From contig OY540813.1 of the NCBI GenBank assembly GCA_961205875.1, positions 27,127,001 through 27,191,000 of the forward strand: a DNA stretch of 64,000 nucleotides, in the 5' to 3' direction. The position numbers and the translations under genes are program-made. Source of the stretch: Sialis fuliginosa (lineage: Eukaryota; Arthropoda; Insecta; Megaloptera; Sialidae). Under the pieces are notes generated by a model. That model was given only the letters and a program-made list of their open reading frames with translations, was not told the origin of the DNA and searched no databases. Below are positions 1-64,000 of the stretch, piece after piece. Position 1 is the first letter of the stretch. Each line of letters starts with the position of its first letter.

Positions 1-979
1 TTTTAAAATATTTTTAGGTACCTACAAAAACTCTAACGAAGAAAAGTTTTTAACACAAATATTTGAACTAATTAAAAAAAGTTTATATGCCTCTAATTAA
101 CAATAAAAAAAAATTGGTATCGTTGAGGCTGGTCAGTTCTTAACACGCCCATAACTCCGTCCCTGAAGGTGCTAAAGCATCGAACGTCCGGCACCCGCCG
201 GAATTCGCGACGTAATGAGATTACTTAAAATGGCAAATGCGTACCATGCTTAAATCTTTAGAAAAACATCAAAACATGGTCTGTGGGGGCTGGTCGGCTC
301 CGACGAAACCAATCAAGGATTAAACATATTTTTCAATTTTGAATAATATATCTTTCAAAATATGTTCTATACAATACTTGAAGTAAGCGGTCTTCTTTAT
401 TATCTATTTTTTAACTTGGTGAATAATGAGTACTATTTTTTTCTTTGTGAATTATATTAATATCAGAAATGAAAAATGCAAACAAATTGTGTATAAATTG
501 AATTGCATACGTATAGTTGAGCACTCACCCTAACATGTGTCGTACATCACTGCGATATTACCTCACATCTTCTCGTAATTAGATTGCAATTAACTCCATA
601 ACGCCTATTTATTACGTGCCACTTTTACGCTGGGGGCATACAAGAAGAGTTACATGTTCTTCTTACTCTCGCTTTACTTAAATGCATACATTATGTAAAT
701 TGTTTTACACAGGCACCAATCTCATGTATAAACTATTCACAATCATCACAATTAATTAATTTATTACGAATTTCAATATATTGATGCATATACTTATAAA
801 AAATATCTGCCAAGTAAATGTACAGTGCTTTTCGTGCTAAATTCACCAAAGATAATTAATTAATTATTGAACAATTTAAATAAAAACCGATGCTCAGATA
901 AATTGCTTATTTTTATAAATCTATATTGATGTAAACGTCAAAATGACAGAACATTTTGGAATGCCACCCCTCCCCCTTA
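1..979. other. Gene-free spacer with two GC-richer patches
   Basis: No reading frame with recognisable content. Two patches stand out from the AT-rich background: about 125-320, rich in CpG (for example around the cccgccgg run near 195), and about 515-680, which has homeodomain-type cores (TAATTAG, CAATTAA) near 577-595. Either could be conserved noncoding DNA, but sequence alone does not show it. The rest is simple AT-rich DNA. Confidence 0.4.
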
Positions 980-1240
980 TACACGATTTTGATGATTTTG
1001 AAATGGGATCGTCCTCAAGCCAGACCCAACCATCCGATCAAGTTTCAACAATATCGGTTCAGTGGTTCATGAGTTATGCGTGTGACAAGGATTTAGGGGA
1101 CAGACTGACGGACGGACACGCGGACAGACAGACAGACACGGAACGAAAAGTGTTTGTCTTAACGTGAAACAGAAAGATAAATTTAAAATTTTGAAATCGG
1201 AAAACATTTTTTTTAATTTAAAAATCCAAAATTTTAGGCT
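980..1240 (+). repeat. RTE-like non-LTR retrotransposon 3' remnant, copy 1
   Basis: The segment contains the phrase caagtttcaacaatatcggt, then a GACGGAC/GACAGAC ladder (about 1100-1140), then cacggaacgaaaagtgtt and aaattttgaaatcgg. The same order of phrases recurs at 51240-51420 (+) and 52825-52990 (-), so this is a dispersed family. Phrases of the type 'tcggttcagtagtt' followed by cagacagac are common at the degraded 3' ends of RTE-class elements in insect genomes; that assignment is from family knowledge. The 74-codon frame across it starts upstream in unrelated sequence and ends in the ladder, so I do not treat it as a gene. Confidence 0.5.
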
Positions 1241-2849
1241 GATACTCTTGAGATATAACACTTTAAGGGAAAATATAGTGTGGAAGTAGCCGTTCGAAAA
1301 AACGTATTTATTTTGACATCTGAAGAGACGGATGTCAATGAAAAATATTTTACTTTCAGTTCATTGGACTAACGTTAGGGGTCGCCACTAAAACTATTTT
1401 CAAAAATTTAAAGAGCTTAAATTAAAGTTGAAACAATGCGGGCGCCTGATACCTCACAGTGGGAGCTAAGGGTTAAATTACAATTGAATTTGGTATGTAT
1501 GAGAGATGATAGTTCCAAATAGACGTTTCTCTGTTAATTAATTATCACTGAAATAATATTAAAGATAATATAAAACATTTATTGAAAATTATTTTTCTAA
1601 TTCAAAACAATTGATATTTATTTTAAAATGCGAATGATACGTCAGACTCATGGAGCGATATGGCAACAATGCTATTATGTTATGTGTTAATTTCAATAAA
1701 AAATTTATCGAGAATTAGTGGTTCACTACTTTTATGACTGACTGTACATTTCATTTGCTTTTTGAAACGTATTTTCAATAGTATATATCATAAAGCATTA
1801 TGTAATATGTATGTATATTTTCATTTTCATTTAGTCAATTGCCGTATTTTATACATTGCTTTTTAACTTGTGTAGACGTATTTACAGTATACCCTTCTTT
1901 TGTGTTTCCGAAAATATTGTTAGCTTTTATATATTATGCGGATTTTAGTGAAGGGTCTTGAAAATTCTTTATATGATTTGAATGAATGGTTTTGTACCGT
2001 AATTATTTATACTTATTTGGTTTTCTGTAGTCCTTTTAATTAAAGTTAAGTTCTAATATATTAAATTTTAACAATACAGTTAAATAAAGCTATCTTATAC
2101 TATGTATTTAGAAATTACAATAATTAATTAATGTATAATGTATATGTCTACTTATCTATTTTCTATTCTTAATTAAATTTTTTTTTATCTTTATCTATTT
2201 GTTCCGATTTGATACGAAATCTACTGAACCAATTTTGATAGGACGTTGTCAGGACTTGGACTCTGAAAACAATACAAATGTATATTTTTTTATATAAAAT
2301 AACTTAAATGTTATAAGCTACATCAATGCTAAAGTATCTGTAGAGTCTGCCTGTACAAAGAAAATATAATGTATTTTTTGAGTGCCTAAAATATTTACTG
2401 TATAACGTGTTGCTAGATGAGACTTTGATTTTTAGAAAACCTAAGGACCTAGAATTAGTTTAGGCTATATGATAATTGAGTTACTGCAGGTCCGTATTAT
2501 TGAAAATTTACATTTGTTATTTTTCAATATAAAAATACACATCAAATTAAAGGTAGTTATAATATTCATGTAAGTAAACCAAAGAATTATAAGAATAATA
2601 AAAGGTTAATCATTCTATATTTTATACTTTCGTGATAGGGTTGTGGTACCTTTTTTTTATAACTGCGGAGAAATTCTAGTTGATCAATATAGTAACGACT
2701 AAAAATTTCAAGTTTTTGTGCTACATATTGAACAATAAATTTGCATTTCAGACATTTTATACCTCTTTTCTTATGCACCATAGAATTGTATAACGAGTGC
2801 CATATACGTATATGTATAAAGAATACGACCACGTCTAGTTATTTAGAAT
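1241..2849. other. Gene-free AT-rich spacer
   Basis: No gene or structured element recognised. At about 2204-2245 a minus-strand fragment (ctactgaaccaattttgat) resembles the RTE-like 'atcggttcagtag' phrase also seen near 7575 and 42945. An 81-codon minus-strand frame at 2587-2832 has no domain-like composition and is probably chance. Confidence 0.4.
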
Positions 2850-3065
2850 ATACATGCAAACAGAGGAATTCCGAGTTATTTGCGACATAGTTTTCGCGTT
2901 GCGAGTGTCTGATTTGTCGCGAATGTGAAGATATAGCGTTATTTATGTATGACGCGATGAATTGTTAAAGCGGGTTTTGCGACGGGGTTGTTTTTATGCG
3001 AAACCCTGTGATAAGATCCACTTATCAGATTACGAGCGCTTTAAATTTTAAACGATTGCCCTACT
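2850..3065. promoter_or_regulatory. Candidate regulatory island with paired GATA sites
   Basis: This is a CpG-containing island in AT-rich surroundings (gcgttgcgagtg, gtcgcgaatg, gcgggttttgcgacgggg). Near 3009-3030 the sequence tgataagatccacttatca places two GATA cores (TGATAAG and CTTATCA) as an inverted pair about 5 bp apart. Paired inverted GATA sites are known bivalent sites for GATA factors. No reading frame explains the composition. Calling it regulatory is inference. Confidence 0.25.
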
Positions 3066-3528
3066 TCGTATCCACTTTTCGAAAACTTTACGGAACTAAT
3101 GTTTTATTCAAAATTGTTCTGAAGCCTATTTTATTTTCACGCTAAAATTTAAACTTTTAACGTCTCGTTCGTAGTTATTGTGATTACTTTATATATGTTT
3201 TTAGGAAGGGGGGGATTTTTATTTTCCAATTAAAAAATGGTGCCAGCAAACAAGGAGCTTGAAATGGGATGTGCTGGTTCAAAAAATCTTAAAAATTCAT
3301 GATAATGGAGCTTTTAATATGTTTTAATATGGAAAATTTGAGTATTTTTTTTTAAAGAAAGTGAGTGGAAATAATATGACAACCGAATTTTCTCAATTGA
3401 TATAAGCTCAGAAGAGCCCAAAGATTATTTTGGGAAGTTTTTATGGTTCGTTTGTTTTTTATTACCCTCTCCTGTTTTAAAGACATTGATTGTGCGCATG
3501 CTCTGTAGTCTTTTAATGTTTATTTTTC

Positions 3529-3972
3529 AGTGTTCCGTGCCAAACGGAACATTTATGGAATCACTTCGGTGTCCGTCGGTCCGTCCATCCGTCTGCCACA
3601 GGCGATTTTCTCTGAAACTATTCGACGTAAAAATTTGAAATTTTGCACAGATGTGTCCAATTATTAACGTGAAAAAGTTGAACTTTGATTCTGGGGGTTA
3701 ATTTCGGGGAAAAACGCTTAAAAATTGCTGCCTCCCACTCTTATCATCTAAAAGATCATTCAGAAAAAAAAAATCATAAGCATTGAGAATTAGGTGTAGA
3801 TTAAGCAAAAATTATCAGGATTGAAAAATTCTAGGGCGATAAATTATTATATTATAATTGTTTACTTCCATACTGAACCATTGGTTTTAGAGATAAAGTT
3901 TCACAACAAAAATATTTCTACACGTTTTAAAAAATTTTCTTTTTAAGTGGGGGACTGATGGTACGGAACACT
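3529..3972. mobile_element. TIR element, AGTGTTCCGT family
   Basis: The left end agtgttccgtgcca (from 3529) is mirrored at the right end by tggtacggaacact (to 3972), giving a 444-bp unit with terminal inverted repeats of about 14 bp and one mismatch. The left part contains a GTCCGTC ladder (3570-3595). A related fragment lies in reverse orientation at 55201-55266, with the same order of end sequence, 'ggaatcactt' and ladder. No transposase frame is present, so it is a non-autonomous copy or a decayed retroelement end. Confidence 0.45.
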
Positions 3973-5451
3973 AATTGTGCAAGTATAGCTAGCACTTGTC
4001 TAAATAAAATAAAATACGGTTCTTGGACGGGGCGGCAAGGGGAGTAAACGAACCACAACAGCTGCCGGCATCTTGCATTTTTAAGTTCTTTAAGGTCTCA
4101 TGTATACGAATCAACATAGTTGCCGGTTGTCATATTATTTCCACTCACTTCCTTCTAGCACCTAATAATAATAATAGAGATAAAATCATGTACGATTTTT
4201 TTTATTATACTCAGTAGGTCTATACGGAACTTTATTAACATACACTCGTGTATTCCTTGACTTGGTTTTATGTAATTATTTACCATTTAACAATATTCTT
4301 AGAAAAACAAACGTACATGCGTTAAACAGTTCGATACACATAACTGTATTTATGCACATATATCTGATAAAGAGGTCGAACAGGCTCTTTGAATTTCACA
4401 GTCCACATCTAAATCAGCGTGTAAATATAACAACAAAACTGTAAAATGAAGTGGTGCATTGAAAACATCCATTTGCATCTGAAGAATAACAAACGCAATT
4501 AGCATTAAAATACGAGCGCTCTGAGTGCATCTAGTAACGGCCATCATCGTCAACGCTGACGTTAACCGACGCGCTAAAGTTATGTAGCGTGCATAGGTGC
4601 CGACAAGATATTTTACGGGGGTAAAGAAAAAAGTATTTTTTTGGTGAATTGTAAATCATACAAACTTTGACATATATAACCATAAAAAAATTGTTTTACA
4701 TGTTAATATTAGTTTTCAAAAACATCGGTAATTTCGATTTTAGTTTTTCATTTTAGATAAATTTTATTAATGATAATAATTAATCAGAAATATGTTAATT
4801 TTTAACCAAATCATTCTATTCGTGCTTAATTTTAATTAAGTTAATCTTGCTGTCTTTTGAATAACATATAACATAACTGTTACAGTAATTAATTATAATT
4901 ATTCACTGGTAATTGTTAGTTCTGATAGTTTCTGTAAGTCAAGAATCATAAGTTTCAAATCCTAGATTTAATGCAAATTATATATAATATATAATACAGT
5001 ATAAGTTTGATAATATCTATTATAACTGCGGTTCTAAAACTTTTCCTATTTAATTTAGAGTAATTTTTCAAAATCAATATTGATTCAGAGCATTAACATT
5101 ATTATACACTTTTAATAAAGATTTTTCGAGATTATCAATATTTTTCTTGAAATGGGCAGAGAATTCAATTGATATATAAGCAATGGCAATAGTTTTATTG
5201 ATGTCATTAAACCATCATCACTGCTACCGTGGTTGGTATATAGTGTTTACATTTTTAGAGCAGTTAGTTGTTAAGGAATTCACTTATTTTGAGCTGCGAG
5301 GAAATTCAAGTTTTAAAATAATAACTTTTAAATGTTTTGTTTTTGGTTCTTTGAAAAATTCATCTGTATTTTCAACCAACATATTATTTTATTTAATTTA
5401 AATTGATATAAAAGTAAACGTATTAAGGCTATTATTAAGGCGATATTAGGT
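3973..5451. other. Gene-free spacer with a CpG-rich patch near 4500-4610
   Basis: Mostly AT-rich spacer. The patch at about 4505-4610 is GC-richer. On the minus strand it precedes a short ATG frame from 4547 whose first 25 residues look like a signal peptide (see findings). The remainder holds nothing I can name. Confidence 0.35.
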
Positions 5452-5760
5452 ACAGTCAACTGCATTAATGGTCTTGCATTTTGTATTCATTTTCGTTTAT
5501 CACAAACTTAGTAGGCTCCTCCCATTTGATTATAATAATATTTCAATCATTTTTCCATGTATCAAACAAAGACAGATATTTTGAAATTCATTTGCTAGAT
5601 AAAGAACTACTCTTCGTTTATAGTACTCATATATATTTGTGCAATTAAATTATTATGTAATCTATTGAAAATTGTATAAGTAAATTTTCTGGAAATAAAT
5701 ATTTGATATTCCGAATTTAGTATTTAAATATATTAAACTTGATATAAAATAAATATATGT
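5452..5760 (-). repeat. Dispersed 300-bp repeat, copy A
   Basis: The reverse complement of this segment matches 9705-10035 in order over about 300 bp. Shared landmarks are ttcggaatatcaaatattta, acataataatttaat, aaacgaagagta, gggaggagc and ctactaagtttgtgataa. By eye the match is about 80 percent with small indels. No terminal inverted repeats or target duplication were found at either copy, so the element class is unknown. Confidence 0.6.
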
Positions 5761-8142
5761 CTCATTAATATGGATAAAGTGAAGATTAAAACGTTTTGAA
5801 GGGGGGGTAGGAGTATGTAAGCCCCCCCCCCCACTGAAAGGCGAAGAATATTCGTTGAATGTTATGCTCCCCTTAAAGAAACTTATAAATTTAAAGCAAT
5901 AAAGGGGGTGGGATCATAGGGGTCATACCCCATAAGAAACAACATATGTAAAACTATAGCAAATCAAATAAAAATTTCTTAATTTAATATACTACAATTC
6001 TTTTGCTTCGAACTTCAAAACTTGTTTTGTCTACCCCCCTTTGAAATTTAAAGTTAGTATTGTTAAACCAATTTTTTCAATTTCGGATTTTGATGGCAAT
6101 ATCCATTTTAACCTTCTCTGAATCCATTCTGATTATTTTCGACTTGATGGCTATGTGCCGATCTGTAGTCGTTAAAAAACGACAAAGAAAGTCCAGTGAT
6201 AGTCATTGCACCTTTTTAAATGTAATTTAAAAATTTATAAATTTTAAACTAGCCATTATAATGCCTAATGATTAAAGAAAAGGAATTTGAAATTTTTATA
6301 TTTTGTTAAATATGTATACCTACGAGTGGGTTAAAATTAACGCATGTGTTATTGCAAAAGTAATGATTTTAATCTTTATATTTATATTACAAGAAACGCA
6401 AATTATTATTGCAAATAAACTGCCCTGATCGACACAAGACTTTTTTATACATCATGATACAGATGAAAATTACATTAGTTAATACTTTCTGCTAAGAAAT
6501 TGAATATAAACTACATTACATTAATTGTTGTTTTTGTTAATGTTCGAGATAATATATTTTAATTCTATTCTGTGATTCTATTTCAAATTTTTTTATTATA
6601 AATCGGTATAATAATTTTTATGTTTAAAAAAATGTTGTTTTGTCAATGGCTTCTTATTTATTTAATATTTAAACAGTTTGGCACGTTTTAGATATTATTA
6701 TTTCTATACATCTATTTAATTGACAGTTATAATAATAAATGATTTTATTTTCATAGATAACTATACAGATTTCATATTATTAAAATTAATTTTAAATAAA
6801 AACTAAATTATTATTTTTGGTCAATTCATAAAAGATACAAAAAAAGAATAGAACATAAATTATAGAAAATAATGTTCTCTACAACTTTTATAGTCCAGGC
6901 TGTGGAGGCTAAAATAGATTATTTTGGGTACAGTTTTAATACTAACAGCATTTGTTACAAATATGGTGTAGAATAATACCCTAAGTTTGCTCCGAATTTG
7001 GTTGTCCGCGACAGGAATTATCCATGGTTCATTTGCAAAATTCTTAAGATTTTCTGATTTTTGGTAAATAGCGGTCTAAATAAGTATTATACAAAAAAAA
7101 TTTCATGTAAAATTTTGAAAAATTTTTTAAAAAATGATTTGTTTATCCGTTACGCTGATTAAAATGGCTGAAAACACAAGCTGTAATAACTAATAAAGTT
7201 GAACGTTTTTTAAGTTGATATCCCTGGAAAATAAACATTGTGTAGTACAGAACATTAACTGAAAATAAGGACTTGATATTTTCAATTGTTTTTGTTTAAT
7301 TAAATTATTAATAATGGAATTATGCTTGTTTATGATTCACAATACAAATTTTTGTAAAACTGTTTGTATGTGTTTCCAAAGACTTATATATAATCGATTG
7401 TCGCCATAAAAAAGTAAAATTTACCAATATGGCAAATAGTGGCATTGAAATCTTATTGTCGAGTCTTTTTTATTATAAACGAATACAGTTGTTTCATAGA
7501 ACCAGCAACATTAAAAAAATAATAGCCAAAAACCTGCTCCGAACAATTATTTATCTATTAGTGAAAGCCGCATAAAAATCGGTTCAGTAGTTTTTTAATT
7601 ATTTTATTGTATATTACACACTACACAATTTTTATGAAAATTGATTGTTTATACAATTAATTAATTAACTCTACCTAAATAAAAAAAGCTTATTTTTGTA
7701 TCTTTTACCGCTTATCTCGAAAAATATGATGTGTAAAACGTAAAATGTAATAGCAAAAAATAATATATTAATATTTAATTGTTAAAATGTATAAAAATAA
7801 TATCCAAATCCAATATAAATTGTAGATACATATTAGATTTAAAATATACATAAGTAAATAACTATAATAAATATAAGAAATTAGGTAACAAAAGCAAAAT
7901 TTGTAATAATAAATCATTATTTGAAATGGACGTATATTTATTGTTTTTATTTAAAATGTTATAACTGCAAGTGTAAGCTCCGCCCTAGAAAAAGATAACC
8001 GATGATGTTTGTCTTTAAATTTGAAATCTGTTGTAAGCGACTATGGCCTTTAGGGTGCCAGACGAGTTCTGCAGGTGACTGTACATGTGTTTGAGAACCA
8101 CTGATGAGCTCAACACTTGACGTACGCTTTTCATAATTAATA
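5761..8142. other. Gene-free AT-rich spacer with G- and C-runs
   Basis: A G7 run (about 5801-5808) and a C12 run (about 5822-5833) lie near the left edge and could pair as a short hairpin; similar G/C tracts occur in the hAT MITEs at 20382 and 36215. At about 7575 there is an RTE-like phrase (aaatcggttcagtag). Nothing else recognised. Confidence 0.4.
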
Positions 8143-8490
8143 TCAGCGGTAACCGCAAGGTCGACGGCCCGAGATAGAGAATAGTGTTCTTGCGGTCTGC
8201 CCCCGCTCAGTTACTAGTTTTACTTGTACGTGAGAAATGAGATGCCAGCTTGACATACTCTTAGACAGTTTGCGGCGAGGATGGATGCCCTCGACGAATG
8301 GTCTTTCAAACTGTTTAAGGTTTTGTAAGATTGATATTTTTATTCGATCGGATTTACTATAATTAACATTTAATATATAACAGGGTTTTTCTTGATGAAG
8401 GTTTAAGATATTATAATAAGGCCCTTTTAACAAAATATAGCGTAAGTTAGATTCTTTAGCTTGTCTTAAGATCGAGTGTAGTATATTCAT
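8143..8490 (-). CDS. Unrecognised 115-codon ORF, probably chance
   Basis: This minus-strand frame opens with a true ATG (8490-8488) and runs 115 codons. The N-terminal half is rich in Asn, Ile, Leu and Lys. The C-terminal 50 residues are basic and fall in a locally GC-richer stretch (8150-8300). I recognise no domain, signal peptide or membrane segment. It ends about 95 bp before the MITE starting at 8588. In AT-rich DNA of this size, one ATG frame of about 115 codons can occur by chance. I see no splice-site or expression evidence, and I list it only because it is among the longest ATG-started frames. Confidence 0.12.
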   Translation of the reverse strand: MNILHSILRQAKESNLRYILLKGPYYNILNLHQEKPCYILNVNYSKSDRIKISILQNLKQFERPFVEGIHPRRKLSKSMSSWHLISHVQVKLVTERGQTARTLFSISGRRPCGYR

Positions 8491-8587
8491 TAAAAAATTT
8501 CTTTTTATTTATTACCTATGCAGTTTTTTATTCTTACAAAAAATGGAACCCACAAAATTTCAAATTATAATAAACGTTTCATATATT

Positions 8588-9110
8588 TCACTGTAAGGGT
8601 TGATCCAGACTATCGTGTCGGTCTCGGTCCGGTCTCGCTCCAGTCAAATATTCAGTATAGTAATACAGGTAAACGTCGTTTTGCGCCGGTTCGATTTACG
8701 CCGATTCACAATTACGCCGCGCCGGTTGGTGCCGGCGTGGGATTCCCCGGTTCGGCCGACACCAGACAACAGTAGGCACCGCGATTCTAATAGCAGACAC
8801 ACTTTTACACGTTGTTTTATTCTATTACTGAGTACGCGAGCAGCCTATTGTGTGTGTGAAATTGTTTCCAAGTTAGTTTTCGTTTTGTTTTTAAGAAAAA
8901 TAAAAAGGTATGATTATATTTTTTATTTTATTTAACCTTATATCGTCCATTATATTTGTGTTCATTTTTCGCCGATTTTTTTTACGCCGGTGTCTCTTGG
9001 AACGGAACCCCGGCGTAAAACGACGTTTACCTGTACATTATCGGAGCGTGATTGGACCAAGTCCATACCGGGACCGGCCCAATAGTCTGGATCGATCCTA
9101 ACAGTCATGG
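8588..9110. mobile_element. Outer MITE interrupted by a second MITE
   Basis: The left end (actgtaagggttgatccaga, about 8590) is mirrored by the right end, whose reverse complement reads actgttaggatcgatccaga. The inverted similarity continues inward through the gtcggtctcggtccgg region. Both arms are interrupted at the same level by the inner element at 8666-9033. Exact boundaries and target duplication are unclear. Confidence 0.55.
8666..9033. mobile_element. Inner pogo-like MITE with TA target duplication
   Basis: The left end caggtaaacgtcgttttgcg is mirrored by a right end whose reverse complement is caggtaaacgtcgttttacg, with TA on each side (8664-8665 and 9034-9035). The length is 368 bp. 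CAG ends with a TA duplication fit the Tc1/mariner-pogo superfamily. A subterminal motif, ttacgccg, recurs near both ends. No transposase frame was found, so it is non-autonomous. It sits inside the element at 8588-9110 and is therefore younger. Confidence 0.65.
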
Positions 9111-9704
9111 TTATTTTATATTATTTTTTTACCTTCACTGGTTGTTAGATAAAAATTAATTAAAATATAAAAAATCGTAAAAATTAATACAAACTTCATT
9201 GTAATTTTAATTATTTAAAATTCAAAGGAGAATCTTTTAAAGTAATATAAAAATGTACCGTTCAGTAGTGAAACATAAATAAAACTCAAGTACATTGTGA
9301 AGGTTTTGTTGTGAAAAACAAACTCACATAACTAAATTTAATTAAGTCAATTTTACGTCAGATTTAACTCGTATCATAAACCAACTTGTACAATAAAACA
9401 ATTCAGTATGTTATGACCATTAGAACTAACAGTATTTTATTTAGCAGTGCTCACAATATGGGACGAATATCTTAAGTTTACAACTATAGAACAATGCAGT
9501 GGTGACTCGGTAGATATTATTTATGCTATGATAATTAAGTATACTATTTACTATGGGCTTCAGAAGTCTTCTGCTACTCTAAAGATCAGAATTGCTTACA
9601 ATATTCAAAAATATTAAGACAAATATCATCAGTTTTCATTTTATAGGGTGGAGCTTATATAGTTACATCATTTTAAATAAAAACACAAAAATGTGTACGT
9701 CCAT
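9111..9704. other. Gene-free AT-rich spacer
   Basis: Simple AT-rich sequence. No gene, repeat or structured element recognised. Confidence 0.4.
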
Positions 9705-10035
9705 TCCATTAATTAATTTTATATCAAGTTTAACATATTTCAATATTAATTTAAAATTCGGAATATCAAATATTTATTGCAACAAAATTTAAAGAATACA
9801 ATTTTCAATACATTACATAATAATTTAATCACACAAATATATATATGTGTATTATAAACGAAGAGTACCTCTTTATCTAGTAAATGAGTTTCAAAATATA
9901 TGTCATTGTTTGGTACATGGAGAAATGATTTAAATATTATAATAATCAAATAGGAGGAGCTTACTAAGTTTGTGATAATCGAATTTGAATGAAAACTGGT
10001 CGACCACTTCTGCATGCGACTCTACATGAAATTCT
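9705..10035 (+). repeat. Dispersed 300-bp repeat, copy B
   Basis: This is the forward-orientation partner of 5452-5760, with the same landmarks in the same order. The pair is inverted, about 4 kb apart. Short reading frames on both strands here are not conserved between the copies, so I do not call them genes. Confidence 0.6.
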
Positions 10036-10300
10036 ACCTGTTCACCAATGCTGTACAATTTTTGCCGTGTAATTAAATATAAATTATATATAATTTGTAC
10101 ACAAAACATTGTACTGATGCACTCTTGTGAATTTTATTTTCATATATTTTTTATTTTGCATTTTTTTTAAAAAGCTGTTGATTTTGTTACACTTTTTAAA
10201 AATCCTTGATCTCTTCTCTAAGAAAATATTTGAATTACATATAAAGAAATTGATTTATTTATATTCAACCATTCTTAAATTTAAATATACTATATATGTA

Positions 10301-10863
10301 CAGTCGGGTCTCGTTTATTGTAACGCTCGTTTATTTTCAACGCTCGTTTATCGTAAATGCCGACATTCGTTTATTGTACATTTTTTCTCCTCCTTCACCT
10401 CCCACCATTCTCTAAATACCAAGGTCTACATACATAGTCTCTATAGCTCCTTGACCAATCAGCGTTGGCGCGGGATTTCAAGTCACCACGAAGATGTATT
10501 CAAATGTTTAACATCACTGAACGTATTGCCAACTTAAGAATAGTAAAAATGACACTTCCCGAATAGATAAAATTGTCTGTGATAGCTTTTTCATGATTTT
10601 GCAATGTCGAATTTGTACTTCTTTGATTGTATATGTTGTTAAAATATCAAAAAATACGAAGACAAGAATAAATAAAGGATTTCTTGTATTTGATATTCTA
10701 TTATACATTTATAACATTTGAATACATCTTCGTGGTGATGTCAATTCCCGCGTCAACGCTGATTGGTCAAGGATCTACACATAACTTGGTGGGAGCCCCT
10801 CTCGACATGAAATAAACGCGCGTCATATGATTCAGAAGGTTTGAAATAAACGAGTCCCGACTG
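10301..10863. mobile_element. pogo/Tigger-like MITE, CAGTCGGGTCTCG ends
   Basis: The left end cagtcgggtctcgtttat is mirrored by ataaacgagtcccgactg, with TA on both sides (10299-10300 and 10864-10865). Subterminally, ctcgtttattgtaacg and related CGTTTAT phrases repeat several times, a layout seen in pogo/Tigger ends. Inner arms (ctccttgaccaatcagcgtt near 10450 and its complement near 10755) make a long foldback. The core around 10540-10690 matches the element at 13314-13765. No transposase is encoded. Confidence 0.65.
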
Positions 10864-11124
10864 TAGTTATAAAGTCAATAGCTTCATTTGGATAACTGTT
10901 GTAATGCTCACAAATGCCCAACTTAAACTATACTTCCAATAATAAATAATATATCCAATTTGTAACGAAATATGTATGATATTTGGTTGGTTGTTTGACA
11001 TTTTCGATGCCCCTACTTTCATGTGGTGATTTCTTCGTAATATTCACTTTAAAGTGGTACGAGCCAAGTGCCATACATTTCACAATACATCACCGATGTA
11101 ATGTACGAAAATACTATATGTATA

Positions 11125-11591
11125 CACTGCCGTGCAAAAGTCTTTGGACACTCAATTTTTTGCGAATTATAAGTACAAAACTGGAAAAATGGTTTATAAA
11201 AAATCCTTAATATTGATAAAAGTACTTAATTACGACTTTTGTAATAATCCTAGTAAATCCAAAATACATTTACAATTTTCGAATTATATACCTGAAAAGA
11301 CATGTTTACTCAAATTGAAAGTATTGACGCACAGTGTCTTTCTTGACTGAAATCTGTATATTTTAGTGAGTATAAGCATTTTATTTTCAAAATTATAAAT
11401 TAACAAGATCACTCTTAAAAGTGAGGTTTGTTTTAGAACGCGAAATGCCTTCACACACTAGTGTAGATCGAGAAAAAAGAGCTGTCATTTGTTCATATCA
11501 CTCTGATGGGCTTTCTCTACGGAAAATCTCATCAAAACTGAAGATTTCCAAGTTCAAATCATAGGTGTCCAAAGACTTTTTCACGGCAGTG
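11125..11591. mobile_element. Internally deleted Tc1-like transposon
   Basis: The ends cactgccgtgcaaaagtctt (11125) and the reverse-complemented right end cactgccgtgaaaaagtctt differ by one base over about 27 bp. They are flanked by TA (11123-11124 and 11592-11593). The 467-bp unit keeps about 320 bp from the left end and the first 39 transposase codons, which run almost into the right TIR. Tc1 elements are usually about 1.3-1.7 kb, so most of the transposase gene has been lost by internal deletion. Confidence 0.8.
11445..11564 (+). pseudogene. Tc1-like transposase, N-terminal 39 residues only
   Basis: An ATG at 11445 opens a 39-codon frame ending at the TAG at 11562-11564. It begins MPSHTSVDREKRAVI and continues with SYHSDGLSLRKISSKLKISK, the first helix-turn-helix of Tc1-family transposases (basic start, then 'G-S-L-R-x-I-x-x-x-L-x-I-S-K'). 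This domain binds the TIR. The rest of the DNA-binding region and the whole DDE catalytic domain are absent because of the deletion, so the fragment cannot catalyse transposition. A full Tc1 transposase is about 340 residues. Confidence 0.75.
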
Positions 11592-12426
11592 TATGTATGT
11601 ATATATACATACAAACAGGAAATATGTGATTTTTGTCTAACACAGATTCTATTTTCCTCCACCAGTTTGGTGATTTTTTGGACTGCTGGTCATCAAAGTA
11701 ACGCATGCGACCCATTTTCATTATAAATTGACCTTTCAGAAACTTTAGCGTTTTAAAAAAAACACCTTTTTGGGTCAATTTTTGAACCTTTGGGCTTATT
11801 GCATTAATTTTATTGGTAAATCAAAATAAAAGAAGATAATATATATTACCTAAATGAAATTACTCGGTTCTTATTTAAAATAAAACTAATTTAGATAAAA
11901 AACACTTTCGTCTAACGTTGACAAATAATTTGTGTATTTATAAATATGCACGCCTCTGATATAGAGCATACGCTGTATTGTGATATATCTTGTGGTATAA
12001 TTTGGTGATTTGTTTTACAGCCTTTTGGGTCTGAGGGGGGGTCGTTAATGTCCCCAAAAGCGCTGTTGGACACACATATTCAACATGTGTTGTCTTGTTT
12101 TGTCTAATATGGGCTTACATTGTTATGTTACTGTATATATGCAAAAACTTGCTCTGATAACTGCTCGTAATCGTATTATCTTATTTGCATAATATGAAAT
12201 TGTTTACATATATTCTTAATAAAATTATATTAAGCTTTTTATGAGTGCGTACGTGTATGTTTTTATTTATGTTATTTTTATTTTTGTGAAATGGATGTTG
12301 GATTGTTTTTATCTTAAGTTTTTAATTAAAAAAAAAACACATTTTGATGATTTGTATTTTTAAGTTATGGTATTTTTAATGTAAGTTAACAATTTACCTA
12401 ACTTTATTTCATGTGGTAAAGTTATT
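11592..12426. other. Gene-free spacer
   Basis: A short frame at 11581-11778 (minus) has no recognisable content. At 12005-12065 there is a G-rich patch (gaggggggg) in otherwise AT-rich DNA. Nothing else recognised. Confidence 0.4.
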
Positions 12427-13140
12427 ATGTACGCAGACAACATGTCAGAATAATATTGAACTATGTCTCAAAGAATTCAGTGAGTGGTGTAAAACAAAAC
12501 AATTAACTATTAATTATTCTAAAACATCGAACTGTGTTTATGAAGATATTATTCTTTTTTTAATAACAGTATTATAAATGAAATTTCAGAAACAAAATTC
12601 CTAGGTGTAGTTATAGACCCAAGTTTAAAATGGACAGCATATATCGATAAGCTGGTTAAAAAACTATACATATTTTATTATTTATAAACAGTTTTAGCGC
12701 ATACACAAATACTAATGGTTTGTTAAACTTTTACTCTTCATTTGTATACAGCACTCTAAAATACAGTAAGTATAATACTTTCGGGCCATTCGTCAGAACG
12801 TATATGAGTATTCAGAAGCCAAAAAAGGATAATACGGGAAATTTTCAAATTGCACGTAAGAGAATCCTGCAAAGAATACTTATCTTATACAAAGAATACT
12901 ATCATTTCGAACTAATTTTGTACACCAAGCAAAATGATAAGAACCTGAATTTTCACCACAACAACCTTACCAACAGTACGAGAAATACCGACCAAATATA
13001 TCCTCATCTCAAAATGTAGAAATAACCCAATAATTTACTCTACAATAAACTACCTAGTTATATTAGAAACATTATTGAAATACAATTATTTAAAAATAAA
13101 CTAAAAGAATATTTATTAAAAGTTACATCTTTCCATTAAA
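12427..13140 (+). pseudogene. Decayed Jockey-type LINE reverse transcriptase, C-terminal part
   Basis: Read across several frameshifts and stops, this is the second half of a non-LTR reverse transcriptase. At 12427 the frame gives MYADN, matching the catalytic YADD box with the last Asp changed to Asn. It is followed in a shifted frame by EFSEWCKTKQLTINYSKT, the usual 'W-C-x-x-N-x-L-x-I-N-x-x-K-T' block. At 12580-12663 comes EISETKFLGVVIDPSLKW, the 'FLGVxID' block, then the thumb-like region and finally LYNKLPSYIRNIIEIQLFKN near 13040-13105, a typical C-terminal phrase of Jockey-clade elements. The endonuclease domain and first half are absent, as expected for 5'-truncated insertion. An AATAAA-type signal lies near 13280. 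The copy is inactive. Confidence 0.8.
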
Positions 13141-13313
13141 TTATATTAAGAAATATTTTTAAATTTAGATTTTCGTATGATATGTGTATGTAGGTACTCT
13201 CTTTTGTATCTTATATTGTTCATTCTTTATTTTTTCAATTATTTATTGTATTGACTTATTTATACTCCTAGGAGTATGAAATAAACAGTTTTATTATAGT
13301 TTTATTATTCAAA

Positions 13314-13765
13314 ATAGGTATACCTACCTCAAGGTAAGTATATAAAGACAAGGTAGTCTCAATAGCTCCTTGACCAAACAAAGTTGACGCGGAAAATGAC
13401 GTCACCCAGGGGATATAATAAAATGTAAAATTTTTTTACAAAAAATTCCTTTATTTATTCTTGTTTTCGTATTATTTGATATTTTAAAGAAGTACAAAAT
13501 CGGCATTGAAAAATTATAAATAGCTGTCAGAATCACAGAAAGTATTGTCAACTTAAGTAAAAATGATGCTTTCCGAATAAACCAAATTGTCTGTAACAAC
13601 TTTTTTATGATTTTTCAATCTCGAATTTATACTTCTTTGATTATATGTGTTGTTAAAATATCAAAAACTGGGTGACGTCAATTCTCACGCTAACGCTGAT
13701 TGATTAGTGGTTACGGAGCTATTGAGACTATCTAGTCTTTATAACATATACTACCTTATACCTAC
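13314..13765. mobile_element. Foldback MITE related to the element at 10301
   Basis: Inverted arms pair tagtctcaatagctcc (about 13352) with ggagctattgagacta (about 13716), and extend outward through tataaagac and the taggta-rich flanks and inward to gacgtcaccca. The centre (13550-13680) contains ccgaataaaccaaattgtct and cttctttgattatatgtgtt, which match the core of 10301-10863. This copy lacks the CAGTCGGG ends, so it is either a relative with different ends or a decayed copy. Confidence 0.6.
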
Positions 13766-15024
13766 CTATTGTTAGAAAATAATTCTTCTTCTTTTTCTTG
13801 TCTGCCGGTTGTTTTCCTGTCTTGATACTTCCTTAGTGTTGTAAAAATTTCTTTGTTAGATCATAGCAGGTTTTAACGTACAGGATGGTTAGGGTATAGG
13901 GAATTAGGGTTACTAAAACTTGGATTGATTTTATCTTTGAGAGACCATTAAATATGGTTTTCCAATATACATATATATCTATATGTAATTATCAAAAGAG
14001 TTTCTAATACTAGATTGATGTTAAAATAACAAAATGAACTTATGTAAGTATTGATAATGTTAAAACAAGTCAACACAAAATACAAATAAAAGTTTATAGT
14101 CTTAATTTTCGTTTCCTTGAAGTAATTTCAAATATTTAGAGAAAGGAAATCTTCGGCCAAAGGGTTGTTTTCTTTCACTTTAAAGGAATGAAGATCAAAT
14201 TGTCTTCTTATGTTTTAATTTCCCCTAGGATTGATGGGCACTTTGAAAGTTTTTGAACTTCCTTCAGGGATTGTTGACTGAAACGATATATATATATGTA
14301 CCTACAAGTACGTATATGTTTCTAAAAGTAACATGTGTTTAAGTTTTATCAAGTTCCGTTTTGTTTTATTTTATAATGTTATATATTTAATTTATTTTAA
14401 TTTTTTTTTCGTTTTGTTACAGGTAAGAATATGAATTAACTTTTGCTGCTTCGTGAAGTTTTTATAATTCAAATAAGGTAATTAATATAATCTATAAAGT
14501 AGGTATTTAAAACACACGCAGTTAAAATATTAAGGGTGAAAGGGGAAAAAGTCCACTTCACAAAAAAAAGAAAAATTACTGACTCTTGCTTTCTAATTGT
14601 TGTTTGAACTTGAACAGAATGTATAATTTATATGTACATATTTATTATAAAAGTGATTTACATGTTCTTTATTCCTTCATTTTAAAATTTAACAAAGAAA
14701 CGTAAAAAAAACACTAAAAAACTAATGTAAAAAATAGGCATAAAATTTCCAATACCAGCAAAAAACTTTTAAATGGATCTTTAGCAGCCCGCAATGCATC
14801 ATTAATATTATTGACACATTTGGTAGAAAATAATGTTTGTTGTTGAAAGTCCGTTATGCGAGACATGATGATGAATCGACCCTGTGACAAATTTGTTAAT
14901 TATGCAAAAGAATTTTGCGAGGAAACGTACAAAAAGATTTTGTTTTAATGTGTATAAAAAAGTTTTTATTGAAACATGGTATATTCAGTTCTACTTGTTC
15001 GAATTGATACTATTTTCATCAATA
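13766..15024. other. Gene-free spacer holding a candidate ratchet splice point
   Basis: No gene or transposon recognised. The notable item is the juxtaposed splice-site motif at 14393-14430, listed separately. A 60-codon frame at 14884-15066 runs into the next MITE and has no recognisable content. Confidence 0.4.
14393..14430 (+). promoter_or_regulatory. Candidate recursive-splice ratchet point 1
   Basis: A pyrimidine-rich tract (ttttttttcgttttgttaca) leads into CAG at 14420-14422 and is followed directly by GTAAGAAT at 14423. A 3' splice site directly abutting a 5' splice site with no exon between them is the consensus of ratchet points in very long arthropod introns. This is the best of three such motifs on the + strand. 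That it is used is inference. Confidence 0.4.
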
Positions 15025-15497
15025 CCGGGTGTTCCAGACCACCCGCCCACTATGTTTTATGCCTAAAGTATTGAAGATAGAGTTTTATGATAAAACATTT
15101 ACTATATATGTATATCGACCCTAAAGAATTTCAGGAAAATATTTTCAACTCCCTAAAACTTCCATTAACATTTAACGAAACTAGAGCACTTTTAGTAAAA
15201 CCCTAAAATTTGGGAACTAGTCGCCATATTTTCTAAACAATTGAATGTATGAAAACATTTTTTTACAAAAGTTTTTTACTTTTTTATGATCTTTAAAATT
15301 ATCTACTTTTGGATATACCGTTCCATTTGATTTTACTGAGAAACGGGCATGTACCCCTCAAACTACCCTCCAAGGGGGAGTTGAAAATATTTTCCTGAAA
15401 TTCTTTAGGGTCGATATATATAAAATATTTTTATCATAAAACTCTATCTTCAATTTACATAGTTTAGGCGTAAAACATAGTCGTCTGGAACACCAGG
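15025..15497. mobile_element. Foldback MITE with TA target duplication
   Basis: The left end ccgggtgttccagacc and the reverse-complemented right end cctggtgttccagacg are flanked by TA (15023-15024 and 15498-15499). The arms stay similar for about 130 bp, including tgaagatagagttttatgat and tcgaccctaaagaatttcag, and enclose a centre of about 200 bp. No coding capacity. The size, TA sites and long arms fit a Tc1/mariner-type MITE. Confidence 0.65.
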
Positions 15498-15534
15498 TAT
15501 ATGTAATAGTTTAATAATAGTTAAATCGAATAAT

Positions 15535-15831
15535 GTCCGGTATTATAAAGGAGCTAGCAAATTTACTAGCTAGCAAGCATTTTAAAATGGGATATTAATT
15601 ATATGTGATAGTATCAATGGACTAGCTATGGAATTTAGAACAGTGATACTTCAACTTATTGTAACACAGTTGGCGGTGACTCTGACCGTACAAAATAATT
15701 TTCATAATATCGCCACTGTTTTAATACTGTTGGTGTTTACATATCATGTGTGCGCGAAAATTGTCAAACACTTCACGAAACCTAAGGAGAACTGTCCGAT
15801 ACGTTAGAAACCTCATTTGAAAGTGCTTGCC
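15535..15831. mobile_element. GTCCGGTATTATAAA family A MITE, right end missing
   Basis: The segment begins gtccggtattataaaggagc and then the palindromic agctagcaaatttactagct. It matches 42480-42800 in order (atggaatttagaa, acttcaact.attgtaacac, gtacaaaataattttcataa, cctcatttgaaagtgcttgc). The copy stops after 'gtgcttgcc', where the other copy continues into the right TIR, so this one is truncated or was cut by a later deletion. Confidence 0.65.
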
Positions 15832-17200
15832 ATTTAGATTGAAATTGTCAAATATTAAAATCGTTTAATATTCTCTCTGATGAATTTACCACGAGGAGGC
15901 ACTGTGCATTCACTCGGCAGATGTTTTTTATTTTTTTGTATTTCATACATAACTAAAAACAAAAATCCTATAAAAACGACATTATCAGAACAAAAGAAAT
16001 TTAAAATACCATCAGTTTTGTCATACACTTAATATCGACATGTAAAAGCTTTGTAACACTTATATATCGAGCCATGATGTATTCTAGTAGGCCTACACCA
16101 CCCTCTAACATCTAAATCACACGCGCGACGTGCGATCTATATATAATAAAAAGTATATTCGTGACGCCGTGTGTAATGGCGAAAACATGTTACGCGGGAA
16201 TCGAAGCGATCACGATAGATTTGCTTCGTTACACACTGTACAAATATGTAACAACAACACTAATAACTGCTGTTGAAGAGGTTTATAAGAGTCAACATAT
16301 CGACCGATGGTTGTTGCTTAAACGGAAACCTATTATCGCGAATTCGTATGTTGTTTTGTTTGGTATTTCGACTCCATTGGCGGCGATCGAAGGATCTTTT
16401 TTATACATTAAGATATTTTCGAGGAATATATTATTTTTACAGTTTTATCGGTTTATGGTACTCCTTTGAAGATCTTTTTAACCCTTCTGTTAATGGATAG
16501 GTACTCGATTTCATTCGACGAGTTTAGTATGTAATTATTTATTTTATTTTATGGGCATCCAGGAATGCCAAGATCAATTTATTGTTATGCTATTTCTTGA
16601 AAAAAAAGTAAAAAAGTATTTGGAAGTAACAGATTTTTTGGTCTAGATTTAAACAAACGTTGGTTAATGGATAAGGTACTCACGTACCTTAATTCTCTCA
16701 TTTATATGTTTGGATTCCTTTTCATAGAATGAATAGTGTACTCAAAAATTTTCACTAACCCCATTAAGTGGGGTTGGTCTATAGATAGGCCTCTTAAAAT
16801 ACAAAAAAATATTCTAGAAACTTTTGATTTTAACCCTTCAGTCACGAGAACAGAAAAGAAATATAATTGACATTTTTTTCTATTTTGTAAAATGTAAAAA
16901 CATTTATCCATTAACACAAGGATTAAATCAATGCTTGAGCTAAGGTATAATAAATGTATTTGATCCATAAATTTTTACTGAAACAGTGTGGAATAATTCT
17001 TAAGTCAAAAACTGGGCTTTGAACTTAATTTTTGTTTGTTCTTTTTATAGAAACTGAAAACTACCTGTCCTGTAAGATAGAGGTGGTGGTCTGGGTATAA
17101 CCTCCAGACTCTGTAAAAAATAAACTGTTTTCATAAAAAAAAAATATTTTTACAAACATTACAAGACATTTAAAAAATTAGAGTAAATTCGTACATTGAT
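15832..17200. other. Gene-free spacer with two CpG-containing patches
   Basis: At 16120-16240 there is a CpG-containing stretch with a hairpin (cgaagc near 16203 against gcttcg near 16224). A frame of about 97 codons from the ATG at 16176 lacks recognisable content. The phrase 'ttaatggata' recurs near 16490 and 16665, and its complement 'tatccattaa' lies near 16905, suggesting an unrecognised decayed repeat. Confidence 0.35.
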
Positions 17201-17480
17201 ATCCGGTATTATAAAGAATGCTTATGAATTCTGGAGCAGTGGTAATAATATAATAATGTAAATCAATAAATAAATAAAAAATGATAATGTAATTTTTTAT
17301 GATTATTTAATTTAATTTGTCACAAATCGCTGATTTCTGTTTAATGCGCATGCATCAAGGTCATTCATACAAACTATACTATTAATTACAACTGTCAGTG
17401 GGTTGTCATTTATATTTAATACCTCGTAGATAGCGTTAGATTAGCTTTTGCTGTCGAAGAAATTCTTTGTAATACCGGAC
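17201..17480. mobile_element. GTCCGGTATTATAAA family B MITE, complete copy
   Basis: The ends tccggtattataaag (17202) and ctttgtaataccgga (to about 17478) are inverted. The core includes gagcagtggtaataat, gctgatttctgtttaa and gcgcatgcatcaaggt, which recur at 29862-30135 and 61934-62210. It shares end sequence with family A but has a different core, so the two families probably use the same transposase. No coding capacity. Confidence 0.65.
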
Positions 17481-20373
17481 ATGAGATATGTTAGAAAAAA
17501 GTATTGTTATAATTCTCCCCTGTTGGCGCCTATGGACTCAGATATGTGTGGTGGGGGTGAATATGTGTGTGTGTAGGTTATATAACAGGCCGTCGGTGTG
17601 AGTGATGTGAAAAAGTTATTTATTGGATCCAAGAAGTTTGAAGAATGATGTAACACTGTACAAAACCGTATTTTGTAAAACGGTTTGTAAAGAGTCTCTT
17701 TTGCTTCAATATAAAAGTTTACTTACATTTTGTATTTTTCCACGAAAATTAAAAACTTCCGCATATTTTATTGAGAAAAATATTATATATTTCACGGAAT
17801 AATATATTCGAAAATTTATTTGAAAATATTTTTGTATTTTAACTTAAAAAAATATTATTTTTCCCAATTTAACTACATAATATATTCAATATTTTAAGAC
17901 AATGATTTAACTCAATTATAAGAAATTTATTTTTCTATGTACCTATTTAAAGCATTTTTCTCGTTTCACGTATTGATTGGTATTAGAAAAAGAAATTATA
18001 TTACGTTTTCAGTAAAAAAATTTCACACGAGCTATCGAATTTGCTGCCGCGAGAATGTACATATGATTTGACGGCTACTGTTCTGAAACAAAGGTTTGGT
18101 GTGTGGTATATGGCAACAATCATTAATAAGACAGATTTATGTATCATCAACACAATTGTAGCCCAAGTACACACTATTTCTGTGTAAGTTATAATTAAAC
18201 TAACGTAAATTTCAGTGTCTTTAATAAAATTTTGTGATTGGAATTAAAAAATAATGTAACGTATAAAAAAGTATGTATGCTAGTGATCTTCAAACTTTAT
18301 CGACTCGCATAATTCTTTTTTTTCGGCAAACCCCTTCCCAAATTCGAAAAATATATCTTAAAATAATATTCAAAGTAAATTAATGTACTTTATGTAGAGA
18401 CAATTAAAGTATTGTATTTTTATTAAAAAAATGTAATATAAGTTAACGTAATTTACTCATTAATAGCACCAACTTGTCCCCCAGATGTCTCATATAACTA
18501 AATGTATCTTTATATTTTTTAGTTAATAAACAATGCTTTTTAATTTTTTTTCGAATTTTTATTTTGACTCGTGGAACCCTCAGACTGTGTTTCGCGGAAC
18601 CCCGGGGTTATATGTCTTATTACAAGATAGAGATGTGACAATTTTTATTCTATTTTTAATAAACGTATATACTACAAATAACTGTCAAAGATCAGCATGT
18701 GTACAACGGATAGAAAATTTCTAAATTGACAAAGAAAAAAATCTTTATATTGAATATGCCGATCACAATGATAGCACAATGGAATAGAATTGCGGTAGAG
18801 TTTCTCAAGATGTTTTTATTTTTTGTACAGAGAATGAGAAGAATGATTCTGACGGGCAATTGAATTACATTGACGAATATGTCAAAATGAGAACCTACAC
18901 TCTACCTTTATTGTGGTCATACAATGTTTTACCGAAAAAAAACTCTGTAAATAAATAAATCATCAGTAGACAGAATTTAAATACGGAACTTAAAAAAAAA
19001 CAATGTTATTTCAGATACATGCAAGATATAATAAAACAGATAAAGATAAAGATAAATGAAAGAGTTTTCGTTATACGAACAGTTGTATAACGAAAACTGT
19101 CATATACGGTTAAATATATATGAAATATAACCCGATTTTTTTTAATTGATATTTTGATGGAAATATTCATTTCGAACTGCCCTGAATTTTTTTTGTCTAT
19201 TTTCGCCATGATGTATGTCTTTCTGTCGACGCCTTAATTCAAAAATGTCAAAATATAAAAGGGTGAAATTTTACATTTAAGATTATTAATCCTCAAGAAA
19301 AAAATACACTATTTTTAAAAACGATCTTACAACTGAAAACGGAAACTTTATCTCGTCAATTTTGTATTTTTTCTAAAATTATATTTGAAATGGTTTGTAA
19401 AAGTAAGAAATATTTATTATAAAACTTGTAGAGAGCGTTATTTTCTATAATTTAAATTTTCTTTCTATGATCAATTAACCAGAAATATTTGTTTTATAGG
19501 AGTCTTTATACGTACTCTGATTATTTTCCGAATCGCGTATAAGAAAGTCTTACAAATTAATACCAAATAGCAAAATACAATTCTTTGGATTGTTTCGTCA
19601 TTTTGACATTTGATACTTTTTAATAACATAAGATTTAACTTTTAATGTAAATAATTATCAAATATAAATGTTTTAAATTATTAAATGACGAAAAGAAATT
19701 AAGAATGTTGTAGAACAAACTAAAGCAACCTATATTCTGTATATTGTTAATAATTGTAAAAATTACAATGATTTTCCCATGTCTAGTAATTGAATTCTAC
19801 ACACTGTGTGTTGAATTGTTTATATAGAATTTTATATAACCATTTCAGTGCTTCAATTTTTTATATTATGTCATGAATAATTTAATCCTAGACTTGTAAA
19901 TAGACGTACAAAAAATATTTTACTCGAAAATGATACAGCTTATTTTATTAGTAAAGAAAAGTAATAAGTAATTACAGTAAAGAATAAACAATTATTGGAT
20001 TACTTTTTCATATTTAAATACAATAAAAAATCTAAATAGCATTACTAATGTTCATTTCGCGTGCGACTGGTTTTAGTTCATAGAACGAGCATGACATTTT
20101 AAACTTTAGCGTTTTTCAAAAATAGTATAAAATTAACTTTATTTTAATAGATTTGTCAGTCACTGATACATGAATTATGAACATACATTTAATTATTTGT
20201 ACATACATTAAATTAAACTTTAAATAACTTGTGTTTTTACGACAAAACAACGATATGTAAACCTCTAAATATAAACTAGCTGTAAATGAATTTAATTCTC
20301 ACCTGAATAATTTATAAGTATTATAGTATTATAAAAAAAATATTTAAGTTTGTCTAGTCTCTGTCTTGTCTCA
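17481..20373. other. Gene-free spacer with a short perfect hairpin and a hAT-like remnant
   Basis: At 18280-18345 and 18570-18610 the phrases agtgatcttcaaacttt and gcggaaccccgggg resemble hAT ends of the 'CAGTGGTTCTTAAACTT' type, without a paired boundary. At 19063-19098 there is a perfect 14-bp stem (agttttcgttatac) with an 8-nt loop. Nothing else recognised. Confidence 0.35.
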
Positions 20374-20381
20374 GCCTGCGG

Positions 20382-20721
20382 CAGTGGCGTAGCGAGGGGG
20401 GGGGGGCAAGGGGGGGTCTATCATGCCCCGGGCGCCACTTATAGAGGGGCGCTAAATGACTCATAACCTTTTAAACCGCATAGCATATTTATAAAGAGCT
20501 AAATACCAGAATATGTAACTAAAGACCTTTTTTTTTTAGTCATGGAAATGTATTTAATAAATAAGGTTAGATAAAATTTTAACTGAAGACCTTTTTTTTT
20601 TTTTAGTCACGCTAATTTCAATTCAGATTTACTATAAAATTATTATTGTTTTTTTTCTTAATTTTGGGGGCGCCAAAAAGATATCGTACCCCGGGCGCCA
20701 ATTATGTTTGCTACGCCACTG
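20382..20721. mobile_element. hAT-like MITE with 8-bp target duplication
   Basis: The ends cagtggcgtagc and gctacgccactg are perfect inverted repeats. The flanking octamers are gcctgcgg (20374-20381) and gcctgggg (20722-20729), matching at 7 of 8 positions. An 8-bp duplication is diagnostic of hAT insertion. Long G and C runs lie just inside both ends and a 'gggcgcca' phrase occurs near both. The core has a repeated gaccttttttttt phrase shared with 36215-36546. Length 340 bp, no transposase. Confidence 0.8.
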
Positions 20722-20729
20722 GCCTGGGG

Positions 20730-21915
20730 ACCTAGTTACTAGTGTCTTTTTAGTAATATCGGGTATTAAAATGTTAAACATTTACAGACTTAAATCGCCT
20801 TTCTTATCCTTTTCACGAAAAAACATTAGATATAGTCAAATTAAAAATATGTAAATGAGAAACAAAAAACGCCTACTGCTGTGTATAATTTGAATACGTA
20901 TATTTCCTGTAATGTTCGTTACTTCTTAGGTTTGTTTACGTTTCACAATCGTTATGTATTTAAACCGCAACACAATTTTACGTCTGGCAGTAAAACAAGC
21001 CCAGATGCTTTTAAACTTTGGAAAATGTATGACTTAACATTCTCAAAACTAATGTTGCAGTTATTTTGGGAAGAGTTGTAAAGATACAAACGCAATTTCA
21101 AGAATGTTTGTTTGAAAACAGTTGTCACAAATACTTATGTTTTTAAACTTGATAGATAGAAAATTGAAACATAAATGGGAAAAGAACTAAATATGAACTT
21201 TCTGAGTGTATTTACATAAGTATATCAAACAGTTAATGACTTAAACACGATTTAGAGAACGGTGCTAATTGTAAATAAAATACGTCTCTCGTAAATTCAG
21301 GTTCGGGTGTGAATTTTGGAATTTTAAACAAACTGATTTACTTTCTAAAACAACAAACAAGTTAAACTAAAAATATAATTTTTGAAATGAAACATAATTT
21401 TTGTTATGATTAACCACAAGAATGATCGAAACTGATACTAGTGAACTTTGATGAACCTTGTTCTATGTACAAGATATTTTTATTAGAAATTATAAAGAAA
21501 GTGTATTCAATTTTTATATTCTTTAATATAACTTTGTCAAGTAAGAAGAACGATCACATGGATAATAAATGAAACTATAATAATTTTTTAGCTTTTAATT
21601 GTTTTATAATGTATTTTCTAGTATACATTTAATGAAAATATCTAAATGACTCTTATACCTTCGATTAGCTTAAAAATACAAAAAAGTGAGCAAAAAGTTG
21701 AAAACAGCGTAAAGTAGAATAAATATGTATAAACAAAACATTATTATTGTAACGGATAAATGTACTGAAGTTCTCTTGATGCCAGTTAACATATGTTGAA
21801 TAATTATCTGAAAATATGGATTAACTTAATAATTTCGTTTTAATTGTTATATAAACAATTATTTAAAATCTATTATCTACAGGGTTTTTGTGCCAACAAA
21901 AATTCAAATTCAATT
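20730..21915. other. Gene-free AT-rich spacer
   Basis: No gene, repeat or structured element recognised apart from the left copy of the 12-bp direct repeat (21904-21915) that flanks the next insertion. Confidence 0.4.
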
Positions 21916-21990
21916 ACTGGAAAAATGGAGAAACTGTGGTTTCTAGTCACTTAAACTAAAATATACACCTTAACCACAATAAAACAATGT

Positions 21991-22036
21991 CACTCGACAC
22001 GTGTTTCGACTTTACAAGAAGTCCTCATCAGGAGCC
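21991..22036 (-). ncRNA. Hammerhead ribozyme motif, left arm
   Basis: This is the mirror of the right-arm motif, read on the minus strand. The core boxes CTGATGA and GAAAC are intact. The single base that differs between the arms falls in stem II and shortens it from 6 to 5 pairs (gactt/aagtc). Otherwise it has the same layout as 22063-22108. Confidence 0.5.
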
Positions 22037-22062
22037 TAACAGTTCCAGACTAGGAACTGTTA

Positions 22063-22108
22063 GGCTCCTGATGAGGACTTCTTGTGAAGTCGAAACACGT
22101 GTCGAGTG
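22063..22108 (+). ncRNA. Hammerhead ribozyme motif, right arm
   Basis: Read on the + strand: stem I 5' side ggctc (22063-22067); CTGATGA core (22068-22074); one extra G; stem II gacttc (22076-22081) and gaagtc (22086-22091) with loop ttgt; GAA core (22092-22094); a tiny stem III in acacgtgt (22095-22102); cleavage base C22103, giving a GTC triplet; stem I 3' side gagtg. All invariant hammerhead positions I can place are present. The short stem III is the form described for Penelope-type hammerheads. Weak points are the bulged G before stem II and a stem I of only 3-4 pairs. Activity is not shown. Confidence 0.55.
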
Positions 22109-22161
22109 ACATTGTTTTATTGTGGTTAAGGTGTATATTTTAGTTTAAGTCAAATTCAATT

Positions 22162-22500
22162 GCTTTTGTACGGGACAATAGTAGGTAGTTTATCAAAGTC
22201 AATAATATTTTTAGTTTTTAGTTTTTTAATATTGGAGGTAAGGGAAACTTCAGAATTCTATTAATTTTTAAAAAATTTCTAATGACCAAACTTTCTGATT
22301 TTTATTTAAATTACTGTTAAAATTAAGAACAATTATCATTAATATGTTTGCAGTAACTGATTAATAATTATTATTTTATATATACTTATTCACTTGGGAA
22401 ATATGATACTAATCCGACACCTCGATTTTCCTCGAACTTGTTTGGCCGGTATAGCAATTATAGCCGACGATCTATTTGGGATATATTAATAACTGGAGTA
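22162..22500. other. Gene-free AT-rich spacer
   Basis: Nothing recognised. Confidence 0.4.
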
Positions 22501-22760
22501 ATTACGCTGTGAGGAGATAATCCAAGATGGGTTTAGCGAGGGCGGGTAACATGAGCCGGGGTCGCTTCCCCCCAACCCCTTCGCCGCACTGTCGCGCGAA
22601 CGACGCCGTTTGTTTTCTACAGCGTTGCCTACACGTCAAATGTCCATTAAGTGTCGCAACGCGATACCTCAATACAGTGTGTGTGTGCATTTTACATGGG
22701 ATTTGTATATGTGTGTGTGTATGTGTATGTGTATGGATACCTGTACAGCAGTAGGAATTA
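22501..22760. promoter_or_regulatory. CpG-rich patch, possible promoter or exon
   Basis: About 160 bp (22505-22670) of GC-rich DNA with many CpGs (ccgcactgtcgcgcgaacga) contrasts sharply with the flanks. It is followed by TG microsatellites (22676-22735). Overlapping frames on both strands cross the patch and run into the TG repeat, so neither is convincing. The composition fits a promoter or an exon of a gene I cannot identify. Confidence 0.25.
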
Positions 22761-23929
22761 AAATGTTTGGCAAATTTAAGGCAAAATGCAAAGAGCTTCA
22801 AAAATTTAAGAAGTCTAAAATAATTGAACACAATAATTTGCCTAAACGCATTATCAAAAAAAATTGATGCATTATCAACCGTAGGTTAATTCAGTAATAA
22901 CTTCATTTGTCATCACTATCAAGAGTTCGAGAAAATAATATTAAAAAAAGTTATCCCAAAAACTATACAATCATAAAATTGTTATGTGAATAATATTTTC
23001 TATACAAAAAGTAATTACAACTTTTGCAGTAAAATATTCTTTTACATATATACTTGCAGAATTTAGTTCGAGGAAGTATTGTGTCACCAGACTATTTTCA
23101 TTTTCGTAAGATTGTGATGATATTTAAAGTATCTTACATGTGTATTTATGAAAGACTTGTTAAAAACCACTGCATCATATTTACATTCTCTTAATGAGCT
23201 TTCAGTTGTGTGTGTGTGTGTGCAAGACGCCCCTTGCTTGGAACTTGTGTGGCTTCAGAAAAACTGTTACACAGAGAATAACGTTAAACATAATACAACA
23301 TCAAAAACATTAAAAAATAAAAATGATCATTTACACCATAAGGAAATGCAATGTTTATCATTTTTGTTTCAGTTTGTATGTAATATTTAATATTCTTCTG
23401 ATTTGATTTCAATTTTATAATTAATGGTAATATATTCAGTTATTAAAACTGACGTTTTTGATCGATTATTAATTTAATAAAGGTTATAATGAAACGAATG
23501 CAGATTTGCGGTTGATGCATCATGGAATTAAAAATCCATAATGTATTAATTTCCGTATTCAATGTTACTAATATCCATTTAATATTTTAATGATTTATCA
23601 CAGTGGTGTGGCAGACTGTGTTATAATATACGCAGAATTGTAATTAATATGTCAGATAAAAAATTAAGAAGTATTATATTAATTTTAAAATAAATTCGTA
23701 TATGATTGTAAAAATCTTAGAAAGCAAGATGTTCTTCTAAAGTTTATTGAAAATCATTATATTGATTCTAATATTCACTCCCAATAACTTGTTTCTGTCA
23801 TGTTCGGAATGTAGTCACGAAATTTCTTTTAAATATACAATTGCCGTTTAAATAATATATTTTTTCATCTTATTTATGAAATGAACTGTGTATAAATAAA
23901 ATGATGGTCAACAATAAAATAACAAAATA
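22761..23929. other. Gene-free spacer with a TG microsatellite
   Basis: A TG run lies near 23205-23222. No gene or element recognised. Confidence 0.4.
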
Positions 23930-24060
23930 TCTGAAAGCGGTTCGAAACACTTTTAGAAGAGCCCTGATGTGTGACGAAATGTTGGCCGATAACACGACCA
24001 AACTGACGCGGCTTACACTTAGAAGCCAAGATGTACACGGAAATAAATAAAATAATAATA
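23930..24060 (+). repeat. Retroelement 3'-end fragment with hammerhead-like core
   Basis: The segment contains ccctgatgtgtgacgaaatg (about 23962), laid out like the hammerhead boxes CTGATG...GAAA with the last A of the first box changed to T. It then reads ggccgataacacgac and gacgcggcttacac and ends in an AAATAAATAAAATAATAATA tail. The A-rich simple tail suggests the 3' end of a retroposed element, and the hammerhead-like layout suggests a Penelope-type or SINE-like end. The stem pairing is poor. Confidence 0.35.
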
Positions 24061-24229
24061 GAGTTTACCTATGTCGTGCAATTTGTTAAAATAATGTAAA
24101 GAAATTAATTTTAATTAAAACTGAAAGTATCATTTTCTAATTTAATTAAAAAACCTATTCAACCAGGTATTAATTTAATGACAGGTAACTTTAGATGCAT
24201 GTCTATATAGATAGATATACATAAAAAGG
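24061..24229. other. Gene-free spacer
   Basis: Nothing recognised. Confidence 0.4.
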
Positions 24230-24425
24230 GAAATGTAAAAACGAAGCGAGCGTTATCTGATTAAAAGATGGCCGTCGACCTTCAAGGCTATCAATCAATC
24301 CGATGATAGGGTCCCTGGGGACCCTGCAGACCCCCACTTGCAGATCCCGTGGATTTGTTTGGCGATCATAAAATTGATTGGTCTGGAAACATTTTGCCAG
24401 TTACGCGGTTAGTTATGGAAGCTGA
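24230..24425. promoter_or_regulatory. GC-rich island, candidate conserved noncoding element or exon
   Basis: The centre (agggtccctggggaccctgc, about 24307-24326) is a GC-rich palindrome in AT-rich DNA. On its flanks are TALE/Hox-type cores (atcaatcaatcc near 24288 and attgattggt near 24373). One + frame stays open for about 57 codons but encodes nothing I recognise. The combination looks more like a regulatory element than an exon, but I cannot decide from one sequence. Confidence 0.25.
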
Positions 24426-26810
24426 CGTTTCCTTATTTTTCTCTCTTTTACTTTTATTTTCTTATATATTTTCATAGCTATGCTTTTTTTTATACCAATT
24501 GAGTTTATTTTTGTAGGTGACCATTTGAAATTCTTAGAAAAAATATACAACATTATTAAGAATATCTACGGGAATTTTTCTAAACCTTTCAAAATACACT
24601 CAATAATTTACATCTTCTCATAAAATAACTATAAAGGAAAATAGAAAATTATTTCACTATTTAAATAATATATTTTTTGTGTTGTGTGTGTGTTAAATAA
24701 AAATAAGTTTATTTATATTAAGAAATCTACTTAAGTAGAAAAAAAAATTTTCTCTAAAATTTGTAATGATAATGTTAACTTTAATATTTTCGTTAATAGT
24801 ATCACCAAAGCTCTGTTACCAGATTTTTTAAAAAAATTTTGAGCCAGTAATCACCGTGCTAGAGGGGGACAAGAGTAATGAGTATTTGATGTTCCCTGCA
24901 GTTGCTATTTTTGAATTAGAAAAAAATAAATTACATATTTTTTCAATGTTAAAATTATAATATTTAAAGGAGACCTTGATGAGATCTTTCGGTCAGATTT
25001 TTTATTCATTTTGCACAAAATTTAACAAAATCTATATATATACTTTTACAAAACCTTCATTTATTTATCGAGAAACGAAAAGTTTCTTAAGGAAGTGCGT
25101 GTTCACTTTTAATAGAATTTTTTCCCTCTTCATGATACGAATTTCATCGTCGATAAATTTATTTTATAAAACTGTTATGAACTTTGTGGCCGATTTTTCT
25201 CAGGATGAGTGAGAATAAACATTGCAATAATTTCATTGGAATCGCTTTTTTGTCCGACCTTTGAACTGGATGAATGATCTTCAAAAGAATTTTGTTATAT
25301 GCCGGCCGATTGAAAAAGTTTTTTTTTAGTTTGATCAATATGTACGGATACGTGTAGCATTTTCATTTATCATCAACTGTCATAAGATTTTGTATACGTC
25401 CGATTCTTTTGTGATCGAACATTATTTAATCGAATTGTGTTTTTTTCATATCTACAACTTTACTTTCATTTTATACTTCAAACTTGGTTGACAATAATAA
25501 ACATTACTGAAATAAATATCAATGACTTAGTTTTATTTGCAATGGGAACACCGGTAGAAACGTCGACTTGAAACTAAGAAATCTCTGTTTTATACATAAC
25601 GGAAACAATAATAATATAATATAAAGAAAACATGTCTTGTACGCTTAACCGGATTATGTTTTTCTTAGGTATTTAGCTCGCTGAGTCTCCAAATTTTTTG
25701 CTATTGTAAAAAATAGCAAACACATAAAAAAATAATAATTTTTTTTGATTAAATCTAATATATGACTTTTGTAGGATTTTGACGGGTCCTTAAAAAGACT
25801 TTATCTAATCATGGAGTTTTTTTTGAGATCATTTGTTCCCTTATTTATAGCAAATATAGACGTTCAAAGTTAAAAAATGTTTGCTTTGTTTGCAAATAAC
25901 TAGATGAAAATCTGTCGTACAGCGAATTGAAGAGAAAGTATGATCTACAAAAATTAAAAAAAAAAGTTATCATGGCCCGTGGAGGCTCTCAAAACTGATA
26001 TGATTTTTCTATTTTTTTGCATTTTGTACGATAGAAAAGATAATTTGGATTGCGCAAAAAAATACGAAAAAAAATTAAATAAAAAGTACAAACCCTTATT
26101 TAACTTATTTTAAAAATACATATCATATATTTATTATTAATAATAATGCAAATTAACAAAAAAAAGTTTCCTAATCGAGTTGAAAATTAAATGAAATTAT
26201 TGTGTATCTTTTATATATATAATTCTTTAAACTCTTCATTTTTTTTTGCAAAAACAAGCGTCCTAATCTTATTTCTGTTTTCAACGTAAATTATATTAAC
26301 AATTAAGTAGTAAATACAAGTACTACATATTTTCTCCTGTAGAATATCACACACACATTAGCAAGCGTGCATACAACATAGATACATCAATAGAAAATAA
26401 AATAGTGAATCGATAAGTTGCTAATCATTGTTCAACAATAGAACAAACTTTAGAATTGTTACGTACGTTCAATGTAACGTGTGCAATAAATACTAATGTT
26501 TCTTTGGCTATATAACTTTATACTTTACATTTACAGTCACAAATGAATCCACACCGATAGGATCTAAGTAGGTTATATTAGTTATGTAGTGTTTGTAAAT
26601 AACTGCTGCAGTAAATTGTCAATGCAACACAAACTTTGATCATTTATATGAATAGAGGTATTATATAAAAGTTGTACATGTTTCTGACGTATTTTTTTTT
26701 TAAGAATCGCGTATTCTTACATTACGGTTTTAATGTTACTGTATTACCTACTGTATTTTTTTACTTTTTTTTCTGTTAATTAATATTAAAAATATATATA
26801 TATATATATA
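24426..26810. other. Gene-free AT-rich spacer ending in a TA microsatellite
   Basis: The 78-codon frame at 24976-25212 starts at a non-ATG codon and has no recognisable content. A (TA)n tract at about 26791-26811 is the insertion site of the next element. Confidence 0.4.
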
Positions 26811-27682
26811 TGAGCATTTCCAGTAGTTTTTTAAAAAACAGGGCGCACGTATGTCACCGATTTTGCTCCTATTTTTTTTTTTTTTTGTACATATCAAAAA
26901 AACATGTTTCCCAAAATCTTTTCCCCCCGCCCCCTTTTTTGGCCGAATTACGATTTTTTAAACTTTTGAAATCGAGCGAAATTAGACTTTTTTCCATAGT
27001 ACCTTATTTTTTAAAATGTCCCTTATTATGCATGTTATAGGGCTCATTTTCTTCGTTTTTTGTTGATCTTTCATTTGAAATCGGTTTCAGAGCCGAATAT
27101 TCAATTTTGGCCGAATGCGGTACCAAAACATTAAGTTTGATTTTTTGTAAAAATAGTCGATTTTGAAATTTCCGCCAAATATTTTGGTTTCAACCAAAAA
27201 ACTTCCGATAAAGGTCATTTTATTCTATTTTTTATGTAGTTTCCAAATATTTATAGATTTTTTAATTTGGTCAAAAACTTTTAAAGTTACACTTGTTTTA
27301 AGATGTCTTATTTTCCAAAAAGCGCTATATTCACACCATTAAAACTTTTTTTTCTATACTCCAAATTGTACCAAATTTTGGCAAAAGTTTCCCTTTTTTA
27401 TCCTTAAAACAACCCTCAAAAAACATTTTTTCATATTGAGCTCCTAAGTGAGATATAATTTTTATAAAACACCTAATTACTCGTGTATTAAAGATAAGAA
27501 TTTACAGGAATTTTCAGTGTTTCTGAAATATCGGGGCTTCTGATAATCGAATAAAAAATATACTACTTAAATCGTTATGAAATTCCCTACAAATCTACAT
27601 AAGTAAATTTTTTTTAGATTAATTAAAAAACCTATAAATAAAACGTGCGCCCTGTTTTTTAAAAAACTACTGGAAATGCTCA
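26811..27682. mobile_element. 872-bp DNA transposon with perfect 40-bp TIRs
   Basis: The first 40 bp (26811-26850, beginning tgagcatttccagtag and ending cagggcgcacgt) are exactly repeated in inverted orientation at 27643-27682. The element sits in a TA microsatellite, so the target duplication cannot be read. The interior is T-rich and lacks a transposase frame, and the frame at 26810-27040 is not conserved with any family I know. Identical TIRs on an element of this size indicate recent activity powered in trans. I do not recognise the superfamily. Confidence 0.75.
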
Positions 27683-28057
27683 TATATATATTTATATAGA
27701 CATATTTCATTATTATTTTGTAAACTTTAAAATTTAGTTATTTTGGATCGTTGTCACAAGTTGGCAGCTAATCTATCAATGATAATCCTAGCATATACTA
27801 AGTGATCATAAAGTAATGTTCCTATTATAAAATTGAATATCTTTTACTGTTGATTAGATATTGATATTGATAGTCGGGATGCTAGATTTTGAAGAAAAAA
27901 AAATTGTAGTAAAATTGTTAATATTACTCACATTTTTTTTAAAAACTCCTCTCTCAAAAAACATATCGTCCTGAACATTCACACCAAAATTTATCAAAAT
28001 CCAATCAAAGATTAAAAATATAAGTATTAATTTCTAAAATCGTAAAGTTACTTTATA
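27683..28057. other. Gene-free AT-rich spacer
   Basis: Nothing recognised. Confidence 0.4.
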
Positions 28058-29333
28058 CTGGGTGATTCATTTAGATGTACTTTAAAAAAAAATAAAAAAA
28101 AATCAATTTTATCGGGTATCTTTGTTATCATATAAAAAAAACCATTCTTTACATTTATTTTTTAAAGATAATTTGTTTCAAATGTTGGCCGTAACTGCGC
28201 CAAACATGGTCCATTCTGTAGTTCCAATTTTCGATGACGCGTTCGAGCATTTCGAGTGGTATTTGGCGAATGACGCGAATAATATTGGCTTCCAACTCCT
28301 CAATCGTAGCCGGCTTATCCATGTTGAATTTGGACTTTACGTTACCCCAAAGGAAAAAGTCTAGAGGTGTGATATCGCAAGATCTAGGCAGCCAATTCAC
28401 CGGTCCGAAGCGTGAAATTAACTGTTCACCGAATTGTTCTCGTAATAAAGCCATGCTTTCACGGGCTGTGTGGCAAATAGCGCCGTCTTGTTGGAACCAA
28501 ATGTCGTCGAGATTACGGGCTTCAATTTCAGGTAGCAAAAAATAGTCCGTTATCATGGCGCGATAACGGGCATCATTTACAGTTACGTTCCGGCCGGCCT
28601 CATTTTTGAAAAAATATGGACTGATTATTCCACCAGCCCATAAACCACACCGAACCGTAGTTTTGTCTGGATGTAATGCCAGTTCTTGAACCTCTTCGGG
28701 TTGTTCTTCAGATCAAATACGTCAATTTTGTTTATTAACGTAGCCGTTGAGCCAGAAATGTGCCCCACCGCTGAACAAAATTTTGGTCGAAAACAGTGGA
28801 TTTTCTTCAAGCTTTTCAAGAGCCCAAACACTGAAACGGTCACTATTCGGAAGGCCGGCCGGCTTCAATTCTTGCACGAGTTGAATTTTGTATGCTTTCA
28901 AACCAAGTTCCTTACGTAAAATACGCCAAGTTGTTGCATACGACAAGCCAAGCTGTTGAGAACTGTGTCGAATCGATTCATCACGATCATCGCGTATACT
29001 CTCAGCTACATTTTGTTCACTACGTGCTGGATGTGGTCTATTTGGTCGTGTATTATCCAATAATGAACATTTTCGATGGTATATCGAATTGTATGTTCGG
29101 TAGGCCGATTATGTGGACCATAAGTTGCTCTAAGCGCACGAAACACATTCCTCGTAGAACACTGATTTTCATAATACAGCTGAATAATTTGTAGACGCTG
29201 TGCCGGGTTAAAACTTTCCATAATTAAATGTCAAACAATACTGAACAAAAATACCATGACAGTTTGACACGGCTCAGTAGTTTTCTGTCATAAAATCCCT
29301 ACAGAAAAAAATACCTCTAAATGAATCAACCCA
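28058..29333 (-). mobile_element. mariner-like transposon, near full length, inactive
   Basis: The terminal repeat tgggtgattcatttagatgt (28059) matches the reverse-complemented right end tgggttgattcatttagagg (29333 inward) with one indel and one substitution. TA dinucleotides flank both ends (28054-28057 region and 29334-29335). The 1.28-kb length and the single minus-strand transposase fit a mariner-like element of the IS630-Tc1-mariner superfamily. Confidence 0.85.
28155..29221 (-). pseudogene. mariner-like transposase with frameshift, stops and a lost catalytic site
   Basis: The coding region starts at ATG 29221 (MESFNPAQRLQIIQL), giving the N-terminal helix-turn-helix. A frameshift near 29055-29065 moves reading to the frame containing DNTRPNRPHPARSEQ and a second helix-turn-helix (SSQQLGLSYATTWRILRKEL). 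The catalytic domain follows. The first acidic motif, normally FSDEAHF, reads FSGGAHF. Two TGA stops lie close together just after NGYVNKQN (about 28722 and 28713), where Cys and Trp are usual. The second motif is intact (WFQQDGA) and so is the third (SCDITPLDFFLWG), with 36 residues between the two aspartates by hand count. Total length, about 355 codons, is normal. The copy cannot make active transposase. Confidence 0.85.
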
Positions 29334-29335
29334 TA

Positions 29336-29861
29336 TCTATCTGGTACAAATTTGTAAATAGTTTAAAATTATTTTCTTCTTTAAGAAATTATTCATCATT
29401 GTAATAAATATTTAAATATAGTGCTTCCAAATTTGTTTATTATAATATATTTTTGAAAGCTAGACATTTTTATGACTTTTTAAAAGTAATATAACGTACA
29501 TGGGATACGCTAGTTTAAGTGCAGCTTAAACTATACAAGATATGCAAACTGATATATACACACAAACAATGACCTTATGGGTGTAATGACCACAGCGACT
29601 ATCTCTATATTACATGATATATCATGTTCAAGTGGCATTGGATATACTGCACTTGTTCTTTTGCATTATCTTTTGTGCGTGTCAGCTTGACGACACTCAC
29701 TCACATACATACAAACAATGTCATACCGTCTATGAGAACATAAAATGTTGTAAAATATGTTATGTAAGTATACAATTTTGCTAATGATATCTTCATGGAG
29801 ATTCAAATAATTTCACTATTATACCCAGTTAATAATTAAAGAGTTTGCTTGAGTGCAAAAT
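29336..29861. other. Gene-free AT-rich spacer
   Basis: Nothing recognised. Confidence 0.4.
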
Positions 29862-30135
29862 CAAATTAGCTTCCAGCTAACGCTATCTGCTAGGTGTTAA
29901 ATTGTTATGAAATTGCTTGATATTTTAAAGCAGTGGTAATAAATGTATAATAATGTAAATGCTATACATTTTTTGAGGTACGCTTGGCAAACACTTATTT
30001 TAAGTAGCTGATTTCTATTTACCACGCATGCGTCAAGGTTATCATATGTACGATTTCATTCATTACATCTAAGTGTGTTGTCATTTATATTCAGTGCCTA
30101 GCATATATAGATAAAATTCTTATGACAGCTTGATA
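29862..30135. mobile_element. GTCCGG family B MITE, decayed copy
   Basis: The core matches 17201-17480 and 61934-62210: gttatgaaattgctt, gcagtggtaataaatgt, gctgatttctatttac and cgcatgcgtcaaggtt. The subterminal arm cagctaacgctatctgctag (about 29875) is recognisable, but the terminal TCCGGTATTATAAAG sequence has been lost at both ends. Confidence 0.55.
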
Positions 30136-31182
30136 CCAAAGCTTTGATTGTTACATCGATTCCAAAACCCGACTAGTATGGAATTGTTCAGGAGGGGTTT
30201 AAATAACACAGATTTCTATTTGTATTTTTTTTAAATCAGTTAAAATATTTATCTTATAACCAGTATACATATTTCAATGCTGTGATATTAGGTACATAGG
30301 TACATCAAATTGAAAAAATCCTATGTAGATACTCGTATACTCCGATATTGCTATAGAGGGATACATTAACTTTCATGTCTATCTGTCTGGTAAATTAGCC
30401 GCGTAACCTGGAGCATGGATCAATCTTAGCAAAGGGTGACATATTGGGAGCATAAATGCAGCGAAATATGTAACAATTTGAAAGTTTGTATATCTTCAAA
30501 ACTAATAATCGTAAAGCAATAATTAAAAAGCCAATAGATAGCTTATATAGTCCCATTTATAATAAATAATTATAACTATCTAATTCCAATACAGTACTTA
30601 CCATAAAAAAGTAGTTTTGTGTTACTATTTGTGGTATAGTTGCTTTTAACTAATCTACAACACTTATATTCCATATTATTTACAGTAGAGGTTGAAAGTT
30701 CTTACTTCATCATCTCTATTTAGAATATTTATGTGAAAATCAATTTTCGCCAATGTTTTCAATTTAGTTAATGGAATTTATAATTATATATTTTTTATAC
30801 ACATAGGCATCAGAAAGATTAGAACAATTATATATTAGATATTTTTCAAAACGTTTTTACTGTAATAATATTGATTTCTTTATAAATAAATTGTATCTTG
30901 AACTTCTTGATTATTTTCCATAGCTGCCACTGCTAGCAAGTACATACACAATGTACGTAACTAAATCTATATACATATAAATACGTACATTGTTGCATAG
31001 GTACGCTGATTTGCATACCATTGCAAAATGTGTACAAGTACATGTCTTTAGAACTTTAGATAAACAAATTGGCTTATTGATGAGAATATACATATACATA
31101 CCGATATAAGTATTATGTACATATGTAGCTTATACTTATAGGATGTTGAAGTAGATCATTATTTTATTAATATACTCGTATA
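30136..31182. other. Gene-free AT-rich spacer
   Basis: Nothing recognised. A 62-codon minus frame at 30911-31099 has no domain-like content. Confidence 0.4.
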
Positions 31183-31977
31183 TGGCTGATTCTCAAAAAA
31201 AAATCTAAATTGTTGTCCTTTCTGATTTCTATAAAACGAGATCGAAAATTAAAGTTATGGAGATTCTCTTATGAAACTACATCACTAGGTGTACCAAATT
31301 GTATATTAATTTTATTTCAGTTATTATAAATTGTAAAAATATATTAAAATTTATACCACAAAAATCATTCCCTCACTGTGTCCCAACCACCAAATTTAAA
31401 TACATTTCTAATTTGTTTCGAAAAGTTTTCTAGAATGTGTTTAATAACTTATTATTTATTCATTTATAACAATATTCGCTATTTAAAAATGTACAACAGT
31501 AAGTAAAACACAAACAGAAAAAAACAGAAAATAAATTTACAAGTATGTCCTTAAAAAACGAATCATTCCTTCACAATTTCTGTAACAGTGAAATTAGACC
31601 ATAATTTTAAATATATCTGAACGTAGCGTTATTGTTTTTAATGTGGCAATACTGACATTAAAAAATAAATATGGCGAAATGGCTGTGAGTGTTGAAGTGT
31701 ATTGTTGAAATTGTTTTAAAGTATTATTATCCAAATTTACATTTTCGCTTGTCATTCCCTCACTAAGTTATCATTCCCTCACTAATACACTAAGCTATCA
31801 TATCCTCACTTTTGAATTTTTGTTTTAACCTCCTTTAAAGTCAAACATATTGGGGACCACTATAACCCTTCAGAAAATTACCCTATGTTTTATTATATTT
31901 ACGAAAGAAATTGTACATTATTAAAAAAAACCACAATATAACAAAATCATTTTTCTACTTTTTTTGAGAATCAGCCA
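31183..31977. mobile_element. 795-bp TIR element with TCATTCCCTCACT repeats
   Basis: The ends tggctgattctcaaaaaaa (31183) and tttttttgagaatcagcca (to 31977) are perfect inverted repeats of about 19 bp flanked by TATA on both sides, compatible with a TA or TATA target duplication. Inside, the 13-mer tcattccctcact occurs exactly at about 31365, 31752 and 31771, with variants near 31563 and 31798. No transposase frame is present. The repeated 13-mer could be a transposase- or host-factor-binding array. I do not recognise the superfamily. Confidence 0.65.
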
Positions 31978-31981
31978 TATA

Positions 31982-33272
31982 TACTATATACATACATTGA
32001 AACCAAGGAAAATCTTTCAGAAGAACGTAGCTGTTGAAATAATAGGTACAGTTTATTCAATTTTGTTATTATACTTTGAATATTATTTAAGAAAACGAAC
32101 TTATCGAACAACTTGATGTAGACATTTTGTGTGTGAATGTACGTATGTACGTACGAGTGTGTATATATACGTCGTTAGTGACAAAAGAACCCGGAACAAG
32201 ATGATTATGATGACGTTGTTGAAGATGGTATCGCGACGACCGCACACACGCGTTTCTAGTTGAATACAGGAATAATTTCCTATCTCTGTCTGTGCGTCTG
32301 TTTCTTTACCAGTTGGTAGTTCTTGTTTTAGTTCATAGGCGTATCTGGATTGAACACATAAATAAATATTAATTAATAAAATGCAGTTATTATTTATATT
32401 AACTGTTCTAATATTTTTGTCTGCTTAGAGTTAATTGTTTTGGGTGTTAAATAACTCAAAGGAGATTGGTAAAATTTGGTTAAAATTGGTCCCGGGTCCG
32501 TGGTGAACTAGAACAAACGGTGCATCCCAACCAGTTTATAATGAAATTGATTGAATTATAGTAGTATTAATTGTCATTGTTTTGTTTTTTATTTATTTAA
32601 ATCAAAAATCTTTTTATACTAAAATATATTTCATTCAAATTCCCAGTTGTATGTAAGAGGAAAGAATTTAATGTTCTTTACACCAGATAAACGACGCCCA
32701 TGATGGCGTTGATTGTCAGGGGTGTTTCTAGATAAAGATCAGGGTGCGATTGAAACTGTTTTTGTGTTTATGTTGTGGAAATGATAAACACAGAGACTCC
32801 ATGGAATTAATTCTAGATGAGAAGTTGTTTTATTTCCGGAACTACGACCCTACCAGTGTCAAGGGGGTAAACACTGTATCTGTGAAAGGGTTAATAAATA
32901 TGTTACTCCTAATGACTTCAATCGATTAGCGGAATAAAATAATATTTTAATGTGGAACGTTTCATTTTTGAGAATGCATATGTTACGGCTAGTAAGCAAA
33001 ATTAGCTATTGCACATACTAGCCGGGGAATATGTACACATAAAAACCAAGTCGACCGTATAATATGTGGCAAGATAAATATATTTTAAGAATTATCCGGA
33101 TACTGTGCATATTAGCAAACAGGTCTTGGCTAATGATTAAAGAATCAACTTACAGTATTCATCGTAACATATATACACTTAACCCAGTGTGGTTGAGTTG
33201 GAACAGTTACATCGACGATGTGCAGAGTTTGACATGCCTTACTAGTTTTAAATTATTGTTTTCATACTAAAT
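31982..33272. other. Gene-free spacer
   Basis: A GC-richer stretch lies at 32140-32290 (gtatcgcgacgaccgcacac), without a recognisable frame. Short frames at 32744 and 33064 have no domain-like content. Confidence 0.35.
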
Positions 33273-33273
33273 A

Positions 33274-33411
33274 CCCTGGAAAAAATTTAAGATCTGAAGT
33301 GATCAAATCAGATTTTGATAGATCTGCATTTTGAGACAAAATATAAAAATGTACATAGATCTACTTATATGATTTGATCATCACTTCAGATCTAAAATTT
33401 TTACCCGCAGG
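33274..33411. repeat. Short inverted repeat (hairpin MITE)
   Basis: The left arm aatttaagatctgaagtgat (about 33284) pairs with atcacttcagatctaaaatt (about 33379), and the similarity extends to the gatttgatc phrases on both sides. Total span is about 138 bp. There is no clear target duplication. Confidence 0.55.
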
Positions 33412-33420
33412 TAAGTAAAC
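33392..33420 (+). promoter_or_regulatory. Candidate recursive-splice ratchet point 2
   Basis: The sequence aaatttttacccgcag (ending at 33410) is followed directly by GTAAGTAAAC (33411), a perfect 5' splice-site consensus. The pyrimidine tract is shorter than at 14423, and the site overlaps the edge of the hairpin repeat at 33274-33411, which weakens the case. Confidence 0.25.
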
Positions 33421-35816
33421 AATATTTTCAAAATATATAAATTTATAAAAATATGTAAATTATAAAATATATAATTGCAGGAAAACAAATAAATGCATTA
33501 AAATCTAAATCAAATATTTGCGACACATGTGTATTTCTGTTTGCGATAATACTGCATTTATATAAAAATATAAAATATGAAGCAACAAACCTATTATTTA
33601 TTCCAATATCTATCGCAGTTCACAAAGTAAACTAATCCATATTTCCATCAAAAAAGTCCTCGCTCGATTTCAGTGCTCGCATTATTCACATTCGTATGAT
33701 TTCCACATTTTATTTTTGAAAATAAAACAGGACGGAAGATGCAAGGTACATACTGTATTCGTAGAAAATTGAAATCGTACCTATATATGATAGCAGAAAT
33801 GAATAAATTTCATCACATTATTTTTTTCCATGATCAGAAATGTCAGATATTTGCTATCTGTATTTTGTTATTATATTTGTGAAGCAAATCGATATTTGAT
33901 AATTTAATGTTATAAAATTCGTAGCATGGTGGCATATAAACTTTTTACACGTATATAGATTTACAAAATTTTTAGAAGCCAAAGTGAGTAACTGGAAAAA
34001 TATTTGTCTTTTAAAGTTTAATGAACGCTATTTGCATTCATAATCTCTCTTGTAGGTTAAAATTAAATATAAATTTAAGTATATATGCGAGTATGCATAA
34101 AATACATTTTCAACGGAATAATTTATAAGTGACATTTATTAAAAATCGTTTGTTAATGTGTTAAAATATGAATTAAAAGATTTTATTACTTGAATAAAGT
34201 CTTGATTTTTATCTCACCGGATTTATAACTAAAATTTAAGCTGAACAATTTTTCACGTTAATAAAAATATATGTAGGTCGGTCATTGCATAAATAACTGC
34301 ACACTTTTTTTGTTGTTGTTACCGATTTTTTTAATTTTTACAAATGTTTTAGTACTAGTTAAAAGAAGATTTTTAACGGTACTTAAAAATCGAAAAAAAA
34401 ATTCCCCCCAAAAATATCGACTTTTGAAAATTTGACTTTTTTTTAAAATGAAATATCTCAAAAACTATCAAAGATAGCGTAAAAATACAAGGAATCAATT
34501 TTGTAGGAAAATGTATATTATTTATTTAAAAAAATATTTTGCTGCACAAAACTTATGTTTAAATATATTTTTTTTATTCATAAAATTTAACTAAAAATGT
34601 ACATTTTGTTTGATAGTATATGCATAATGTATAATCGTAAAACTACATTGAAACTCTTTTTGCTAATGGTGCAAAGTAACCCCCACTGTCGCAAAGTAAC
34701 CCCTTACTGTTGCTTATTCTTGAACCGTTTATTTTTTCTAGACACAAAATACGTACAAATAACATTGTATGTAATTTCAGTCCAAGTTGGCAAAACTGCC
34801 GCCACAGGTGTCGACAAAATAAAAACATGGTCGGTTTGATTGTCGTAATAAGATTTTAATAAAAGGCCTACGTTTAACATAATATGATTAACCGGAACAG
34901 GTGCAGTCGGTTACATCTCGACACCGGCAATGCCTTGTCATAGAAAACCAACAGGCAAATTAAACGCAGTGCGTAGAGTCATTTTATTTACTGTTATGGC
35001 ACTGTTGCCAGTTTCTTCAAACCCTTATTGAGTTTTTCGTAAAATCAATGTTTCCTGTATTTTTAAAAGCATGAAAATAAATTCTTGCAAAAAATAACGT
35101 AAATGTGAATCTATTTTATCAGTTGTAAATAATTTTGTAGGTGTTGTTCTTGTATACAAGACTCTATGTGAAATTTTTATTAGAAGTTGTTATAATAAAT
35201 TAAAGATAACTTTAACTTTTTCACACGAGATAAGACGAGAACGAGACTTAATAATCTTGTCACTCTGTTATCTCGCCAAAATTTAAACCGATTTCGTGTA
35301 TGTGACTGAGAGAAAAAAGAATCGAGAAAAGTTTTAATTTCGTGAGAATTTTATTTTCTACATAAAAAAAATTTTTTGTACTTTCAAATATTTTTTAATT
35401 TAAACATATGATAAATATTGTTAATATTGTATCTTTTAGCAGTCATTAAGGATTTTATTGAATAAAATACTTATTATTGACAATCCCTTGAATTCAAAAT
35501 TCTTGATGAGACTTAATGTTATTAAAATGGGGCGTACATTTCCAGCTTTTTAAAATAAAATTGAAAAGTCTCGTTTTGTCATTATTTAATGCAGTCTCGG
35601 AGAGAAGTCTTATATAAGTTGAAGGTAAATTGTAAGTTTGACTCTAATCAAAGTACTTTATAGAGACAAATAAAGAGAAAGAGAGAGACAGACAGCAGCT
35701 GCTATATTTAAGACTGAGATAGTTGTATATTTGATATCGATACTTGCTTGAAATACAGCAAACGTTTTAAAAGGTTCTAATAAATATAATAATAATTATA
35801 TTTGTATTTTATAATT
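33421..35816. other. Gene-free spacer
   Basis: At 34672-34710 there is a short direct repeat of gcaaagtaacccc. At 35225-35330 a cluster of gacgagaacgagac-type phrases resembles the larger CGAGAC cluster at 48435-48715. No gene recognised. Confidence 0.35.
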
Positions 35817-36110
35817 AGTACGGCAGTACAGGACCTTTGAATATGTAATGTTAGGTCCCCTCAATGTTAAGACTGGATTCGCTGGGATCTTTCCCGTAAA
35901 TTACGAATTTTTTGGTGTCTTTTATGAAAGGTTGTGCTACCAAAAGTTATAAACAACTGTATTAAACAAGACAAAAACTTGTTCAGGAAAAATTGCTTAT
36001 TTATCTTTTGTTGAAAACTTTTGTTAATAACTTTTCGAAAAATAATCTACGGGAAAAATTCAATCGAATCTATGTAGACCTAACATTGCAACTCAAAGGT
36101 CCGTACTAAA
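35817..36110. mobile_element. TIR MITE, AGTACGGACCTTTGA family
   Basis: The left end gtacaggacctttgaatatg is mirrored by the right end, whose reverse complement reads gtacggacctttgagttgca. Both continue into aatgttaggtc. The left end has an extra copy of the tagtac phrase. Length is about 290 bp, with no coding capacity. The target duplication is unclear. Confidence 0.5.
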
Positions 36111-36214
36111 TGTAGTAATTCAAATGTGTTGTGTATTTTTCGCGTATTTTAAGCTACATGGAGAAAAATGAAACTCAAATTTAAGGAAAAATTACAATTC
36201 CTAAATAATCCGTA

Positions 36215-36546
36215 CAGTGGCGTAGGAACGGGGGGGGGTTTTGGGGGCAAACCCCCCCCCCCGAAATTTTAAAATATATGAAATTAGTATTACAATTTTG
36301 AACTAAATTACCTTTTTTGTGATAATAACCCCCCCCGAAATATTTAATGTTACTAAAATATGCGAAATAAGTATAAGAATTTCAAATTAAATTTTTTTTT
36401 GATCATAATTAACTGTACTTAATTACATGACTAAAAAAAAAAAGGTCTTCAACAATAATTTCAATTGTGTGACCTTTTTTTTTTTTCGTTTTGGGAATAC
36501 CAAACTTACCCCCCCCCCCCCGAAAATTCTTCTTACTACGCCACTG
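36215..36546. mobile_element. hAT-like MITE with perfect 8-bp target duplication
   Basis: The ends cagtggcgtag and ctacgccactg are flanked by the identical octamer aatccgta (36207-36214 and 36547-36554), diagnostic of hAT transposition. Long G (9) and C (12-14) tracts sit just inside each end. The core phrase gactaaaaaaaaaaaggtct, also present inverted, is shared with 20382-20721, so both belong to one family. Length 332 bp, non-autonomous. The intact duplication means this insertion is the younger of the two. Confidence 0.85.
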
Positions 36547-36554
36547 AATCCGTA

Positions 36555-38397
36555 TAGTATTATTTTACAGACTTGTAATAAAAATGAAAGTTTTTATTTA
36601 ACGTAGTTCCAGCGTGGTATAGTATAATCAGACAATTTACTATAGATAAAAATTTAGAAGCCTCGGCACACAGACATTCACACATACAATTACATATGGT
36701 TAGTTTCAGTGATCTGGCAACGTTGCTCTGAGTGTTTATGTATTTTTGTTTATGGTCTCAGTATGTACAAATAGTATCGCGTTTTTATTCTACACTATTT
36801 CAGAGAGCGTTGCGCACAGCGTTGCCAGATCACTATAATCTGTTGAGTAAACAGGTTGGAAATGGATCGAAAATTAATTTTTTTAATTATTACATCTTGA
36901 TAATAAAACGGCGAGGTGCTATTTTTATTTTTTTAACTTATTCGAAAATCATTTCTCAACACTCTCCTAGTTTTTTTTCCAATTCTGTCGAGTGAATTTT
37001 TTAATATAATAAAAAATAGTTGGAGAGACCGGACATTTTACATGCTTTAAATGGGACATGACCCTCAAAATCGCGAACTTTGTCTTTAAATATCTCGCGA
37101 TCTAAACGGCCAAAAATTATGAAATTTTAGGAATTCATAAATAAAGTTGTTATAAACCCGAGAAAAAAAATTCGGCCAAATCTGTCGAAAAGTGATTTCA
37201 TGCTGGAACTACCTTAAATTGTTATATGGATACTAAATTTTTATTTAGGAATTGTAATTTTTCCTAAAATTTGAATTCCATTTTTTTCCGTGAACTTGAA
37301 TTAATATTATATTAATAATAATTATTTTTTAAATCTGTTGAATTCTTAAACACAATCCTTATTTATTACAAAATAACTAATTTTTGATTAATTTACAATA
37401 ATATTGATAATAAAATTATGTAAGAACGATATTACATAATGAATTCAATCCAACACTAACCTACATAAAGTATAAATATCAATTATTCGTTATAAAATAT
37501 TCCCCTCAAAGGAAAATCCCGGCCCACATATTTCTCTCTGCATCTATCAGCAACATTTAAAATTCATCTCTCTCGTATTCAACGTTAGTAAATCTTACAT
37601 CTTTATGTACAAAATATATGGGGGCATTCTATGAAATATAATTTTATATCCTCTTGGGTCCGATATAGTCCACGCGTCCTCTTTCTGAACGTTCCCAAGG
37701 GGGATCTGTTCACTCTATCTCTGTTCATCCGGTATACTGGAGGTGCGTGCGTCCTTCTCTAGCCGATTGTTGAAACGTTCGTGATTCGCAATTCTCCGGA
37801 AACCTGCCTTGTCGTTTCTTCTTCGTCATTTTGTGCGATTGAGACCTGCGAGACTGGCGGAACGCGCATTGATGTAAAATACATTTTATGTTTGTTAATT
37901 TTAAATAAGTAATTAAAGTTGTTATTTATTGCGAGTGTAATTAAATTTATAACAAATTTGTGTATACCTGTGTGTAATTAAATTTTATGACAAATGTTTT
38001 ATTCTTTTTTATTTATTAGTTAATAGAATATGGGAAATTAATAACTTGTATTAAAGGTAACATTTTATAAATGAACATTTTTTATACATTGTAAAATAAT
38101 ACTTATAATATCTGCCTTGGGAACCACGGGGCTTTCTTATACGTAATCCTAACAGTGAATAGTATACGTGATTCTTATTTTATTAAAACATTTCTGACAA
38201 ACTAACAAGATAGAATAAAATGAAAACGAATGTTTACTCTTGTAAATTTTTGAATTAATTTTGAAATAAGAAAAAAAATGTTTTAGATAAAAAATGTCGA
38301 GTTTGTTATTATCTATAATTTATTCCCCATACATTTTTTTCCAACATTTATGATTTAGCCAGAAAGAATTTTTGTATGTAATTATTTAGATTCACCT
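36555..38397. other. Gene-free spacer with a hairpin and a GC-richer patch
   Basis: At 36707-36836 the phrase agtgatctggcaacg is mirrored by cgttgccagatcact, making a 130-bp hairpin MITE. Around 36606 and 37200, gtagttccagc and its complement form a wider inverted pair. About 37660-37870 is CpG-richer (ggtgcgtgcgtccttctcta) with no convincing frame, and could be regulatory or exonic. Confidence 0.35.
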
Positions 38398-38517
38398 ACA
38401 CTGTTCACTCTCAGTATTACGTATTAGAAAGTCCCATGGTACCTATGGCAAACACACACACTGTTCAATCTCTGTAATACGTATAAGAAAGTCCCATGAC
38501 ACTCATGGTAGATATTT
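38398..38517. repeat. Tandem duplication, 60-bp unit, two copies
   Basis: The unit cactgttcactctcagtatt... at 38398-38457 is repeated at 38458-38517, with landmarks (tattacgtattagaaagtcccatg) spaced exactly 60 bp apart and a handful of substitutions. No function suggested. Confidence 0.7.
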
Positions 38518-39187
38518 CTCCTCTGTTATGAACCATTATAGATAATGATATTACCTACAATTTTTAACTTGACCATTTTTCTCTATTTCGCACTGTTTCA
38601 GAGTAATTCGAAAAATTCGAAAATCGACGTAGGTAAACATCCGTATCCGGTTGAAAGATCGTTTTCAAAAATAGGATGTTTTCTTCCCAGACAAAAATTA
38701 ATCTTAGATATAAAATTTCACCCTTCTACGATTTGTCGTTTTTGAGTTACAGCGCTTACAGACAGACCGACCGACAGACGGACACACAAACGTCATGGCG
38801 AAAATAGTCAGAATGGATTAAGGGAAGGTCAAAATGGATAATTCCATCAAAATCCGGATTTCGAAAAAAATCGGCTTCACTATACTTACTTATACCTACT
38901 ATATGTATATTTCATGTACAGTACATGGTATAAGAAAGTAATAATAACAACTAGAAAATTTCATACTCAATTAAATTTTTATTTAATATCTGCTTTTCTT
39001 GGGATATTTAAAAAAAATGGAATACTACCTACTTTGAATTCGACTCGATTTTGATGATTTTTATGTGGCTACATCTACTAGCCAGATTAAACTAAGGATT
39101 TCGAGGACTTACTATAACGAAAAGTTAAAGACCCAACATTTTTCTGTTTTCAGAAATAATTACATAGCTTTCTCCTATCCTTTAGAT
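38518..39187. other. Gene-free spacer with a GACAGACGGAC ladder
   Basis: The ladder gacagaccgaccgacagacg at 38760-38785 is the same type as in the RTE-like remnants at 1100 and 55210. Nothing else recognised. Confidence 0.4.
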
Positions 39188-40562
39188 CAGGACTGGCCAA
39201 CCTGCGGCCTGCGGTCAAATTCGAACAAATTATGTTTTATGTTTTTTTAAGTAGCAGGTATTTCAGAATGTCTGGAAATGGATTTTAATTTTTCCGTTAT
39301 TTTCTTTAAAATCAGATTTAAAATATTGTTCCAACGTAACTAATAATTTCAATTGATTGTTAAAAAATATTTTTATACAAAATAAGAGTTTAAAGTATTT
39401 TTCATTGGATGAGACCAATTGCAACCCTTCTTTTTTTCGTTATTTATTTATTATATAAAATCGTAAATCTCTCGGCTCCTACACCAGCCTTATAATTTTT
39501 CCCGCCGAATTCAATGAGTCCAATTACAAAACTTCATCTGTGACAGGGGGTGAAATATTGAAGGTTCAAATATTTTTTTGCATTTATTGCTCGAGTCCCG
39601 AGGTTACCGCCGCACAGTGGGTTTAAATGGCAAATTTTTGCGCGAAATTTTGTTTTAAGACAATTTTCAACCAATTTGAATGTAGTCGGTCTCATTTGAA
39701 AATTAAGTAATTGTAGTTTATGAAAATTACCCCAAGAATAGTATATTTACCCTCCCTATTACTTTTTCACCCCCTTAATTCTGATTGAATGTTTAAATGA
39801 TAAATATATGTTCTTTATCTAATATCATTAATATTTACATTTTTTATCTCATGAATTACGAATTAATTAGAATAAAATAAGGTAGAAATAAAATTTTACT
39901 ATCTGCATTTATAATAAAAGTATCAATAAAATTTGATTTTTTCTCTGTATCTTGAAAGAGAGAAGATATCGAAGATTCTGTAGAAATGTTTACACAGATT
40001 TTATTTATTTTTTATTTATTTGAATGTCGGCAGGCATACTAGTCCGACAGCTCAATAGTAAAGTTGATATCTGTGCGGATTAAATATTTATGGGTGAGTA
40101 GTTTTATGTTTATTCAAACACAGATTTACACTTACATATTATAACAGTACTAGTAAATTAAAAATTTATTTTTGTGCAGTATTTATTACTCGATTTATTA
40201 ATTTAATCAGGTTAAAGGGGGTGAAAGAATAATTAAGAGGGTAAATATACCATTATTGGGGTAATTTTCATAAACAACAACTACTTACAATTAGCTTTCA
40301 AATTGGTTGAAAATTGGCTTGAAGCGAAATTTCGCACAAAACTTTGTCATTTAAATCCATTGTTCGCCGGGGAAGATGTAATTCTAATTCAAAAAATTAA
40401 AAGTGATTAAAAAAATTCAATAAGTACGAAATTCGTTGTAAAGTCAAGTATCAACCAAATTATGAGAATAAATTTTAGAACTAATTTTTATTTATATGCG
40501 CCCTTCGAAAAATTTTAGGTCGTCAATGCGGCCCGTGAAGCAATTTGGGTAGGCCAGGCCTG
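39188..40562. mobile_element. hAT-like element hosting a nested Transib-like element
   Basis: The ends caggactggccaacc and ggtaggccaggcctg are inverted repeats (13 of 15 match). The flanks are ctttagat (39180-39187) and ctttatat (40563-40570), 7 of 8 identical, as expected for a hAT duplication. The phrase ctgcggcctgcggtcaa and its counterpart gcggcccgtgaagc lie inside the ends. Without the nested insertion the element is about 620 bp and has no coding capacity. Confidence 0.7.
39613..40364. mobile_element. Transib-like foldback element
   Basis: The left end CACAGTGGGTTTAAATGG is mirrored by a right end whose reverse complement starts aacaatggatttaaatg. The arms stay similar for about 150-175 bp (cccccttaa..., gtttatgaaaattacccca). 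The 5-bp flank cgccg is identical on both sides (39608-39612 and 40365-40369). CACWRTG-type ends with a GC-rich 5-bp duplication are the signature of Transib, the superfamily related to the RAG1 recombinase and its CACAGTG heptamer. No transposase frame, so non-autonomous. Confidence 0.65.
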
Positions 40563-40570
40563 CTTTATAT

Positions 40571-42109
40571 ATATCGAGAAAGCACAATAACTTAATATTT
40601 AACTGATATGTTAAATTTAATAATAAATAATAAAATCAAAAATATTTTAGTTTTTTTTTGACAATTATAATGAAAGTAACCTGTTAGTATGTAAATCTTT
40701 TACTAACCATGTTACAATATTTTAATTTGATATTATTATGGTATACTTATGTACATATTTTCTACCATAACTTATATCCACATGTTGTACAATAAACATT
40801 TCACTTCAAAATAATATGACATACCATTCCAGCAGTTAAAATATTAAATAACAGAATATATATCTCATTTATAAATAATAGTCATATATGTGTTAGTAAT
40901 TTGACACTAGTTAATAATAAAATATAATTATTAGTGAGATTTTAACAACCGAATAAATCTTATCTCTAATAAAATATGGATTCTGAAGTAAATGTCGGGA
41001 GCACACTTCTGGAGAAAAAACTGAAATAAATACTTACAGTTTATTGCTTTCAGATGCTTGGCATTTGCGACTAAAATAGCAACAGTTGTTGTTTTTAACT
41101 TAAATACATTTCTAGAATTTATTTGTGTACTCGCTTAAGTTTTACTTTACTTAACTTATATATTTTCTGATGTGCTATTTGAATACAAAATATGTTGTTT
41201 AGAAAATTCTACAATTTACGCTCCTTTCAAATTTCAGGTTTGAATATATCTTATGTTAAAAAATACTATATACTAAAAATGTTCTTATTACCTTTAGGAA
41301 TTTATGATACTTTTAACAACATGTTCGGAATTTCATTCTTTAAAAGAATTTTTATGAGAAATTATTTTTTATTGTCGAGTTTGATCGCTATAACATTTAA
41401 TGTATAGTGCAATATATTTTGTACTTTACAGAAGAAGTTTATTAATGAATATACATATACTTATATAAATAATTAATAAATTAATGAATTATACTTTTGT
41501 GTTTAAATATTTTATATACTTTTTGAAAATCGTGTTTTAATTTATATTCACCTTTTATTATTTGGGCTTAGCATTATCTTAGACCAGAGCTTGTTAACAT
41601 TTTTGGAGTTACGAAATAATATGAAACATTCCCGAACATTTTCGTAATAGATATTAGAAATATAGATATAAGGAACAAAATACTACCTAGTAAATGCTAG
41701 AAAACGTTAAAATATAAGGCATACTAGAAAAATATTAAATTATTGTTAGTTATATATTATTTTTATTAATTCAGCTTAAAAAATAGTAACAATATAACTT
41801 ACAATTAGATTAAATTTAAAGCGACCAAATAAAAATGTAAATTTTTAAATTGCGATGAATAAATATACCTTTTAGGCTTAAAATTTAACTGTCTCATTTA
41901 CCACAATGCATTTCAAAATCATCCTTCCTGTATTGATTATGAATTCTTCTCTTCAAGATATTCCAAAATATAAGATAAAAATATAAATCCCGGCTGATAA
42001 ATCCGGTATATCCTAAACGCGTCATTTTTACGACTTTTAAATTCAAGATACAATGAGAAAATCAATATATATAGTCCACGTACGCTATCCTTTTTACATG
42101 TGTGTTAGT
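40571..42109. other. Gene-free AT-rich spacer
   Basis: A 71-codon ATG frame at 41192-41407 is AT-driven with no domain-like content. Nothing else recognised. Confidence 0.4.
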
Positions 42110-42420
42110 GTGGGGTAAAAGGGGAAGGGGGTGATGCGTTGAGAGACCTTATCTATCGTATGCACATCCCTGTAGTTCTTCCAGTATGGGATCGGTCGTG
42201 CGTATATAGAAAACGATGTACTAAACATCATCCCCATGTCTTATCGCCACCTCCCCTCCTTCCGTGCTCGCTGTATACACTACCACACCCCGCGACGCTC
42301 TCTAGGTCAAGGGCACAAACGATGAACGCCGGTGTTCGCCTTACGGCGCCCCAGGAACCAGGACCGGGTTTTAGGGAATTCAGAGATACCTGGATTTGAT
42401 ACTCGGATATAGGTCGTTCA
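42110..42420. promoter_or_regulatory. CpG-rich patch, possible exon or promoter
   Basis: About 250 bp of GC-rich, C-rich DNA (42200-42380) follows an AT-rich spacer. A + frame is open for 86 codons from a TTG at 42139, with Pro-, Cys- and Arg-rich content I do not recognise. It may be an exon, a promoter or a young insertion. It lies about 1 kb upstream of the promoter-like island at 43390-43520. Confidence 0.25.
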
Positions 42421-42479
42421 AAGTTTGATTTCTGATTTTATCTACTTCTTTAAATGATTCATTTCTAATGTCCAGTATT

Positions 42480-42800
42480 ATAAATGATTTAGCAAAATTT
42501 GCTAGCTAACAATTACTTTCAAATGGGGTATTAATTCTGTACTAGTATCTATGGATTAGTTATGGAATTTAGAGGAGTGACACTTCAACTAATTGTAACA
42601 CGGTTGGCATCTTTTACCGTACAAAATAATTTTCATAATATCACCACTGTTTTAATTCCGTTGGTATTTACTTACAACGCCTGCGCGAAACTTGTCAAAG
42701 TCTTCAATAAACTCTAAAAGAACTGTCATATAAGTTTGATATCTCATTTGAAAGTACTTGCTAGCTAGCAAATTTTGCTAGCTCGTTTATAATACCGGAC
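42480..42800. mobile_element. GTCCGGTATTATAAA family A MITE, complete copy
   Basis: The left end gtccagtattataaatgatt and the reverse-complemented right end gtccggtattataaacgagc continue through the agcaaaatttgctagctag palindrome, giving TIRs of about 41 bp. Length 321 bp. The core matches 15535-15831. No coding capacity. The target duplication is ambiguous because the flanks are AT-rich. Confidence 0.7.
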
Positions 42801-43309
42801 ATAAATGTTAATATTTTTATATAGTTTATTATCACCAATAAAAAATTACTCTCAATTTCCACTTGATTTTCCATTTTAGATCAAGACACTTTTCTTTCTA
42901 TGTTTCCCTGTCCCCCTGAATACTTGTCACATGCATAATTAATGAATTACTGAATCGATTTTAATGAAACTTAAATAAATAATGAAAGTTAGTTGAGTCT
43001 GGGTAGTAGATGGTCCCATATAAAAATTATCAAAATTATCACAGGGAGTGGAGTGCTTAGGTTAGAATTTAGTACGTGGCAACACTGTACAGTCACTTGG
43101 AAAATGTTTTTATTTGAACATATTTTTATTTAATGGGGTATAAAATATTTAAAATTAAAATCTACAGTTTTATTACACTTTCATTTTTCACAATTATCAT
43201 AATATATATCGTTGGTCAGCATTATAAAACTAAAATACATTTTTAGAACTATTTGAAGTTGTTCATTACTCCTGCATTAAATGATATATTTATCTTTAAA
43301 TCCCCCTTC
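42801..43309. other. Gene-free spacer with an RTE-like fragment
   Basis: At 42935-42985 gaattactgaatcgatttta followed by atgaaact resembles the RTE-like phrase seen elsewhere in the window. A 'cgtggcaacactg' phrase lies near 43075. Nothing else recognised. Confidence 0.4.
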
Positions 43310-43389
43310 AACCCGGTACTGCATGAGCTAGTAGCGCGTAACGTCAAAGAGTGATAAAGAAAACTGACTGACTATAGTAGAGAGTTCCC

Positions 43390-43520
43390 GGGGATATAAG
43401 CGTCGGGTACGCCACGTGACTGTGCAGTACCACCCCGCTACTTCCGGTCGTTGCAACACTACGTCATCGGCCGCCTGCCTACGTGTTCCGGTCGCGCATG
43501 CGCACTTGTGCCTGCACAAT
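43390..43520. promoter_or_regulatory. CpG-rich promoter-like island with NRF1/Ewg-type site
   Basis: This short CpG-dense stretch has several motifs typical of TATA-less housekeeping promoters: CACGTG E-box (43413-43418), ETS-type cttccggt (43441-43448), ACGTCA CRE half-site (about 43461-43466), a second ttccgg (about 43486), and CGCGCATGCGCA (43493-43504), a perfect match to the NRF1 consensus YGCGCAYGCGCR, bound by Ewg in flies. The first downstream ATG on the + strand (43594) gives only a 14-codon frame. No TATA box stands out. Direction and target gene are unknown. Confidence 0.45.
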
Positions 43521-43885
43521 CATATGATTTCGTGGGTGTGTGGTTGATATAGATTTTTGCGTTTTGCGTCCAGGCCAGGTTGCCTGCCACCAAATGTTTG
43601 TTTATTTTTTACTCTGTGTTTTGATTTATGGATTATAGAATGCACATGTCTATATTTGGATTAGAATTTTGTATTAGATGTCATAATATTGTGGAATTGG
43701 ATTGTGGTTGGATCGAAATGATGTTTATATTGGATATGGAGTTGATAGTGTTTGACCTATATTTTGGTTATTTTTTTAGATCAATATTTTAAATTAGATT
43801 TCATATTGTAATATGAAAGTTTAACTAATAAATTTAAGTAAACGAATTTAATTACTATTTATGTAGTAAGTAGATCCAGGGTATA
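43521..43885. other. Gene-free spacer downstream of the promoter-like island
   Basis: Nothing recognised. Composition returns to AT-rich within about 80 bp. Confidence 0.4.
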
Positions 43886-44189
43886 CAGGGTGACCTCCTG
43901 ATTACTTTTTATGGTAAAGTGTTATGAAAAAACTTTTCAGGCAAAAATGCACGATTTAAAGTGGGGCATCGATATACTGAGGCGATTTTTTTTCAGTTGG
44001 TGTTTTCAAAGTCATCTGAACTCCATTTTTATCGTAGGTTTTTTTACTGAAGATTCTTGTTATAGACAAAAAACAATTCTGTTTTTTCTAAAATATTTTT
44101 CTTAATAATGCAATCTTACATCGATAATTTTTGATAATACCTCATCATACATTTTTATCAGGGGTAGACATTTAAAAAGGGTTGCCCTG
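43886..44189. mobile_element. CAGGGTGACC MITE with TA target duplication
   Basis: The ends cagggtgacc and ggttgccctg are inverted with two mismatches, flanked by TA (43884-43885 and 44190-44191). Length 304 bp. The inner arms are weakly similar. It is compatible with a Tc1/mariner-type MITE and has no coding capacity. Confidence 0.55.
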
Positions 44190-44254
44190 TAATGCAGATA
44201 AAGATTTATTTTTATTTTATAAAAAAAACTGCTAAAAAATGTTATAAATATAAA

Positions 44255-44292
44255 TTAATTAATATTGAATTTTATTTGTTTCAGGTAAGAAT
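44255..44292 (+). promoter_or_regulatory. Candidate recursive-splice ratchet point 3
   Basis: The sequence aattttatttgtttcag (ending at 44284) is followed directly by GTAAGAATTT (44285). The tract is pyrimidine-rich and the 5' splice site strong. The downstream base context resembles that at 14423 (GTAAGAAT in both). Use is inference. Confidence 0.35.
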
Positions 44293-47200
44293 TTCAATCA
44301 TTTCGTGAGAAACAAATGGTAGGAAATATTAAAATATTCATTTACCTAATGGTATTCGATTATTATACGAGAGCCATGTTAACATTTAATTAATAAACAA
44401 TGAAAATGATATGTATATTGTTCTCAATTAAACGCTTCTATAAAAAAACAATTAGTATATATGGGAGGATAAAATGATTTAACGCACATAATTAAAATAT
44501 TAATGCACCTTTCTGACAGCAATTATTAACGTATTGTTTTATATTGTCCAGCAAAAAATATCAAAGAACTTCCGCACGTTTATGTATATATGATACGAAT
44601 TAATTACACGTGAATTTAAATTATTGACAGATAGTTTGCATTCAATGTGGTCAGTTAAAAGCATTTCTGTTTTTTTTTCTCTTTGAAAAATAACAATTAA
44701 ATAACGGGAATTTAAATTTTTGGCAAATGCAATCAATTATTTATCCTTTTTAATACCAATAATATTTAATATAATATAATAGATTATTATATTGTGTCGA
44801 TTATCGTCCAACAAGGGAACGTTTTGAATGTATTTTGATTTCTTTAATTTTTTGAAAAAAAAAATTTCTATTTAAATTTTTCATATTAAAAATTATAAAA
44901 AAGATATAATTATGATAGGGTCTTTAAGACATATTTTCGAAATCATTATCTTTAAGAAAATTTTCCTTCCACTCCATAAAAAATATTAAAAACTTTTTTA
45001 TCAATAACATATATTATCGTCTGGTGCTAGGCTTTTTTAGACGCAAAGACATAGTTTATTAATTCAAACGAAGGATAAATATATATTCAGCACAAATCTT
45101 TCAAGAGATCTGTCTCCTTTGAACAATTCGATCCAGTCTAATTTATTTGCACATCGACCAGGTTAATTACACTCACCTGTTAATTTTTTCAAATTATTAT
45201 TTGCATACTTGTGTGTACATAATTGATTATGAAGAAAAAGCAATGATTAAAGAAACATGCTTGATGTATGATGCCGATAATGGAATCTGACAGCCGTATC
45301 TTGTGAAGTTATTAATGCATTTGAAAATTATTGTGTACAATAATATTGCATGTAGCTATGTATGTACTTTGTTGTATGTTTCCGTAATTATTATGTCTGT
45401 AATATTTGTTTTATTTAGTGCCATAGACATGTAATAATGGTTTTATAAATTGTATAAATTGATAGTTCAAACTTTTGATCAGCACACGATCAAAAGTTGT
45501 AACCTACGAAAATCCATAATTTTCGCTCCAGAGAAAACCTAAACATTTTTATGCTGATGAAGAGTATAATGATTCATAAAATAGTATATATGTAGTTGTT
45601 ACAAACAGATTAAAATAATAAGGTTGATATAAAAGAATTTCTAATTGTTCTATAAAATTATTATGAATAAAATGTTTATAAAACTTCCATGTCCCGTTAT
45701 TTTGTATGAATTGATATTAATGATTAGAAATCTCTCGGAATGCTCAAATGATTGATGTTTTGTCACTAATTCATGTTGTCAGAGTCAATAAGATTCTGAT
45801 TAATAATTTCAAAATGATAATTTGTTGACTTTTAATCACATTCATTACCAATTGAAAATTATTTTGAGGTAATTGTCAATCAGTATCTATAAAAACCGTT
45901 AAAAATTTGCAATATAACTGACGTATAATTTATATCTAATTTCGTTACCTGAATATTTTATTAGTGTATGTATTTTTTGACTGGCTCATTAACAGGGTGT
46001 ATAATTTGATAAAGCATAAGGTACATAAGAAAATCAATGTTATTTTAGATACATAGATATACTATAAGTTTTAATTTTCGGCTTCGGATTTAGCCGGAAA
46101 GAACTTTTTACAAATAATTAAATTACAGAAAATAGCATGCTTTACAATTGTGAAGCAATTCAAGGCTATTTTATGTAATTTGTTAATTAGTTGGAAGAAC
46201 TTTATTGGTGTTTATGACTAAACCCGAGGACAAAATTACAAACTGATTAGATTAAGCTTAAAATTAACTTGATAAAATGTATTTACCGCTGTAATATGAA
46301 CAGGAGGGTAATTATATGTATGTATTTGAAATAACATTGAATCTACTAATTAGTAATTTTTTCATTGTTTGTTTATTAATTAATTTATATAAATACAGCC
46401 AGATACTAAATGGTTAAATAAGTGTCTTTATTGGTCTAAACAAATTAAAAAGCTTCTAATAAAACGTCTAACAAATGCTGTACATCACATTTGTGACGTT
46501 GGGCGAGGAAGGAAAACGTTAATCACAAATAAGACAACTGTAATAACACTATTCAAAGTTGCAGCAGCACTAAACGTTGATAAGTAATCAAACTAAAATA
46601 GTTCCGCTGTGAATTACGTTGACGGAGATAGAGCACTGTCAGTTTCTCTTTCTCTCTCTGATCGTCTTGTAACTAACATATCTTACATTGTTATCCTTGC
46701 ATTAAGGAGTTCGCACTAGTTGTACATTAGCGTAAATAAGGATATAAGGAATTGAACATTTAAAATATAGTTTTTAATTAAAAATAGAATATTTAAAATG
46801 TAATTTTATGTAGTAAATATTGCAGTGTTGTGTTAATGTATTCACAACTTTTTTAATATCTGATATCATGTGTTTTAATTTCGTTAAAACAATATAGAAA
46901 ACTTGTAATCAGGGGGTAGCTACAGGGGATAGAGAGGATGCGGTTGAACTGAATTGTTAAAAAGTTGATACGCAATTTTGCTTGCCTGTATTATATACAT
47001 TTTTAAAATTCTTTGTACATTGCTTGTGATAATATAATATATTATATGGAATGTCAAAACCCAAAGGGACTTTTTTTTGTCGATTTCGTAATTTTTTTCG
47101 TACTAGAAAAGTTAATATTTATTTAATTACGAATAAATTAAAAATTTAAAGTACAGTCTTTTTATTTTTTATGCATACATACATGAAATGTTCTGTATAA

Positions 47201-47824
47201 TAAAGTATAGCGATCAATACAAATCTCGAACTCGAGATTTTAATTGAATTTCATGTTTTTATGATCTTTGAAATATGTGCAATCATTTTCTTAATAATAT
47301 ATGTTTGTTTGAGTCTGTGTGTCTGTGAAGGTTCTAGAGGCAACACGGTTAAACATACTAACATGATAGGTATTTGAAATTTAAACTTCTTGTATACTGT
47401 AAATGTGTACTTATGTTTGAAGTGAAGACAATACTAAATTGGAAATGGATGTATATTCATGTCAATTTATGATTTTTTCTCTAATTATTTAAAAAAACGG
47501 GATGCAATAAAATACCTTGTTGTTGGTTATAGAGTACAATATATTTTTTTAGTTGTAGATAATATTATCTATAATTTAAGATTCTTAACATTTTTCGTAA
47601 TAATCGTTTCTGTATGATATTTAAGAGTATCTACTTATATTTAAATAAGTACGTATAATAATACGTAATTTGTATAGCTCTGCATAAAATAATTGTAAAA
47701 TATTTGATGAAATACTGATCTAGGACGTTGCAGTCTTTATGTAAATATATTAACAGGGTAACGATTATAATCCCGACAGTCAAAATTCCGATAAATAATA
47801 TTTTTTTGTAATTGTATATTAGAT
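44293..47824. other. Gene-free AT-rich spacer with a perfect hairpin
   Basis: At 45470-45498 aacttttgatc is followed by a 7-nt loop and its exact complement. At 46485-46690 there is a less AT-rich stretch (gtgacgttgggcgaggaagg and later a CT-rich run). No gene recognised. Confidence 0.35.
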
Positions 47825-48014
47825 TTACAAGGGAACCACTATATACTTGTCGCATCAATTTGCTTTAAAAAAATTAACGTTGTAGTAGTGGCATAGACAA
47901 ACCTACACACCAAGCCGTTTGACGAAAAACTTATAAACAAACGAGAAAAAAAAGAAATTCCTCTGTAAATTTGCTTAAACATATGTACCTATCCAGTTGA
48001 AGTCAAACGCAATA

Positions 48015-48088
48015 CTAGCGGTGGCTCGGTCGTTAGCGCTACGGGCTGACAACCGTGAATGGCCGGGTTCGATCCTCGGTGCGATCGA
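48015..48088 (+). tRNA. tRNA-like sequence, probably a SINE head or tRNA pseudogene
   Basis: Pol III promoter boxes are readable: A-box-like tggctcggtcg (48022-48032) and B box ggttcgatcc (48066-48075), with normal spacing. The T arm is good (ccggg/ctcgg around ttcgatc) and the anticodon arm pairs acgg with ccgt; the loop reads ctgacaa, so the anticodon would be GAC. The D arm has a mismatch and a shortened loop, and the acceptor ends do not pair. The lost acceptor stem argues against a working tRNA and for a tRNA-derived SINE head. Confidence 0.45.
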
Positions 48089-48102
48089 TTTTTTTTTTTT
48101 TT
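48089..48102 (+). terminator. T14 run, potential Pol III terminator
   Basis: Fourteen consecutive T follow the tRNA-like sequence directly. On the + strand this would stop Pol III after about 75-90 nt. On the minus strand the same run reads as an A tail. Confidence 0.4.
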
Positions 48103-48262
48103 GATAGGCACATATGTTTAAACGAATTTATAGAGGAATTTCATAATTTTTTCTCGTTTTATAATGAGTTTTCCATGGTGTGTAGGTTTCTTTATGCCAC
48201 TACTACAAACCTATTTTTTAAAGCAAAAAAAGTGCGACAAGGGTCTAGTGTTCCCCTTGTTA

Positions 48263-48434
48263 GAAAAAATACAGATTATGGAAAGGGAGGAGGGTATTCC
48301 ACAGAAATTCAATAATAATTCGAAATCAATACTTTGGTTATGCACAAATATAACAGATCGAGTTAGCAGCAGTATATTATAATGCGGTACACAACTAAAA
48401 ACACAATTAGATTAAATTAGGACAATATCTGTGG
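48263..48434. other. Short spacer
   Basis: Nothing recognised. Confidence 0.4.
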
Positions 48435-48715
48435 GCTCTCACGTCGAGACAAGATTCGTCTCTTGGTCTCCAAACGAGATTGATCGAGGCGAGACCGAAA
48501 CAAGATTGGCGTAAATTAAGACGTGACGAGACCGAAACGATATTAACTTTATTTGTAAGTCTCGTCGAGAGGTTTAAAATGATTATTAATTACTAGTAAA
48601 CATATACTATTTGATATTATTTTTTTTCGAGACGAAACTGTCACTAATGAAATTTGAAACCGAGGAGGTAAGAGTTAATTGTTTCTCGTCTCAGTTAACT
48701 CTAATCATCTCGCGC
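48435..48715. repeat. CGAGAC/GTCTCG-rich cluster
   Basis: Cgagac, cgagacc-gaaac and their complements recur many times in about 280 bp (for example 48445, 48492, 48526, 48561, 48628 and 48690). Periodicity is irregular. A smaller cluster of the same type lies at 35225-35330. It may be a decayed repeat family with internal short repeats, or a binding-site cluster. No reading frame explains it. Confidence 0.45.
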
Positions 48716-51239
48716 AGCCATAAATATTATTTTAGTTTAAAATGGGAACTCAATCTTCGCCGCAACGAATTGTTTAAAAAACCATGACATTGTTGACAAT
48801 AATTATACTTATCTAATTTATTGTTTTATCGGGATATTGTACTGTCGAAATTTTGACTTGTCGGGATTAGGACCAAGACCCTCTTGTTCACGTTTTCACC
48901 ATCGTCTTTGAAGGAATTCAGCAACGGTTGTTTAATTGTCGGAATTGTTATTGTAATCTATCGAAAGCGCGTTTAATTTAGCTCAAGAACGAGAATTGCT
49001 TAATGCTACTTCTTTGATATGTAATGTAGTGGCGGTGGTGAAGGATCAAATAACTCCGTTTCCAATTTGTCTTCTGCTCTCTCTCACTCTCGACTCTTTC
49101 CCTTGCTCTTGTTTATGTGTGTATGTGTACGAAAATGTGGGTTAAACTACGGCTCGTTACGAGTTATTGTATTTTGTATATTATAAATTATGTTATTTTA
49201 TAAACAGTTTTTGAATTCAATAATCTTATTGCATTTCAGTGATTTTAGTCGGTAATAAAATAAATATATAATAATAATATTTATTTAATGCGTTCTAGTA
49301 ATTTGTGAACTGTAAAATTCAAAATTATATTACGAGAACTTTGAGAATTTTTTGAACAAGAATAATATGTACTTAAATGTAGGTACATGCATGAGTATAA
49401 TTTTAAGTTTAGCAACTATTTAAAATTATGTGTAGGTACATGTGTCTATTGTGTCAAGAACTGCCATGACAAATTATCAAGACAACGTGACAGGTACAGT
49501 TTCTAACTCTAATAGTGACGTACGACATACGACCATTTCATAAAACATTTTTACTACATATATTACATGTATTGTATTGCAGTTCCAACACGTCTATTAA
49601 AATCTATTTTAGTTTTCTCCTCGTTAACTGCGCCAATATATTCTAAATTGGCAATGACTTCAGAGAAATATTACAAAATAACAATTAAATATTTTTTTGA
49701 AAAATTTACCAATATGATCTAATGTTACTTACTTTATGTTAACTTATATTAAACTAAAAACTAAATAATAAGACAAATCAATGAAAACTGTGTATTGTAT
49801 TTTTCTATTCACACGTTAAAAACTCATTGCAAAACATAATATTTTTATTAGAATTATTTCACTCATATCAAAAATACGGAAGAAATAAAAACAATTCAAT
49901 CCCGAACGTACTGATGCGTGTTTATAGAACAAACTCTCACAAATTACTGAATGAAAAATGTCCATTGGCAATTGTTTTGTATGTTTCAGATCAATGGTAG
50001 TAAGTGTAGCTAATAATTAGAATACGAGCTGTTTTTCTTTGTTGCGTTCACATATTTATTGTTACGTATAATTAGATTATATTAATAATATTAGCCAACA
50101 TTGTTTATCTTAAATTTATTTTTACATGTTTTGTAATGTTGACAAAAATATTTTTGTATTTCCGACATAAATCTATACTATTTTCATAGTATAGATAGAG
50201 GATGTTTCAGGACTAGCGTGCCAAAGGTGATTGAGGAAGTAATAAAAACAAAGTAAAATAGAACATCTTGTGCTAAATTCATCGGAAGGAGTTAATTATA
50301 AGAATTTTAATAAATACTGATAAAGTATTTTGATAAACTACTACTTTGCACACGTGTATCCAAACAATTGACGCTGGTTAGAATTTAGCTAAAAAGATTC
50401 TGTATTATCTTCACAAAGGAAAATTTTACTACAAAAAATGTAATGACCTTTCTAATAGAAAATTTTATTCTTTACAAAAAATATCCTATAAAATTTTCAC
50501 GTAACACGTGCTGTTCCTGAGATATTTAAAAAAATTCAATATTAGAATACCACCCTTACTTACTCTCTACATACGAAATTGATCATTTTTGGGTATTTTC
50601 ATTGACTTCAAACTCAAATGGAGAGCACATATTTTATTCTTAAAAATAAAAATGTCTAAATTTACTTATCTTTTAAGAAGACTTACTAGTATTGCCAACA
50701 GAGGAATGGCTATCATTGCGTATTATTCTTTTATATTCTAAAATATGGTGTTATTTTCTAGTGCAGTGCCTTGAATGCCATTGACTTGTTTCGGTTATTA
50801 GAGTGATAATGAATGCCCAACCCAGAGAGCCATGTCGTCAGTTCTTTATAGATCTTGAAATATTAACACTACCTTCGGTATATACACTATATACGAGACT
50901 TGCTGCTTCGTAAAGAGCAACTGGTCGTTTTTCCAACAATATACAACAAACCACAAATACAACACTAGAAATAAAAAAGACCTATATGTCCCTTTCGAAC
51001 AATTCAGTATTGTTTTTATATCAATGAATACGCTTCTTAGTGATTTATTGTATTTTATTTTATTGTTATTTTGTATTATTGTTTACTAATTCATTTTATT
51101 TTATTTCCTTTCCATACATTCATGCTATATCGAGTATTATTTTGTATTTGTTTTTTTCCTTGACTTATTCAGTACTTGTTAAAAGATAAATTGAATTTTT
51201 TAAATTATTATTGTTATTATTATCATTTTTATAACTTAA
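48716..51239. other. Gene-free spacer with a CT-rich, GAGA-type patch
   Basis: At 49070-49105 ctctctctcactctcgactc resembles GAGA-factor binding stretches, next to a GC-richer patch (gtggcggtggtgaaggatc, about 49029). The rest is AT-rich with nothing recognised. Confidence 0.35.
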
Positions 51240-51420
51240 CCATCTACTAGCTAATCCCAACCAACAAACCGAGTTTCATTAATATCGGTTTGTGACAAGG
51301 CTTAAGGCACATACATACAAACACGGAACAAAAAGTATTTGGCTTGATCGGAAACGGAAAGACCAAGTGGAAATTTTGAAATCGGAGAAAAAATATTCTG
51401 CTTTAAGACATGATCTCATA
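51240..51420 (+). repeat. RTE-like non-LTR retrotransposon 3' remnant, copy 2
   Basis: Phrases in the same order as copy 1: gagtttcattaatatcggtt, then acacggaacaaaaagtatt and aattttgaaatcgg. The GACGGAC ladder is reduced to acatacatacaaacac. No coding capacity. Confidence 0.5.
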
Positions 51421-51608
51421 GCTTTCCCATACTTTAACTTCGTATCTATAGTTTAAAGTTTTAATATCAGACAATACCTATTCATCTTAAACAAATATAA
51501 ATAAAGGAAACCTTAATACTTGATTTTTATCAAATTACAAAAAAATTAACCTAGTTCAATAAGTTAACAAATTTTCTTCCAAGAACTACCCAGACTATCA
51601 CATATGTA

Positions 51609-52399
51609 GGGAAAGAGTGATATGAAAGAGCCACTTTCATTTGTACGTCAATTATCGACTGAGTATTACGCGCGCATTTTTTTTTACTAATCAACTGTAA
51701 ACAACTGAGGCCGGTACAACGTACGATAGATTTCGTCTCAAGAAAGTACATTTTTTATGTCATTTTGTTTAGTTTTCATCGTTCAAATGTAAACAGCTAA
51801 TGAATAAATGATTTGGCCATGTTGTTGTATATGTATTTAGATTTCCAACGGTGTATATATTTCGAGATTAGCACTTTTATTTTGTTTTTGATATCAAATG
51901 CTTTGAAAGAGTCAAGTTATGATGTTATGAAAAAACCAACATTTTCATGATTCCATCTATTCATTTATATATTTTTTTTAAGAAATAAATATGTCTGAAA
52001 AGACGAGGTCCTGTTCCAAAAAGAGTGAAAGACCAAAAACATCTGCAATAGAAGATGCAGTTAATGAAGTGATAGAAAGGGCCAATCGATAAATAAAACG
52101 GCTATTGCTTTTCAAGAGCTTATCCAGCTAAAATAATAAAGAGGGTAAAAATATATAAAATATAAATGAAACAAAAAAAAGTTTCTATTAACTAGTAGCA
52201 AAACGTCTATTTCATGGACTCGCCTCTTTCATAAATTTTATAGATACAAATTTATTTATTTTGTTAATTTATGTAATTTTATCCATGAAATTACGTGCAA
52301 TAATATATAAACAACAATTGTCTATAAAAAATGTTTATTTATTTGTTATTATTATTTTTATTCTTTTTTAAAACTGGCTCTTTCATGCCACTCTTCCCT
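51609..52399. mobile_element. pogo-like element with TA target duplication
   Basis: The left end gggaaagagtgatatgaaag and the reverse-complemented right end gggaagagtggcatgaaag continue into agccac/agccag, flanked by TA (51607-51608 and 52400-52401). Length about 790 bp. It contains a short transposase-like fragment at 51991. Autonomous pogo elements are longer, so this is a deletion derivative. Confidence 0.55.
51991..52092 (+). pseudogene. Fragment of a pogo-like transposase DNA-binding domain
   Basis: The ATG at 51991 opens 33 codons beginning MSEKTRSCSKKSERPKTS and continuing AIEDAVNEVIERANR, ending at TAA 52090. In the next frame INKTAIAFQELI follows. Together these resemble the psq/CENP-B-type helix-turn-helix at the N-terminus of pogo-like transposases (basic start, then 'A-I-x-x-A-V-x-x-V', then 'S-I-x-K-A-A-x-x-F'). 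The DDE domain is missing and the frame is broken. The assignment rests on short matches from family knowledge. Confidence 0.4.
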
Positions 52400-52401
52400 T
52401 A

Positions 52402-52824
52402 CCACGAAACACACAAAACAAGTTTGCTAATTCCATCAGGAACAAAACGGATTACACATTTGCGAAGAATCTTGATCTTACTTGTTGTTTTTTAGTACAC
52501 AGATGCGTATTGTAGTACATAGTAATGTGCTGAAAGTCTATAAATATCGCTAACAGTTTCACTCGCATTTCGTTCGGCATTCAGTTAGGAATGCAAGTCG
52601 GTGTACAACGCAACCCCCTCACGTCTCAACCCCGTAAATAACTACGTCACAACGTATGCAGACCGTTAAATTAGATCTAGACATGTTATTGTTTTAATTT
52701 TACTGTCTCAATATTTGAAGTCCATAATTTAATCATAATATGATTACCTCAAAGATGTGTGTTATGCATTTGTACTTTTGCTTCTTTGCCATAACCAAGG
52801 GATAGTGAAAGCTATGTGATCATT
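52402..52824. other. Spacer with a TATA-like box and a GC-richer patch
   Basis: TATAAATA at 52539-52546 lies upstream of a CpG-containing stretch with an Inr-like tcagtt (52581). The 44-bp spacing is too long for a standard core promoter (about 30 bp), so this is weak. No frame follows. Confidence 0.25.
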
Positions 52825-52990
52825 CCAAAAAACACCGATTTCAAAATTTCCTCTTAACTTTTCTGTTTCTGATTAAGTTAAGTTAGGTTAAAATAAATAC
52901 TTTTCGTTCTGTGTTTGTCTAAAACATGCATAACTCATGAACCTCTATACAAATTTGAATGAAATAAGAGTTGGGTCTGAAGTGAATAGT
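52825..52990 (-). repeat. RTE-like non-LTR retrotransposon 3' remnant, copy 3
   Basis: The reverse complement carries ggttcatgagttatgcatg, acacagaacgaaaagtatt and aaattttgaaatcgg in the same order as copy 1 (980-1240). Confidence 0.5.
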
Positions 52991-55200
52991 CCCAACAGAA
53001 GGGGTTTGAAAAATGTGTGTGTTTTTTTTTAAATATTTCAAGAACGACGCATGTTATATGAAAATTGTATGGAAACTTTTTGGTACAGCATTAAATTTTT
53101 TTATAAAACGGATATTACAAATTTTGAAAATATTTTGCATTATTTTTGAAATGGCGTGAATAGAAGAAAATTTTTTGAATAAAAGTTGTAGATAATATTA
53201 TAATGTATATTCGTTATTAATTAATTAAATAATTAATACATTAGACTAGTTTTTGTGATTTATAGTGGCAGGTTACTATGTCGTTGTTTTTTTTAATTTA
53301 CCCTATATATCTTTTCAATAATACGTACCTATAGTATGGCTATTTAGAAATCAAATTTAATTTATTATCTAAACATTACAAAAGCAAACGCAGAAAATTA
53401 TTTTAGTGAACTAAATTTTAAATATTCAGAAATATGACACTCTCTCATCATTAGCGAAACAATTTTAAATAACGTAGAGGATAAGTATTTATGTTAAAAT
53501 TTCTGGATGATGTTTTATATATTTCAAGTTCTTCGAGGAATTCTTCGTAGGATATAAATATTTCATAAAGATCATGAGTGGTTTGAAATATCTATAGATT
53601 ATTTTCGTAGTCGTTTATTGTGTAATTTTTTATAAAAAATCTGACACTTGTATTTTTGTATATACGTAATTTAATGAAATACTTGATTTAAATATAATTT
53701 TTTTATTTAATGTGAAAATACATTAACTGCATAGAAAGGGAACATTAGGTTTTAAGACACATATAGCTACCTTAAATCAATTAACAATATTAAATAATCT
53801 AATGTGGTCATCATAAGACTTTTTTATACATCAATATACAGAAACAATTACCTATGTTGAAAAAAGGTTCATTACATCAAAACAATGGTTAGAACATAAT
53901 CTTATATATTATTATAAACTTAATTACATATAGTTTTATTACATCCATTTCAAAAATTCATTACCTATATTGTATTTAAAAAATTCTGGACAAAATTTAC
54001 ATTACATTTAAAAAAGGGGGGGGGGGGGGCACAAATAACTGAAAAAAGACTTTAAAATTTCAAGTTTCACCGTTTTAACCGTATCATATTCGATTCAGAG
54101 ACCTTCACAACGTGTAATTCTGTTGAAATCTCGAGTTAGAATTTTTTACATGAATTTAGTAGGTAATATTTTATCATACAGTTCATTTCATCTATGTATA
54201 ATAAAGTAAAAATAGGTACTAAAATTGTAATTATTAAAAAAACTGTTACATATAAACACTATATTTAAATATCAGTTTATTATGTTTATGTTTACGATTT
54301 TTTTATTACCGGCTATTATAAATTTTAAAAGACTAATAAATAAATTTAAAAATACTAATGTACATTGAATATGAACATGTGCGTGTCATCATGATTATTG
54401 GCACGATATAAAAGATTACTTGGCATCTTCTCTTTAATAATTTATACAGTTTATTTCTTAATGCGTTTCGAAAAGAATACTACAAAGTGGATTTAAAATC
54501 TATGTCTAGTTCAAAGGAATACTGTTGAGGTTATATTTTGTGTTATTCAAATCTACGATATCGGATTTGATGTGAAAAAAACAAAAACAAAGCTTTTTTT
54601 TTGTAATGCTTTTTTTTGTTTAAAACAATAAAATGTTAAAGAACTTTAATAGAGTGTATAAAAGCCGTTTTATTTTGTAATAAAAAACTTATTTATTGGT
54701 ATACATCAACTTTTATTTCAATAGGTGCATAAAAATTGCCAAATATTTGCATTCTTGTTTTCAAAGTTACATTTTGAATGAAATATTTTGACATACGAGT
54801 ATCAATAAATGTTTTTTGTTCTTTTATATTTTGAATGGTTATTTAAAATTTATTGTTTGTTGTATATAATTGGTATTTATTTATTTCTAAAACTTTATTA
54901 ATAATACATAATAATCTTAATCCCAGTATTATGGAGCATAATTTGTTAAATTAAGCATTTAATATTTACAACTATTAGATTATATAAAATATTGTTCGTT
55001 TAACATAGAGCTTACATTGGCCAAAATGTAATTGACACTAGAATTAGGCGCGAGTCGTAAATTATGTGTGAGTGATTTTGAAATCATGGATGATCATGAG
55101 TCAAAAGAAAACTCATACAAGACTCCAGGGTCGTAACTAGAGACTATGGGGCCCCGGAAAAAAAGTTTGTTGAACAATTTTCATGTATGTGACTATTTAA
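52991..55200. other. Gene-free AT-rich spacer
   Basis: A G14 run lies at 54016-54029. Nothing else recognised. Confidence 0.4.
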
Positions 55201-55266
55201 ATTGCCTGAGACAGACGGACGGACACTAAAGTGATTCCATTAGCGTTTTGTTTTCACGGAACACTA
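55201..55266 (-). repeat. Fragment of the AGTGTTCCGT TIR family
   Basis: The reverse complement reads agtgttccgtgaaa, then aatggaatcactttagtgtc, then a GTCCGTCTGTCTC ladder, matching the left end of 3529-3972. Only one end is present. Confidence 0.5.
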
Positions 55267-58200
55267 AAAATGCATTTTTATCGTTGAATTTCACTCTATA
55301 AAATTAAGTATTCATAATCTTATAATTTTAATACATAACCTAAAGAAAATAAAAACCAAAACCATTAGTATTTTTTTATAACGACCATTAGTAAATGGAT
55401 TTTAATTAATAAATACAATAAAAAATAAAAATTAACTCGTTGATATTCGTTTTTTTATATATTCTTTGCGATGGTGCTAAAGATAATTCTATAAATGTTT
55501 TGAAAATATAATTTTTTAGGTTTATGTTTTTGAAAAATTTTCTCCATGTTGAAACAAAATGAGTATGACTCAAAAATTTGTTCATTCTGATTTCGTAAAA
55601 AAATACTCTCCTTGTTCGATGGAGCCCTATGCTCTGGGGACCCGGCAAGACTGTGCGTGAGGGCATATTTGTCAAATGAAATTATATTCAAAATTACTTG
55701 GGTATATGAAAAAGATCTAAATTGTTTATTTTAAATAGAGAAAAATTAAATTTCACTGTATCATATTTATGCTTGTATAAATAGATTAAAAGAATTTTAT
55801 TAATTTCAATATCCGTAAAATCGTATCACGAGTGTGACTCGTCATGCGTAATTGGGCGTAAGTAAAATACGTGATCGTGAAATATTTTCCTATTGCCGTA
55901 AATAAATAAATTCGTAAGCTTTCGTGATTGTGAGCAAAGATAATTTACGCACTCAATTCTATGTGCCACAATTATGAAATAAAATCTTTAAAAAGTCACA
56001 GACAATTTCCCAGTGATCGAGCGAACAACATCCGTTCACCCCGTTCTATATTTGATATTTGCGTTCACTACCGCGATCATAAAAGAGGCATCAGAAAACT
56101 AACTAAACTAAATTGAAACAACTCCACGCGATATGTTATTCGAAATTTAAATGACAGTTATCATAATTCATACGGCGTAAAATCAGGAACAAAGCCAAAT
56201 TGTCATAAACACGTGTATGCCATCTATCAGGAAATGACAAAATTAACGTTACGCCTTGTAGATATGCGTCACTAAATTCCCCAGACTGAATCTCGAAAAC
56301 ATAAGATGAAATTTATGATTATCTTCGCGCCCAGTGGTGAACAAAGTGTTCATTCGATGCGAAATAGATCGTTGTCAAATAAAAACATTCACAAATTATT
56401 TCATTCATTAAAAATTAACATCATTATAAGAAAAGTTACAAAATACCACTTACAAATCGTTTTCAGTGAACAACAACAAATGTTATTCTGCCCAAAAATA
56501 TATATATTTTTTAAATCAGACCATAAATACACGGCACCTTATACCTGGTCTATTTTTTGTAAAAATATTTCTTTCCACTTAACATACATATATTCTGTAT
56601 ATGAGCCAAATCGGACCATAAATACATATTTTCCAAAAAAAAGATAAACTTGTCGGAACATCAAACGAACATATGGAGTGAATATGGCTTCGATATGTCC
56701 AGGGGTTTAGGCGTGGTGACCTTACATACATATGCACCATATTAAGATACGTTCGTCACAAATCTTTAATTATATCTACCCAAATCTTGACGATAATGAA
56801 AAGAGTTTTTGTCGGCTGTATTGCCCTTTTTTCAATAGCTCAGTGGTGTTAATTTTTTCTTCTTTGGTAGGATTATTTCATAGGGATACCCGATGGAATA
56901 GAATTTTGCTAATGGACTAATCATAGTAGGTTCAGACTGGGGGGGGGGGGGGGGGGTGATACATATGTTTTGAGAGACACATAAAACATATAACTTTAAT
57001 GCTGAAATCTTAATTTGCTATAAAAACCTCCAGAAGAAGACTTGTAAAAAATCATTTATGTAATTATGTTAGTAAATATTTTACGACTCTTAAATAAAAT
57101 AACATCAATCATTTATTCATGACATTTCAACTTAGAAAGAAAATAAGAAAAGCACGAGCTGATTTACTAATATCGTTTCAATTGAAAAGTTCGACAGAAA
57201 AACACTAGAGCTCAACTCCTGACAGTGCAAAAAATTAGTAAGATAAAGTAGTTGTTAATGTCGTTACCAAAAAGCTGTCTGACTGTTGTAGAGATATTTA
57301 TATATGTACATATCTATCGATTGATTGCATTCTGGTGCAGAGCTTTTAGCGTTATTGGTCTGCAGAATTCTTCCAAATTATAAAATAATGAATACAAATA
57401 TGTTACTGTAAAATGCGCATATTCAGATACAGATAAACTGTTTTGTTTAAAGTTTTGTACTTTTAACTCTCTTTTTAAACTAAAATTTCCTATTTTTTGT
57501 TATTTCTTTACATATATATGGTAACTAATAAATAAAAAATTGTTTGGGTATAAACTATTCTGAACCCGTAAAAAATGATCTGAGATTATGTAATTAATCT
57601 AATACTTTTTAGACACAATTATAAATAATTATTAGGTTAAAACTCTCTCCAGAGAGCGAGGGCTGGATATAAATTTAATGCTAAATATTGGTTAATTAAG
57701 CGGTAAAAAAACAATTTTTTTTCGCTATTTTCGAGTGCTAACCACGGTATTTCCCCGTGATTTCCACCTTGCAATGGTGGAAATAAACTGATGTTTTTAT
57801 AACGCACATATATGTACAACCACATATAACAAAAAAAAGAGTAGTGATTATGCTTGTGATTGCATTGTCACGAAAACTAAAGCAGTTCTAATAAATTACA
57901 CTTGTTAATTTGTGCATTAATTACGACGCACCTATGATGTCACGTCTTTTTTTCTTTTTAAATATAAATTAATATAATTGTTTTGTATGAAATTTATTAT
58001 CCTATTATAATTTGAAAACAAGTGTTAATTTTAAATGTGCTACATGAAATAATGTTTGTAATTATTGAGAATATATTTCTTTCTGTTGGCTATTTAGGAT
58101 GTGGTCCGTTTAAAAACACAATAATATGCGTGTACTACATTGTTTTATGTAATTTATATTAGGTTAAAAATGGAAAAAACAACGAATTCATTATATGTAG

Positions 58201-58530
58201 GTATTAGGTATAATAAATTATAACCTCCAAATAGACATTTTACAGGAGTCTATTTAATAATGTATATTATGCTAACCAATATGGATTGTAATACCAACTT
58301 TTTTCAATTTCCTATAATTCAGTAAATTTACCGGTTTTTTGTAATGATATTTTTGATCTTTTTTGGTCCCCCGAGAACGTGAGACCTTTTCTTCGATTTT
58401 ATAGAGAAAATAGCAATTTATCGCCATATATAATTCACCAAATTACAGGTTGAAATTTACCTGTTTTTCAATTCCTACTTACCATAACAGTTTGAATATT
58501 TCGTTTTTAAATGCATAAGTTCATATTATA
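55267..58530. other. Gene-free spacer with a CpG patch and a G18 run
   Basis: A CpG-containing stretch lies at 55830-56290 (for example cgtgatcgtgaa). The 113-codon ATG frame at 56306-56647 contains no domain-like content and includes a repeated 'accataaatac' phrase. A G18 run is at 56939-56956. At about 57715-57790 several inverted phrases (ccacggtatttccccgtg, ccaccttgcaatggtgg) form small hairpins. Confidence 0.35.
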
Positions 58531-58790
58531 CAGGGTGGGGCATTTGAAGTGTTATAGATTTTTATGTCAGAACTATTTAATGTTTCAATCAAAGAATGTT
58601 TGGTTGTGAGGGGCTAATCGAACGGTATTTTTTTATATTTGCGTGGCCTTCAAGGATATTTGAAGGTCAACATCAATTTTTTAAATAGGAACCTACAGTT
58701 TTTATTTAGAAAATTATGGGTTCCTATTTTTTTTTTTCAAATGTGCGATGGTCTAAGATAAAAATCTGTAACATTTTTAATGTCCCACCC
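58531..58790. mobile_element. CAGGGTGGGGCATTT MITE
   Basis: The left end cagggtggggcatttgaagt and the reverse-complemented right end agggtgggacattaaaaatg continue into gtta(t/c)agatttttat, with TA at both sides. Length about 260 bp. Further inverted phrases lie inside (aggaacctacag.../...gggttcct). Non-coding. Confidence 0.6.
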
Positions 58791-58792
58791 TA

Positions 58793-60386
58793 TATATCAA
58801 GGGGAAAATATAAACCAGTTTATGGGAATACATTTCATTTGTAAAAATATTTATACAATTTTTACAATTCGATGTAAAAGTCACTCTATTTTAAGTATAG
58901 AAACACGAAAACTCTAATAACAGAAATAAGAATATTAGTCTATCGAAATACAACATAATTACATTGCATTGGATTTCTTCAAGAAAAAATAATATTTAGA
59001 ATGTAATTTATGAACCAACTGTTCTGACATGGAAATAATTGTCTAGAAAATAAATAGTTGAAGTAGATATTATAAAAAATAAATATTTTATCAATTACTT
59101 CCATTATTATGGCTATTTTTAAAGCAGATTCAGCTGTTCCTCATAAAATAACTCATAGGTGGAGTTAATATTTTAGCGTGGGGATAAGGTATATATGTTT
59201 GTAGAAAAATGAACGACCTCTTTCTATACATTTATTTTAATTCGTAATCTAATGATGCGATTTAAAAGAAAATACTTTCTGGTAAAATAGTGACCGGGAT
59301 TTCAAATATTAATCATATTTTACTGTTATTATGATTGGAATGATTAAATTTAGAAAATGGAGAGGTTCTTATACGTTTGAAATCTTTGCAGAAACGGCGT
59401 TACTTGAATGACGTCGATATTATATCTTGACATCTTAAGTACTTTAAAATTTAATAGGTGTACCTTCAACCTACGTATATTGCTTTTGAAATATTGTTAT
59501 AGCTGGTCGAATGCACTCTCATATAATGAAAAGTCGTTTGTGATTTAAGAAAAATTGATAAGTAGAATGAGAAAATCTTTTATCTTCAATAGCGAAGTAA
59601 AACGATAGCGACGCTTGGTAGGAGGATTATTCTTTTTGAATCATTCATTAAAAATTTTATTCACACTGTTAGTTCTGTCAAATTAACTCTTATTTGGCCC
59701 ATATATTTTTTGTATGTAAATATGTTTTTTTTCGAAGGAACTAAAAGTTCCTGATTTTTAGATTGGATCTTTCGTTGATTTCATGGATTGAAGGCCCATT
59801 AAAATATATTGTATTGCTGAGACATAAAAATGTGTCAAATAAAAAATATAAAGAATTTCACTGCTTACAATTTTCAAACATGAATAATTTTCTCCTTAGA
59901 TATTATCTATTTTGACTGGATTAATTGAATCTGTGAGAAAAAGAAGAGTAGGTATTAGTCCAAAATTCTCAATTCGAGATAATCAAGTTTTAATTTTCAA
60001 AAACTTGAAGGTTACAACTTATTAACTTTGAAAGTCAGCTAACTTTACGACTGCGTTTCCGCACAGTCCCCAAGGACCTGTTAATGCAGTCATGGGTCAT
60101 TAAAAATATTTTGTTTGTGTACAAAAATAATAATAAAATTATTGGACAATGATTCTTTTTCTTCCAAGTTCGCACTTTATCTGAAAAGTCACTTTAATTA
60201 AAGAAAAAATAGTATTATACAAACATTATAAGTTAAAAAATTTGAAAAAGTACTTATTTACCAACTTCTTTCACGCTGATGGTCTTCCACAAATAGATAT
60301 TTTGATAAAAATCCGTTGCTTCTGTATCTCTCTAGCTTTTCGGTGTAGGTTTGATCAAAATCGTTCCAGATTACTTTGGTCAAACA
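58793..60386. other. Gene-free AT-rich spacer
   Basis: Nothing recognised. Confidence 0.4.
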
Positions 60387-60394
60387 CTCTATAT

Positions 60395-60603
60395 CAGCGG
60401 TTTGTAAACTTATATGGTCTAGGGACCCCCTTTTGAACAATTATTTTTCAGGAAACCCCCTCCCCCGGATAGAAAAACAAAGACGGTTGTTAGATACTAA
60501 TTAATCACTGGTAAATAGAAATGTAAAAGTACTTTAATTTATGCCAAATATGTTTCACGAACCCCCGGCAAAAGTTAAGCGAACCCAAGTTTAAGAACCA
60601 CTG
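60395..60603. mobile_element. Short hAT MITE with perfect 8-bp target duplication
   Basis: The ends cagcggtttgtaaactt and, reverse-complemented, cagtggttcttaaactt are of the common hAT type. The octamer ctctatat is identical on both sides (60387-60394 and 60604-60611). At 209 bp it is a very short, non-autonomous copy. Confidence 0.8.
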
Positions 60604-60737
60604 CTCTATATAATATATATTAGTATATGGGCAGTCAGTTAGACCCAAGCTTATCCTAGCGGCTGAGTAGAAAAACAGAACTGTAGTCTGTTTCGCTTAA
60701 GTTTGCAGATTATTGAAACAGATTTTAATGCTGGACA

Positions 60738-61310
60738 GGTTCCATTCACTCTTTAAAACATACTTGGAACTAAGGAAGGAAGGCTGGAATAATATGGCTC
60801 AGACACTCAATATTTAGATCTACATTTATTGAATCGATTCATGTAAAAAAAGGCAGAATTTGGACTGGCACTGTTCTTCTTTTCACCGATTCAATTACTT
60901 TTCAGTTTTTATCCAAATAAAATAAAAAACAAATTTCATAAAATTAATCGATTAAGTATTTTACAAACACTTATATGTAGTCAAAAATAGGACAGACTAT
61001 ATAATCAGCAAGACATTTACTGTTCTTCCATTCACTCAAACTTAAAACACACTTGGAACTAAGGAAGGAAAGCTGGAATAATATGGCTCTTACACTCGAT
61101 ATTTAGATCTACATTTATTGAATCGATTCATGTAAAAAACGGCAGAATTTGGACTGGCACTGTTCTTCTTTTTACCGTTTCAATTACTTTTCAGTTTTTA
61201 TCCAATTAAAATAAAAAACAAATTTCATAAAATAAATCGATTAAGTATTTTGCAAACATTTATATCTAGTCAAAAATAGGACAGACTATATAATCAGCAA
61301 GACATTTTTA
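60738..61310. repeat. Tandem duplication, 289-bp unit, two copies
   Basis: Landmarks acttggaactaaggaagga (60762 and 61051) and gacagactatataatcagca (60991 and 61280) are both spaced 289 bp apart. By eye the two copies are about 95 percent identical, differing by scattered substitutions and small indels. There is no coding capacity and no TIRs. It may be the start of a satellite array or a simple duplication. Confidence 0.8.
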
Positions 61311-61933
61311 TTACCACTGTCTAAAGAGAGGTCAGTAGTCACAATTGTACTATAACACCATTAGTGCAAGGAGAAGATGAATGAGCGCTCCAACTAGACA
61401 CTGATGTTGCCGAGGTGTTCTCTTCTACAAATAACACACACAGACAAAAATAAATACACACACAAAGTCAGTTAGTATTTTAGACCGTTTCTTTGTCGAT
61501 ACGAAAATATCATCGCGTCTAATTATTTGTAATATTCAAAACATGAAAACAAAAATCACGGATCGTTACGATTTTCTTGTAACGTTTTCCTTTTATCTGA
61601 TTACATTTGTATGGGTGTGTTTGTTGTTGTGATATGTATTTGATCTTTCATGTTTTACATGCATTAAAATTATGACATTTTTTTAAATGTACGAAAATTT
61701 AAATTTAGAAAGTAATTTAAAAACTTCCGCGATGATTTGGTTAAAATTAGATTTCATGGCCAACGTTTTTTCAAATATTACATTAACATGAATGTGTATT
61801 AAATTTTTTGAGTAATTTGACTTTTTAAAGTCTACTTAGATTCTGTTACCTAATGATACTAATTCGCTATTTTTATTTTCGTATATATTTCGTATATGTA
61901 ATGTAAGTATAATAAAATATTTCAAATATAAAG
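61311..61933. other. Gene-free AT-rich spacer
   Basis: A short CA run lies near 61435-61465. Nothing else recognised. Confidence 0.4.
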
Positions 61934-62210
61934 AATCTGCTATGGAGGTGTCAAATCGTTATGAATTTGCTCAGAATTTTAGAGTAGTGTTTATAAATGT
62001 AAATTCTATGTTTTTATAGTGTACACTTGTCACTACTGCTTTTAGATTGCTGATTTCTATTTAACGCACATGCGTTAAGGTAATTCATTAAAACTATTTT
62101 AAACCATATCATTGATAAGAACTATTAGTGACTATCATTTATATTTGATACCCCGCAGATAGGGTTGGCTTAGTTTTTACTTCTGAGAAAATTCTTTATA
62201 AAACCGGACA
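61934..62210. mobile_element. GTCCGG family B MITE, right end intact
   Basis: The right end ctttataaaaccggaca matches the family TIR. The core phrases gttatgaatttgctcagaat, gctgatttctatttaa and cgcacatgcgttaaggt match 17201-17480 and 29862-30135. The left terminal bases have decayed. Confidence 0.6.
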
Positions 62211-64000
62211 TTACGCTGTAAACGTTGTACAAACAAAACAATAAAATTTATAAACATGAAATCTTAAAATTAAAGGTCTTGTCTACGTTACGTGTGCACC
62301 TCTTATTTAAAAAAAGCATCACTTATCAACAGCGCATAATAAAAATAAAATTTGAAATAAACGTTGCAAAGAATATTGTTATCAGTGAGGAGCAACAGAA
62401 AAAAACCGAATAAATTCATTTTTGCAAATTTTACAGGAGAGGTCAAAATGTATCTACCTTATTTTCATGTACTTTTTAAAACGTTTGAGTTGATGTTGGT
62501 TATAGGTAGGTACAATGGAGATTATATATATATCTTTATTTTTTTATTCGGGATTTGTTAGCTTTTATTCCGAGACACGCTTTTAAAACCATTTTTAAAG
62601 GGGTTTTAGTAATATAAATGTTCTTTGGTCAGTTGAAAATGCTGAATCGAAAAAAGTCATCTCAGTTTAAAGTGGATTTATCAAGTTTTGTTCTCATTAC
62701 TATTTTTCAGTTAATAGCCTCTACACACCACCCAATCTGCTGGGTCGATTTGTCGGGAGGTAGAGGCAGAGTACTGCAGATTGGGTCGTGTATATATAGG
62801 CAAATCGGGCCGACTATTCGCGGAATAATCATAAAAAGTGATTAGTTCGTCAAGTTTCAAAAAAATTTTGTCATTTTATTCGAAATTTTCTCGATTTTTT
62901 CTGTAAAAGTAAAATGCATAAAAAGTGAATTGCCAATTAAAAATAAAATAATATTTACATCATGTATCACATAAATGATAATTTTTTAGATCATCCTTCG
63001 TAATTAAATATTTTTATTCGACAACCAAAATTTGACTGAATACGGGTCTATATATAATTATAACAGATACAAATTATTTATAAAGCATCTGCTACTGAAC
63101 TAAATCTTTTTATTTTCGGTTTCTTCTAAATTATCTTGAAGTGATGAATGATTATAAATTTATAATAGACAACTTTGTTCCTCGATTGCACATATTGCTT
63201 ATTTTATTTTTTGAATAATTAACTGTTGATGTATAAGAAACGTAGGTATCGATTATATTTCATTTTATAAACAGTGTTGGATTAATAATGGTTAGTTAAT
63301 CTTCCGTTAGTTAATAACGGTTATGATGAATTGTATAAAGTAATAAATAATTACATGTAGTGAATTTCATTAAACAAATAAGCGTTTAATGAAATTCAAA
63401 AATCAATGACAAAATCTCTAAATACAGTGACAAAATAATACTAGCAGCTTTACAAAACAAAACGCACGACTAATTGTAAGCTCTTCATTACAATTGATGA
63501 GGTTAGGGTTAATGTTTTAAATATTGCCTTAGTCACGTAGTATAGTGAAGAAAATTCGGGTAATCCGATATCCTGTATTTCTAGTTTTAAACATACACAC
63601 TTTGACACCTGGCATTTCCAATGTCTTCATCAACCGGCTTCCGTTGTTTTTGACGCGCGGCACGCGTATTTTTAGATACATCGACATCACATGTGCGCCA
63701 ATATACGCGCACAAATACACTACAATCATGCGTCAGTGGTGGCAAATGTTAGGACGAATAATATAATATTTTTTCTCGTTGAAATGATTGTCAATAGTAA
63801 ATAAGATTTTTCTGGCAATAACATCTTAAAATTGAAAATTTATTTAATTTTAAATATGTATCTACGTGATTGTTTGAATTATTGTGTACCTTACCTACTT
63901 CTTTCTTTACATCCTTGTTAAAAATTAATGAAAAAGGCCAGAAGATATACCAAAAAGTCTACTTAATGGGCACATAGTACTCTGAAATTATAAATTAAAG
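62211..64000. other. Spacer with a structured GC-rich segment at 62717-62807
   Basis: Interleaved complementary segments lie at 62717-62807 (see findings). At 63600-63740 there is a CpG-rich patch (gacgcgcggcacgcgta) with overlapping frames on both strands; the + frame begins at a GTG, so it is not a credible gene start. The rest is AT-rich. Confidence 0.35.

Follow-up and report, generated by a model that had tools for sequence, protein, structure and literature searches.

Palindromic inserts with hammerhead motifs in Sialis fuliginosa as probable twin-primed insertions of a Penelope-like retrotransposon

Within the 64,000-nucleotide stretch of Sialis fuliginosa DNA analysed here (the window) lies an insert of 234 bp, 21916–22149, delimited by perfect 12-bp direct repeats (TCAAATTCAATT) at 21904–21915 and 22150–22161. 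This target-site duplication (TSD) bears out the view of the first-pass annotation that the DNA arrived as a mobile insertion. Its description of near-perfect arms of about 98 bp also holds: the inverted arms, 21949–22046 and 22053–22150, are 98 nt each, 99% complementary and 6 nt apart. Outside the palindrome, and on one side only, alignment of copies defines a 33-nt tail (21916–21948, minus strand) that contains a GAAAC-CACA-GTTTC stem-loop sequence when read on the minus strand, and that may correspond to the RNA between two start sites for reverse transcription (RT). The tail-bearing left arm (21949–22051, minus strand), defined by the inverted repeat and by a query match, would be a first cDNA reaching to position +1 of the RNA, the A of AGTCTGGAAC; the tail-less right arm (22053–22149, plus strand) would be a second cDNA, ending at the second start site (TTTAAG). 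A 136-nt query of arm plus tail matches 22051–21916 (minus strand) at 98.5%, and the outer ends of the insert, counted on the sequence, lie 113 and 79 nt past the ATG in CTGATGA, the tail end being the one at 113, reckoned from the A of that ATG. Scoring of the junction places the meeting point of the two putative copies of an RNA 5′ end at the centre, AGACTA (22047–22052), with the left arm complete, the right arm 5 nt short and 1 nt unassigned.

The ATG within CTGATGA opens just 12 codons in the window copy. Inspection by eye picks out a 60-nt GT...AG stretch that begins immediately past the cut site of the ribozyme and extends to the stem-loop of the tail (window 21934–21993, minus strand), a possible 5′ intron whose removal would leave the ATG frame open through the tail end. 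In a predicted fold of the arm-plus-tail RNA (22051–21916, minus strand), the 5′ CUGGAA is complementary to the tail UUCCAG, and the ends of such a template could pair. Elsewhere in the window, 28155–29230 (minus strand) holds broken pieces of a transposase, which we take to be mariner-like, with a frame containing MESFNPAQRLQIIQLYYENQ.

Both boxes, CTGATGA and GAAAC, are present in each arm together with GTC and a short stem III, in line with the earlier proposal of minimal hammerhead motifs of the kind found in Penelope-like elements (PLEs). Pairs of CTGATGA and GAAAC separated by 6 to 25 nt occur only twice in the 64-kb window, at 22068–22096 (plus strand) and 22003–22031 (minus strand), one in each arm and both facing outward. 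The motifs, of the minimal type I, occupy 21990–22037 (minus strand) in the left arm and 22062–22109 (plus strand) in the right, the two arms differing by a single stem II base, G to A. The window sequence reads ACACGTGTC, with a predicted cut after C22103 on the plus strand; in the left-arm motif, on the minus strand, the predicted cut falls between 21996 and 21995. The Rfam model Hammerhead_1 aligns over its full length (1–45 of 45) on both strands at 18.9 bits, compared with a gathering score of 34, the alignments having a short stem III, which lowers the score, and a stem II region longer than that of the model. At gathering scores, the whole 64-kb window has no Rfam match, and by that rule the arms fall outside RF00163; because the score is under the gathering threshold, we use the term hammerhead motif and do not speak of a proven ribozyme. 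The arms do possess the conserved core CUGANGA / GAAA / UH with its stems, of type I and of the minimal PLE kind. Of the outcomes that the first-pass annotation had named as refuting, the lack of a covariance-model match above threshold was observed, whereas the lack of other copies with conserved boxes was not: there are 41 aligned palindromes and hundreds of relatives genome-wide. Of the 82 arms aligned, 73 retain the core boxes unbroken; 32 copies have them so in both arms, and all 41 in at least one. Minimum-energy folds of single arms showed no hammerhead, a result that carries little weight for a minimal, possibly protein-assisted ribozyme. For a hypothetical transcript of the whole insert, the long hairpin that had been foreseen is indeed the predicted fold, at −183.3 kcal/mol for one strand and −176.5 kcal/mol for the other. 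Microrna-like Rfam matches across this hairpin lie far under their gathering scores and were rejected as reflecting the palindrome only.

The host genome (392 Mb, 20 contigs) contains many relatives of this insert. A search with the insert gave 1916 candidate places, and the 40 with the best scores contain 41 full-length palindromes, one of them the window copy; these are as such a sample that favours complete palindromes. All 41, spread over 13 contigs and 221–251 nt in length, were aligned. They share two fixed outer ends: the end with the tail reads ..CCAGT (+0–6 nt), its left-end form ACTGG being present in 39 of 41 copies with 0–6 extra nt before it, and the end without the tail reads ..TTTAA (+0–4 nt), TTTAA lying within the last 10 nt in 37 of 41. 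The 33-nt tail is on a single side throughout, and the copies thus have both the one-sided tail of 30–40 nt and the inverted arrangement of PLE-type pLTRs. Perfect TSDs of at least 8 bp flank 34 of the 41 copies; these are short, as in PLEs (most commonly 12 bp, range 8–14 bp), and 80% A+T, and when left and right flanks of different copies are mispaired, a TSD of at least 8 bp arises in 0.6% of 1640 combinations. The other seven copies have no TSD of at least 8 bp, five scoring 0 and two scoring 5–6. Exact matches were also counted genome-wide on both strands, with reversed-pattern controls that all gave 0: the 56 nt from the arm start to the cut site occur 199 times and the arm end with its tail 224 times, and head-to-head centres with perfect 12-nt anchors are found at 57 places. 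Near-perfect palindromes are a known class of assembly artefact, and one might attribute the insert to foldback reads or to a chance inverted repeat. However, the TSDs and the variety of flanks and centres in the 41 copies, which are spread over 13 contigs, together with the 199 exact occurrences of the 56-nt arm stretch against none for its reversed control, leave such an origin extremely improbable. A DNA transposon of the MITE or foldback kind was rejected in view of the varying TSD length, the differing centres and the presence of the tail at one end only.

Several further arrangements of these sequences were observed. At L013 (C4:19528234–19528791), two palindromic copies lie 83 nt apart with similar flanking repeats (..TCAGAATTT); one copy may sit in the target duplication of the other, or the locus may have been duplicated. 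On C1, four arm tiles with 176-nt spacing (39236312, 39236488, 39236664 and 39236840, plus strand) accompany a fifth at 39236021 on the opposite strand, perhaps a tandem array of PLE-end units resembling pLTR tandems or retrozyme-like repeats. A 200-kb sample of the genome held one single-arm relative, L070 (3256–3313), which is 93% identical over 58 nt and stops inside the arm after GAG; TAGGGCATACATACCGG then follows, resembling the end of another transposon that apparently interrupts the insert.

The source of the arms can be traced to a longer element. The end of an open reading frame (ORF) with GIY...YIG adjoins the arm, or is reached by its upstream continuation, at L077, L076 and L083. 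The L077 ORF scores 18.6 bits against Pfam PF01541, under the cut-off of 22.6, and a stretch of it is 31% identical over 120 aa (E 2e-14) to L075, a second PLE in the genome, which passes that cut-off at 30.9 bits and has, upstream of its GIY-YIG frame, a frame that we take to be RT-like from its motif. A genome search with PF01541 gave two matches, one of them L075 and neither in the PLE of interest, which was found via the arm search. The endonuclease (EN) protein query, in turn, gave 137 matches among 135 scored of 1103 candidates, one of them (C9:1397309–1398166, minus strand) in an 854-aa open frame. An EN match lies no more than 150 nt upstream of the arm in at least 15 of 100 listed arms, a lower bound because the comparison took in 45 of the 137 EN matches; the matches near arms end 35–38 nt before the arm start in 14 cases and 132 nt before it in one. 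A GIY-YIG endonuclease ORF is thus tied to the same ends as the arms, and the Penelope-like ORF with those ends for which the first-pass annotation had suggested a search does exist, just upstream of them. Judged from its sequence context, the arm is the terminal region of a Penelope-like element, directly downstream of the GIY-YIG ORF. Besides L075, the genome holds another PLE family at C9:1293245–1298706, about 55% identical to the query and with open frames of up to 815 aa.

The sequence just upstream of the arm is informative about where its RNA might begin. In L077, TATAAATA, which we take to be a TATA-like box, starts 31 nt before the arm start, which itself reads TCAGTC, presumably an initiator-like motif; with a TATA-like box at −31, the common inner end of the arms would be the 5′ end of the RNA. 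One aligned copy, L016, extends about 8 nt further upstream than the common arm start, as judged by eye. When 9 nt of PLE sequence are placed before the 56-nt arm start, 47 exact genomic occurrences are found, such that just 47 of the 199 exact arms run upstream into PLE sequence. It could be argued from this that the template of most short copies was a SINE-like single-arm RNA, consisting of the start, the hammerhead and the tail and using the PLE enzyme in trans; given an internal promoter, the tail-bearing arm of each palindrome might be transcribed outward. Against this, the TATA-like box is located in the PLE sequence upstream of the arm and is absent from the aligned palindromes, and the PLE copies that were compared gave no marker private to the short copies. 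We consider such a template unlikely.

Comparison of the two arms within each copy bears on how the palindrome was formed. The marker classes of the short copies comprise the run types TATATTTT, TATATTTTT and TATAATTTT and a T-to-G site, and across the 82 arms of the 41 copies the main variants common to several copies, T/A-run types included, occur in both arms of a copy. Specifically, the T-to-G change at column 76 is present in both arms of six copies and a one-base deletion at column 90 in both arms of two, neither being found in a single arm. Run type agrees between sibling arms in 35 of 41 copies, compared with 13.3 expected and a maximum of 24 in 20000 shuffles (among the six discordant copies, L042 differs in run length only). 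Likewise, the mean distance between sibling arms is 4.6 versus 5.7 in shuffled pairs, none of 10000 shuffles being as low, although the sibling is among the nearest arms in only 18 of 41 copies because most arms are near-identical. Variants confined to one arm are mostly private, with some, chiefly G to A, recurring in two or three copies; G to A, in the ribozyme sense, also accounts for more one-arm changes than any other substitution (28 of the 75 counted, 18 of them in left arms and 10 in right arms). Gene conversion between the arms was considered as the source of the mirrored markers and rejected: copy-private substitutions affect one arm 48 times and both arms twice, which makes later arm-to-arm conversion an unlikely cause.

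The centres behave differently from the arms' markers. There are 30 kinds in the 41 copies, that of the window copy, AGACTA, being found in no other. Six kinds recur, and at least three of these include copies of different marker class; identical centres in different marker classes indicate that centres recur and are not inherited by descent. These features bear directly on the idea, raised in the first-pass annotation, of a free-standing non-autonomous element moving as a head-to-head pair, here taken as a palindromic retroelement whose transcript, as a hairpin RNA or as hairpin DNA, would be integrated in one piece. The numerous coding-free copies and the 57 head-to-head centres genome-wide would suit such an element, but the variety of centres, their recurrence across marker classes, the mirroring of common variants and the occurrence of arms alone, in asymmetric copies or joined to PLE ORFs all speak against it, and no subfamily with one centre and arm-specific variants was seen among the 41 copies. 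We therefore did not retain that idea and regard it as very improbable. Rather, each insertion event seems to build the palindrome anew, with a single-arm RNA as its template.

How two arms could be made from such a template is suggested by their ends. Inner ends were scored in 39 of the 41 copies (L022 and L047 were left out). At least one arm reaches AGTC (AGTCTGGAAC) in 36 of these, with its partner 0–16 nt short; the complete arm is the left, tail-bearing one in 21 and the right, tail-less one in 18, with both complete in 3 and neither in 3. At the junctions, 12 copies have an overlap of 1–3 nt, 9 are blunt and 18 have 1–14 nt unassigned. Four of eight loci, picked by hand from the arm search and not a random sample, are also relevant here. 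At L080 (TSD GTGATAAATA), the tail-bearing arm is 52 nt including the tail and the tail-less arm is 105 nt and reaches the 5′ end; at L079 (TSD CAATAAGAGAT), the corresponding arms are 49 nt including the tail and 103 nt, the latter again reaching the 5′ end. In these two copies, the short arm carries the tail and the long arm does not, so neither arm is a plain copy of the other and each needs its own start, one outside the tail and one inside. L081 is a single arm plus tail with the TSD AATTTTCTTAT, and no TSD was found at L078.

These arm ends allow the preferred explanation to be weighed against self-priming, in which a single cDNA would fold back at its 3′ end and be copied into the second arm. 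Self-priming on an antisense template was inferred from palindromes at inverted PLE junctions of Adineta vaga, in the portion of that report available (PMC3846280), and 28 of 41 centres leave 3–21 nt between complementary arms, mostly enough for a turn, the window copy (6 nt) being among them. In L077, moreover, the junction of the two long arms falls within the ORF and reads CACAT-11 nt-ATGTG, a centre that fits self-priming better than two independent truncations, such that this route may also operate. However, the remaining 13 of 41 centres leave 0–1 nt, too few for a hairpin turn. Furthermore, a fold-back copy would be expected to repeat the tail or to be without it on both sides, yet 15 of 39 copies have only the tail-less arm complete and the tail on the other, and L079 and L080 carry the tail on the short arm and none on the long one. 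It is mainly the tails that make the case against self-priming, the centres by themselves being compatible with it, and we judge it an improbable origin for these palindromes.

We consider it likely, reasoning from these sequence patterns, that the insert arose by twin priming, a Penelope-like retrotransposon having copied the 5′ end of its own RNA into the site. Such an RNA would start at a promoter inside the terminal repeat (the TATA-like box at −31 and the initiator-like TCAGTC), begin with AGTCTGGAAC, and contain first the hammerhead and then, near the stem-loop, two internal sites for the start of RT, whose spacing of about 34 nt accounts for the one-sided tail. The PLE enzyme would cut both target strands about 12 bp apart, and each target 3′ end would prime one cDNA, initiation at the outer site leaving the tail and initiation at the inner site leaving none. 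Each cDNA would then pass the uncut hammerhead and continue to, or almost to, the RNA 5′ end; the cDNA ends would be joined through a short overlap, as blunt ends or with the addition of a few bases; and the target duplication would result from gap filling. The two cDNAs may share a single RNA molecule as template or derive from separate RNAs with a common source. We infer the enzymatic steps, the transcription start, the use of a single RNA and the joining pathway, and the most uncertain parts are the identity of the template RNA (the PLE mRNA or a short derivative) and the end-joining pathway. In twin priming of L1, two cDNAs primed from both target strands give rise to inverted segments, the second primer annealing inside the RNA. 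The proposed PLE route is similar in that two cDNAs yield inverted segments, but here both would have fixed internal start sites and would stop at the 5′ end of the RNA. Among the papers listed by a joint search for L1 twin priming and Penelope, none dealt with PLE insertion, to judge by titles and the opening lines of abstracts.

The proposal has a consequence for the ribozyme. A 22-nt ribozyme tile immediately before the cut site has 931 exact occurrences in the genome, a count that could be inflated by other PLE families with the same ribozyme core, and the 22-nt tile just after the site has 928; neither tile contains a CpG. A cut RNA serving as template would end the arms at this point, and the equal counts on either side indicate that the copied templates were apparently uncut. 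This suggests that reverse transcription through an uncut hammerhead is the better reading of the counts than use of a cut template. The same observation is relevant to the animal non-LTR retrozymes, which, in the available part of their description (PMC7229834), are similarly small non-coding repeats with type I hammerheads, but are arranged as tandem direct repeats, with a hammerhead-cut circular RNA thought to be copied. Here, in contrast, the arms face each other, and the copied RNA was apparently uncut and would start upstream of the ribozyme. Assignment to the non-LTR retrozymes was accordingly rejected, the arms being inverted in all 41 copies and the tile counts around the cut site equal.

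It is informative to examine these inserts in light of what has been described for other PLEs, as far as the accessible portions of those reports extend. Minimal hammerheads have been reported in PLEs (PMC7761336). In Anolis, the PLE protein cleaves both strands, extends each of them and has a preference for AT-rich sites; it begins RT internally at two adjacent sites, mostly at an AC-rich stem-loop 111–118 nt into the ORF; the 30–40 nt between the RT starts constitute the “tail”, and ribozyme mutants still insert (PMC11167929). The S. fuliginosa insert is alike in its two adjacent putative RT starts, the 111–118 nt of Anolis comparing with 113 and 79 nt here, and PLE pLTRs in general share the one-sided tail of 30–40 nt, linked to two internal RT starts, and the AT-rich targets. 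Poseidon_Ac, whose ribozyme activity was demonstrated in the presence of protein, has the same hammerhead-bearing terminal repeat and GIY-YIG ORF (PMC11167929), and Pen2a of the rotifer A. vaga, for which self-priming was proposed, has the same inverted head-to-head pLTR with a 31-bp tail and a short TSD of 9 bp (PMC3846280). The difference is that the window insert consists only of two copies of what would be the RNA 5′ end, whereas the Poseidon_Ac and Pen2a structures, in the text available, are either solo pLTRs or pLTRs that enclose an ORF or captured DNA. PLEs were already known to have inverted pLTRs with a tail, and the new part is the genome-wide evidence for two cDNAs; in the open-access literature, to the extent accessible, we found no earlier description of two-cDNA PLE scars of this kind.

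Open questions in PLE biology include the route of integration, the reason for the hammerhead and the reason for inverted repeats with a one-sided tail. One purified PLE was shown in 2024, in the part of the report accessible here, to cleave both strands, extend each of them and initiate internally (PMC11167929). The scars described here look like the genomic counterpart of the product of that enzyme and are numerous enough for models to be tested on them. They speak for two independent cDNAs and against self-priming, would locate the 5′ end of the RNA at a promoter within the pLTR, and suggest that the ribozyme had left the copied RNA uncut. It is even possible, although we stop somewhat short of calling it probable, that two-sided internal target-primed reverse transcription, in which a complex with two active sites extends both strands along a single RNA molecule, is the ordinary insertion route of PLEs. 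If so, the inverted pLTRs, the tail and the palindromic scars would all follow from that one route, and hundreds of genomic footprints would record where the PLE RNA begins, where its two RT starts lie and that its ribozyme was uncut in vivo.
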